In this document: positions 1 through 38,930 of the stretch, piece after piece
Position numbering within the stretch: position 1 is the first letter of the stretch
Layout of the letters: the number at the start of each line of letters is the position of its first letter
NCBI GenBank assembly: GCA_018814025.1
Contig: JAHJAM010000021.1
Coordinates: forward strand, 1 to 38,930
Reading direction: 5' to 3'
Origin: Patescibacteria group bacterium
GTDB taxonomy: Bacteria > Patescibacteriota > Patescibacteriia > UBA9934 > GWF2-40-263
Length of the DNA stretch: 38,930 nucleotides
Notes under the pieces: generated by a model
The model's database searches: none
Told to the model about the DNA's origin: nothing
What the model saw: the letters and a program-made list of their open reading frames with translations, nothing else
Translations under genes and position numbers: made by a program

Positions 1-68
1 ATCGATAACAGGGACGAAGTCGTAACAAGGCACCCGTAGCGGAAGCTGTGGGTGGATCACCTCCTTTC
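1..68 (+). rRNA. rrs: 16S ribosomal RNA, 3' end (partial)
   Basis: The window opens inside the last part of 16S rRNA: the conserved aagtcgtaacaagg stretch, helix 45 with its GGAA loop, and the terminal ggatcacctcc that carries the anti-Shine-Dalgarno core CCTCC. Helix 45 is fully paired (cacccgtagc with gctgtgggtg), so the unusual bases in it covary and the gene looks functional. The 5' part lies outside the window. No 23S or 5S gene follows within 38 kb. Confidence 0.97.
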
Positions 69-161
69 AGGGATTACAATCGAACTTCGGTTCGATCAAT
101 TCTAGGTCGAGATCAGATTCATCTGATTTCAATAAACGTTGCAATCACATAGTTGGCAATC
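69..161 (+). other. 16S downstream spacer with UUCG hairpin
   Basis: Non-coding stretch just 3' of 16S. It holds a perfect 7-bp hairpin with a TTCG tetraloop at 79-96 and a smaller atcaga/tctgat hairpin near 111-128. They probably mark the 3' trailer that is removed when 16S is processed. No gene is seen. Confidence 0.5.
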
Positions 162-189
162 AAAAGTCCGGTTCAGACCGGGCTTTTTG
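162..189 (+). terminator. intrinsic terminator after 16S rRNA
   Basis: An 8-bp hairpin (165-172 with 177-184, one G-T pair, loop TCAG) is followed by TTTTT at 184-188. It should end the 16S transcript about 50 bases before tRNA-Ile, so 16S would not be co-transcribed with what follows. Confidence 0.8.
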
Positions 190-195
190 TTTCTA

Positions 196-224
196 TTGAC
201 CAAATTGGCACTTTTCTTTAAAAT
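196..224 (+). promoter_or_regulatory. sigma-70-type promoter for tRNA-Ile
   Basis: TTGACC (196-201), 17-base spacer, TAAAAT (219-224). The expected start lies near 231, a few bases before tRNA-Ile. With the terminator just upstream, it gives the tRNAs a transcription unit separate from 16S. Confidence 0.75.
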
Positions 225-239
225 ACAGCCTATCAATAA

Positions 240-316
240 GGGCGTGTAGCTCAGGTGGTTAGAGCGCAACACTGATAATGTTGAGGTCGAAGGTTCGAGT
301 CCTTCCACGCCCACCA
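240..316 (+). tRNA. ileT: tRNA-Ile (anticodon GAT)
   Basis: Full cloverleaf: acceptor gggcgtg pairs with cacgccc (306-312), the anticodon stem caaca/tgttg encloses GAT at 274-276, and the T arm has ggttcgagtcc. CCA is encoded at 314-316. It is the tRNA typical of 16S-23S spacers, here left behind a 16S gene that has no 23S partner nearby. Confidence 0.97.
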
Positions 317-441
317 CCGAGCTGAGCTCGGTTGGTCTGCACTTTAGGCAAAGCTCGGCTTTGCCTCGACGAGACCAATCTTCAAAAGGCTCAGCGAGGT
401 AGTCGAGCCAAGCTCGACAGCACAAAACAAAGAAGTGTCGG
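317..441 (+). other. structured spacer between tRNA-Ile and tRNA-Phe
   Basis: This non-coding spacer is packed with hairpins: ccgagc/gctcgg right after tRNA-Ile; an outer stem ttggtct/agaccaa enclosing a perfect 9-bp hairpin aggcaaagc/gctttgcct; and gtcgagc/gctcgac before tRNA-Phe. It has no T-run, so a terminator is unlikely. It may guide tRNA processing or be a small RNA of its own. No open reading frame is convincing. Confidence 0.5.
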
Positions 442-516
442 GCCGAGGTAGCTCAGTGGTAGAGCAGTGGACTGAAAATCCACGTGTCGTGAGTCCGATT
501 CTCACCCTCGGCACCA
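442..516 (+). tRNA. pheT: tRNA-Phe (anticodon GAA)
   Basis: Acceptor gccgagg pairs with cctcggc (506-512). The anticodon GAA is at 474-476, in the loop between gtgga and tccac-type arms. CCA is encoded at 514-516. It is probably co-transcribed with tRNA-Ile and ends at the terminator three bases downstream. Confidence 0.97.
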
Positions 517-518
517 GA

Positions 519-550
519 AAAACACACCATCGTCAGATGATGTGTTTTTT
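519..550 (+). terminator. intrinsic terminator of the tRNA unit
   Basis: An 11-bp arm pair (521-531 with 536-546, one mismatch, loop GTCA) is followed by TTTTTT. Confidence 0.85.
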
Positions 551-607
551 GTTTCCCGAAAGATTGATTTTCTGCTATCCTGAAGGGGAATCATTTAACC
601 TATAACT

Positions 608-1735
608 ATGAAATATCTCATCTCTACCCTGCTCTTGGGACTTTCTTTGTCCCCGCTGGCAGCCTTGGCCGAAGCGCCGGCCGATGTGTATGCGGACTCT
701 GTTTATTCAAGCACTAACCAAGTGTATAAGCCGCAAAATCTTTTGGGAGCGCCAGATGGTGTTTACACGGACTTTTTTGCCAAGGACCATACGGTGGTTT
801 TGGATATGGGGGCGGATGAACTGGGCACGGGCAATTTAACCTTGCACTATCAATTATTAAATACGGAAACAAATTTTTGGGTAGACTTCCTCGATGATCA
901 ATTCGGGGTGATTTATTCTTATGGAAATCTGCTGCCGGTCATGCAGACGACCTATGTGATTGATTATTCTAAAACCCAAGGCTATCGCTATGTGCGTATT
1001 CGCAACAATGCCAACAACATTCTGCGCTTGGATGCGATTGAGGCCGAAGATTATGTAAGCGCTTTGGTGGATGAAATATTCACGGATGAACCAGTGACAG
1101 AAGAAGACGAGGTGATGATCCCCCAAGGGTTATTGGTTAAATTGGTTGATGATGGGGATCCTTTAACCAGCGTGGACGAGGCGGTTTATGTGATCGGCGG
1201 CGATGGGATGCGCCATGCGTTTCCGAACTTGGCGGTATTCAATTCCTGGTTTGAAAATTTTGATGACGTGGCTTTCATTGACCCGGAAAACTTGGCTTCA
1301 TACCCATTGGGCAAAAATGTGACCGTGCGGCCCGGCACTCATCTGGTGAAATTAATGACAGATCCGAAAACTTATTTAGTGGAACCGGGCGGGGTGTTGC
1401 GCTGGATTACCAGCGAAGATCAAGCGATTGATTTGTATGGAGAAAATTGGGCTGAAAGAGTGGTTGATATGCCGGATGTCTTCTTTGGCAACTATGAGAT
1501 GGGACAGCCCCACGAAGTGACGTTGCATCCGACCGGAACTGTGGGTGTGCTGTCCAGCGGCGAGGTGGTGTATGTCAGCAACAGCGTCTATTATTCCCTG
1601 CCCGGAGAGATGCTCCATACCATGCGCATTCGTCCAGAATTCTACGCGCCGATCTCAGCCACTTTGTCCGGCTTCTATGTCGACGGCGGGGACTTCACCA
1701 ACTCGATGCTCGGCTTGTATCAATTCCCCTACTAA
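608..1735 (+). CDS. secreted protein: galactose-binding-like domain plus PGTxLVK-type beta domain
   Basis: A 375-aa exported protein. Residues 1-21 form a signal peptide ending in ALA. Residues about 28-145 resemble a discoidin/F5-8-type jelly-roll (opening with an NLLGAPDG motif and closing with a YVRIRN strand), which in other proteins binds carbohydrate. Residues about 170-375 contain a domain I have seen as a repeated unit in CPR surface proteins, with the motifs GDGMRHAFPN, VRPGTHLVK and EPGGVLRWI. Its function is not known to me. No SD precedes the start; the bases before ATG are AACT. The gene ends 15 bases before a terminator shared with tRNA-Pro. It is probably an envelope or extracellular glycan-binding protein. 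The export and the two-domain layout are well supported, the ligand is not. Confidence 0.85.
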   Translation: MKYLISTLLLGLSLSPLAALAEAPADVYADSVYSSTNQVYKPQNLLGAPDGVYTDFFAKDHTVVLDMGADELGTGNLTLHYQLLNTETNFWVDFLDDQFGVIYSYGNLLPVMQTTYVIDYSKTQGYRYVRIRNNANNILRLDAIEAEDYVSALVDEIFTDEPVTEEDEVMIPQGLLVKLVDDGDPLTSVDEAVYVIGGDGMRHAFPNLAVFNSWFENFDDVAFIDPENLASYPLGKNVTVRPGTHLVKLMTDPKTYLVEPGGVLRWITSEDQAIDLYGENWAERVVDMPDVFFGNYEMGQPHEVTLHPTGTVGVLSSGEVVYVSNSVYYSLPGEMLHTMRIRPEFYAPISATLSGFYVDGGDFTNSMLGLYQFPY

Positions 1736-1747
1736 AAATCAGGAAAT

Positions 1748-1778
1748 AAAAACCGTCCAGCCATGCTGGACGGTTTTT
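1748..1778. terminator. bidirectional terminator shared with tRNA-Pro
   Basis: A perfect 11-bp hairpin (1751-1761 with 1765-1775, loop CAT) has TTTTT on the + side and AAAAA/AAATAAAAA on the other, so it can stop both the 608-1735 gene and the opposing tRNA-Pro. Its + strand end abuts the CCA of that tRNA. Confidence 0.85.
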
Positions 1779-1854
1779 GGTCGGGGTGACAGGGCTCGAA
1801 CCTGCGACCTCGTGCTCCCAAAGCACGCGCTCTAGCCTACTGAGCTACACCCCG
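1778..1854 (-). tRNA. proT: tRNA-Pro (anticodon TGG)
   Basis: Reading the minus strand, cggggtg pairs with caccccg and the anticodon loop tttggga carries TGG. CCA is encoded, complement of 1778-1780. There is no spacer between the tRNA 3' end and the terminator arm. Confidence 0.96.
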
Positions 1855-1866
1855 GAATGTGAAGCG

Positions 1867-1895
1867 ATTGTAGCAAAAATGGGATTTATTATCAA
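1867..1895 (-). promoter_or_regulatory. promoter of tRNA-Pro
   Basis: On the minus strand TTGATA (1895-1890), 17-base spacer, TACAAT (1872-1867). Its -35 box lies only three bases from the -35 box of the divergent promoter at 1899. Confidence 0.75.
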
Positions 1896-1898
1896 GCG

Positions 1899-1927
1899 TT
1901 GACTTACACCAAAAAATGGGTTAATCT
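1899..1927 (+). promoter_or_regulatory. promoter of the 1937-2794 gene; transcript nearly leaderless
   Basis: TTGACT (1899-1904), 17-base spacer, TAATCT (1922-1927), then nine bases to the ATG. Transcription would start at or within about two bases of the start codon, so the message has no room for an SD. Confidence 0.75.
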
Positions 1928-1936
1928 AACGCAACT

Positions 1937-2794
1937 ATGAACAAAAAGTATTTCATCATTCCGGTGCTAATTTCGTTTTTAAGCCAGCCGGTTTTAGCTT
2001 TGGCTAAGGATTCAATTCGCGCGGGAACGGACGATTATTTGCGTGATGAATTCAACTACACACCAGAGATGCTGACCACGCCGCTGACCACGGAACAGCG
2101 GGAGAAATTCCAGCTGGCTAAAGGAGAAACAAGCGTCGATGATCCGCTGGGCGACGTTTTGGGACGGGCAGGCAATTCGACATCAATGCAGGTGCCATGG
2201 GCGGATATCGAGAAGACAAAGGTGGTGAAAGACGCAGAAAAGCAAGCCTGGGAAGTGAAGGTGGCTATGGGCGGTTTGGTGCCGGGCGTGGTGACTTATA
2301 ACAAAGCCCAGCTGTTTGTGTATGTGGATCGGGACGGACTGGCCGACAATAATGATTATGACGGAACCGGCGCGGACATGGACGCGGAATTTTCCCTGCA
2401 ATACAACGTGGAACAGGATTGGTATACGGATTTTCGCTGGTATAACCAGCCTGAAGACTTCTGGGCCTTTGATCAGGAAACGAAAACAACTTTTGAGATC
2501 ACGGAAAATACCATGACACTTTTGATTCCATTTGATGAAGTGCCGGCGAACGCATCTATTAACTGGCGTACGATCATGGCCGTGCAAGACGGCACCCAGA
2601 CGCAAATTGACGTGGCGCCGGGGATCGGCTTTCCACCGCCGCTAGGCGGCGAATATCCGAAAGAGCCGTTTAGAATCAATTGGCCGAAATTATCCGCGGG
2701 CTGGATCGTCCTGATTGCGGCCGGAGCAGTCGCTCTAGTCTATGGGCTCTGGGCGGCCTTATCTGGAAGAATGAAAAACTGCGACAAAAAATAA
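1937..2794 (+). CDS. membrane-anchored exported protein, function unknown
   Basis: A 285-aa protein with a signal peptide (residues 1-24, ending LALA-K) and a C-terminal membrane helix (about 252-273, WIVLIAAGAVALVYGLW) followed by a short basic tail, so the body faces outward. The central part looks beta-rich. It carries an Asp-rich loop (DRDGLADNNDYDGTGADMD, around 136-154) that could bind calcium, and it faintly recalls DOMON/CBM9-like exported domains. I do not recognise the family. The start follows directly from a promoter nine bases upstream. It is its own unit, closed by a terminator shared with tRNA-Gly. Confidence 0.8.
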   Translation: MNKKYFIIPVLISFLSQPVLALAKDSIRAGTDDYLRDEFNYTPEMLTTPLTTEQREKFQLAKGETSVDDPLGDVLGRAGNSTSMQVPWADIEKTKVVKDAEKQAWEVKVAMGGLVPGVVTYNKAQLFVYVDRDGLADNNDYDGTGADMDAEFSLQYNVEQDWYTDFRWYNQPEDFWAFDQETKTTFEITENTMTLLIPFDEVPANASINWRTIMAVQDGTQTQIDVAPGIGFPPPLGGEYPKEPFRINWPKLSAGWIVLIAAGAVALVYGLWAALSGRMKNCDKK

Positions 2795-2803
2795 TAATTA
2801 CAG

Positions 2804-2836
2804 CAAAAAAACCTCAGGGCAACCTGAGGTTTTTTT
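2804..2836. terminator. bidirectional terminator shared with tRNA-Gly
   Basis: An 8-bp hairpin acctcagg/cctgaggt (2811-2830, loop GCAA) is flanked by A7 on the left and T7 on the right. It repeats the arrangement at 1748-1778: + gene, two-way terminator, minus-strand tRNA with CCA at the T-run. Confidence 0.85.
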
Positions 2837-2911
2837 GGAGCGGGTGAGCGGAATCGAACCGCCATCTTCAGCTTGGAAGGCTGACATAATAAGCCACTAT
2901 ACGACACCCGC
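2836..2911 (-). tRNA. glyT: tRNA-Gly (anticodon TCC)
   Basis: On the minus strand gcgggtg pairs with cacccgc, and the anticodon loop between tcagc and gctga carries TCC. CCA is encoded (complement of 2836-2838) and overlaps the last T of the terminator. The anticodon is TCC, not a TGA-decoding TCA. Confidence 0.96.
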
Positions 2912-2931
2912 GGGTGTGAGATTGTGAGGGC

Positions 2932-2960
2932 AGGATATATGGATTTTGGTCTTTTGGCAA
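2932..2960 (-). promoter_or_regulatory. promoter of tRNA-Gly
   Basis: Minus strand TTGCCA (2960-2955), 17-base spacer, TATCCT (2937-2932), about 20 bases before the tRNA. Confidence 0.7.
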
Positions 2961-2970
2961 GAGAGGATAC

Positions 2971-2994
2971 AAAAAACCCCGCAAGAAAACGGGG
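2971..2994 (-). terminator. terminator of the 3013-3366 gene
   Basis: On the minus strand ccccg/cgggg forms a hairpin, followed by TTTTTT (complement of 2971-2976). Confidence 0.75.
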
Positions 2995-3012
2995 TGAGGA
3001 TCAGCAGCAGTA

Positions 3013-3366
3013 TTAGGTTGAGACGGGATAGAGGTGTTTGCGAAGTTGGATTAATTCCTTGGTGGCTTTTGCCAACTCGGGAAAGTCTAGGCGACCAAGC
3101 AGGGTAATGAGCTTGTCACTGTAGAAAAGAACATGGCCGCCATTGACACAGGCACGCTGTAAGTCACGGACCGTTCCAGCGATGTTGTCCGAGCAGTGAA
3201 CTAAGGCGTGACGTTGGGTGGGAAAACGCGGCAGCTGGCCGCACCAAGGATACGGGCGCAGTTGAACACCCGAGTTGATCAAGTACTGACGCAAACATGG
3301 AGAATCCGCTAAAACGGAATCGAGCCGTTCATTGCCGACTAGAAAGACTTCGACTTCAAGACTCAT
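3013..3366 (-). CDS. hypothetical protein, 117 aa
   Basis: I do not recognise this family. The start at 3366 (MSLEVEVF) is preferred over an upstream start because a clean GGAGGT lies eight bases before it and a promoter (3417-3389) sits just upstream. The predicted protein is soluble, without signal or membrane segment, and looks alpha/beta (opening strand VEVFLVG; later VHCSD and GGHVLFYSD after apparent helices). It contains four Cys (positions about 25, 44, 60, 71) and ends with a Lys-rich helix. It forms its own unit with promoter and terminator. Unlike the housekeeping neighbours, which start without SD, it has a strong one, as do the other unrecognised genes at 13495 and 15067. Confidence 0.8.
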   Translation of the reverse strand: MSLEVEVFLVGNERLDSVLADSPCLRQYLINSGVQLRPYPWCGQLPRFPTQRHALVHCSDNIAGTVRDLQRACVNGGHVLFYSDKLITLLGRLDFPELAKATKELIQLRKHLYPVST

Positions 3367-3388
3367 GATTACCTCCGACGATGTCTGA

Positions 3389-3417
3389 AAAGTAAACAAA
3401 AACCGCGGGTTTGTCAA
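3389..3417 (-). promoter_or_regulatory. promoter of the 3013-3366 gene, nested in the galT terminator
   Basis: Minus strand TTGACA (3417-3412), 17-base spacer, TACTTT (3394-3389). The -35 box occupies the loop and inner arm of the terminator hairpin at 3398-3424, and the spacer is the hairpin's other arm plus the T-run. One 36-bp stretch therefore both ends one unit and starts the next. Confidence 0.75.
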
Positions 3418-3424
3418 CCCACGG
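3398..3424 (-). terminator. terminator of yebC-ruvC-galT
   Basis: Minus strand ccgtgggtt pairs with aacccgcgg (one G-T pair, 4-base loop) and is followed by TTTTT. It overlaps the next promoter. Confidence 0.8.
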
Positions 3425-3438
3425 CGAAACAAGCAGGC

Positions 3439-4362
3439 TTACTTCCGATAATAGCTGGCCGCGTCTTCCGGAGGCATGGAATTGATAATGAAGTCAGAAG
3501 CGGCTTCGACCCCGCCCCAGGTTCCCAGGCGAGGGACAAATGTTAAGTGCAACGGCTCATCAAAATCTTCCCGAGTTTCATGAAGGGCAAAATTATAGGA
3601 GTGCCCGAGACGAATAATTTTTTTGGACAGCTTTTTGAGAACCGCGGCCCAGGTTTTGAGTTCAAGATCGGAAAGCTCATTTAAGCGCCGATGGTCGTGG
3701 CGCGGAAACAGCCAAGCTTCATAAGCATAACGGGAGGCGTAAGGACAAAAGGCAATCAGATTATCATCTTGATAGATAACGCGCTTGGAGCGGGCTTCAT
3801 TTTCTAACATCTCCTCGTAATAAGAGCTGTGATATTTGTGCTTGTACTCTTTCATGCGCTTGTGCCGCTCTTCCAGGGCCAGCGGAGTTTGACTGGTGGC
3901 GAAGATTTGGCTGTGCGAATGATGGATGGTGGCGCCGGCTTGCGGGCCCGCGTTTTTGAAAGTCAGGCAATAGTTGATTTTGGGATCGGCGAAGAGCTGA
4001 TCGGATCGGTGAGCGAAGAATTTAAAAAGTTCGGCAATTTGGGCGGGCGTGAAATCATGAAATTGGCGCTCCGGATCAGGGGTTTCAATAATAATCTCTT
4101 GGTGGCCATAAGCTTTGGGTTGATTTTTAGCCACGGCTGGAAAAATATTTTTGACCGCGGCCAGACGCCAAGGATTCTCGCCCACGGTTTCAATTATTTC
4201 GTCTGTGGGCAAATTGGGCGGACAAAAAACACAGCGCTTTTTGGCGTGCTGTGGTACAAAACTCTGTTGATATTCATGCGGGCGCTGGGTGCGGCCCGGA
4301 GCAATCACGACCGAGACGTCGTGCAGATAATCGTAGCGAATTTCGTGTTGGCCTCCCTTCAT
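3439..4362 (-). CDS. galT: galactose-1-phosphate uridylyltransferase family protein
   Basis: A 307-aa HIT-superfamily nucleotidyltransferase, GalT type. GalT moves UMP between UDP-glucose and galactose-1-phosphate through a uridylyl-histidine. Visible marks are a zinc-type CVFC (Cys44, Cys47), a conserved FKNAGPQAGAT stretch and the H-x-H-x-Q active-site motif as His148-Ser-His150-Ser-Gln152. His150 matches the nucleophile, and the usual Pro and Gly between these residues are both Ser. A second HIT-like half ends with H-L-T-F-V-P-R. Related phosphorylases and ADP-sugar enzymes share this fold, so the exact sugar is uncertain. It is the last gene of the unit behind ruvC (11-base gap). No SD is seen before the ATG. 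Confidence 0.85.
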   Translation of the reverse strand: MKGGQHEIRYDYLHDVSVVIAPGRTQRPHEYQQSFVPQHAKKRCVFCPPNLPTDEIIETVGENPWRLAAVKNIFPAVAKNQPKAYGHQEIIIETPDPERQFHDFTPAQIAELFKFFAHRSDQLFADPKINYCLTFKNAGPQAGATIHHSHSQIFATSQTPLALEERHKRMKEYKHKYHSSYYEEMLENEARSKRVIYQDDNLIAFCPYASRYAYEAWLFPRHDHRRLNELSDLELKTWAAVLKKLSKKIIRLGHSYNFALHETREDFDEPLHLTFVPRLGTWGGVEAASDFIINSMPPEDAASYYRK

Positions 4363-4373
4363 ACTTGGTCATT

Positions 4374-4856
4374 TTACCATTTGATCGAGGAAACGGTAAG
4401 CGCCACGGCCAAGGCATCGGCCGCGTCGTCGATGCGGGGCGCTGCTTTGAGATTGAGAATCTCCTTCACCATCCATTGGATAGCTTTTTTATCAGCCGTG
4501 CCGTCGCCGGTTAAAGACTTCTTGATTTGGGCGGGCGTGAATTCTACCACCGGGATATTATGCTTGGCACAAGTGAATAAAATCACGCCGCGCGCCTCGG
4601 CCACGCGCATGGCGGTTTTCGTGTTCTTGGCAAAATAGAGTTTTTCAATGCCGATGATGTGGGGGCGGCGCTGGTTGATAAGCGTATCCAAGTCTTGGCC
4701 GATCTGATGCAAACGCTGTTCAAACGCGGTTTCCGAGGAAGTGGAAATAATGCCGTAATCAATGGCTTTAGTCTGTCCGGGTGCGACTTCCAGATAACCA
4801 AAACCCAGGCGTCCGAAGCCTGGATCAATGCCGAGAATGATGCGGGTTTGGCTCAT
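4374..4856 (-). CDS. ruvC: Holliday junction resolvase RuvC
   Basis: A 160-aa endonuclease that cuts four-way recombination junctions in symmetric fashion, normally working with RuvAB. It shows the whole RNase H-like active site: Asp11 in GIDPG, Glu71 in IGIEKLYF, and Asp144/Asp147 in RIDDAADALA. Length is standard for the family. It starts two bases after the yebC stop, the usual yebC-ruvC neighbourhood, and probably depends on translational coupling because no SD is visible. ruvA and ruvB are not in the window. Confidence 0.96.
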   Translation of the reverse strand: MSQTRIILGIDPGFGRLGFGYLEVAPGQTKAIDYGIISTSSETAFEQRLHQIGQDLDTLINQRRPHIIGIEKLYFAKNTKTAMRVAEARGVILFTCAKHNIPVVEFTPAQIKKSLTGDGTADKKAIQWMVKEILNLKAAPRIDDAADALAVALTVSSIKW

Positions 4857-4858
4857 AG

Positions 4859-5581
4859 CTAGGCTTGATTGGTATAAAGCGAATCCACGTCGTCGTACTC
4901 GTCGAGAATTTCTAGAAACTGATCGAGTTGTTCTTTGACAGAATCATCAACCGCGACCGGATCTTTGGCCAAATATTCAATGGCGGCACCGTCAGGTTTG
5001 AGATCCATGGCTTCGACGGCTTCGGTCACTTTTTTCAGATCTTCGACAGCACAGATGATCTGCAAGATCCCATCATTATCTTTAATATCTTCGGCACCGG
5101 CGTCGATGACCGCCAAATCAAATTCATCCCGATTGGTCACGACTGACGGATTCAGAAAAGTAACCACGCCCTTCTTATCAAACATCCACATTACGGAGCC
5201 AACGCCGCCAATGGAACCGCCGTTTTTTGATGCCAGATATTTTAAGTCCGCAACCGTTCGGTTGCGGTTATCAGTTAAGCATTTAATCAAGATGGCGAGA
5301 CCGCCCGGGGCGAAACCCTCGTAAATAACTTCTTCGATGATCGCTTCCCCGCCCTCGCCCGTGCCGCGCTTGATGGCTTTGTCGATATTGTCCTTGGGCA
5401 TGTTGGCGCCCTTGGCCGCATCAATGGCCACGCGCAAGGCAAAATTAAAATTCGGGTCTCCCCCGCCTTGACGGGCCGCAACCGAGATGCCTTTGGCGAG
5501 CTTGGTGAAGGTTGAAGACCTTTTGGCGTCAGCCGCGCCTTTCTTTTTTTGGATATTGTGCCATTTGCTATGTCCGGACAT
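4859..5581 (-). CDS. yebC: YebC/PmpR family protein
   Basis: A 240-aa full-length YebC protein. It has the family opening MSGHSKWHNIQKKKGAADA, then GDPNFNFALR and the NMPKDNIDKAIKRG block, and an acidic C-terminal third. The family was first described as transcription regulators; more recent work links members to translation of proline-rich stretches on the ribosome, so the name regulator is uncertain. A TTGATT-N16-TAAGCT promoter sits just upstream. The -10 box ends nine bases before ATG, so the message may be nearly leaderless. A weak GGAG is also present. First gene of yebC-ruvC-galT. Confidence 0.95.
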   Translation of the reverse strand: MSGHSKWHNIQKKKGAADAKRSSTFTKLAKGISVAARQGGGDPNFNFALRVAIDAAKGANMPKDNIDKAIKRGTGEGGEAIIEEVIYEGFAPGGLAILIKCLTDNRNRTVADLKYLASKNGGSIGGVGSVMWMFDKKGVVTFLNPSVVTNRDEFDLAVIDAGAEDIKDNDGILQIICAVEDLKKVTEAVEAMDLKPDGAAIEYLAKDPVAVDDSVKEQLDQFLEILDEYDDVDSLYTNQA

Positions 5582-5590
5582 ATTAGCTCC

Positions 5591-5618
5591 AGCTTAGCGA
5601 AAATTCAGGAAAAATCAA
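5591..5618 (-). promoter_or_regulatory. possible promoter of yebC-ruvC-galT
   Basis: Minus strand TTGATT (5618-5613), 16-base spacer, TAAGCT (5596-5591), nine bases before ATG. It follows directly after the rpoC terminator, which makes a new start here likely. The boxes are weaker than elsewhere. Confidence 0.5.
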
Positions 5619-5620
5619 GG

Positions 5621-5657
5621 AATACAAAACCACCCCCGCCGTTGACGGGGGTGGTTT
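5621..5657 (-). terminator. terminator of rpoB-rpoC
   Basis: A perfect 11-bp hairpin aaaccaccccc/gggggtggttt, arms at 5627-5637 and 5647-5657, with a T-rich tail on the minus strand. Confidence 0.8.
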
Positions 5658-5667
5658 GTTCATGACT

Positions 5668-8600
5668 TTATTCAGCTTCGGGTTCTTGAACAGCCTCGGC
5701 CGGAGCAGACTCTTCAGAAACAGCTTCCACAGCCGCTTCGGGAGTCGCCACTTCGACGGCCTCGGGTTCTTCAGTTTCATCTTCTTCCTCATCCTCAATT
5801 TCCGGGATATCCATGTAATCATCGCCGAAGCCGGTACCGGCTGGGATCAGGCGGCCGATGATCACGTTTTCCTTGAGACCGACCAGCTTATCAACCTTAC
5901 CGGTGACGGCAGCATTGATCAGAACTTTGGCGGTTTCTTGGAAGGAAGCGGCGGACAACCAGGAGTCGGTGGAGAGGGAAACTTTGGAGATGCCCAGGAA
6001 GAGCGGATCAGCCGTGGCTGGTTTGCCTTTGACCGGATCGTTAGCATCCTGGAAAGTGGCTTCTTCAATAATTTCACCGGGCAGCAAATCCGTGTCACCG
6101 GGATCAGCCACGCGCACGCGGCTGAACATGGCGCGAATAATCATTTCGATATGCTTATTGTTCAACTTCTGACCTTGGCTGGCGTAGATGAACTGAATTT
6201 CCTTGGACAGATACTTTTGCACGGCATCTTTGCCTTTGTGCTTGAAGAGCATCTGCAGATCTAGGTTGCCATCGGTTAAGGCATCGCCGGCCAGAACCTC
6301 ATTGCCGTCCTTCACATAAAGAGTGTAACCGGGCGGAATGATGTACTCGCGCACCTTATCGGCTTCGTAAACAACGGTCACTTGGGTGGACTTTGGCAAT
6401 TTCACGACGCCGGTATAATCGGACAGGATTTTTTCGCCATCGGACTTTTCCGCGATTAAATCGCCGGCATTAACCTTGGCGCCGTCTTTGACATTAATTT
6501 TGGAGCCACGACCCAGGGCGTAAGTGAATTCTTCAATTCCGCGATAAGTGATTTTGGCAGTCTTTTGACCGGGCCGAGTATCGAGAATCTGCTTGCCAGT
6601 GCCGGCTTGAACGATTTCCCGCTGAGCCACTTCAATTGAGATCTTGCCGTCAACTTCAGCCATGATGGCTTTTTGCTTGGGGTTGCGGGCTTCGAATAAT
6701 TCTTCCACGCGCGGCAAACCTTGCGTAATGTCTTTGCCAGCCACACCACCGGTGTGGAAGGTTCGCATGGTCAGCTGAGTGCCCGGCTCGCCGATTGATT
6801 GAGCGGCCATGATGCCGACGGCGGTACCGAGTTTAACCAGCTTGTTGAAAGCCAAGTCGTAGCCATAGCACTGCTGACAAACGCCGCGGCGCAGCTGGCA
6901 GGTCATCACGGAACGGACATGGGCTTCTTCCAGGTCTTTACCCGCGGCTTCGATTTCGCGGATATGCGTTTCGGTAATCAATTCGCCGGCTTTGACAATC
7001 GCTTTGCGGCCGCCGGGTTTAATGATGTCGGATAAAGCCACGCGGCCGAGAATTCGGATTAACAGCGGCTCGCCGATTTCGTCTGATTCTTGCTTGGTCA
7101 AAACCACACCCTTGTCATCGCCGCAATCCTCTTCATGCACTACGAGATCTTGGGCCACGTCCACCAAACGGCGAGTTAAGTAACCGGCGTTGGCGGTACG
7201 CAGCGCGGTGTCGGACAAACCTTTTCGAGTACCGTGGCTGGAGATAAAGAATTCCAGCACGTCGTAACCTTCTTTATAAGATGATTTGACCGGCAGCTCG
7301 ATGATGTCGCCGGACGGGTTGGCCACCAAGCCTTTCATACCGATCATCTGAGTCATCTGGCCCCAGGAACCGCGAGCGCCGGATTCGATCATAGTGTAGG
7401 CCGGGTTGTCTTTGGGGATGGCTTTCTTGGCGGCTTCAGCAATGCGATCTTTAATTTCGCTCCAGACTTTGATAATGGATTCGTGCCGCTCACTTTGAGT
7501 CAGCAGGCCTTGAGCGAAGTAATCTTCAATCTCTTTCACTTTCAGGTCGCCTTCATCCATGAGCTCTTTTTTGCCGGGAACTTCCGGCAAGTTGCCCATG
7601 CCCCAGGAATAACCGGACTTGGTGGAATACTTAAAGCCCAAGTTTTTGAGGCGGTCGAGCAACTCGGCGGTTTGTTCGGAACCGTGCAACTCGATATTCA
7701 ATTTCACTACGTTGGACAACTCTTTTTTGCCCATGACCTGGTTCATGAAAGGAATTTCAGCCGGAAACTCGGCATTGACCAGAAGGCGGCCCGGGGTGGT
7801 AATCGTAATTTCACCATTGGTCAAACGAACCTTGACCCAGTCGCGCAAGCCGAGCACACCAACTTGCTGAGCGTATAGAACGTCGGTTTCGTTGGCGAAA
7901 GTCCGCAGCTTATCCTCTTCGGGTTCGGTTAAAGCCATGGTCAAGTAATAGGAACCCCAGGCAATATCCTTACCCGGCGTGGCCACGGGCGCGCCATGGG
8001 CCGGCTTTAAGAGGTTGTTGGCCGAGAGCATCAGCTCGCCGGCTTCTAATTTGGCTTCATCAGTCAAAGGCACGTGCACGGCCATTTGGTCGCCGTCAAA
8101 GTCAGCGTTATAAGCATCACAGACCAAAGGATGAATTTGCAGAGCCTTACCCTCAATCAAGGTGGGACGGAAAGCCTGAATACCCAAACGGTGCAGGGTG
8201 GGAGCGCGGTTCAAGAGCACGTAAGCATCCTTGATGATCTCTTCCAAAATATCCCAAGTTTCGTGCCGGTCGCTTTCAATGAAGCGGTTGGCGGAGCGGA
8301 TGTTGTGCACGTATTCGCGTTCAATCAACTTGGCAATTACGAAGGGTTTGAATAATTCCAAAGCCATTTTCTTGGGAATACCGCACTGGTCCAGGCGCAA
8401 ATTCGGACCCACCACAATCACTGAGCGGCCAGAGTAGTCGATGCGCTTACCCAGCAAGTTTTGGCGGAAGCGTCCTTGCTTCCCCTTGAGCTGGTCAGCC
8501 AAAGACTTCAGCTGGCGTTTTTTGCCGGTGGCGGCAATCACGGTTTTGGAATGGCGAGCGCTGTTGTCGATTAAGGAATCAACCGCTTCCTGAAGCATGC

Positions 8601-9690
8601 GCTTTTCGTTGCGGCTAATCACTTCCGGCGCATTCAATTCATGCAAGCGCTTAAGGCGGTTATTGCGGTTGATCACGCGGCGATAGAGATCGTTCAAATC
8701 AGAAGTGGCAAAACGGCCGCCGTCGAGCGGAACCATGGGCCGCAAATCGGGCGGGATAACCGGCAGAGCGTCCAAGATCATCCAGGACGGCTGAATGCCG
8801 TTGAGGTGCAAGGACTTTAAGAGCTTGAGGCGGCGCAGGATGCGGTCGCGTTTGGCCGTGGAAGCATTTTCCAACTCTTCCTCCAAAAGCTTCATGGTTT
8901 CAGCCACGTTGATGCGGCCGAGCAATTCCTTGATGGCTTCGGCGCCGATGGAGGCTTCAAAAATATGGCCGTACTTCAAGGACCAGTCATGATAGGTGTT
9001 CTCGGAAATAATTCCCATGACTTTCATGTCTTTGAGCTCTTTGTCCACGGTTTCAAAATCCTCATCCAATTCCGTGTTTTTGTTGTCGCGAATCTCTTCG
9101 AGTTGCTGGGTTTCAGTTTTGATTTTCTTTTCATCACCGGCAAACTTTTGGGCCAAGCGGCCGACGTCGCGCTTGAACTCGCCTTCGATCATCTTTTTCT
9201 TGCTCTTATATTCTTGGCGAACTTGTTCCACGGTCTGATCCAAGGCTTCTTGGTTGATGTCGGTGATGATGAAGCTGGCAAAATAAATCACCTTTTCCAA
9301 GGTCTGGATGGACATGTCGAGAATGGCGCCGATTTTGCTGGGCACGCCGCGCAGGAACCAGATATGGGTGATGGGCGCGGCTAATTCGATGTGAGCCATG
9401 CGCTCGCGGCGCACAATGGAGTGAGTGACTTCCACGCCGCATTTGTCACAGATAATGCCTTTGTAGCGAATTTTCTTATATTTGCCGCAGTAACATTCCC
9501 AGTCTTTGGACGGTCCAAAGATCTCTTCGGCAAACAGGCCGCTTTTTTCCGGTTTTTGAGTGCGGTAATTAATGGTCTCGGGCTTCAAGACTTCACCATG
9601 GCTCCAGCCGCGAATGGTCTCGGGCGAGGCCAGACGCAAACGGATGGAATCAAAGTCCGCGATTTTCAAAGTATCTTGCTTTTGAAACAT
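5668..9690 (-). CDS. rpoC: DNA-directed RNA polymerase subunit beta'
   Basis: A 1340-aa beta' subunit forming the active-site half of RNA polymerase. Visible are the N-terminal zinc ribbon (Cys66, Cys68, Cys81, Cys84), the catalytic [12 protein letters not shown] motif around residues 527-538 whose three Asp hold the magnesium, the bridge-helix/trigger-loop region near [17 protein letters not shown], and the second zinc site [13 protein letters not shown]. The last 45 or so residues are a low-complexity acidic Glu/Ala/Pro tail, probably disordered, much like the free 45-aa protein at 19928. The ATG lies one base after the rpoB stop, with AAGGAA upstream inside rpoB, so the two are coupled. 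Confidence 0.98.
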
Positions 9691-9691
9691 A

Positions 9692-12600
9692 TTATTCCTT
9701 ACCCCCTTTCCCGGCGGAGCCGGATCCGGCTTTGCCGGACTTCTCCCCGCTCAGTTCGATCACGCGACCGTTTTTGAGTAGTTCGACATCAAGGCAGAGG
9801 CCTTTGAGCTCACGAATGAGCACATTAAATGATTCAGGAATGTTGACTTTGCGAATTGGGTCGCCTTTGATGATGGCTTCGTACGCTTTGGAGCGACCGG
9901 GCACGTCGTCGGATTTAATGGTCAGGATTTCCTGCAAGGTGTGGGCGGCGCCGTAAGCTTCCAGAGCCCAAACTTCCATTTCTCCGAAACGCTGCCCGCC
10001 GAATTGCGCTTTACCACCCAACGGCTGCTGGGTGATTAAGGAATACGGACCAATCGAGCGCTGGTGGATTTTATCCTCAACCATGTGGGAGAGCTTCAAG
10101 ACGTACATATAGCCCACGGTCACGGGATGGTTGAAAGCTTCACCGGTGCGGCCATCGTAAAGGGTGAGTTGACCGGATTCCGGAAAACCGGCCGCACGGA
10201 GCTGCTCGTGAATCGCTGACTCGGGCACACCGTTTAAGACCGGAGTTGAGACGTTGAAACCCAAAGCATTGGCGGCCAGCCCCAGGTGAACTTCGAGGAT
10301 CTGTCCCAAGTTCATACGGGAGACCACACCCAGCGGAGTCAGAATGACATCGGCCGGGGTGCCGTCTTCCAAGAAAGGCATGTCTTCAATCGGCACGACT
10401 TTGGAAATCACACCCTTGTTACCGTGGCGGCCGGCGACTTTGTCGCCGACTTGGATTTTACGCAAGTCAGCCACGGAGACTTGAATTTGCTTGATCACAC
10501 CCGGAGAAAGGCGATCGCCTTCTTCGCGGGAGAACACGGTAATATCAACAACCTTGCCATGTTCGCCATGTTCCAAGTAGAGAGATGAATCGCGCACGTC
10601 GCGGGCTTTTTCACCAAAAATGGCGCGCAGCAGCTTTTCTTCCGCGGACAGTTCAGTTTCGCCTTTGGGGGTGATTTTACCGACCAAGATATCGCCGGAT
10701 TTCACTTCGGCACCGATGCGAATGACTCCTTCCATGTCCAAATTTTTGAGTTTTTCTTCAGACACGTTGGGGATGTCGGAAGTGACGACTTCCGGTCCGA
10801 GTTTGGTGTCGCGAACATCAATGGTGTAGTTCTCGATGTAGACGCTGGTGTAACGATCATCATGAACCAAACGTTCGCTGAAAATTACGGCGTCTTCATA
10901 GTTGTAACCGTCCCAAGCCATGAAAGCCACGAGCACGTTTTGGCCCAGGGCCAGTTCACCATGATCCACGGCCGAGGAATCGGCAATGATGTCGCCTTTT
11001 TTGACTTTTTGACCCAGATCAACGCTGGCTTGCTGGTTGATACAAGTAGATTGGTTGGAGCGCAGGAATTTTTTCAATTCGTAATCGTAAATATTGTCCT
11101 GATGGTCGGTCAGCTGAATGTGCCGGCCATCCACTTTGGTAATGGTACCGGCATGTTCGGCCACGATCACGTTGCCGGAATCTTTGGCGGCTCGCCCTTC
11201 CACGCCAGTCCCGACAATCGGCGCATCAGGCTTAACGGTCGGCACGGCCTGGCGTTGCATGTTGGTGCCCATGAGCGCGCGAGTCGCGTCATCATGCTCC
11301 AAGAACGGAATCAGCGAAGTGCCGATGGAAACGATTTGCTTGCTGGAGACGTCCATGTAGTCAATTTCGCTTTGGGCCACGGTTTTGGGTTCGCCGAATT
11401 TACGGCCGCCGATATCGGATTCGATAAAGTAGCCGTCGGCATCAACCGGCGTGGTGGCCGGCACGGTGACGGAGCGCTCTTCTTTAAAAGCGTTGATGTA
11501 TTCGATTTCATCGGTGACGCGCGCTCGGGTTTGGCCGTCTTTTTCTTCCTTAACCACTTTGCGGTAAGGAGTTTCAATGAAGCCGTAATCGTTAATTTGC
11601 GCGTAGGAGGCCAAGTGGCCGATCAAACCGATGTTTGGTCCTTCAGGAGTGGCGATCGGACAGATGCGGCCATAGTGGGAGGGATGCACGTCGCGGACTT
11701 CGAAACCGGCGCGCTCACGAGAGAGGCCGCCCGGGCCCATGGCGGACAAACGGCGCTTGTGTTCCAGCTCGGCTAAGGGATTGGTTTGGTCCATGAACTG
11801 CGAAAGCTGGGAAGACATGAAAAACTCCCGAGCGGCGCCAATCACCGGACGGGCGTTAATCAACCGGCCCGGGGTTAAAGCATCGATATCCTGAGTGGAC
11901 ATGCGATCTTTGATAATGCGTTCCATGCGAGCGAGTCCCACGCGGAAGCGGCCTTGGATTAATTCACCCACGGCGCGCACGCGGCGGTTGCCTAAGTGGT
12001 CAACATCGTCGGGTTCGCCTTGATTGATGTTGAGATTGATGATTTCACGGATGATGTCAACTAAATCTTCTTTGCTGATGATGCGATTTTCTTCTTTGAC
12101 CACCATGTCTTCGGAAATATCTTTGTTGAAACGCAAATTGAACTTATAGCGGCCAACCTTGCCCAAATCATAACGATCAAAATTGAAGAACATGGAGTGA
12201 ATCAAACCTTTGGCGTTATCGGCCGTGGCCCGATCGCCGGGTCGGATGCGCTTATAAACTTCAATTAAGCCGTCATCTTCATTCTTAGCCGCATCTTTGT
12301 TGATGGTGGACTCGATGTACCGATTAGTCGGGTGGGTATCGATATCTTTAAACAGATCAAGAATTTCCTCATCGGTTTGAACGCCAAAAGCGCGCAAGAG
12401 CGAAGTGACAGCGACTTTGCGCTTGCGGTCAATTTTGACCCAGATGACGTTTTTGGGGTCGGTTTCAAATTCTAACCACGCCCCGCGGTTGGGAATAATC
12501 TTGGCCCCGTAATAACGGCGGCCGCGATAAATATCCGCGGTAAAAAAAGCGCCGGCGGAACGAACCAGCTGGGAAACAACCACGCGCTCGACACCGTTGA

Positions 12601-12979
12601 TGATAAAGGTGCCGCGGGAAGTCATGATCGGCAGGTCACCTAAATAAATTTCCTGCTCTTTGACGGTTTTGTTGCGCTTGTTAATTAGGCGGGTCTTCAC
12701 GCGCAGCGGCGCTTCGAAGGTGACATTTTTGGCGCGTGAGGTCTTTTCATCGAACTTGGGATCGTCGAGATAATAATCGTCGAAATAAAGTTCGAGATCA
12801 CGGCCGATAAAATCTTTAACCGGAGAAATCTCCGAAAAGAGTTCCCGAATGCCTTCATCGAAGAACCAGTTGTAGGAATGGCGCTGGACTTCGGTCAGAT
12901 CCGGGAGTTCCATGGCATCGGCGACAGCGCTGAAAGTTTTGCGCTCGCGCGTGGCCACGGGGGTACGACGGTAATTCAT
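9692..12979 (-). CDS. rpoB: DNA-directed RNA polymerase subunit beta
   Basis: A 1095-aa beta subunit, compact for the family, with a short Gly/Lys/Ser tail. The rifampicin pocket is easy to read ([10 protein letters not shown] then [13 protein letters not shown]); the usual Asp, His and Ser of the resistance hot spots are unchanged, only a Leu-to-Met variant is seen. [14 protein letters not shown] near residue 870 is the conserved lid/active-site stretch. Here rpoB is not preceded by rplJ-rplL; it starts its own unit from the promoter at 13184-13156 behind a leader of about 170 bases with an internal terminator. No SD is seen before ATG. Confidence 0.98.
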
Positions 12980-13011
12980 ACTCGTTTGATGGATCTTTGG
13001 CGACCAGAAAC

Positions 13012-13040
13012 AAAAAACCTCATCCTGACTAGGGATGAAG
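13012..13040 (-). terminator. intrinsic terminator inside the rpoB leader
   Basis: Minus strand cttcatcc pairs with ggatgagg (7-base loop) and is followed by TTTTTT. It lies about 33 bases before the rpoB start and about 110 bases after the promoter, so it either attenuates rpoB-rpoC or ends a small RNA. The leader also contains a palindromic tggtctacca and a later gaccat that can pair with atggtc, possible parts of a competing structure. Confidence 0.75.
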
Positions 13041-13155
13041 ATTAATTATTCATTTGTGAGATGGTCGAGGCCAGAGAACAATCTAATTAATGACTTAGAC
13101 GTTCGCTTACCTGGTAGACCATTCTGCCACAAACGAGGTATGCACTTGTGAGGGG

Positions 13156-13184
13156 AGTCTAACACCCTATATATAAGGTGTCAA
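13156..13184 (-). promoter_or_regulatory. promoter of rpoB-rpoC
   Basis: Minus strand TTGACA (13184-13179, perfect), 17-base spacer, TAGACT (13161-13156). Confidence 0.8.
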
Positions 13185-13200
13185 GAGACTGCCGGCTAAT

Positions 13201-13369
13201 AAAAACACCCGTTCTAGGGCTGCAAAGTGAAGTCACGATTTACGAAGAGTCAAACCGCTATGAACCAGCGGGAGGAGAGAGATTTTCCCACCCGAAGGCG
13301 GGAGTCCGCTGACCACATCGATTCGACGGAATCGTACCCCACTTCGCAGCCGCAGAAAGGGTGTTTAGT
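13201..13369 (-). ncRNA. structured small RNA, about 168 nt (6S-like candidate)
   Basis: No ORF fits here, but the minus strand can form a long rod. The 5' end aaacaccc pairs with the 3' end gggtgttt; a 12-bp stem ggctgcgaagtg/cactttgcagcc follows (one wobble), then acgatt/aatcgt. Inside lie a hairpin with a TTCG loop (tcccgcc/ggtggga) and a ccgct/agcgg hairpin that competes with cagcgg/ccgctg. The last arm runs into TTTTT, a built-in terminator. It has its own promoter at 13404-13376. Size, closed ends and rod shape fit 6S RNA, which binds RNA polymerase, and the neighbour is rpoB. I cannot confirm 6S sequence signatures. It is not tmRNA, RNase P RNA or SRP RNA by their conserved motifs. Confidence 0.65.
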
Positions 13370-13375
13370 ATTCGA

Positions 13376-13404
13376 AGCTTAGTTGTTTTTTTGGTTTTTG
13401 TCAA
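13376..13404 (-). promoter_or_regulatory. promoter of the structured small RNA
   Basis: Minus strand TTGACA (13404-13399), 17-base spacer, TAAGCT (13381-13376); the start would fall near 13369, at the base of the terminal stem. Confidence 0.75.
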
Positions 13405-13452
13405 GATAATAACCTTGCTTCTGCGAAGAAAAATTTTCTCGGCAGGAGAAAG

Positions 13453-13472
13453 GGCCCGAGCAAGCTCGGGCC
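13453..13472 (-). terminator. hairpin at the end of the 13495-14514 gene
   Basis: A perfect 9-bp hairpin ggcccgagc/gctcgggcc with a 2-base loop, 22 bases after the stop. Only a pyrimidine-rich tail follows, no T-run. The arm cccgagc recurs in the hairpin at 15028-15051. Confidence 0.55.
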
Positions 13473-13494
13473 AAGAGAAGAAAGGAAAGAGGGA

Positions 13495-14514
13495 TTACTG
13501 GATGTCGTCGTTCTGAGACTTAAGGAAGTCTCGGAAGGCTTCCAACTGACCCAAGAAGTCCGGATCCTGATGAGTCCAGGAGAAGATTTGCTGATCCGCG
13601 ATTTCGGCCGCGGACTGGTCGCTGGGATCCTCGACTTCCAGCCAGGGCGAGGGCGCGGACAGCCAGTTGGGATAACTGGGCTGAAAGTCCTCGAAGACTT
13701 CGTCCACTTCCCGAGGCTCAGCCGAGGAATCAGGCAGGTAGGAATCCTGATAAGCCTCGACCGGACCAGCCACTTGAGCCAGACCCAGGGGAGTCTCGGG
13801 GATGACCTGACCGGTCAGGGCGTATGCGCGGTTGATGCGCTGGATCAGTGACCGGTACTGGTCCAAGCGCTTGGTGACTTCGGGATTGGCCCGAGCCACC
13901 ACCTTGAACTGGCTGGAACCGTCTTCGGCCTGCGCGTAGAAAGAGGTTTGACCGGGACCGGGCTTGGGCAGAATCCCCTTCTCGTCGCGTTCCTGTTCCC
14001 AGCGCCGGATCTGGTCAGCCAGATCATTCAAAACCGGCTTCGTTCGCGGAGGCTCGGAACGCTTGGGCGCACGAAGCGCGGGCGCGGGCCGAGAAGCGGC
14101 AGCCAGTCGAACCGGGCGCGGCTTGGGCTGGACGGCCGGAGCAGGTTTGACCTGAACCGGCGGCGAATCGTTGACGGCAACCAGGTTCACGGGCAGCACG
14201 ATCAGACTGGGCACTGACGGCTTGGCGAACCGAGGCAGCGGTCTTTCGACCGGCTGACGACCAAGCTCACTCAAGACCTTGGCCAGAGGCTCAGCGGCCG
14301 GACGGCCGTTTTTCTGATGGCACAGATGGCACAAGGCCTTGGCCTTGGCCTCGTCCGCGGAACGGACCGGGCCGACGACCACTAGCATGGGCAGCACCAG
14401 CTGCCGGTCCTTGGGGAGAAACACCCCATGATCATCGGTCAGCTGAGCAAACTTCTGGTTTGACGGCCATTCTTGACCGCATTGGACGCAACGGACAAAC
14501 TCTTTATCTCTCAT
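13495..14514 (-). CDS. hypothetical zinc-ribbon-like protein with disordered Pro/Arg-rich middle
   Basis: A 339-aa protein of unknown function. The start at 14514 (MRDKEFVRC) is chosen because AGGAGGT lies just upstream; an in-frame upstream extension has no SD. Residues 9-12 (CVQC) and 62-65 (CHLC) could form one zinc site. Residues about 95-185 are rich in Pro, Arg and Ala and probably disordered; the C-terminal half has helices and an acidic end. There is no signal peptide or membrane helix. The bases are visibly more GC-rich than in rpoB or ftsK. It has its own promoter at 14654-14626. The paired Cys pairs hint at nucleic-acid or protein binding, nothing more. Confidence 0.8.
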   Translation of the reverse strand: MRDKEFVRCVQCGQEWPSNQKFAQLTDDHGVFLPKDRQLVLPMLVVVGPVRSADEAKAKALCHLCHQKNGRPAAEPLAKVLSELGRQPVERPLPRFAKPSVPSLIVLPVNLVAVNDSPPVQVKPAPAVQPKPRPVRLAAASRPAPALRAPKRSEPPRTKPVLNDLADQIRRWEQERDEKGILPKPGPGQTSFYAQAEDGSSQFKVVARANPEVTKRLDQYRSLIQRINRAYALTGQVIPETPLGLAQVAGPVEAYQDSYLPDSSAEPREVDEVFEDFQPSYPNWLSAPSPWLEVEDPSDQSAAEIADQQIFSWTHQDPDFLGQLEAFRDFLKSQNDDIQ

Positions 14515-14625
14515 GCGCCACCTCCTGCGTGGGTTGGGGGTCAAAGCCGGAATAAAAGGAACAGACTCTTTTCCGGCGGTCACTTCCCTATTTGGATAGA
14601 GAAGGAAACGTTGGAAAACGTCATA

Positions 14626-14654
14626 ATTTTACTCTCGGAAACTGGCTTTGTCGA
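14626..14654 (-). promoter_or_regulatory. promoter of the 13495-14514 gene
   Basis: Minus strand TCGACA (14654-14649), 17-base spacer, TAAAAT (14631-14626). It begins only four bases after the terminator of the upstream unit. Confidence 0.65.
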
Positions 14655-14657
14655 GAA

Positions 14658-14678
14658 TCAAAAAACCCCTAATGGAGT
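14658..14678 (-). terminator. probable terminator of the upstream minus unit
   Basis: Minus strand ACTCC/GGGGT forms a short hairpin (loop ATTA, one G-T pair), followed by TTTTTT. It would end the transcript that begins near 15481. Confidence 0.5.
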
Positions 14679-14938
14679 GCGAGAAAACCCGTTCAGTGAC
14701 CTGGGCAAGCCCTGGTATGAATGGTTTCAACACACATCACGAAGTGAAAGATTGAGCCGGAGCCCAGACTTTACTCGGATATGCACTGATAATCAGTTCC
14801 TCTGGCAAGTGACAGATGAACGGATTAAGTTTTCTCGTCCTCCAACAAGGGTTTTAAGGAAAAAAATAAGAAAGCGTCTTGAATGCACTTTCTCTTTCCC
14901 CGTATTAGATTGTTCCTCCTCGGAAGCCTGATTCCCCG
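14679..14938 (-). other. non-coding stretch in the 15481-14660 transcript
   Basis: On the minus strand this stretch lies between the palindromes behind the small GC-rich gene and the likely terminator. It contains GAGGAGG followed by no usable start codon, and no convincing ORF on either strand. It may be an untranslated tail or an unrecognised RNA. Confidence 0.35.
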
Positions 14939-14963
14939 CATACCACAACCGGGTTGTGGTATG
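14939..14963. repeat. 25-bp perfect palindrome, TACCACAA/TTGTGGTA type
   Basis: cataccacaacc and ggttgtggtatg are perfect reverse complements around a single G. The core TACCACAA...TTGTGGTA is shared with the 32-bp palindrome at 15516-15547. Confidence 0.8.
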
Positions 14964-14993
14964 GGACAATAGCTTTCTCCTGGTTGTTGATCT

Positions 14994-15023
14994 CACTTGA
15001 ATCTTCGAGAAAAGACTCAAGTG
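14994..15023. repeat. hairpin downstream of the small GC-rich gene
   Basis: cacttgaatct pairs with agactcaagtg with one mismatch around an 8-base loop. It is the second of three hairpins in a row behind the 15067 gene. Confidence 0.65.
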
Positions 15024-15027
15024 GGAT

Positions 15028-15051
15028 CCCGAGCACAGGCTTGTGCTCGGG
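15028..15051 (-). terminator. hairpin 16 bases after the small GC-rich gene
   Basis: A perfect 9-bp hairpin cccgagcac/gtgctcggg with a 6-base loop. No T-run follows, so it may protect the mRNA end rather than terminate. It shares the cccgagc arm with the hairpin at 13453. Confidence 0.5.
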
Positions 15052-15066
15052 TGAGTGTGGAAGGTG

Positions 15067-15312
15067 CTAGGCGGCCAGGCGGCGGGGGTGGCGCAGGTAC
15101 TGGCGGCCGCGGTAGTCGCGCTCGGCGCCGCGGCGCCCGCAGAACAGCCCCTCGCACCAGTAGTCCGGGGCGCGGTATGGCTCGCGCGCGGCCGAGGCGA
15201 CCGGCCCGTTGTTGGGGGCGCGGCGCAGCTCGGGCTGCGGTGGCTCGGAGCCCGGGCGGGGGCCCAGGCGTGGGAAGTCCGGATCTCCGCGACGGAGTGC
15301 ATTGATGGCCAT
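15067..15312 (-). CDS. small GC-rich Arg/Pro protein, 81 aa, unknown
   Basis: An 81-aa basic protein rich in Arg, Pro, Gly and Ala, with two Cys (WCEGLFCGRRG, about residues 52-62) and a cluster of Tyr/Arg (ERDYRGRQYLR). I recognise no family. The evidence that it is real is a textbook AAGGAGG seven bases before the ATG, a strong promoter at 15516-15488 and a structured leader between them. Its composition is far more GC-rich than anything else here, which suggests transfer or a specialised role. It could be an RNA- or DNA-binding peptide. Longer overlapping frames on both strands are side effects of the GC richness. Confidence 0.65.
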   Translation of the reverse strand: MAINALRRGDPDFPRLGPRPGSEPPQPELRRAPNNGPVASAAREPYRAPDYWCEGLFCGRRGAERDYRGRQYLRHPRRLAA

Positions 15313-15352
15313 GAAACCTCCTTAGTTGATGGCCGTACTGTTGGTAAAAAGT

Positions 15353-15460
15353 AAAACCCATATCTGTTGGAGAGAGGGATTTTGGCTAAAACAGCCGCAA
15401 AATCTTCAACAAATATGGGTTTTTCTTTAATTCCGCGACTCTCTCCAGAAACACGGAATT
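15353..15460 (-). promoter_or_regulatory. attenuator-like leader of the small GC-rich gene
   Basis: On the minus strand the leader first forms aattccg/cggaatt (15460-15454 with 15435-15429), whose loop carries GGAGAGAG (15446-15439). Next comes a long hairpin, 15423-15353: aaaacccatat/atatgggtttt, then tgttg/caaca and gattttg/caaaatc, followed by a T-rich stretch. One strand of the long hairpin carries CTCTCTCC (15376-15369), perfectly complementary to the first loop. The two structures could exclude or hold each other, as in riboswitches and attenuators. The SD lies 30 bases downstream. Confidence 0.55.
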
Positions 15461-15487
15461 CGCAATTGGATTGTCAAACAAGAACTA

Positions 15488-15516
15488 ATAGTAGCATAAA
15501 AATGCGATTTTGTCAA
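15488..15516 (-). promoter_or_regulatory. strong promoter of the small GC-rich gene
   Basis: Minus strand TTGACA (15516-15511), 17-base spacer, TACTAT (15493-15488). The -35 box touches the 32-bp palindrome. Confidence 0.8.
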
Positions 15517-15547
15517 CCCGGTACCACAATGCATTGTGGTACCGGGT
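15516..15547. repeat. 32-bp perfect palindrome between divergent promoters
   Basis: acccggtaccacaatg and its exact reverse complement meet with no loop. It lies between the minus -35 box (15511-15516) and the ftsK -35 box (15555-15560), a place where one regulator could control both. As DNA it could also extrude a cruciform. Confidence 0.85.
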
Positions 15548-15554
15548 CAACCCT

Positions 15555-15583
15555 TTGACCAGAACAGGATTATCCCCTATTTA
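15555..15583 (+). promoter_or_regulatory. promoter of ftsK
   Basis: TTGACC (15555-15560), 17-base spacer, TATTTA (15578-15583). A second TAAAAT nine bases before the ATG could give a nearly leaderless message, but its -35 is poor. Confidence 0.6.
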
Positions 15584-15625
15584 TCCCTTTTTGTAGCGAA
15601 AAATTCGTGCTAAAATGGTCGTACT

Positions 15626-17962
15626 ATGGCAAAAAGGAAAAAACGCAGAAAGCATAAGGACTATTACGAAGAAGAAGATCAATCACGCGGGTTTGAAATG
15701 AACCCGGAAACGAAACGAGGGATCATTATTGTCACGGTCTTTGCTTTGGCCGCGCTCATGTTCCTGTCATTTTTCGGCATTGCCGGCAGTTTAGGAAATT
15801 GGATTGAAACCGGACTCTCAACTTTACTGGGTTGGGATCGATTCTTATTGCCGATTGTTTTATTAGTGATTGGCGCCACTCGCATATTTCCGGATCGCGG
15901 GCAATTATCCGTTTGGAATTACCTGGGCTTTATTTTGTTTTTCTTATCTTTCAACGGCTTGTTGAATCTATTGCTCTTGCATGTTGATGATCCGGTGACC
16001 AATGATTTGAAAATGGCCGGCGGCTGGCTGGGCGAAGTCTTGGCCATGAGCTTGCCACCGGTGATCGGCTTCTGGGGCGCGTTCGTGGTAATTGCCTCAT
16101 TCCTTTTGGTGGGCATCCTGCTGGTCTTTAATACTTCGCTGAGGAATTTACTGGCCGCGCACCAACATTTCACGGGCTGGCTGGGCGTGCTGTTGCATTT
16201 GGGACGACGGAAAAAGAATGAAGAGGAAGAAGAATGGGAAGATACGGAAGAAGAGGAAGAAGAGGAGGAGGAAGAGGAAACTGAACCAGAAGAGGTAGAG
16301 GAAGAACCGATTAAAAAAGTTGTAAAAGTGCCGAGTGCGGAGATCCCGGAAGAAGAGGAAGTGTTGACGACTCGACGCCAGCGCAAAGTGACTATCCCGC
16401 TTGATTTGTTGGATTATCGTTCCAGCAAAGGCAAGGCCGGGGATCTGGAAAAGAATAAAGAAATTATCCACGAAACTTTTCATCAGTTTGGGATTGAAGT
16501 GGAAATGGGCTCAACGCAAGTCGGACCCACGGTTTCCCAATATACTCTGCGCCCGGCTCAAGGCATTAAGCTGTCGCGCATTTTGGGACTGCAAAACGAT
16601 TTGGCTTTGGCCTTGGCCGCGCATCCGATCCGGATTGAAGCGCCGATTCCGGGCAAGTCTTTGGTGGGCATTGAAATTCCCAACCAATCCGCGGCGATCG
16701 TATCTTTGAGGGAAATGCTTGAGAGCAAAGAATTCAAAAAACGCAAGAATAATTTGTGCGCGCCTTTGGGACAAGATGTGTCCGGTTCCCCATTAATTAT
16801 GCAGATCGATAAAATGCCGCACGTGCTGGTGGCGGGCGCGACCGGATCCGGGAAAAGCGTTTGTTTGAATACCATCATCGCCACCTTGCTTTACAGCAAC
16901 GGGCCGGATGCTTTGAAACTTATTTTGGTGGATCCCAAGCGAGTGGAAATGAAAATGTATGAAGGCATTCCTCATTTGCTGGTGCCGCCGATTACCAAAA
17001 CTGAAGATACGGTCAACGCGCTCAAATGGACGGTGCGAGAAATGGATCGGCGTTTGGATGTCTTGGCAAAGTTCGGCGCCAAAGATATCAACTCATACAA
17101 TGAACGCTGCGAGGAAAAAATGCCGAAGATCGTGGTGATTATCGATGAACTAGCCGACTTAATGACCTCAAGCGGACGAGAAGTGGAAGCAACCATCACC
17201 CGCATTTCGCAAATGGCTCGAGCCGTGGGCATCCATTTAATTTTAGCCACCCAACGGCCCAGCGTAGATGTCATTACCGGCGTGATTAAAGCAAACATTC
17301 CGGCGCGCTTGGCGTTTGCCGTGGCTTCGCAGACTGATTCACGCACGATTCTTGATTGTGCGGGCGCGGAAAAACTGCTCGGCCGCGGCGACATGCTGTT
17401 TTCGTGCGCGGAGCTGTCCAAGCCCAAACGGATTCAAGGCGCATTTTTGAGCGAGAAAGAAATTGAGCGGGTGGTTGATTTCTTAAAACACGAAGGCGAT
17501 TTGCCGGATTACAATTATGCGATCACGGAAACGGAAAGAACCGGTACGATTTTAGACGGTCCGGATGATGACGGCGATCCTTTGTTGGAAGACGCAATTC
17601 AGGTGATTCTGCAATCAGGCAAAGCTTCGACTTCCTTCTTGCAGCGGCGCATGAAAATCGGTTACGCACGCGCGGCCAGAATCATCGATCTGCTGGAAGA
17701 CCGGGGGATCGTCGGTCCGGGCGATGGGGCGAAACCGCGCGAGGTTTTAATCGATGAGTGGCCGCCGGCGGGCAATCGAACCAATGATATCCCTACGGCT
17801 CAAGTTGAATTAGATGAAGCCGCGGAGGATTGGGAGGATGAAGATGAGAGCGAGGATGAAACAGATGATGACAACGAAGAAGAAACTGGGGGGGAGGAGG
17901 AAGAAGAGCAAGAAGAGGAAATCGAGGAAGAGGAGGATGAGGAGGATGAAGAAGAACGATAA
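15626..17962 (+). CDS. ftsK: DNA translocase FtsK/SpoIIIE
   Basis: A 778-aa septal DNA pump that moves chromosome ends away from the closing division site. It has four membrane helices within residues 30-185, a short Glu-rich linker (about 194-235, far shorter than the E. coli linker), then the RecA-like motor with Walker A GATGSGKS (about 403-410) and Walker B VVIIDELADLM (about 503-513). The DNA-reading gamma winged helix is at about 653-712. Unusually, some 50 acidic residues follow the gamma domain, which is normally the C-terminus. No SD is seen; bases before ATG are TACT. It is coupled to the rodZ-like gene (2-base gap). Confidence 0.97.
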   Translation: MAKRKKRRKHKDYYEEEDQSRGFEMNPETKRGIIIVTVFALAALMFLSFFGIAGSLGNWIETGLSTLLGWDRFLLPIVLLVIGATRIFPDRGQLSVWNYLGFILFFLSFNGLLNLLLLHVDDPVTNDLKMAGGWLGEVLAMSLPPVIGFWGAFVVIASFLLVGILLVFNTSLRNLLAAHQHFTGWLGVLLHLGRRKKNEEEEEWEDTEEEEEEEEEEETEPEEVEEEPIKKVVKVPSAEIPEEEEVLTTRRQRKVTIPLDLLDYRSSKGKAGDLEKNKEIIHETFHQFGIEVEMGSTQVGPTVSQYTLRPAQGIKLSRILGLQNDLALALAAHPIRIEAPIPGKSLVGIEIPNQSAAIVSLREMLESKEFKKRKNNLCAPLGQDVSGSPLIMQIDKMPHVLVAGATGSGKSVCLNTIIATLLYSNGPDALKLILVDPKRVEMKMYEGIPHLLVPPITKTEDTVNALKWTVREMDRRLDVLAKFGAKDINSYNERCEEKMPKIVVIIDELADLMTSSGREVEATITRISQMARAVGIHLILATQRPSVDVITGVIKANIPARLAFAVASQTDSRTILDCAGAEKLLGRGDMLFSCAELSKPKRIQGAFLSEKEIERVVDFLKHEGDLPDYNYAITETERTGTILDGPDDDGDPLLEDAIQVILQSGKASTSFLQRRMKIGYARAARIIDLLEDRGIVGPGDGAKPREVLIDEWPPAGNRTNDIPTAQVELDEAAEDWEDEDESEDETDDDNEEETGGEEEEEQEEEIEEEEDEEDEEER

Positions 17963-17964
17963 TT

Positions 17965-18632
17965 ATGGGATTTACAATTAGAGAATTCAGCCACGGCGAA
18001 ACCGTGGGCGAGAAGTTGCTGGCCATGCGCCGGGAAGCAAAATTAACTTTGCGCGAAGCGGCCCAACTGACGAAAATCCGCAAAAGTTATATCAAAGCCT
18101 TTGAAGAAAACGCTTATGGCGATTTGCCGGAAACATTGTATGCGCGCAATTTCTTGAAAGCTTACGTCCATCTCTTGGGCGGGGACGAGGATTACTTTGT
18201 GGACGGTTCGAAAAAGAACGGGGAACTTGCGACTTTACTCAAGCCATGCGCCTGCCTAGGCGTCGGACTCGGCCCTGGGAATTTCTGGTGGCCAGCCGTT
18301 TTATGAAAATGGCTTTGCTGTTAATTCTGGCCCTGGCTGTGGTCGCTTACTTAGGCTCGCAATTGCGCACGATCACGGCGCCGCCGCAATTAACGGTTTT
18401 TGAACCAACGGACGGATACGTCACCAGTGAGGCAACCTTGCCGGTACGCGGCCAAGTGGAAAAAGACGCGGCCGTCAAAGTTGATGAAGTGGAGGTAATT
18501 CTTAACAAAGACAATACCTTTGAAACCGAGGTGATCCTGCAGCGCGGGGTGAATATCATCACAATTACTGGGGCCAAACGCTATTCGCGCGAGGCCACGA
18601 TTTACCGGCGAGTGATACTGGAGCAGAATTAA
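17965..18632 (+). pseudogene. rodZ: RodZ-like cell-shape protein, frameshifted
   Basis: Two overlapping frames together make one RodZ-like protein. Frame 1 (from 17965) gives the N-terminal HTH_25-type helix-turn-helix (GEKLLAMRREAKLTLREAA, then LPETLYARNFLKAYVHLLG) that in RodZ binds MreB. The next frame gives a basic stretch, a membrane helix (MALLLILALAVVAYLG) and an extracellular Ig-like domain up to 18632. Frame 1 makes sense to about 18203, and the second frame continues the family pattern as RFEKERGTCDF from 18204. A single lost base there, for instance one C of an original GACCGG, explains it. The rest is intact, so it is a recent mutation, a sequencing error or recoding. As written, frame 1 runs on to a TGA at 18304-18306. 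Confidence 0.8.
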
Positions 18633-18656
18633 GCAATAGAGTAAGATGGAATAATT

Positions 18657-18676
18657 AGGGGGAACTCCCCTTTTTT
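18657..18676 (+). terminator. terminator of ftsK-rodZ
   Basis: A short AGGGG/CCCCT hairpin (5-base loop) is followed by TTTTTT. Confidence 0.65.
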
Positions 18677-18677
18677 A

Positions 18678-18706
18678 TTTACGAACAAAACTAGCTTTGA
18701 TAAGCT
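18678..18706 (+). promoter_or_regulatory. possible promoter of recA
   Basis: TTTACG (18678-18683), 17-base spacer, TAAGCT (18701-18706), about 40 bases before ATG. No SOS/LexA-type box is evident. Confidence 0.5.
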
Positions 18707-18746
18707 GGGAAAGATCCCGGATATTAAACCTTAAATACTTATCACT

Positions 18747-19781
18747 ATGGCAAAACATGTGACTGAAGACGTGCAAGAGAGCGAGCGATCAAAAGCGGCC
18801 ATGCAGGCCATCTCCCAAATTAGACAGCGCTTCGGCGAAGGTTCGATCATGCGCCTGGGCGAGGCCAAAACCATGGAAGTGGAAGCGGTCAGCACCGGCT
18901 GCCTGTCTTTGGATTTGGCTTTGGGCGTGGGCGGAGTGCCGCGCGGCCGGATCATCGAAATTTACGGACCGGAATCATCCGGTAAAACGACTTTGGCCCA
19001 GCACGTGATCGCGGAACTGCAAAAAACTGGCGGCGTGGCGGCTTTCATTGATGCCGAGCACGCCCTGGATCCGGAATACGCGGAAAAAATCGGCGTGAAG
19101 ATTGATGAACTCTTCATCTCCCAGCCGGACACGGGCGAACAGGCTTTGGAAATTTGTGAAACGCTGGTGCGGTCTAATGCGGTGGACGTAATCGTGATCG
19201 ACTCGGTGGCGGCTCTAACTCCGAAAGCGGAAATTGAAGGCGATATGGGCGCCAGCCATATGGGCTTGCAGGCCAGACTGATGAGCCAGGCTTTGCGCAA
19301 GCTGGCCGCGATTGTCAGCAAATCAAAATGCACGGTGATTTTCATCAATCAAATCCGCATGAAAATCGGGGTGATGTTCGGCAATCCGGAAACCACGCCC
19401 GGCGGCAATGCTTTGAAGTTTTATTCTTCGGTGCGAATCGAGATCCGCCGCAGCGCGCAGATTAAACAAGGGGAAAGAATCGTGGGTAATCGCACAAAAG
19501 TCAAGATCGTAAAAAACAAGGTCGCTCCCCCATTTCGAACCTGCGAATTCGACATTATGTATAATGAGGGCATCTCGATTTCCGGCGACTTGCTGGACTT
19601 GGGCGTACCTTATGGCGTGATCACAAAAAGCGGCAACAGCTACAGCGTGGGGGAAGAAAAACTGGGACTGGGCCGGGAGACAGCCAAACAATATTTGCGG
19701 GATAATCCCAAGCTCATGAAAGCGATTCGCAAGGAAATTATCAAAAAAATCGAAGCCGGCGAGACGGTACAAGAATCATAA
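18747..19781 (+). CDS. recA: recombinase RecA
   Basis: A 344-aa ATP-dependent strand-exchange protein that coats single-stranded DNA and pairs it with a homologue. Walker A is GPESSGKTT at 74-82, Walker B follows at [10 protein letters not shown], and the L2 region [15 protein letters not shown] is intact. The sequence ends just after the core and C-terminal domain, without the long acidic tail of E. coli RecA. The start has no SD (ATCACT before ATG). It has its own terminator at 19874-19906, shared with the opposing small gene. Confidence 0.98.
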
Positions 19782-19873
19782 TTATCTATTTTATGGAGGG
19801 CAGAAAATCAAATCAAGAATTCAAGGGCAAGCCGATCGAGTAAGTCGAATTCTCAGATGAGAAATTGAACAAC

Positions 19874-19906
19874 AAAAGAGCTCCGACAAGCGGAGCTCTT
19901 TTTATT
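19874..19906. terminator. bidirectional terminator between recA and the 45-aa gene
   Basis: A perfect 9-bp hairpin agagctccg/cggagctct (loop ACAAG) is flanked by AAAA on the left and TTTTT on the right. Confidence 0.85.
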
Positions 19907-19927
19907 TACAACTTCATTCGAAGCTGA

Positions 19928-20065
19928 TTACATGGCGGCTTCTTCAACAGGAGCCTCTTCGGGAGCAACTTCCTCGGCCGGAGCCTCAGGAGCAGCTTCC
20001 TCAGCAGGAGCGTCGGTTGCTGGCTCATCGGCCGGCATTGTGGTGTTCATTTCGTCGTCTAACAT
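19928..20065 (-). CDS. small acidic Ala/Glu/Pro-rich protein, 45 aa
   Basis: A 45-aa protein of almost only Ala, Glu and Pro after a short head (MLDDEMNTT): loose repeats of P-A-E-E and A-P-E. It is surely disordered and strongly acidic. No SD is present, but one of the best promoters in the window (20123-20095) and a terminator frame it exactly, which argues that it is expressed. Its composition matches the acidic tail of RpoC in this genome. Function is unknown; a chaperone-like or charge-shield role is only a guess. Confidence 0.6.
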   Translation of the reverse strand: MLDDEMNTTMPADEPATDAPAEEAAPEAPAEEVAPEEAPVEEAAM

Positions 20066-20094
20066 AAAACACAATGGATACGAATTATGACAGC

Positions 20095-20123
20095 AGTATA
20101 ACTGATTTTTCCAAAATTGTCAA
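20095..20123 (-). promoter_or_regulatory. promoter of the 45-aa gene
   Basis: Minus strand TTGACA (20123-20118), 17-base spacer, TATACT (20100-20095). Confidence 0.8.
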
Positions 20124-20161
20124 GGCACGAGAACGAGAATGGCTAAGGTTAGCACTGGAGA

Positions 20162-21235
20162 CTAGTTGGAAATGTTGATGAAGTAAGTAATTTGTTTAAT
20201 CGGAGCCCCCTCCCAAGGACGCAGATAAGAAAAAATTATTTCAGCTTGACCAACTTCTTTTGCTTGCAGGGTGAAAATCTCCTCACCGCCGGCGCCAACC
20301 ATTTCCGCGCCCTTTGCTTCATAATCTTTTCCGGCCAAACTGACCAGCTCGCTATCGATAGTTGCTTCCCAGCTATACCCGGTGGTGGGATTGGAATCCA
20401 AAACGATAGTGAATTCTTCGCCAACTTTGACGGATAAGGCTCGATTATCAGAACAATCTTTGATCATTTCCGAGGGAAAACCATAGCCTTCAACCAATTC
20501 GCAAGAAATTGCTCCATTGCCGTCGAAAACCAATACCCATTCCCCATCGACTTTGGCGGCCAAAAAGATGCCACCGGTGCCTTGTCCCGATGAAGCATTG
20601 GGATCGCTAGAGGCGGCATCCAAGATCCGAACCGAACCACGGACATGATTAACCCCCTCCTGTTCAATCAGGATGGCAACCGCGGACTTTTTGGTTTGAT
20701 ATTTGTCCGCAAACAACTGTTGCATGGCCTGCTCGGTACTGATGACTGGGGCAATCGCGAAGTTAGCATGAGCGCAGGCGAGCCCATAGGCAGTTGGCAA
20801 ACCAGCGACAAGCAAACCAGACTGATCAAGGGGTGAATTAACCGCCAGAGTGCAGATCTGGTCATCTTTTTGGTAGCCAGTCAAACTGGCGGCCGGACCC
20901 GCGGCCACGTTCAATTTATCGATGACAAAATCGTGGCCTAGAAGGTATTGCCGCACAGCGCTTTCAACTTCTGAATCAGCGGATTGGAACGCCAAAATCT
21001 GGCCGGAAAAAGTCATGGCGCGGATTTCATCATCAACCTGGACATTCCAAGAAACCTCCGCGTCAGCCAGCGGCTCGGCCAGTCCGAATTCAGCTTGAAC
21101 ATCAGAAAAAAGCTGGGCCAGCGGGTCAATGGGTAAGACCTCATCGGCCGGACGCGGCGAGCGGTAGAGCCAAAAGCCAATGCCGGCGATAATGACGGTA
21201 ATTAGAGATAAACCAATGATTGTTTGCTTGGACAT
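20162..21235 (-). CDS. membrane-anchored protein with C-terminal chagasin-like (I42) domain
   Basis: A 357-aa protein. Residues about 5-23 are an N-terminal membrane anchor, so the rest is outside the cell. Residues about 35-260 form a region I do not recognise. Residues about 266-357 match the chagasin/I42 inhibitor family of papain-like cysteine proteases, with its three binding-loop motifs: NPTTGYSW (282-289), VGAGGEE (313-319) and RPWE (339-342). In known members these loops plug the protease cleft. It follows efp by five bases with no SD, so it probably rides on the efp transcript. A role in resisting host or predator proteases is inference. Confidence 0.8.
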   Translation of the reverse strand: MSKQTIIGLSLITVIIAGIGFWLYRSPRPADEVLPIDPLAQLFSDVQAEFGLAEPLADAEVSWNVQVDDEIRAMTFSGQILAFQSADSEVESAVRQYLLGHDFVIDKLNVAAGPAASLTGYQKDDQICTLAVNSPLDQSGLLVAGLPTAYGLACAHANFAIAPVISTEQAMQQLFADKYQTKKSAVAILIEQEGVNHVRGSVRILDAASSDPNASSGQGTGGIFLAAKVDGEWVLVFDGNGAISCELVEGYGFPSEMIKDCSDNRALSVKVGEEFTIVLDSNPTTGYSWEATIDSELVSLAGKDYEAKGAEMVGAGGEEIFTLQAKEVGQAEIIFSYLRPWEGAPIKQITYFINISN

Positions 21236-21240
21236 ACAAG

Positions 21241-21807
21241 CTATTTGTTAACTCTTTCTGAGTAGGCACCGGTGTCGGTGTTAATAATAATTTCGTCGCC
21301 TTGATTAATAAAAATGGGCACGCGCACCTGCAAGCCATTATCGCATTCCGCGTTTTTCTGCACGTTGCCGGAAGCGGTATCGCCCTTGACCGCGGGCTCG
21401 GTGTGAGTGATGGTATATTGAATTTTCATAGGAATGGTGACGGTTAAAGGCAGGTCGCCGTGCATGGCCACCGCCACTTCTAAACCTTCTTTCAGGTATT
21501 TGACATCATCGCCAATATCTTCGCCGCTGATGGAAATTTGTTCGTAAGACTGATTATCCATGAAGGTATAAAGGCTGCCGTCGGTGTAGAGATACTGCAT
21601 CTTTTTGTTTTGCACGTCCTCAAAATCTAAAGACTCGGCGGCTTTGAAATTGGTTTCATTAACCTTGCCGGTCTTGAGATTCTTCATTCTGGTGCGGACA
21701 AAAGATCCGCCTTTGCCCGGGCTGACGCGCTGAAAATCAATCACCACATTAAGCTCGTTATTAAGGCGGATGACGGTGCCTTTTTTGATGTCGTTGGGAG
21801 AAGACAT
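21241..21807 (-). CDS. efp: translation elongation factor P
   Basis: A 188-aa EF-P, which relieves ribosomes stalled at consecutive prolines. The start at 21807 (MSSPNDIKKG) gives the normal N-terminus; a longer in-frame version is unsupported. The modification loop reads SPGKGGSF with Lys32 at the tip, the residue that EpmA lysylates in E. coli. All three beta-barrel domains are present, ending GAYSERVNK. It follows epmA on the same strand after a 75-base gap containing a small gaaagtg/cactttc hairpin. The window contains proline-rich proteins (the PPVEE tail of the giant fibre, S6, the 13495 gene) that would need EF-P. Confidence 0.95.
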   Translation of the reverse strand: MSSPNDIKKGTVIRLNNELNVVIDFQRVSPGKGGSFVRTRMKNLKTGKVNETNFKAAESLDFEDVQNKKMQYLYTDGSLYTFMDNQSYEQISISGEDIGDDVKYLKEGLEVAVAMHGDLPLTVTIPMKIQYTITHTEPAVKGDTASGNVQKNAECDNGLQVRVPIFINQGDEIIINTDTGAYSERVNK

Positions 21808-21882
21808 AAGGTAGTAGAAAGGTTGAAAGTAGAAAGTGTATTCACTTTCTGCAGCGAGCAAGCGAGCGATATTACTTTCTTC

Positions 21883-22845
21883 CTAAGAATTAAATATATT
21901 ATTTGCAGGGAAAAGCAAAACTTCTTGAATGGAGGCGCGGCCGGCCACCAGCATGTGCAATCGGTCGACTCCCAAAGCATTGCCGTAAGTGGGATTCTTA
22001 ATTGATGGTAGCAACCGGAGCAACTCTTCGTCAATCGGAAACACGGTTTTTCCTGCCTGTTTTCTGGCCACGGCTTCTTCGGCAAAGCGGCGGCGCTGTT
22101 CTTGAGCATCAGTCAACTCGGTAAAGCCGTTGCAGAGTTCCAAACCATTAAGATATAGCTCGAAACGCTCACCGTAAAGGCCATCTGGGGTTAAGCGCGA
22201 AAGCGCGGCTTGATGAATGGGATAATCGTGGACAAAGACCGGATCCCAGCCAAGTTGAGGCTCAATTTTTTCCAGGAATAGCCGGTAGAAGAGATCGCTT
22301 TCGGTGTCAGAAGGATCGGTATGAATCTGAGCTTGGTCGCAGGCCATTTTCAGATCTGCGATTTTGGCTTGATCCAAATTCAAAGCAAACTTTTCCAGAA
22401 ATAAATCGCGAACCGGCCGGCGTTTGAAGTTCGGGAAAGTTCGATGGAAGGACCGGCCCACGGCTTTGACCAATTCCTCGGTCTCGGTCATGCAAGTTTG
22501 ATAATCCGCGCCTTGCGCATACCACTCAAGCAGGGTGAATTCCGGATTATGCCGTCCGCCCAGCTCTTCCTGATTGCGGAAGACCTTGGTCAGAGTAAAA
22601 ATCTTCTCCAGCCCCTGCCCTAATAATTTCTTCATGGCGTATTCGGGGCTGGTGATTAAGCCGGCGGGATGGCGCGTACCGTTTGGTTCGACGACTTCGG
22701 TCTCCAAAGGCGATAAGTTTGGCTCCATGCCCGGACTCTTAACCACCAGCGGTGTTTCCACCTCAACAAAACCCCGAGTGCGAAAAAATGTTCGGATCGT
22801 GTCATTGATTAATTGTCGCTCCACGGCAATGGTCGGAATGGACAT
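21883..22845 (-). CDS. epmA: EF-P lysine ligase EpmA (GenX/PoxA), lysyl-tRNA synthetase-like
   Basis: A 320-aa class II aminoacyl-tRNA-synthetase core without the anticodon-binding domain, the hallmark of EpmA, which attaches (beta-)lysine to EF-P instead of tRNA. Motif 2 reads FRNQEELGGRHNPEFTLLEW (from residue 89) and motif 3 GNALGVDRLHML (288-299). The start at 22845 is chosen because the bases upstream form a terminator hairpin. The product being next to efp supports its partner. The beta-lysine-forming EpmB is not in the window, so the form of lysine used is open. A stand-alone short lysyl-tRNA synthetase is the alternative. Confidence 0.88.
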   Translation of the reverse strand: MSIPTIAVERQLINDTIRTFFRTRGFVEVETPLVVKSPGMEPNLSPLETEVVEPNGTRHPAGLITSPEYAMKKLLGQGLEKIFTLTKVFRNQEELGGRHNPEFTLLEWYAQGADYQTCMTETEELVKAVGRSFHRTFPNFKRRPVRDLFLEKFALNLDQAKIADLKMACDQAQIHTDPSDTESDLFYRLFLEKIEPQLGWDPVFVHDYPIHQAALSRLTPDGLYGERFELYLNGLELCNGFTELTDAQEQRRRFAEEAVARKQAGKTVFPIDEELLRLLPSIKNPTYGNALGVDRLHMLVAGRASIQEVLLFPANNIFNS

Positions 22846-22850
22846 AAACA

Positions 22851-22876
22851 CAAAAGGCGGGACTGGCCCGCCTTTG
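22851..22876 (-). terminator. terminator between rpsR and epmA
   Basis: Minus strand aaaggcggg/cccgccttt (5-base loop), followed by TTTTGTGTTT right up to the epmA start. It should cut most rpsF-ssb-rpsR transcripts before epmA. Confidence 0.7.
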
Positions 22877-22887
22877 GTTGGCAATAA

Positions 22888-23112
22888 TTATTTCTGAACA
22901 AAAGGCAACAGGGCCATAATGCGAGCGCGCTTGATGGAATTGCTCAAGATGCGCTGGTGAGTCAGACAAACGCCGGAGCGCTTGCGCGAGACGATCTTGG
23001 CAAAAGAAGAAATGAAGCGGCGCAATAAGTTCACATCCTTATAATCAATTTCTTTGATGTTGTTCAGACAGAAATAGCACTGTCTTTTCTTGTTGATAAC
23101 TGGTTTTTGCAT
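22888..23112 (-). CDS. rpsR: 30S ribosomal protein S18
   Basis: A 74-aa small-subunit protein that pairs with S6 on the platform. It has the typical YKDVNLLRRFIS and RKRSGVCLTHQR blocks. Cys12, Cys15, Cys49 and His52 could hold a zinc ion, as in the zinc form of S18. It starts six bases after ssb. In many bacteria rplI (L9) comes next; here epmA does. Confidence 0.96.
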   Translation of the reverse strand: MQKPVINKKRQCYFCLNNIKEIDYKDVNLLRRFISSFAKIVSRKRSGVCLTHQRILSNSIKRARIMALLPFVQK

Positions 23113-23118
23113 ATGGGT

Positions 23119-23556
23119 TTAAAATGGGATGTCTTCAACTTTAATTTCATCATCCGGACTGGCTGACGGTTCGTCAACCGGAGCGGGCGGAGCGGCAAAA
23201 CCTGAGTCATGAGATGGGCCGGAGCCGGCGCGATCTAAAATGATCATGTTTTCCGTGACAATTTCCGTGCGATAGCGGCGCACGCCGTCTTGGCCTTCCC
23301 AATCGCGGGTTTGCAAACGGCCTTCAATATAGACTTTGCGGCCTTTGGCCAAGTATTGGCCGCAGATTTCAGCCAATTTTCCCCAAGCCACGCAATTGTG
23401 AAATTCCACCTGTTCTTGTTTGTTGCCGTCGGTGCCGGTCCAAGAACGATTAGTGGCCACGCCGAAGGAGGCGACGGACTGGCCGCCCGGCGTTTGGCGG
23501 ACTTCAGGGTCGCGAGTTAAGTTGCCGATGATGGTAGCACGGTTAAGACAATACAT
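23119..23556 (-). CDS. ssb: single-stranded DNA-binding protein
   Basis: A 145-aa SSB: OB-fold (residues 1-108, with LNRATIIGNLTRDPEVR and VEFHNCVAWGKLAE), a short Gly/Pro/Ser linker and the canonical acidic tip ending DIPF that recruits repair and replication partners. The short linker is typical of reduced genomes. Classic place between rpsF and rpsR. Confidence 0.97.
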   Translation of the reverse strand: MYCLNRATIIGNLTRDPEVRQTPGGQSVASFGVATNRSWTGTDGNKQEQVEFHNCVAWGKLAEICGQYLAKGRKVYIEGRLQTRDWEGQDGVRRYRTEIVTENMIILDRAGSGPSHDSGFAAPPAPVDEPSASPDDEIKVEDIPF

Positions 23557-23565
23557 AATTCAAGG

Positions 23566-24081
23566 TTAAAGTGATTTGGACATGTCATCCTCCAGCAGTT
23601 CATCAAGTTTCTTATCCAATTCTTCAACTGATAAGTTACTCTCTTCTTTAACCATGGGCGGAGGCGGAGCCAACGGTTTGGGTTTGGCTGAATGAGTATA
23701 AGTCGGAGCCGAGGCCGGGGCCGAAGACTCGCGCTTAACCTCATCGGCCAGGGGCGGAACGTATGAACTGATCTCGTACTTGCGATCAGCCGCGCCCTTG
23801 GGAGCGACAATGATCTGGTGGCGCAATATTTCATGACTCATGCGCAACTCGCTGTCGAGGGTGGAAACGTCATGCGACTCAAGATCAAAGTGAACTAAAA
23901 TATAGGTGCCGTGACGCACCTTATTAATGGGGTAGGCAAGTTTGATCTTACCCAGATTCTCGTGTCGGGTGATTTGGGCGTTGATTTTCTCAACCCAACC
24001 CACCACGGTTTGGCGGATGCCTTCAATTTCGGCATCCGTATATTGCGCGGGGACAATATAAAGGAGTTCGTATTTCTTCAT
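23566..24081 (-). CDS. rpsF: 30S ribosomal protein S6 with long C-terminal extension
   Basis: A 171-aa S6. The start at 24081 (MKKYELLYIVP) is the family start, although the frame is open further upstream. Residues 1-98 are the usual S6 fold (GKIKLAYPINKVRHGTYILV). The remaining 70 or so residues are a low-complexity Ser/Pro/Ala stretch with PPPP and an acidic Leu-rich end. That is about 70 more than the S6 core. First gene of rpsF-ssb-rpsR, with promoter and hairpin leader upstream; no SD. Confidence 0.95.
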   Translation of the reverse strand: MKKYELLYIVPAQYTDAEIEGIRQTVVGWVEKINAQITRHENLGKIKLAYPINKVRHGTYILVHFDLESHDVSTLDSELRMSHEILRHQIIVAPKGAADRKYEISSYVPPLADEVKRESSAPASAPTYTHSAKPKPLAPPPPMVKEESNLSVEELDKKLDELLEDDMSKSL

Positions 24082-24089
24082 AGTTTCTG

Positions 24090-24118
24090 GTCCGGCAGAG
24101 CCGGACGGCCAAAAGGCC
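24090..24118 (-). promoter_or_regulatory. two hairpins in the rpsF leader
   Basis: Perfect 7-bp gtccggc/gccggac (24090-24106) ends nine bases before the ATG and is stacked on ggcc-TTTT-ggcc (24107-24118). In many bacteria an S6:S18 complex binds an rpsF leader containing a CCG element to control its own synthesis. The position and the CCG-bearing stem fit, but the match is not proven. Confidence 0.5.
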
Positions 24119-24145
24119 ACGGACAGATTATGATTTAGTGCGGTT

Positions 24146-24174
24146 ATACTAGCTTTTTCTGTTAAATTAGTCAA
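24146..24174 (-). promoter_or_regulatory. promoter of rpsF-ssb-rpsR
   Basis: Minus strand TTGACT (24174-24169), 17-base spacer, TAGTAT (24151-24146). Confidence 0.75.
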
Positions 24175-24195
24175 GAAATGCCGGTTCAAGGAGAA

Positions 24196-24230
24196 AAATC
24201 AAAAACAGTCCGACTGTTCGGACTGTTTTT
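24196..24230 (-). terminator. terminator of the large cohesin-like gene
   Basis: A perfect 10-bp hairpin aacagtccga/tcggactgtt, arms at 24204-24213 and 24218-24227, with TTTTT on the minus strand. Confidence 0.8.
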
Positions 24231-24238
24231 GTCTAAAA

Positions 24239-27200
24239 TTACTGGACTAACAACCAAAGATCGTCAACCAACATTAGATAATATGTGGCTGTTTGGCTGT
24301 TGTTGCTCAAGGTGACAGCCACTACGTTGTTGAACTGGTTATTGAACCGCGAAGTCCACTGCTGGTGGGTAGTGAGGGTCGCAACATAAAGCTCTTGATC
24401 ACCGATATCTTCGAGGTTAAAAATTGGTTGATAGTGCTCCACGAACCGATCGCGGGTGATCTGGGATTGAGTGGCTTGGGCCACTTGGTCATATATTTCT
24501 GAATACCGGCCGCGGGCTTCCAAATCAACTATTTTAGTCAGAGTATTAAACAAGTTAATATCGAAATAGATTTTCACGGGGAAAGCTTTGGCGGTTTTTT
24601 GATTGTTGACGCTGAACTCTTCCAAACCTTTGACAATCGGACGCAATAAATTGGGGTGAGTTAAGCGCACGCCGTTTTCCAGCGGAATGTCCGTGAAACT
24701 ATACCAGCCGCCTTCATCGGTGCGGATCTGGGTGGTGCCGGCGACCACGTCCACGCCGGGTACGCCTTGTTCTTCAAACGGGCTAACCAGCGAACCGGAC
24801 ACGGAAACAATGGTGGTGGCAATGGCGGGCGCGGCCGGCTGACGGTCAAAAACGCCGGCTTGAAAATTTAGTACCAAGCCGAAAATCAAAGCCAGAACAA
24901 TCGCGATGGCCGCGACAATGGTGGCATTGCGCATATACCAGTGCTGTTTTTTATACTTCTCTTCCAAACTGCAGGTTTTTGTTTGCATTTCTTGAAGGCG
25001 AGCCTCATGGCGCTTGCGCTTGGTGATTTCCTTATCGATCTTATCGCCCAAACGAACCATGTTGGCGCCCAGGGCAATAATGATCAACAAGAGCAGGAAG
25101 ATCGCATAGGCAAAGGCGGGGGGCAAAAGCGGCTGTCCGCCGTCCAATTGCCAGCGCTGGGTCAAGGAACTGGCCAGACGGCTGGCCGCCACTACTTCAC
25201 CAATCAAGATCATGGCGTGATCTTGATGGCCTTGATTATCGTAAGCCGTGATCTGATATAAGCCGGGCTTGAGTTGATTCAAGAGATCCAACTGCCAGTT
25301 GCCGTCGGCGTCCGTGCGCACGCTGGATTCGCTTTCGAAATCGCCGGCTTGGTCGGCGACCAAAATCGTAATAGTTGAGTTGGGCGAGCCTTGGCCGATA
25401 ATGCTGGTCAAATCGGTTTTAACTCGCTGGATGGAGATAATCTTAACCAGACCAGTGTTGCCATCAGGGGTCTGATCGGCGGGTTCTGAAGGTTCTGCCG
25501 GCTCCGTGGGTTGAGCGGGCTGGGCTGGAAGCGCCGGACAAACCGGACATTGCTCGCCCACGCTGCACTCCGCACAAACCGGACAAACGGTTCCCGGTCC
25601 CAAATCAAGATCGGTTAAGGGACACGGGATTTCAATGGAGGCAAAGCGCGGAGCCATCAAAACCTCGTAGCCGAAATAATCATCGCCCTGCATGCCGCTG
25701 ACGGGCCGGAAATAATAGAGCCGACCAGTGGTTAAACCATCGATCACTACGGCGTGATAGAGCGAGTCAGTGGGATATTCCATGGTGAAATACTGATACC
25801 CGTAGCTGGGGGCATATAACAATTCGTCATGGGAGTAGAAATCATAAAGCACCAGACTGGAACCCGGATAATTGGTGTTCCAGGAAACCAAGACCGAATC
25901 CTCATCGATTTGAATGACGCTGATGGTGGATTGATTGATTTCCGGATAAACCGTGCCGCCGCCATAATTGCCGCCGCCGCCCGTGCAAGCCGGACAAGGA
26001 CCGGTGGCGTTGGGATCTTCCACGGCCAGAGCGTAAACATAACGCTCCATGATGTTGCCGTCCGTATCTTTGGCATAAATGAGAACGGGCACGGCTTCGC
26101 CGACCGTGAAATCGGTTTCCGGATCCAGGGTGAAAGTATAATCGCCGGCCGAACCGGAGACGGTGGTGGTGTCACCCAAATAATTGCCGCCGTTGAAATC
26201 AAGGCTGTCGGCAAAAGTAATGCGCGTGCCGTTAGTGGTGACGGAGCCGGCTCCGCCCCCGTCGGTGTAATAAACGCCGTTGACGTAAATCACGACATTG
26301 CTCAAATCCACGCCGCTGCCGTCGTCTTTAATATGAAAATTGAGGCTGGCGTCTTCGGAAATCAAAGTGTCGTCAGCGGGGGAAACTTGATCCACGTAGG
26401 GGGCCGAGGTGTCGGCCGTAGTGAAAGTCCAGGTGTCAGTGATCATGACGTTGCTGGCCAAGTCTTCGCAATCGTAGGCGCTGACCGTGACGGTTTCGTT
26501 TTGGGCAAAATCCGTGCCCGGATTGATCACGAATTGGTAGCCATAATCAACGGCCGTAGTGGTCACGCCCGCGTCGCCTGGCTGATAAGTGGTGAGAGTG
26601 AAAGACGGCGAAGAAACATTAAAACGGCAAGTGGAGGCATCCACGCCCGTGCCGGAGATGGAACCGGGGTAGGTTTTTTTGTCATGCACTACAATTGTAA
26701 TGTTGGTGGAAATACTGTTGCCGGATGAACCGCGAGTCGGGGTTTCGGCCACCACGCGCGGGGGAACAGTGTCGGCTTCGGTGGTGAAGCTCCAGGATTT
26801 GGGGTTCATGGTGTTGGGGCCGTTGGCGTCCCCGAGCTGGTTTTGAGCGGACGAGGCCAAGTCTTGGAAACCGCTGACATCAACCACGTAGGTGGTATTG
26901 TATTCAAAATTGCGGCTATCGCCGGGAATACCCGAGGGCGGAGGCGGATTGACGGTCACGCCGCAATAGTTCGTGCCCCAGATCCCGGAACAGGAGAAAG
27001 AGTCGTAGGCCGCGTAGCTGGACGCGCCGCCGCCATCGTCAAAAGTCAGGACGCCGGGCGGTTCGGCCGTGTTGACGCCCGTGCCCACGCCAGTGTTATC
27101 GCCTTCGCCATTTAAAGTATCGCGCAAATCGTAAGTATAGTTGGTTTCCACGGACACGCCGGTGGCGGTGTCGCCGGGACTTGGGTTTTCCGCAAACGGC

Positions 27201-27781
27201 TTGATGGTATCGGCCCAAAGATGCAATTGAAAATCTTCTTCATCATCCAGCAAATCCGAACCGCCCAAAGCGATGTTGGATTCAGTGGTGTTGCCGATGG
27301 TGCCCACGTTGATATCTAAAATTTCCGGCGTGGCCGTGTTGTAGCCCGCGGCATTGGGCGCGTCCACAGTCCAATTGACCCAGCCGAAATTGCCCGTGCC
27401 GCTCGAGACTCCGCTAGTGCGGAAGCCGGTTAAATAAACCCGGCCGCCCACGATGGTCTGGCCGGAGTAACTGGGATAATAAGTGCCGTCGATTAGATTG
27501 CTGGCCGTGAGCTTGGCGGTGTTGTAATCAATCCAAATATTGGCCGCGTCCGTGCCCCCGGCTTTAATGCGCATGGCCGTGGTAAAGGTTTGGCCCACGT
27601 AGTAGTAATTAAAATTCGCGGGCAGGCCGGTGCCGCCGTCGCCGGTGTTATCGCTGCCGGTAAAAGGGCTGGCGTTTAATTCAAAAGTCTCATTGCCCAC
27701 GGGCGCGGCCGCCAAAGCCGGCAGGGCTAAAAAGCCTGCCAGAGTAAGGGTGAGAAGAATTGTGTAAAGCCTCCTGTTCAT
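24239..27781 (-). CDS. large surface protein: cohesin-like and Ig-like domains, two membrane helices
   Basis: A 1180-aa exported protein. Signal peptide 1-25 (ALAA). Residues about 40-175 resemble a cohesin fold (YYVGQTFTTAMRIKAGG, then WIDYNTAKLTASNLIDG and GTGNFGWVNWTV). Three Big_5/SbsA-like Ig domains follow to about 590 (each opening like PPRVVAETPTRG or APYVDQVSPADD), then an FN3-like domain, a Cys-rich CPxC stretch near 730 and another Ig-like domain. Helices at about 886-908 and 950-972 bracket a short Lys/Arg-rich coiled coil. The C-terminus has a carboxypeptidase-regulatory-like fold and a helical domain recalling NTF2-like proteins. Probably an envelope scaffold. Its dockerin-like upstream neighbour is a candidate partner. 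Confidence 0.8.
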   Translation of the reverse strand: MNRRLYTILLTLTLAGFLALPALAAAPVGNETFELNASPFTGSDNTGDGGTGLPANFNYYYVGQTFTTAMRIKAGGTDAANIWIDYNTAKLTASNLIDGTYYPSYSGQTIVGGRVYLTGFRTSGVSSGTGNFGWVNWTVDAPNAAGYNTATPEILDINVGTIGNTTESNIALGGSDLLDDEEDFQLHLWADTIKPFAENPSPGDTATGVSVETNYTYDLRDTLNGEGDNTGVGTGVNTAEPPGVLTFDDGGGASSYAAYDSFSCSGIWGTNYCGVTVNPPPPSGIPGDSRNFEYNTTYVVDVSGFQDLASSAQNQLGDANGPNTMNPKSWSFTTEADTVPPRVVAETPTRGSSGNSISTNITIVVHDKKTYPGSISGTGVDASTCRFNVSSPSFTLTTYQPGDAGVTTTAVDYGYQFVINPGTDFAQNETVTVSAYDCEDLASNVMITDTWTFTTADTSAPYVDQVSPADDTLISEDASLNFHIKDDGSGVDLSNVVIYVNGVYYTDGGGAGSVTTNGTRITFADSLDFNGGNYLGDTTTVSGSAGDYTFTLDPETDFTVGEAVPVLIYAKDTDGNIMERYVYALAVEDPNATGPCPACTGGGGNYGGGTVYPEINQSTISVIQIDEDSVLVSWNTNYPGSSLVLYDFYSHDELLYAPSYGYQYFTMEYPTDSLYHAVVIDGLTTGRLYYFRPVSGMQGDDYFGYEVLMAPRFASIEIPCPLTDLDLGPGTVCPVCAECSVGEQCPVCPALPAQPAQPTEPAEPSEPADQTPDGNTGLVKIISIQRVKTDLTSIIGQGSPNSTITILVADQAGDFESESSVRTDADGNWQLDLLNQLKPGLYQITAYDNQGHQDHAMILIGEVVAASRLASSLTQRWQLDGGQPLLPPAFAYAIFLLLLIIIALGANMVRLGDKIDKEITKRKRHEARLQEMQTKTCSLEEKYKKQHWYMRNATIVAAIAIVLALIFGLVLNFQAGVFDRQPAAPAIATTIVSVSGSLVSPFEEQGVPGVDVVAGTTQIRTDEGGWYSFTDIPLENGVRLTHPNLLRPIVKGLEEFSVNNQKTAKAFPVKIYFDINLFNTLTKIVDLEARGRYSEIYDQVAQATQSQITRDRFVEHYQPIFNLEDIGDQELYVATLTTHQQWTSRFNNQFNNVVAVTLSNNSQTATYYLMLVDDLWLLVQ

Positions 27782-27830
27782 AAGGGTTTAAAGTCGAAAG
27801 TCGAAAGTGGGTTGATTATTGGAGAAGCGT

Positions 27831-27868
27831 CCCCCCTCCTTACCAAGGAGGGGCTGGGGGTGGTTGCC
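27831..27868. repeat. R1: partial copy of the GC-rich palindromic repeat
   Basis: Matches the right half of R3 almost base for base: ccccctcctt acc aaggagggg hairpin, then ctgggggtggttgcc. The left half is missing. It sits 50 bases upstream of the large cohesin-like gene. Confidence 0.8.
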
Positions 27869-27932
27869 TTATGATGTAAATTTTTAGGTCGTCAGTGGCT
27901 GTCTGTTCAGAGTCAGTCGCAAAAACCGGAAT

Positions 27933-28018
27933 GGCAACCCCCCTTTGTCCCCCCTTAGGAAGGGGGGAGACAGGCTTGTACCCCCCTCCTTCCCAAGGAG
28001 GGGTTGGGGGTGGTTGCC
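27933..28018. repeat. R2: full 86-bp palindromic repeat left of the DUF559 gene
   Basis: Ends ggcaacc and ggttgcc are inverted. Inside are two hairpins, cccccctt/aaggggggg-type and ccctcctt/aaggaggg, around a variable 15-base middle. Same orientation as R3. It ends one base before the DUF559 stop codon. Confidence 0.85.
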
Positions 28019-28019
28019 A

Positions 28020-28379
28020 CTAGTGATCATTGAGGTGTTGCCTGATAGTATCAATTACCCCCTCAATACTATCTCTGATGTCAGTATTATTAAATCTGAT
28101 TATTTTTATTTGATTTTGCTCAATTTGTTGTGTTCGTATCTTGTCATGTTGTATTCCTGATTCTTCAAAATGACTATCTCCATCAAGTTCAATTACCAGT
28201 TTTGCTTCAGGGCAATAGAAATCTGCAATATAATCACCTATTCCATGTTGTCGCCGAAACTTGAACCCGTTGAGTTTTTTATTGCTTATTTCTTTCCATA
28301 ATATTTTTTCTGGCTCTGTTGGCTCGTTGCGTAGTTTCTTTCGGAATTCTTTTTGCTTCCTTAGATTAAAAATCTTCAT
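28020..28379 (-). CDS. DUF559 endonuclease-like protein
   Basis: A 119-aa protein of the DUF559 family, a small relative of Vsr-type and restriction-like nucleases. It shows the family pattern in order: TEPEKILWKE (21-30), FKFRRQHGIGDYIADF (39-54), the acidic core KLVIELDGDSH (60-70) and a closing IIRFNN with helix. Asp53, Glu64 and Asp66 are likely metal ligands. No SD or promoter can lie outside the adjoining repeat, because R3 begins five bases upstream, so expression must come from within R3 or from read-through of the dockerin gene. Codons are AT-rich, unlike the neighbours, suggesting transfer. Confidence 0.85.
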   Translation of the reverse strand: MKIFNLRKQKEFRKKLRNEPTEPEKILWKEISNKKLNGFKFRRQHGIGDYIADFYCPEAKLVIELDGDSHFEESGIQHDKIRTQQIEQNQIKIIRFNNTDIRDSIEGVIDTIRQHLNDH

Positions 28380-28384
28380 ATGCT

Positions 28385-28471
28385 GGCAACCCCCCTTTGT
28401 CCCCCCTTGGGAAGGGGGGAGACGAATTTGCGTCCCCCCTCCTTACCAAGGAGGGGCTGGGGGTGGTTGCC
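28385..28471. repeat. R3: full 87-bp palindromic repeat right of the DUF559 gene
   Basis: Nearly identical to R2 outside the variable middle: same ggcaacc...ggttgcc ends, same two hairpins, plus gggggagacg/cgtccccc complementarity around the centre. The whole unit can fold into one long branched hairpin on either strand. Confidence 0.85.
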
Positions 28472-28527
28472 TTGAGTTTCTTATTTCTTATTTGTTTCGA
28501 CTTTCGATTTTCTGATTTCGAATTTCT

Positions 28528-29226
28528 TTAGTTATCTCCCACCCCGTCGAGATTCCCAATCATCCAGCTTAGGTCCACGGAGTTGACCACGATGTCTTGA
28601 TTGAGGTTGGCGCGAATAGCATTGCCAGTGACATCATCGTCATCGATATTCACCAGCAAGGTTGAGATGTCCACGGAGTTGACCACGTCATCGCCCAAAG
28701 TGGCCGGATCCGTGCCCGCATCATTCACATCCCCGGTTAAGAGCACTTGATCGCCGCGCGGGGCCGAGTTATCAGGCTGGGAAAAGTTTAAAACATTATT
28801 GCCCGCGACCAGGACGATGTCATTCAAAACGCGGGTTAAGTGCTGCTGGCCTTTGAGGCCGATATCATAGGTGCCGGGAGTAAGGCCGGTTAAAGGGATG
28901 GCGGGCGCGGCATACACGCCGGCCACATCCGTGGTGGCTAAATCAACTTGAGTGAAGAGCACCACGTCGTCCGCGTCATTGGCCGTGCGCACGGTTAAAT
29001 AGAAAGTGGTATCCGAGTTGGTTTGATCCGCGCCCACGCGGCCTTGCGGGCGCACGGAATCGATGGTTACGGTCATGGCCGGGCCAAGCACGCGCGCGGT
29101 AATGCTCACATCTTCGGCGAAAGCCTGCTGATAAATAAAGATAGCTCCAATGAAAATAGTGGCGCATACTCCAATACCCGCCAGTATCTCATGACTCAAT
29201 GCAATCTTTGGCTTTTTTTTTGCCAT
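28528..29226 (-). CDS. exported protein with C-terminal dockerin-like domain
   Basis: A 232-aa protein. A signal/anchor helix at 14-37 ends AFA-ED. A beta-rich domain fills about 40-160. Residues 164-232 look like a type I dockerin: two EF-hand-like halves each containing VVNSVDxS (DDVVNSVDISTLL and DIVVNSVDLSWMI). The first calcium loop carries an extra nine or so residues between its Asn and Asp ligands. Dockerins bind cohesin domains, and the next recognisable gene downstream encodes a cohesin-like protein. The promoter is 13 bases upstream, with no SD. Confidence 0.8.
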   Translation of the reverse strand: MAKKKPKIALSHEILAGIGVCATIFIGAIFIYQQAFAEDVSITARVLGPAMTVTIDSVRPQGRVGADQTNSDTTFYLTVRTANDADDVVLFTQVDLATTDVAGVYAAPAIPLTGLTPGTYDIGLKGQQHLTRVLNDIVLVAGNNVLNFSQPDNSAPRGDQVLLTGDVNDAGTDPATLGDDVVNSVDISTLLVNIDDDDVTGNAIRANLNQDIVVNSVDLSWMIGNLDGVGDN

Positions 29227-29239
29227 AAGGAACAGGATT

Positions 29240-29268
29240 ATTATACCAAATTTGTGGTAGCTTGTGCA
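29240..29268 (-). promoter_or_regulatory. promoter of the dockerin-like gene
   Basis: Minus strand TGCACA (29268-29263), 17-base spacer, perfect TATAAT (29245-29240). The spacer contains TACCAAATTTGTGGTA (29244-29259), whose right half matches the palindromes at 14939 and 15516. Confidence 0.7.
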
Positions 29269-29284
29269 GATTTTTTACCCACAC

Positions 29285-29392
29285 CTTAGTGTGAGGAGCT
29301 AAGGGAGCGAGAAGAGCTAAACTGACAATGCGGGAGCTAATCAATAACCAAGAAATTATCTGGATTTTATAAATAGCTCCTCTAGCTCCTGC
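29285..29392. repeat. GAGCTA inverted-repeat cluster between divergent genes
   Basis: GAGCTA occurs at 29296, 29314 and 29334, and its complement TAGCTC at 29374 and 29383. Gaggagcta and tagctcctc can pair over 9 bp. The cluster lies between the promoters at 29240 and 29431, so it may be a shared operator or a degraded insertion. No gene is seen here. Confidence 0.5.
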
Positions 29393-29430
29393 TTCGTCAG
29401 GTTGGCTCTTGTATCGTAAGACTCCTTCCC

Positions 29431-29459
29431 TTGACAAAACCGTGATTTTCTAGTATTTT
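29431..29459 (+). promoter_or_regulatory. promoter of the lipoprotein-like gene
   Basis: TTGACA (29431-29436), 17-base spacer, TATTTT (29454-29459). Confidence 0.75.
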
Positions 29460-29517
29460 AATGGGCTCGGTTTTATACTGAGAGCAGTACCTTAACAAAC
29501 CAACACTGAGGTGAGTG

Positions 29518-30987
29518 ATGAGATATATAGGCTTCATAATCCCCTTTCTTTTCATGGCTTGTACGCCAGAACATGCAAGTGAGCCGGATGCCAAGCGGAT
29601 CGTTTCCGCGGACGCGAATACGGACGGCGGCGTCTTGGATGCGGTGGCGAATCCGGATGCTGATCGATCAGATCGTGCCGGATTCGATACGGCAATGACG
29701 GATACGCCTTTCGCTGATCACCAGAATCAAGATACGGGTTTGGTTGATGGCATGGCGAATGATACGCTCGCGAGCGACCACAATGAGACTAATGATTCGG
29801 GTGGCACCGGTACGGATGCGAACAGTTCGGACACGGCCGCGAATCCTGATGCGGGCAATCCTTGCGAAGGCGTGGGCTTGGCCTCCGGCCACATTGATTT
29901 GAATTTCGAGTCGCCGGCCGACGGGCAAATTGTTGTCAGTGAGCAATTCGTAACCTATGAAGTGCTCGTCCGGACAATGAATGAAGCCTTCCGATTCTGC
30001 CATTTGGAATTTGAGCTCTGCTCGACCGGACAGACGGACTCAAGCGGCAATTGCACGGCTCCGGCTGATGAGCAGGCGCGCTACGCCTTGATGCTGACCG
30101 AACTGCGACTCGCCTACACCGATGCGGACAACCAGCCGGCGGAAGCAGTCGCCAGTCTCGTGGACAATCGCGCGGTTTTCGACGGGTTGAATCTGTTGGT
30201 GGCCAAGAACGGCCAACAACTCGTCACTCTAACCGGCAAGACCGGCAGTTTGGCGGATGGCCTGCAAAGCGGCGACATTCTCAAGCTGAATGCCGTGCTG
30301 AGTCGCGATCGGTTCAAGGCTGTGGGCCAAGATTCGGGCGGTAATGCAGATGTGCCAGTCGTGGCGCTCTACAATCCGTCGGCACCGGAAATGATCTTTC
30401 GAGGAACGAAACCAATTTTCATAAACGACTCTCCGTGGCATTACGAGAGTTTCTTCCATGGCTGGAATACCGTGGTGGAATTTCGGATCAAAGCGAATGA
30501 ACAATCGGAGATACGGATGAATGGTTGGCTCATAAGTGTCATCACAAATAGCCAATCGACAGGTTTTGACCTATGTCCAAATCTTGGTCAAGGCAATCGA
30601 TGGCGATTACTATACAATAGTCAGTCGATCACCGATGATGATGACTGGCTATTCTTAGCAGGGACATCCAATAGCACAGAGCCCTGCGCAGAAAATCCGC
30701 AATGGATAGTCCGATATGTCTATCTTGATTTCAATCGTGTCCTGCTGCATCCAGCTTTGCTTGTTCCAGCTGGCCAGGAAATCGCCTTGGAATTACAGGT
30801 TGACATGACTGGGACGGCTCTAAATGACTCGATTGATATAATGATGATGAGCCAGACACAAACAAACGCATCACCAATTTTTGGAGCATATTCTGCCCAA
30901 GATTGGTCTGACGGCTTGGTTGATCACATCGACGGGTCATACATCGAAGGGTTGCCTTTATTTGGCTCCCTGCGTATGACCGAATAA
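29518..30987 (+). CDS. lipoprotein-like exported protein with Asp/Asn-rich linker
   Basis: A 489-aa protein. The start at 29518 has a GAGGTG four bases upstream; a GTG one codon earlier is possible. Residues 2-15 are hydrophobic and end FLFMAC-T, a plausible lipobox with Cys15, so it may be lipid-anchored. Residues about 20-110 are a low-complexity Asp/Asn/Ala/Thr linker with many DA-N-D steps, and the rest is a beta-rich body with several Cys (C-E-G-V-G, FCHLEFELC, LCP, PCAEN). The layout of lipobox, Asp-rich linker and beta domain recalls lipoproteins of Myxococcota-like bacteria more than CPR ones. I do not recognise the body. Its SD sets it apart from the other surface genes here. Confidence 0.75.
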   Translation: MRYIGFIIPFLFMACTPEHASEPDAKRIVSADANTDGGVLDAVANPDADRSDRAGFDTAMTDTPFADHQNQDTGLVDGMANDTLASDHNETNDSGGTGTDANSSDTAANPDAGNPCEGVGLASGHIDLNFESPADGQIVVSEQFVTYEVLVRTMNEAFRFCHLEFELCSTGQTDSSGNCTAPADEQARYALMLTELRLAYTDADNQPAEAVASLVDNRAVFDGLNLLVAKNGQQLVTLTGKTGSLADGLQSGDILKLNAVLSRDRFKAVGQDSGGNADVPVVALYNPSAPEMIFRGTKPIFINDSPWHYESFFHGWNTVVEFRIKANEQSEIRMNGWLISVITNSQSTGFDLCPNLGQGNRWRLLYNSQSITDDDDWLFLAGTSNSTEPCAENPQWIVRYVYLDFNRVLLHPALLVPAGQEIALELQVDMTGTALNDSIDIMMMSQTQTNASPIFGAYSAQDWSDGLVDHIDGSYIEGLPLFGSLRMTE

Positions 30988-31004
30988 TCTCGACTTCCTC
31001 TCCC

Positions 31005-31032
31005 AGCCCCGCGTTCGCGCGGGGCTTTTTTA
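31005..31032 (+). terminator. terminator of the lipoprotein-like gene
   Basis: A perfect 9-bp hairpin agccccgcg/cgcggggct with a TTCG loop, then TTTTTTATT. Confidence 0.9.
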
Positions 31033-31041
31033 TTACAACGG

Positions 31042-31067
31042 AAAAACCCGGCACAGGATGTGCCGGG
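31042..31067 (-). terminator. terminator facing the giant fibre gene
   Basis: Minus strand cccggcaca/tgtgccggg (3-base loop), followed by TTTTT. No gene lies between it and the giant gene, so that message may have a 3' tail of about 450 bases that runs through R4 and the ACTG repeat. Confidence 0.7.
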
Positions 31068-31162
31068 CAAGACCGAGATATATGATTGCGCATGACTCTC
31101 TCACTGCCAGAGGCGTTTGGGAGAATCATTAAATTGTGGGGGTGAAGAGGTTGCTGACTGAA

Positions 31163-31206
31163 ACTGACTGACTGACTGACTGACTGACTGACTGACTGAC
31201 TGACTG
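31163..31206. repeat. tetranucleotide microsatellite (ACTG)11
   Basis: Eleven perfect tandem copies of ACTG. Because the unit is four bases and contains TGA across copies, all three forward frames are closed, so it is not coding on +. Such tracts change length by slipped-strand copying. Confidence 0.95.
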
Positions 31207-31356
31207 AGGTATTTTACAAAGAACGATGATAATCCTGGCAATGCTCGCGGTGGCTCAGCCCACATGCTGCCTTCGCAAGTTCATGGCCAATTGGATCAGG
31301 TTGGGCCCGAATTTTTGGTCTGATGAACGGTCCTCGCTGGTTCACCCGACCACTGA

Positions 31357-31379
31357 GGCTCTGATGCTGCATCAGAGCC
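31357..31379. repeat. 23-bp hairpin
   Basis: ggctctgatg and catcagagcc are perfect reverse complements around CTG. No T-run follows on either side. Confidence 0.7.
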
Positions 31380-31406
31380 CGGATCGTCGGGCGAGAGAAG
31401 TGATGT

Positions 31407-31505
31407 AGACCCCCTCCCGACCTCCCCCTTCGTAAGGGGGAGGAGGACGCGCCGTGTCCTTTTGGACTCCCCCTCCTTACCAAGGAGGGGGCTGGGGGGA
31501 GGTCT
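31407..31505. repeat. R4: diverged 99-bp copy of the palindromic repeat
   Basis: Same plan as R2 and R3 (ccccctccttaccaagg hairpin on the right, ccccctt/aaggggg on the left, variable middle), but the ends are agacc/ggtct instead of ggcaacc/ggttgcc. It lies 13 bases after the stop of the giant gene. Confidence 0.75.
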
Positions 31506-31518
31506 GTTTTTTTGATTG

Positions 31519-34500
31519 TTAAACGGCTGGTTCCTCGACTGGCGGATCTTCGACGACTAAGGGATCGACGACTGGTTCCTCAACCGGAGGTTCGACTACG
31601 GGTGGTTCCTCGACTGGGGGTTCGACCACCGGAGGTTCGACGACCGGCGGCTCTTCAACCGGAGGCTCTTCAACCGGAGGCTCTTCCACCACCGGCGGTT
31701 CCTCCACGGGTGGTTCCTCGACAGGTGGTTCTTCCACAACTTCTTCTTCCACGGGTTCAAAGTCCTTGCGGTAGGCCGTGACCATCCAGTCGAAAGTGAT
31801 GTCGGAATCGTTGCCGCCGATTTGCTGGACCGTGAAGCCGTTGTGGTCCTTCGCCACCACATAGAGGTTGGCCGGGCCGTTGGCGGTCACGACCACGCGC
31901 ACCGGGGCCGTAGTGGAAGTAATGTCATTGAACTCCGGAGAAACATCTTCAAAGGTGATAGTGGCGCTGCCGTCGGTGATTTCACCGGTGCCGTCCAAAG
32001 TAATCTTGTTTTCCATGTTGGCCACAACCGGGGTCTCGATCTTTTCGCCTTGGAAAGATTCAGTGACCAAATTGATAGTGCCCGCGGTCTTCAGCGTTCC
32101 GTCAGCGGCTAGGCTCCAGGTGCCGCCAATGCCTTCCAGCAAACCGATGGACTTAATGGCATTGCTATGCAGGTAGATGTTGCCTTCCATGTTGAGCGAA
32201 GTCAGGTTGGAGGAGAGATTGGAAGCAAGGTTATCTTGACCCGCATCCGGCACCGAACCGTCACCGGCGTAATAAGAGGTGTTAACAAATACGATGATTT
32301 CATTGTCTTGTCCGGCCGCGCCTGAATATGGCTCTAAGGCGTAACCAACAACTAATCCGGCTTGGGTGGCTTTCATACCGGTACCAGCCGTTGAAGATGA
32401 AGTGATGGGATCGCCGACTTCGATTGAGCCGTTTTCCAGATTAACTTTGGCGGGTACGCGGCCGGCTAAAGCGATCGGATAAGTATTGGCTTCCTTGTTG
32501 CCGGCTAAGAAACCGGGCTTGGTGGAAACGATACCGGCTAACTTAGTATCGTAAGCCGTGGTTGATTGGCGAACATGTTCGTTTTGGGAAGCGAAGACCA
32601 CGATTTCACCGGCTTTCAACTCTTGAGTGGACGGGAACATTTCCGCAAAGTCATAGGAACCCGTACCCCAACCGGAGGCATTGGTGCGCATATAATCATC
32701 CGTGGCCCCGCCGTAATAGATGTAAGCGTCGGTTTGGGTGATGCCGATGGCCGAAGGATAAAGCTTGCCCGCGATGGCCAAGTCGCCGCTATTGGTCACC
32801 ATGGCCACTTGCGTGCCGGCCGTATTCTTAATCGAGAGCGCGTAGTTGTCAGAATCAGTGACATCGGTCACCAAAGTCATTTCAACCACATCGGCGGTGG
32901 CGGTAGAGGTATTCCAGCCGGAGCCACGGAAAGTTAATCCGTAGGAATCTTGGCCCGGTTCAACTTCAGTGGCTTCGACCGGAGCGTCGGCCAAATAATT
33001 ACCGTTTTCATCCAATTTTAGGGAGAGATTGTTTAATTCCTGAATAGCATTGATGATGACAAAGTCCATGCCATCACCACTATAGCCATAGAAGGAAGTC
33101 GTGGATTCATCTTCTGGATTATATTTCGCATCGAAGGTGTTGATGGCATACGGCATGATACTAACGAGCTCTTGAGCAATAATACCAATACCTCGCACAC
33201 CGGCGGTTAATCCACCGTGACCATTCAATTCATAAGAAACGGGACGGATTTGAGTGAGAACATCAAGTCCGTCAGTGAAATCTTGAACATTGGTTTTTAG
33301 ACGTTCATCGGATGGGTTTGACCAAGTGGTTCCAGTTGCTTTATAGGCAATTGAGCCAGAAAGTTGAAGTTGGGCCGTCGGGGTCATGCCGATGCCAAGA
33401 TAACCAGCGCTAGTAAAACGGGCTGTTTCCGTACCCCCAAAAGCAAATTTAATCGGATCGCTTGCGGAGTTGTATGAGTTTATTGTCAGTCCGGCAGCGT
33501 AATTGGCCTGGATGTAATGATTGGTATCACCGATATAGGCAGTCGCTTGGTTGCTTGACCAATCAAGGATCAATTCGCCCAATACATCAAGATTGAAATC
33601 AGGTGTCGTGTCCCCTATACCAACTCTATTGGCGAAATAGTTGTAGCCACTGTTAGAATATATTCCATAATTGTAAAGTGAGCCACCTGCATTAGCGAAC
33701 ACGCCATAGGTGGTACCAAAAACTACATTACCCCCAAATGCTTCAGCACGAAGACCGGTTGTAAATTGAGTACTCACGGTAGAATAATTATTGTCAGCAG
33801 AAACGAATAAACCATACATGTTTTGAACTGGATCTGAAGTCGTGCTAGCTGTATTAATATTCAACCCATACATGTTAGTAACTCCAGAACCACCAGAGAC
33901 ATCAGCAGTAATGTTTTGACCTACAACCGTACCGATTGATCCGGTGTGATTTAAGTCAACAATTAAACCGTAATCATCATTTCCGGTGATATGAAGTAGG
34001 GCGGTTGGATCAGCGGTTCCAATACCGACTGCATTTGCTCCATTGTCGACATGGAGCATGTTAGTTACAGAACCACTGCTGACATTAAAATCATAAGCTT
34101 GAGCAGTGTTAAAAGTCGCGCCACGAAGTGTCGAAAGACTCCCATTTATCGTTAGAGCATCGGTGCCAAAATCGCCGTAGATAAGAGGCGTAGTGGTACT
34201 GCTATTATCGATATAGAGTTTATCAATAGTGTTTGAATTTGCAGTTGCTCCTGCATTGGCGCCAATAAATACGTTGTCATGACCAGTAGTGACGCCGGTA
34301 CCAGCTGCCCCGCCAGCGCCCCGGCCGATAAAGGTATTGTTATAACCGGTGGTCAAGCTGTAACCGGCACCAAAGCCAAGCAGAGCGTTGTCATGACCGG
34401 AAGAAATTACAACACCGGCTTGATATCCCAAGGCAGTATTATAATAACCACTACTGCCGGCGGGTAAGCCCAGGCCAGCTTGATAACCAACAAATGTATT

Positions 34501-37500
34501 TCCATTACCACTGGTTGTTAGATAGCCGCCGGCTTGTGAACCGATGAGAGTATTGTAACTAGTACTGGCGCCAGAAATACCGATCCCGGCTTCTGAACCG
34601 AGGATAGTGTTATAGGTGCCAGAAATGTTGTAATGGCCAGCATCATAACCAAGCATGGTGTTGTGAGTTCCCGAGGTTAACGAGACACCAGCCTGATAAC
34701 CAACCAAGGTATCATAGCCGCCAGTAAGCGCGGCGCCAGCACTGACACCGCCGATAAAGTTATAGGCACTGGGACCGTAAGAGATAAAATCATTGCCGTT
34801 AATCTTATAAGCATAAGCGGCATCAATATTTACATCACCCGCATCAATATCTAACTTATGCAAGGGAGCATTGGTACCGATTCCGACACGACTAGTTGAA
34901 GCATCAGCAAAAATTAGGAAATCTGAAGCAACGGAACCAACTTGGAAGTCATTGTCTCCGTTGGTGTTATTGAACTGGGCTGAACCGCGAACATCTAAAG
35001 TTGCGGAAGGACTGAATGCAGCGGTGTCACCGACCCCTAATGCATTATTAATATTGACATAACCGGCACTGAAATCACCGTAAATCAACGGATAGGTATC
35101 GGAAGCATTGTCAATGTAAAGTTTGTTGCTGTTGAGAGTATCGTTATAACCGGCATAGTAACCTAGAAAAATGTTTCCACTGCCGGTATTTTGATACCCG
35201 GCATTGCGGCCGATTGCAACATTGCTCGTACCGGTTGAGTTGAGATAACCGGCATAACTACCCAAATATGTATTCGAGTGACCAGTGTTTAAAGTCGCGC
35301 CGGCTTGATTTCCAATTAAAGTATTCCAATCGCCGGATCCTGCACCGGTATAACCTAAGTAGGTTGAAGAATTGTTAACACCAACCACACGGGTACCGCC
35401 GATTTTATATGCTTTTGTGCTGGCGACATCAATATCCCCAGCAACATCAAGCCTGTCATCGGGTGCTAATACGCCGATTCCAACATTGCCGCCCGCGAAA
35501 ACTGCGGCATAATTATTTACCGCACCTGATGGAGCGGTTACATAGATACCGTAATTATTCGTGGTACCGGCTCCGGTAAAACTTCCGGTGCTATTGATGT
35601 ATAGGCCATATTTATCGGCATTTACCGCAGCATTGGTCGAAGCATTATCGATGTAGACACCGTAAGATTGACCATTCCAGGCGCCGACCTCATTTGTTAT
35701 CTTGGCTCCATATTGGGTAAGAGAGGTGTTGGTACCTGTGTAATAAGCAAGATTTTGCACATGAATACCATAGGTTGATGCGATAGAGGCGCCGGTACTC
35801 ATGGTTCCGGACACAATGCTTTCGATACCTGATGCCAATACATTTCCGGAAGACCCGACATCAGAAACGGCATGGACACCGGTATTATAATATTTACCCC
35901 GCCGAGCAACAGCATCTAACCCGTAGGCGTAAGAAAAACTGGTATCTTGGTCGCCGGTCGCATCGAAATAGCCGCCAATGGTTTTTATGGTACCGGTAGT
36001 AGTATGAGTCGCATTATCCGCTGCAGTGACAAAAACTCCGTATAAAGTATCACTTGCGGTGCCGCTGATAATCCCGGTCTGCGAAGAAGTAAATTCACCG
36101 GCGCTAGAGGCATTGCCGGTCGTAGACGAATCAGTATTTACAACATCCAGCATATGTCCCGGAATAGTTGTACCGATTCCAACATATCCGGAAGTATTAA
36201 TAACCATCCGATTGGTATTGTTTGTTTCAAAAATCAACGGATAATTGTCGTTAGTTCCTAAAATGGCATTGGCAGTAAAAGAATTCCCGTTTTGAACAAA
36301 AGCATTGCTACCCGCGGTAAGCGAATATTCCGTGCCGCCGTCAGTTAGGAAATAGGGCAGGCTATCAGTGCTCTTCACATAAAACTTGCCGTAGCCGGAG
36401 GTGAGGGAGGGGGCGGTGGTTTCGGCCAAAGACAAGCGGCCGTTAGTGGTTAAAATTTCATTTGTCGCGGTGGTACCAATACCAACATTATAATCGCCCG
36501 ATTGGCCAAGCAAAATTTTATATCCGCTGCCGGTCGTAACATTGAGGGCTTTTGTTCCTGTAGCTCCATTATTGATAACAAAACTATCATCTGCTTCGGA
36601 AATTTCGAAATAGTAGGTCTGGTCATTACCGAAAGTAACATTGGGGAGACTTGAACCATTGGGTCGGAATTCCAAATCATTATTGGTCGTATTATACGAC
36701 ACGACAGTTTGATCGGTAGCGGAAGTCCCGATACTGAGACTACCCGGCCCCAGGAAGAGATCGGCCCACCGCAAAGATGTGGAACCGAGTGCATAGGTAT
36801 CATTGGCATTCGGCCCGACATTGCCGGCAACTTGCAAGGCAAAACTTGACGGAGTGGCTGTACCAATACCCACATTGCCGCCGGTGAAAATGCCTGCGTA
36901 ATTATTGTCCGCGCCCGTATCGACATTTACATACAAACCGTAGTTATTCGTGGTATTGGCGCCGCCGGTAAAGGAGCCGGTGGAATCAACCCGCAGGCCG
37001 TATTTGGTAGCGGCGGCGGTCGTGTTGGTGGCGATATTTTCAAGCTTCAAACCATAGCTGTTGGTTAAGCGAGAGTCGCCGCCGTTCGCTATGAGCGCGC
37101 CGGCTTTGGTACCGGAGGCGGCATTGGTCGCGGCTTTGTTGTTGGTGATATTCAAACCGTAACTGTTGCCGTTCCAGGTGCCGGACATGGATCCATAGTA
37201 ACCATAATTGGTCGGGTTGGCACTGGTTCCGCTGTAACTTCCGGAGTCACTCAAATATAAACCGGTCGCGGAACCGGAAGTCGAAGCGATGGGGTGAGTG
37301 CCAGATACACCGACGGCCGTTGAAACATTGGTTGAATTTGCCACACCCAATGCAAGATCACTGGTCAAAGCATAATTTAGAACGCCACCGGAAGCTTTTG
37401 CATATAAACCGTAGAAAATTTTGCCCGTGCTGCTGGTGGTTCCAAGAGCTTCAAAATAGCCACCGTAATCATAACTTATTGGCGCGGTATGAGTACCGGA

Positions 37501-38930
37501 ATCAGTGACTTTGACATAGTTGCCGTAATTGGAATCAGTGCCCGAAGCATTATTGCCGGTTTGATTGTATTCGATATGTGAGCCGTAGGCGGTGGCGCCA
37601 ACGGTGGACGAATCAGTCTTCAAGACATGAAGCGTCGAATCAGGCGAAGTGGTGCCGATGCCCACATTGCCGCCGGCGAAAATTGCTCCATAATTAGTAT
37701 CCGCGCCAGTGGGCTCAGCTACATAGAGACCGTAGTTGGTGGTGGTGGCGCCAGTTGTGCCGGCAAAATCACTGGTCGAAGAAATATATGCTCCATACTT
37801 TTCCGAAGTGCCGGTGGTGGCATCACTGGTATTGGCGTTGTTGATATAGGCGCCATAACTCTTGGAATACCAGTTGCCGGTCAAATCACTCTTCAAACCG
37901 ATTTTAGCCGGCACGGTTGAAGAACCGGTGTAAACCGAGGTATTGCCCGCATACACGCTGGCGAAATCGCCCTGGGACGCTGTACTAAGGAGAGTTCCAT
38001 AAACACCGCCTTGAACGCCGTAATAAGTGGCGCCGGGATTGGCTACACTTTCACCCAAATATCCTTGTCCCAAAACGCCGATAGTCACATCCCCGTCTGT
38101 GGCTGAACCAAGAAGGCCGTAGGTTAGATTGCCGCCGGATGGAGCTCCGGATTGATTGCCGTCAGCGCTGAAGTAGCCACCATAGTTGATGGAGTTACCG
38201 CCGGTATGGGCTCCGGTATCAACAACCGAAGTATAAGTGCCATAGTTGTTATAAGTACCGGAGGCTATGGCGCCGGTGCTGTTTAGGCGATGGTAGTCCA
38301 GATATTTAGTTGCGGTCGGAGTGGCGTTTGTTTCCAATACATACAATTTTGCCGTGGGTGAGGCGCTGCCGATGCCGACATTGCCGGCGGCGTCGATGAC
38401 AAATGGGGTGGTATCAGCATCGCCGGTTTCGTCATTTACCCGGAAAGAAGCGCCAGCGCCAAGATTGGTGATCATGGCCGCAGTACCGGTGTTTAAGGCG
38501 CCGGTGGATGAAACTTTGAACAAGGTGCCGGTATTGGCTGCGTTATTGCCAGATAGTGAAATATTGGCGAGCGTGCCGGTAAAAGCCGAGGCGGTGGAAG
38601 TTAAACTCAAACCGGTTCCACTGGTAAGTGAATTGTCTAGCAAGTTCATGCCGGTTGTGGTCGTACCGGTAAAGGTTTGAGTGAAAGTACCGGCACCGGA
38701 GGCCATGGCGAAACTATCCCCGCCGGCCAAGGTTAAAACATTGGCGGCCGAACGATAGAGTTCAGTGTCCGTACCAAATCCAATACCACCGGCCGCGGTA
38801 GTCCCAGCGGTCAATTGCAACAAATGGGTAGCGGTGGCAACACCCAGTCCTAAGCGATTATTGGTGTCGTCCCAGAAGAAATTAGCATTATCTTGGGAAT
38901 AGACGCCCGAAGTGCCGGCGAAGACGACCG
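31519..38930 (-). CDS. giant fibre/adhesin with S74 chaperone domain (5' end beyond window)
   Basis: About 2470 codons are visible and the frame is still open at the window edge (VFAGTSGVYSQ, then NNRLGLGV), so the start lies outside. Eleven or so modules carry VGIGT-P-type motifs, several with NYGLYV-type strands before them. Two blocks of NTxLGYxAG repeats (about 34260-34760 and 35110-35370) resemble the heads of trimeric adhesins. Near 33325-33000 is an intramolecular chaperone domain of the S74 type (SDERLKTNV, then GIGIIAQEL), which in phage tailspikes helps trimers fold and cuts itself off before the Ser. Here some 500 residues follow: a barrel-like domain (KAGEIVVFAS, GRVPAKV), an Ig-like stretch and a PPVEE repeat tail. 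Probably a trimeric surface fibre. Confidence 0.88.
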   Translation of the reverse strand, partial: VVFAGTSGVYSQDNANFFWDDTNNRLGLGVATATHLLQLTAGTTAAGGIGFGTDTELYRSAANVLTLAGGDSFAMASGAGTFTQTFTGTTTTGMNLLDNSLTSGTGLSLTSTASAFTGTLANISLSGNNAANTGTLFKVSSTGALNTGTAAMITNLGAGASFRVNDETGDADTTPFVIDAAGNVGIGSASPTAKLYVLETNATPTATKYLDYHRLNSTGAIASGTYNNYGTYTSVVDTGAHTGGNSINYGGYFSADGNQSGAPSGGNLTYGLLGSATDGDVTIGVLGQGYLGESVANPGATYYGVQGGVYGTLLSTASQGDFASVYAGNTSVYTGSSTVPAKIGLKSDLTGNWYSKSYGAYINNANTSDATTGTSEKYGAYISSTSDFAGTTGATTTNYGLYVAEPTGADTNYGAIFAGGNVGIGTTSPDSTLHVLKTDSSTVGATAYGSHIEYNQTGNNASGTDSNYGNYVKVTDSGTHTAPISYDYGGYFEALGTTSSTGKIFYGLYAKASGGVLNYALTSDLALGVANSTNVSTAVGVSGTHPIASTSGSATGLYLSDSGSYSGTSANPTNYGYYGSMSGTWNGNSYGLNITNNKAATNAASGTKAGALIANGGDSRLTNSYGLKLENIATNTTAAATKYGLRVDSTGSFTGGANTTNNYGLYVNVDTGADNNYAGIFTGGNVGIGTATPSSFALQVAGNVGPNANDTYALGSTSLRWADLFLGPGSLSIGTSATDQTVVSYNTTNNDLEFRPNGSSLPNVTFGNDQTYYFEISEADDSFVINNGATGTKALNVTTGSGYKILLGQSGDYNVGIGTTATNEILTTNGRLSLAETTAPSLTSGYGKFYVKSTDSLPYFLTDGGTEYSLTAGSNAFVQNGNSFTANAILGTNDNYPLIFETNNTNRMVINTSGYVGIGTTIPGHMLDVVNTDSSTTGNASSAGEFTSSQTGIISGTASDTLYGVFVTAADNATHTTTGTIKTIGGYFDATGDQDTSFSYAYGLDAVARRGKYYNTGVHAVSDVGSSGNVLASGIESIVSGTMSTGASIASTYGIHVQNLAYYTGTNTSLTQYGAKITNEVGAWNGQSYGVYIDNASTNAAVNADKYGLYINSTGSFTGAGTTNNYGIYVTAPSGAVNNYAAVFAGGNVGIGVLAPDDRLDVAGDIDVASTKAYKIGGTRVVGVNNSSTYLGYTGAGSGDWNTLIGNQAGATLNTGHSNTYLGSYAGYLNSTGTSNVAIGRNAGYQNTGSGNIFLGYYAGYNDTLNSNKLYIDNASDTYPLIYGDFSAGYVNINNALGVGDTAAFSPSATLDVRGSAQFNNTNGDNDFQVGSVASDFLIFADASTSRVGIGTNAPLHKLDIDAGDVNIDAAYAYKINGNDFISYGPSAYNFIGGVSAGAALTGGYDTLVGYQAGVSLTSGTHNTMLGYDAGHYNISGTYNTILGSEAGIGISGASTSYNTLIGSQAGGYLTTSGNGNTFVGYQAGLGLPAGSSGYYNTALGYQAGVVISSGHDNALLGFGAGYSLTTGYNNTFIGRGAGGAAGTGVTTGHDNVFIGANAGATANSNTIDKLYIDNSSTTTPLIYGDFGTDALTINGSLSTLRGATFNTAQAYDFNVSSGSVTNMLHVDNGANAVGIGTADPTALLHITGNDDYGLIVDLNHTGSIGTVVGQNITADVSGGSGVTNMYGLNINTASTTSDPVQNMYGLFVSADNNYSTVSTQFTTGLRAEAFGGNVVFGTTYGVFANAGGSLYNYGIYSNSGYNYFANRVGIGDTTPDFNLDVLGELILDWSSNQATAYIGDTNHYIQANYAAGLTINSYNSASDPIKFAFGGTETARFTSAGYLGIGMTPTAQLQLSGSIAYKATGTTWSNPSDERLKTNVQDFTDGLDVLTQIRPVSYELNGHGGLTAGVRGIGIIAQELVSIMPYAINTFDAKYNPEDESTTSFYGYSGDGMDFVIINAIQELNNLSLKLDENGNYLADAPVEATEVEPGQDSYGLTFRGSGWNTSTATADVVEMTLVTDVTDSDNYALSIKNTAGTQVAMVTNSGDLAIAGKLYPSAIGITQTDAYIYYGGATDDYMRTNASGWGTGSYDFAEMFPSTQELKAGEIVVFASQNEHVRQSTTAYDTKLAGIVSTKPGFLAGNKEANTYPIALAGRVPAKVNLENGSIEVGDPITSSSTAGTGMKATQAGLVVGYALEPYSGAAGQDNEIIVFVNTSYYAGDGSVPDAGQDNLASNLSSNLTSLNMEGNIYLHSNAIKSIGLLEGIGGTWSLAADGTLKTAGTINLVTESFQGEKIETPVVANMENKITLDGTGEITDGSATITFEDVSPEFNDITSTTAPVRVVVTANGPANLYVVAKDHNGFTVQQIGGNDSDITFDWMVTAYRKDFEPVEEEVVEEPPVEEPPVEEPPVVEEPPVEEPPVEEPPVVEPPVVEPPVEEPPVVEPPVEEPVVDPLVVEDPPVEEPAV

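Follow-up and report, generated by a model that had tools for sequence, protein, structure and literature searches.

In RAYT-REPIN systems, or REPtrons, short palindromic units of the GTAG REP type occur in inverted pairs (REPINs), and one nuclease gene, coding for a tyrosine transposase of the HUH type, lies between inverted units. Such systems persist vertically and have solo copies elsewhere as well as copies within genes. Rickettsia palindromic elements (RPEs), which Ogata et al. are said to have found inserted in frame in conserved genes, belong to families, CGTC among them, for which no enzyme gene is known. The homing endonuclease I-Bth0305I, of the EDxHD/Vsr-like type (3r3p), is a mobile intron endonuclease.

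A different kind of repeat, described as PIT (Hoyne and Maher) and as TM/TMECO (Holder et al. 2015, PMC4666352), consists of a hairpin, a second loop of 3 nt (TTA and others) and a purine tail following a class II triplex code, and also occurs as inverted pairs. E. coli K-12 has 23 of these intrastrand triplex motifs, and more than 260 sequenced bacteria carry them (PMC4666352). A stable triplex was not seen in vivo in E. coli by DMS footprinting, and no mobility gene was found near the motifs in the published work (PMC4666352). Here we describe a locus in which repeats of this design have a likely partner gene, coding for a small nuclease of the DUF559 family.

A DUF559 gene between inverted hairpins

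The window, meaning the whole stretch of 38,930 nucleotides that was analysed, carries the following features:

28020..28379, minus strand: DUF559 (PF04480) nuclease gene, 119 aa, GC 0.34
28385..28471, no strand: R3, REPIN-like repeat upstream of the DUF559 gene, reading ggcaacc, putative triplex hairpin (minus strand), spacer, putative triplex hairpin (plus strand), ggttgcc
28385..28423, minus strand: R3 unit A, AAGGGGGGA-caa-AGGGGGG-ttgcc, tail toward the gene
28430..28471, plus strand: R3 unit B, pyrimidine arm CCCCTCCTT, loop acc, purine arm AAGGAGGGG, 3-nt loop ctg, putative third-strand tail GGGGTGG, end motif TTGCC
27933..28018, no strand: R2, REPIN-like repeat downstream of the DUF559 gene, layout as R3, 85% identity to R3 over the first 55 nt
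27827..27868, plus strand: R1, single putative triplex-hairpin unit (gcgtCCCCCCTCCTTaccAAGGAGGGGctgGGGGTGGTTGCC), half copy
31408..31504, no strand: R4, diverged full repeat without the gene, two inverted putative triplex-hairpin units with tails ...gaggtc

R2 is separated from the stop codon of the gene by one base (28019) and R3 from its ATG by five bases (28380-28384), so that the gene and the two repeats form a compact unit of 539 bp (27933-28471), as an earlier note on this DNA had described. The same note had reported the repeat ends ggcaacc/ggttgcc with two hairpins, found again in R2 and R3, the gene-less half copy R1 and diverged copy R4, both confirmed, and the AT-richness of the gene (GC 0.34, against 0.51 for the window). 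For the window, that note's account of the two as direct repeats is accurate, and it can be refined: the basic unit is the half repeat, a hairpin plus tail, and the units are inverted about the gene. R2, R3 and R4 are inverted dimers of one such unit (hairpin, purine tail, GGTTGCC end) and R1 is a single one, an organisation like that of REPINs. The likeness that the earlier note saw to REP-associated enzymes is in keeping with this layout. No gene for an HUH tyrosine transposase lies between the window repeats, where DUF559 is the only gene, and the units end in a purine tail followed by TTGCC, TTA, TCG or similar, with no GTAG tag; lacking both the enzyme and the tag, the window element is not a member of the REPtrons. 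Its neighbours, read by eye, are an 1180-aa surface protein with Ig-like and purple-acid-phosphatase-N parts (24239-27781) and a 232-aa protein with a dockerin-like stretch at its end (28528-29226).

In the 978-kb genome to which the window belongs, pattern searches allowing up to 3 mismatches hit the core palindrome CCCCTCCTTnnnAAGGAGGGG at only 21 places, and a reversed control pattern at none. Nine of these 21 copies lie at the two stand-alone DUF559 genes, C21 and C10. This genome has a third DUF559 domain (L003), fused to a UvrD-like helicase; it is not of the stand-alone type and falls outside the repeat pattern. Chance is excluded as an explanation.

The window protein matches the Pfam family DUF559 with E = 4.9e-32 (110.5 bits, curated cut-off 20.6). 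Residues E24, W28, F41, Q44, D53, E64, D66, H70 and D79 are invariant in alignments of 35 and 49 sequences. Across phyla, little or no variation is seen at the positions that make up a PD-(D/E)XK-type site (D53, E64, D66, H70, D79, R82, R95 and N98), a conservation which indicates that selection maintains an active enzyme. The closest structures by sequence profile are NGO0050 of Neisseria gonorrhoeae (3hrl, E = 3.5e-32) and I-Bth0305I (3r3p, E = 2e-5). A search by fold with the AlphaFold model of the window protein (pLDDT 85) placed the same two first (3hrl, E = 4e-6; 3r3p, E = 4e-4), with Vsr (1vsr) at rank 11 (E = 0.11). The protein is thus predicted to adopt the Vsr/EDxHD-type PD-(D/E)XK fold of I-Bth0305I, to which it is related by its catalytic fold and by distant sequence similarity. 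Unlike that enzyme, the DUF559 protein is stand-alone and repeat-flanked, with no intron and no known target site. NGO0050 and E. coli YcjD are DUF559 homologues, and repeats of the same type lie beside ycjD and the gonococcal DUF559 locus; no functional test of either protein was found in the literature searched.

The triplex code of the repeat unit

From 87 loci, 198 distinct units were taken, 163 of which were aligned. Each unit is a hairpin followed by a purine tail that mirrors the purine arm of the hairpin, and the loop between arm and tail is 3 nt long in 137 of the 163. A G in the arm faces a G in the tail in 1001 of 1019 positions (98%), and an A in the arm faces either A (109) or T (157), together 266 of 278 (96%). 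The code excess is 0.940, versus 0.386 +/- 0.032 for shuffled pairs of arm and tail given an equal choice of offset, and the mirror match is better than the direct match in 120 of the 135 units in which the two differ. These are the pairing rules of an antiparallel purine-motif intramolecular triplex (G*G.C, A*A.T, T*A.T), which the units are predicted to form.

Judged by this design (pyrimidine arm, loop, purine arm, short loop, purine tail), which is present in R1, R2, R3 and R4, the repeats are the published intrastrand triplex motifs. The E. coli motif folds as a triplex in vitro by CD and NMR (PMC4666352), and the window repeat is predicted to do so. A search of Rfam returned only below-threshold chance matches to microRNAs. 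The CGTC REPs were considered as part of one family with the triplex repeat and rejected, as the designs of stem and tag differ (PMC3733652).

Association across bacteria and insertions in host genes

A DUF559 homologue is encoded in 41 of 96 related genomes. When the flanks of 31 DUF559 loci were read by eye, palindromes with G runs were seen on both sides at nearly all of them. A script count in the relatives placed palindromes on both sides within 220 bp at 25 of 40 DUF559 genes, versus 6 of 529 other ORFs from the same DNA, which served as controls; among the small ORFs of that DNA the figure was 2 of 172. A scan of GTDB species contigs then yielded 80 DUF559 loci in Patescibacteria, Bacteroidota, Proteobacteria, Nitrospirota, Chloroflexota, Planctomycetes, Cyanobacteria and others, across which 45 of 78 DUF559 genes are framed on both sides versus 4 of 799 other ORFs (Fisher p = 2.7e-49). 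The link to repeats at DUF559 genes elsewhere, on which the earlier note had made its proposal depend, exists both in the relatives and in many phyla. The loci having been collected for their similarity to the window protein, the association holds for this DUF559 subfamily.

In the relatives, palindromes reach a density of 11 per kb in the first 50 bp around DUF559 and drop to 0.03-0.09 per kb at 1-10 kb; over the same two distances, the set from many phyla shows 7 per kb and 0.04-0.09 per kb. Hairpins satisfying the strict triplex pattern reach 2.84 per kb up to 300 bp from DUF559 and 0.044 per kb beyond 1 kb, with none in local shuffles; a strict unit within 300 bp is missing at 34 of 121 loci. 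The tail of the nearest unit points toward the gene in 116 of 153 cases and away from it in 37. Similarity among repeats correlates weakly with similarity among proteins, also across groups (rho 0.15, p = 0.008). The same layout was recognised by eye in S. meliloti, Azospirillum, Neisseria, Photobacterium, Pseudanabaena and Deinococcus, between sufB and sufC in Sphingomonas and, with the repeat on the 3' side, at ycjD of E. coli. Separately, IS elements (IS110-like by eye, and ISAs1) sit inside triplex repeat copies at two loci (L250, L251) on pSymB-type replicons of S. meliloti.

Genomes with DUF559 hold about five times more triplex motifs than those without (mean 11.8 versus 2.4, p = 1.6e-7, 96 genomes). 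There are exceptions in both directions: motifs are numerous in some genomes that lack DUF559 (32 in G038, 19 in G010), and six genomes with DUF559 show no counted motif. Literature searches, with subscription papers and preprints outside their reach, found no link between DUF559, PF04480, COG2852 or YcjD and repeats. The link of DUF559 to triplex motifs, the in-frame cassettes described below and the relation to copy number are new here.

In genome G006, leuS, the gene for LeuRS, carries DUF559 together with its repeats as an in-frame insert (L083). A genome of the same genus (G024) has an empty homologue (L091), with 86% amino acid identity over the compared part. The insert spans CACCTCTCCCCTAACCC... 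to ...GGGAGGGGTG and stands where the homologue has a variable linker some 9 residues long; its junctions end CACC...GGTG with no visible target duplication, but the host linker is diverged. One Bacteroidota genome (G100) carries in-frame DUF559 genes with repeats in hsdR (L210), in two genes for SpoIIE-type phosphatases (L229, L232) and in a gene for a CoA-transferase III (L234). Insertion relative to an empty homologous site was found for these hosts as well as for leuS, and the thrH-recQ gap of Nitrospira offers a further case. RPEs share the in-frame position and differ in that the insert here carries a nuclease. The two SpoIIE-type paralogues hold nearly identical inserts at the same position, which may stem from gene conversion, duplication or site-specific insertion; their similarity reaches into a conserved host motif, and so makes one of the first two possible.

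The gap between thrH and recQ in Nitrospira is seen in four forms: with a DUF559 cassette, with a decayed one, with one gene-less unit, and empty. The DUF559 gene tree follows that of thrH (rho 0.81), which indicates that the cassette is old there, inherited vertically and repeatedly lost, and that movement is rare in Nitrospira. The present, solo and empty forms are read mainly as losses, some of which left a solo repeat. In other Nitrospira species the same gap holds a gene of about 420 bp for a four-helix bundle (S23-like, by eye) between repeats of a TCAGC type, and cassettes of differing kinds alternate there (L257, L261, L262, L268, L275, L276).

The earlier note had also looked to precise loss of the 539-bp unit and to target duplication; no case of the former was found for the window's unit, and no target-site duplication was seen for the cassette. 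Several candidate empty sites were set aside. E. coli lineages without ycjD (L089:6408-6761), a gene present in about 3364 of 5426 complete E. coli genomes, hold the eef efflux operon in its place (PMC12817139). The site beside prfA in Azospirillum is conserved in 7 of 7 records with no empty form, and the strain differences at a solo repeat of S. meliloti are IS insertions into the repeat. The insertion between sufB and sufC in Sphingomonas looks real, but no exact junction emerges from comparison with homologues that are about 75% identical.

Origin and meaning of the association

We consider it probable that the 539-bp unit belongs to a widespread and apparently undescribed type of element, in which a stand-alone DUF559 gene lies between inverted triplex hairpins in the manner of a REPtron, with a nuclease related to homing endonucleases replacing RAYT. 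The differences from REPtrons lie in the enzyme, a predicted Vsr-like PD-(D/E)XK nuclease and not an HUH protein, and in the putative triplex-forming purine tail that replaces the GTAG tag. Published triplex motifs differ in that no mobility gene had been found nearby, where here there is a likely DUF559 partner. The repeat unit would extrude on single-stranded or supercoiled DNA, for example on the lagging strand, and its 3' purine tail would fold back as a third strand. DUF559 would recognise the extruded unit and nick or cut at or beside it. As the cut ends were repaired or copied, single units and inverted pairs could spread to new sites, and less often the entire cassette of gene and repeats. 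The gene would survive by being placed between its own substrates, like RAYT genes between REPs. Binding, cleavage, copying or movement, and the direction of cause, are what we infer from the patterns described above. The suggestion of the earlier note that the nuclease may spread the repeats is strengthened by the link itself, by the larger number of repeats in DUF559 genomes, by the in-frame insertions within conserved genes and by the gene-less solo repeats. The tie of the nuclease to repeat spread is well supported as an association, and spreading by the nuclease is plausible as its mechanism.

Three alternatives were ranked in the order homing, passenger gene and cis-regulation. The repeats might be cleavage sites of a homing-like DUF559, such that gene-less repeats are cut and break repair copies the gene in between, the repeats not being spread by DUF559. 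The relation to I-Bth0305I, the nearly identical inserts of the SpoIIE-type paralogues and the existence of gene-less sites with one or two units (R1, R4, the Nitrospira solo form) are consistent with homing. However, each flank is a complete unit, inverted and with its tail pointing at the gene, and not half of one split site; the inserts of the paralogues are alike as far as a conserved motif of the host; in Nitrospira the tree of the gene matches that of the host; and the excess of repeats in DUF559-positive genomes is something that pure homing would not produce; we regard it as unlikely.

Slightly less likely again is that the repeats are hot spots of recombination or insertion, at which a small selfish or defence nuclease gene gathers without acting on them. 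Genome instability in E. coli has been tied to triplex motifs (PMC4666352), such repeats are entered by IS elements in S. meliloti, and the Nitrospira gap accepts the different, four-helix-bundle cassette in other species. Hot spots of this kind are nevertheless hard to reconcile with the rarity of other genes framed on both sides, small ORFs included, and with a pairing that joins the repeats to one family over many phyla, in fixed orientation and with a weak correlation of repeat and protein. That the repeats supply the promoter, ribosome site and terminator of the nuclease gene, as the earlier note had also proposed, is very improbable: in the window a G-rich tail does precede the ATG by about 10-15 nt, where a Shine-Dalgarno role is possible, but there is no terminator-like site, promoter-like matches are at the level of shuffles, most repeat copies per genome are far from any DUF559 gene, and PIT motifs have neither promoter nor terminator activity in E. 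coli (PMC4666352).

A possible second pairing of repeat and nuclease was also noticed. In A. lipoferum, a GIY-YIG gene flanked by CGTC-type REPs (L252:481-1300) lies between sufB and sufC, the place of DUF559 in Sphingomonas. Among five further GIY-YIG loci, CGTC-type REPs are found on both sides at four (L283, L284, L286, L287) and on the 3' side only at one (L285); the CGTC-type repeat beside a solitary GIY-YIG gene in N. gonorrhoeae is dRS3. CGTC REPs are said to lack a dedicated transposase (PMC3733652), and the pairing with solitary GIY-YIG genes is a lead. We tentatively propose, with less confidence than for the element type itself, a second, non-HUH class of REP systems, in which triplex-hairpin repeats would be propagated by DUF559 proteins that recognise intramolecular triplex DNA, and in a sister class of which solitary GIY-YIG proteins would serve CGTC REPs.

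Two decades of study have given triplex motifs neither a function nor a mobilising enzyme (PMC4666352), and the link to DUF559 points to a likely partner enzyme. The association with one small nuclease family opens a direct test for triplex motifs and for CGTC REPs, for example with E. coli YcjD. If DUF559 reads triplex DNA it would be, to our knowledge, the first dedicated bacterial enzyme for triplex structure. If the proposed class is real, small solitary nucleases would be general and so far unrecognised partners of the palindromic repeats of bacteria that have been held to be without an enzyme.
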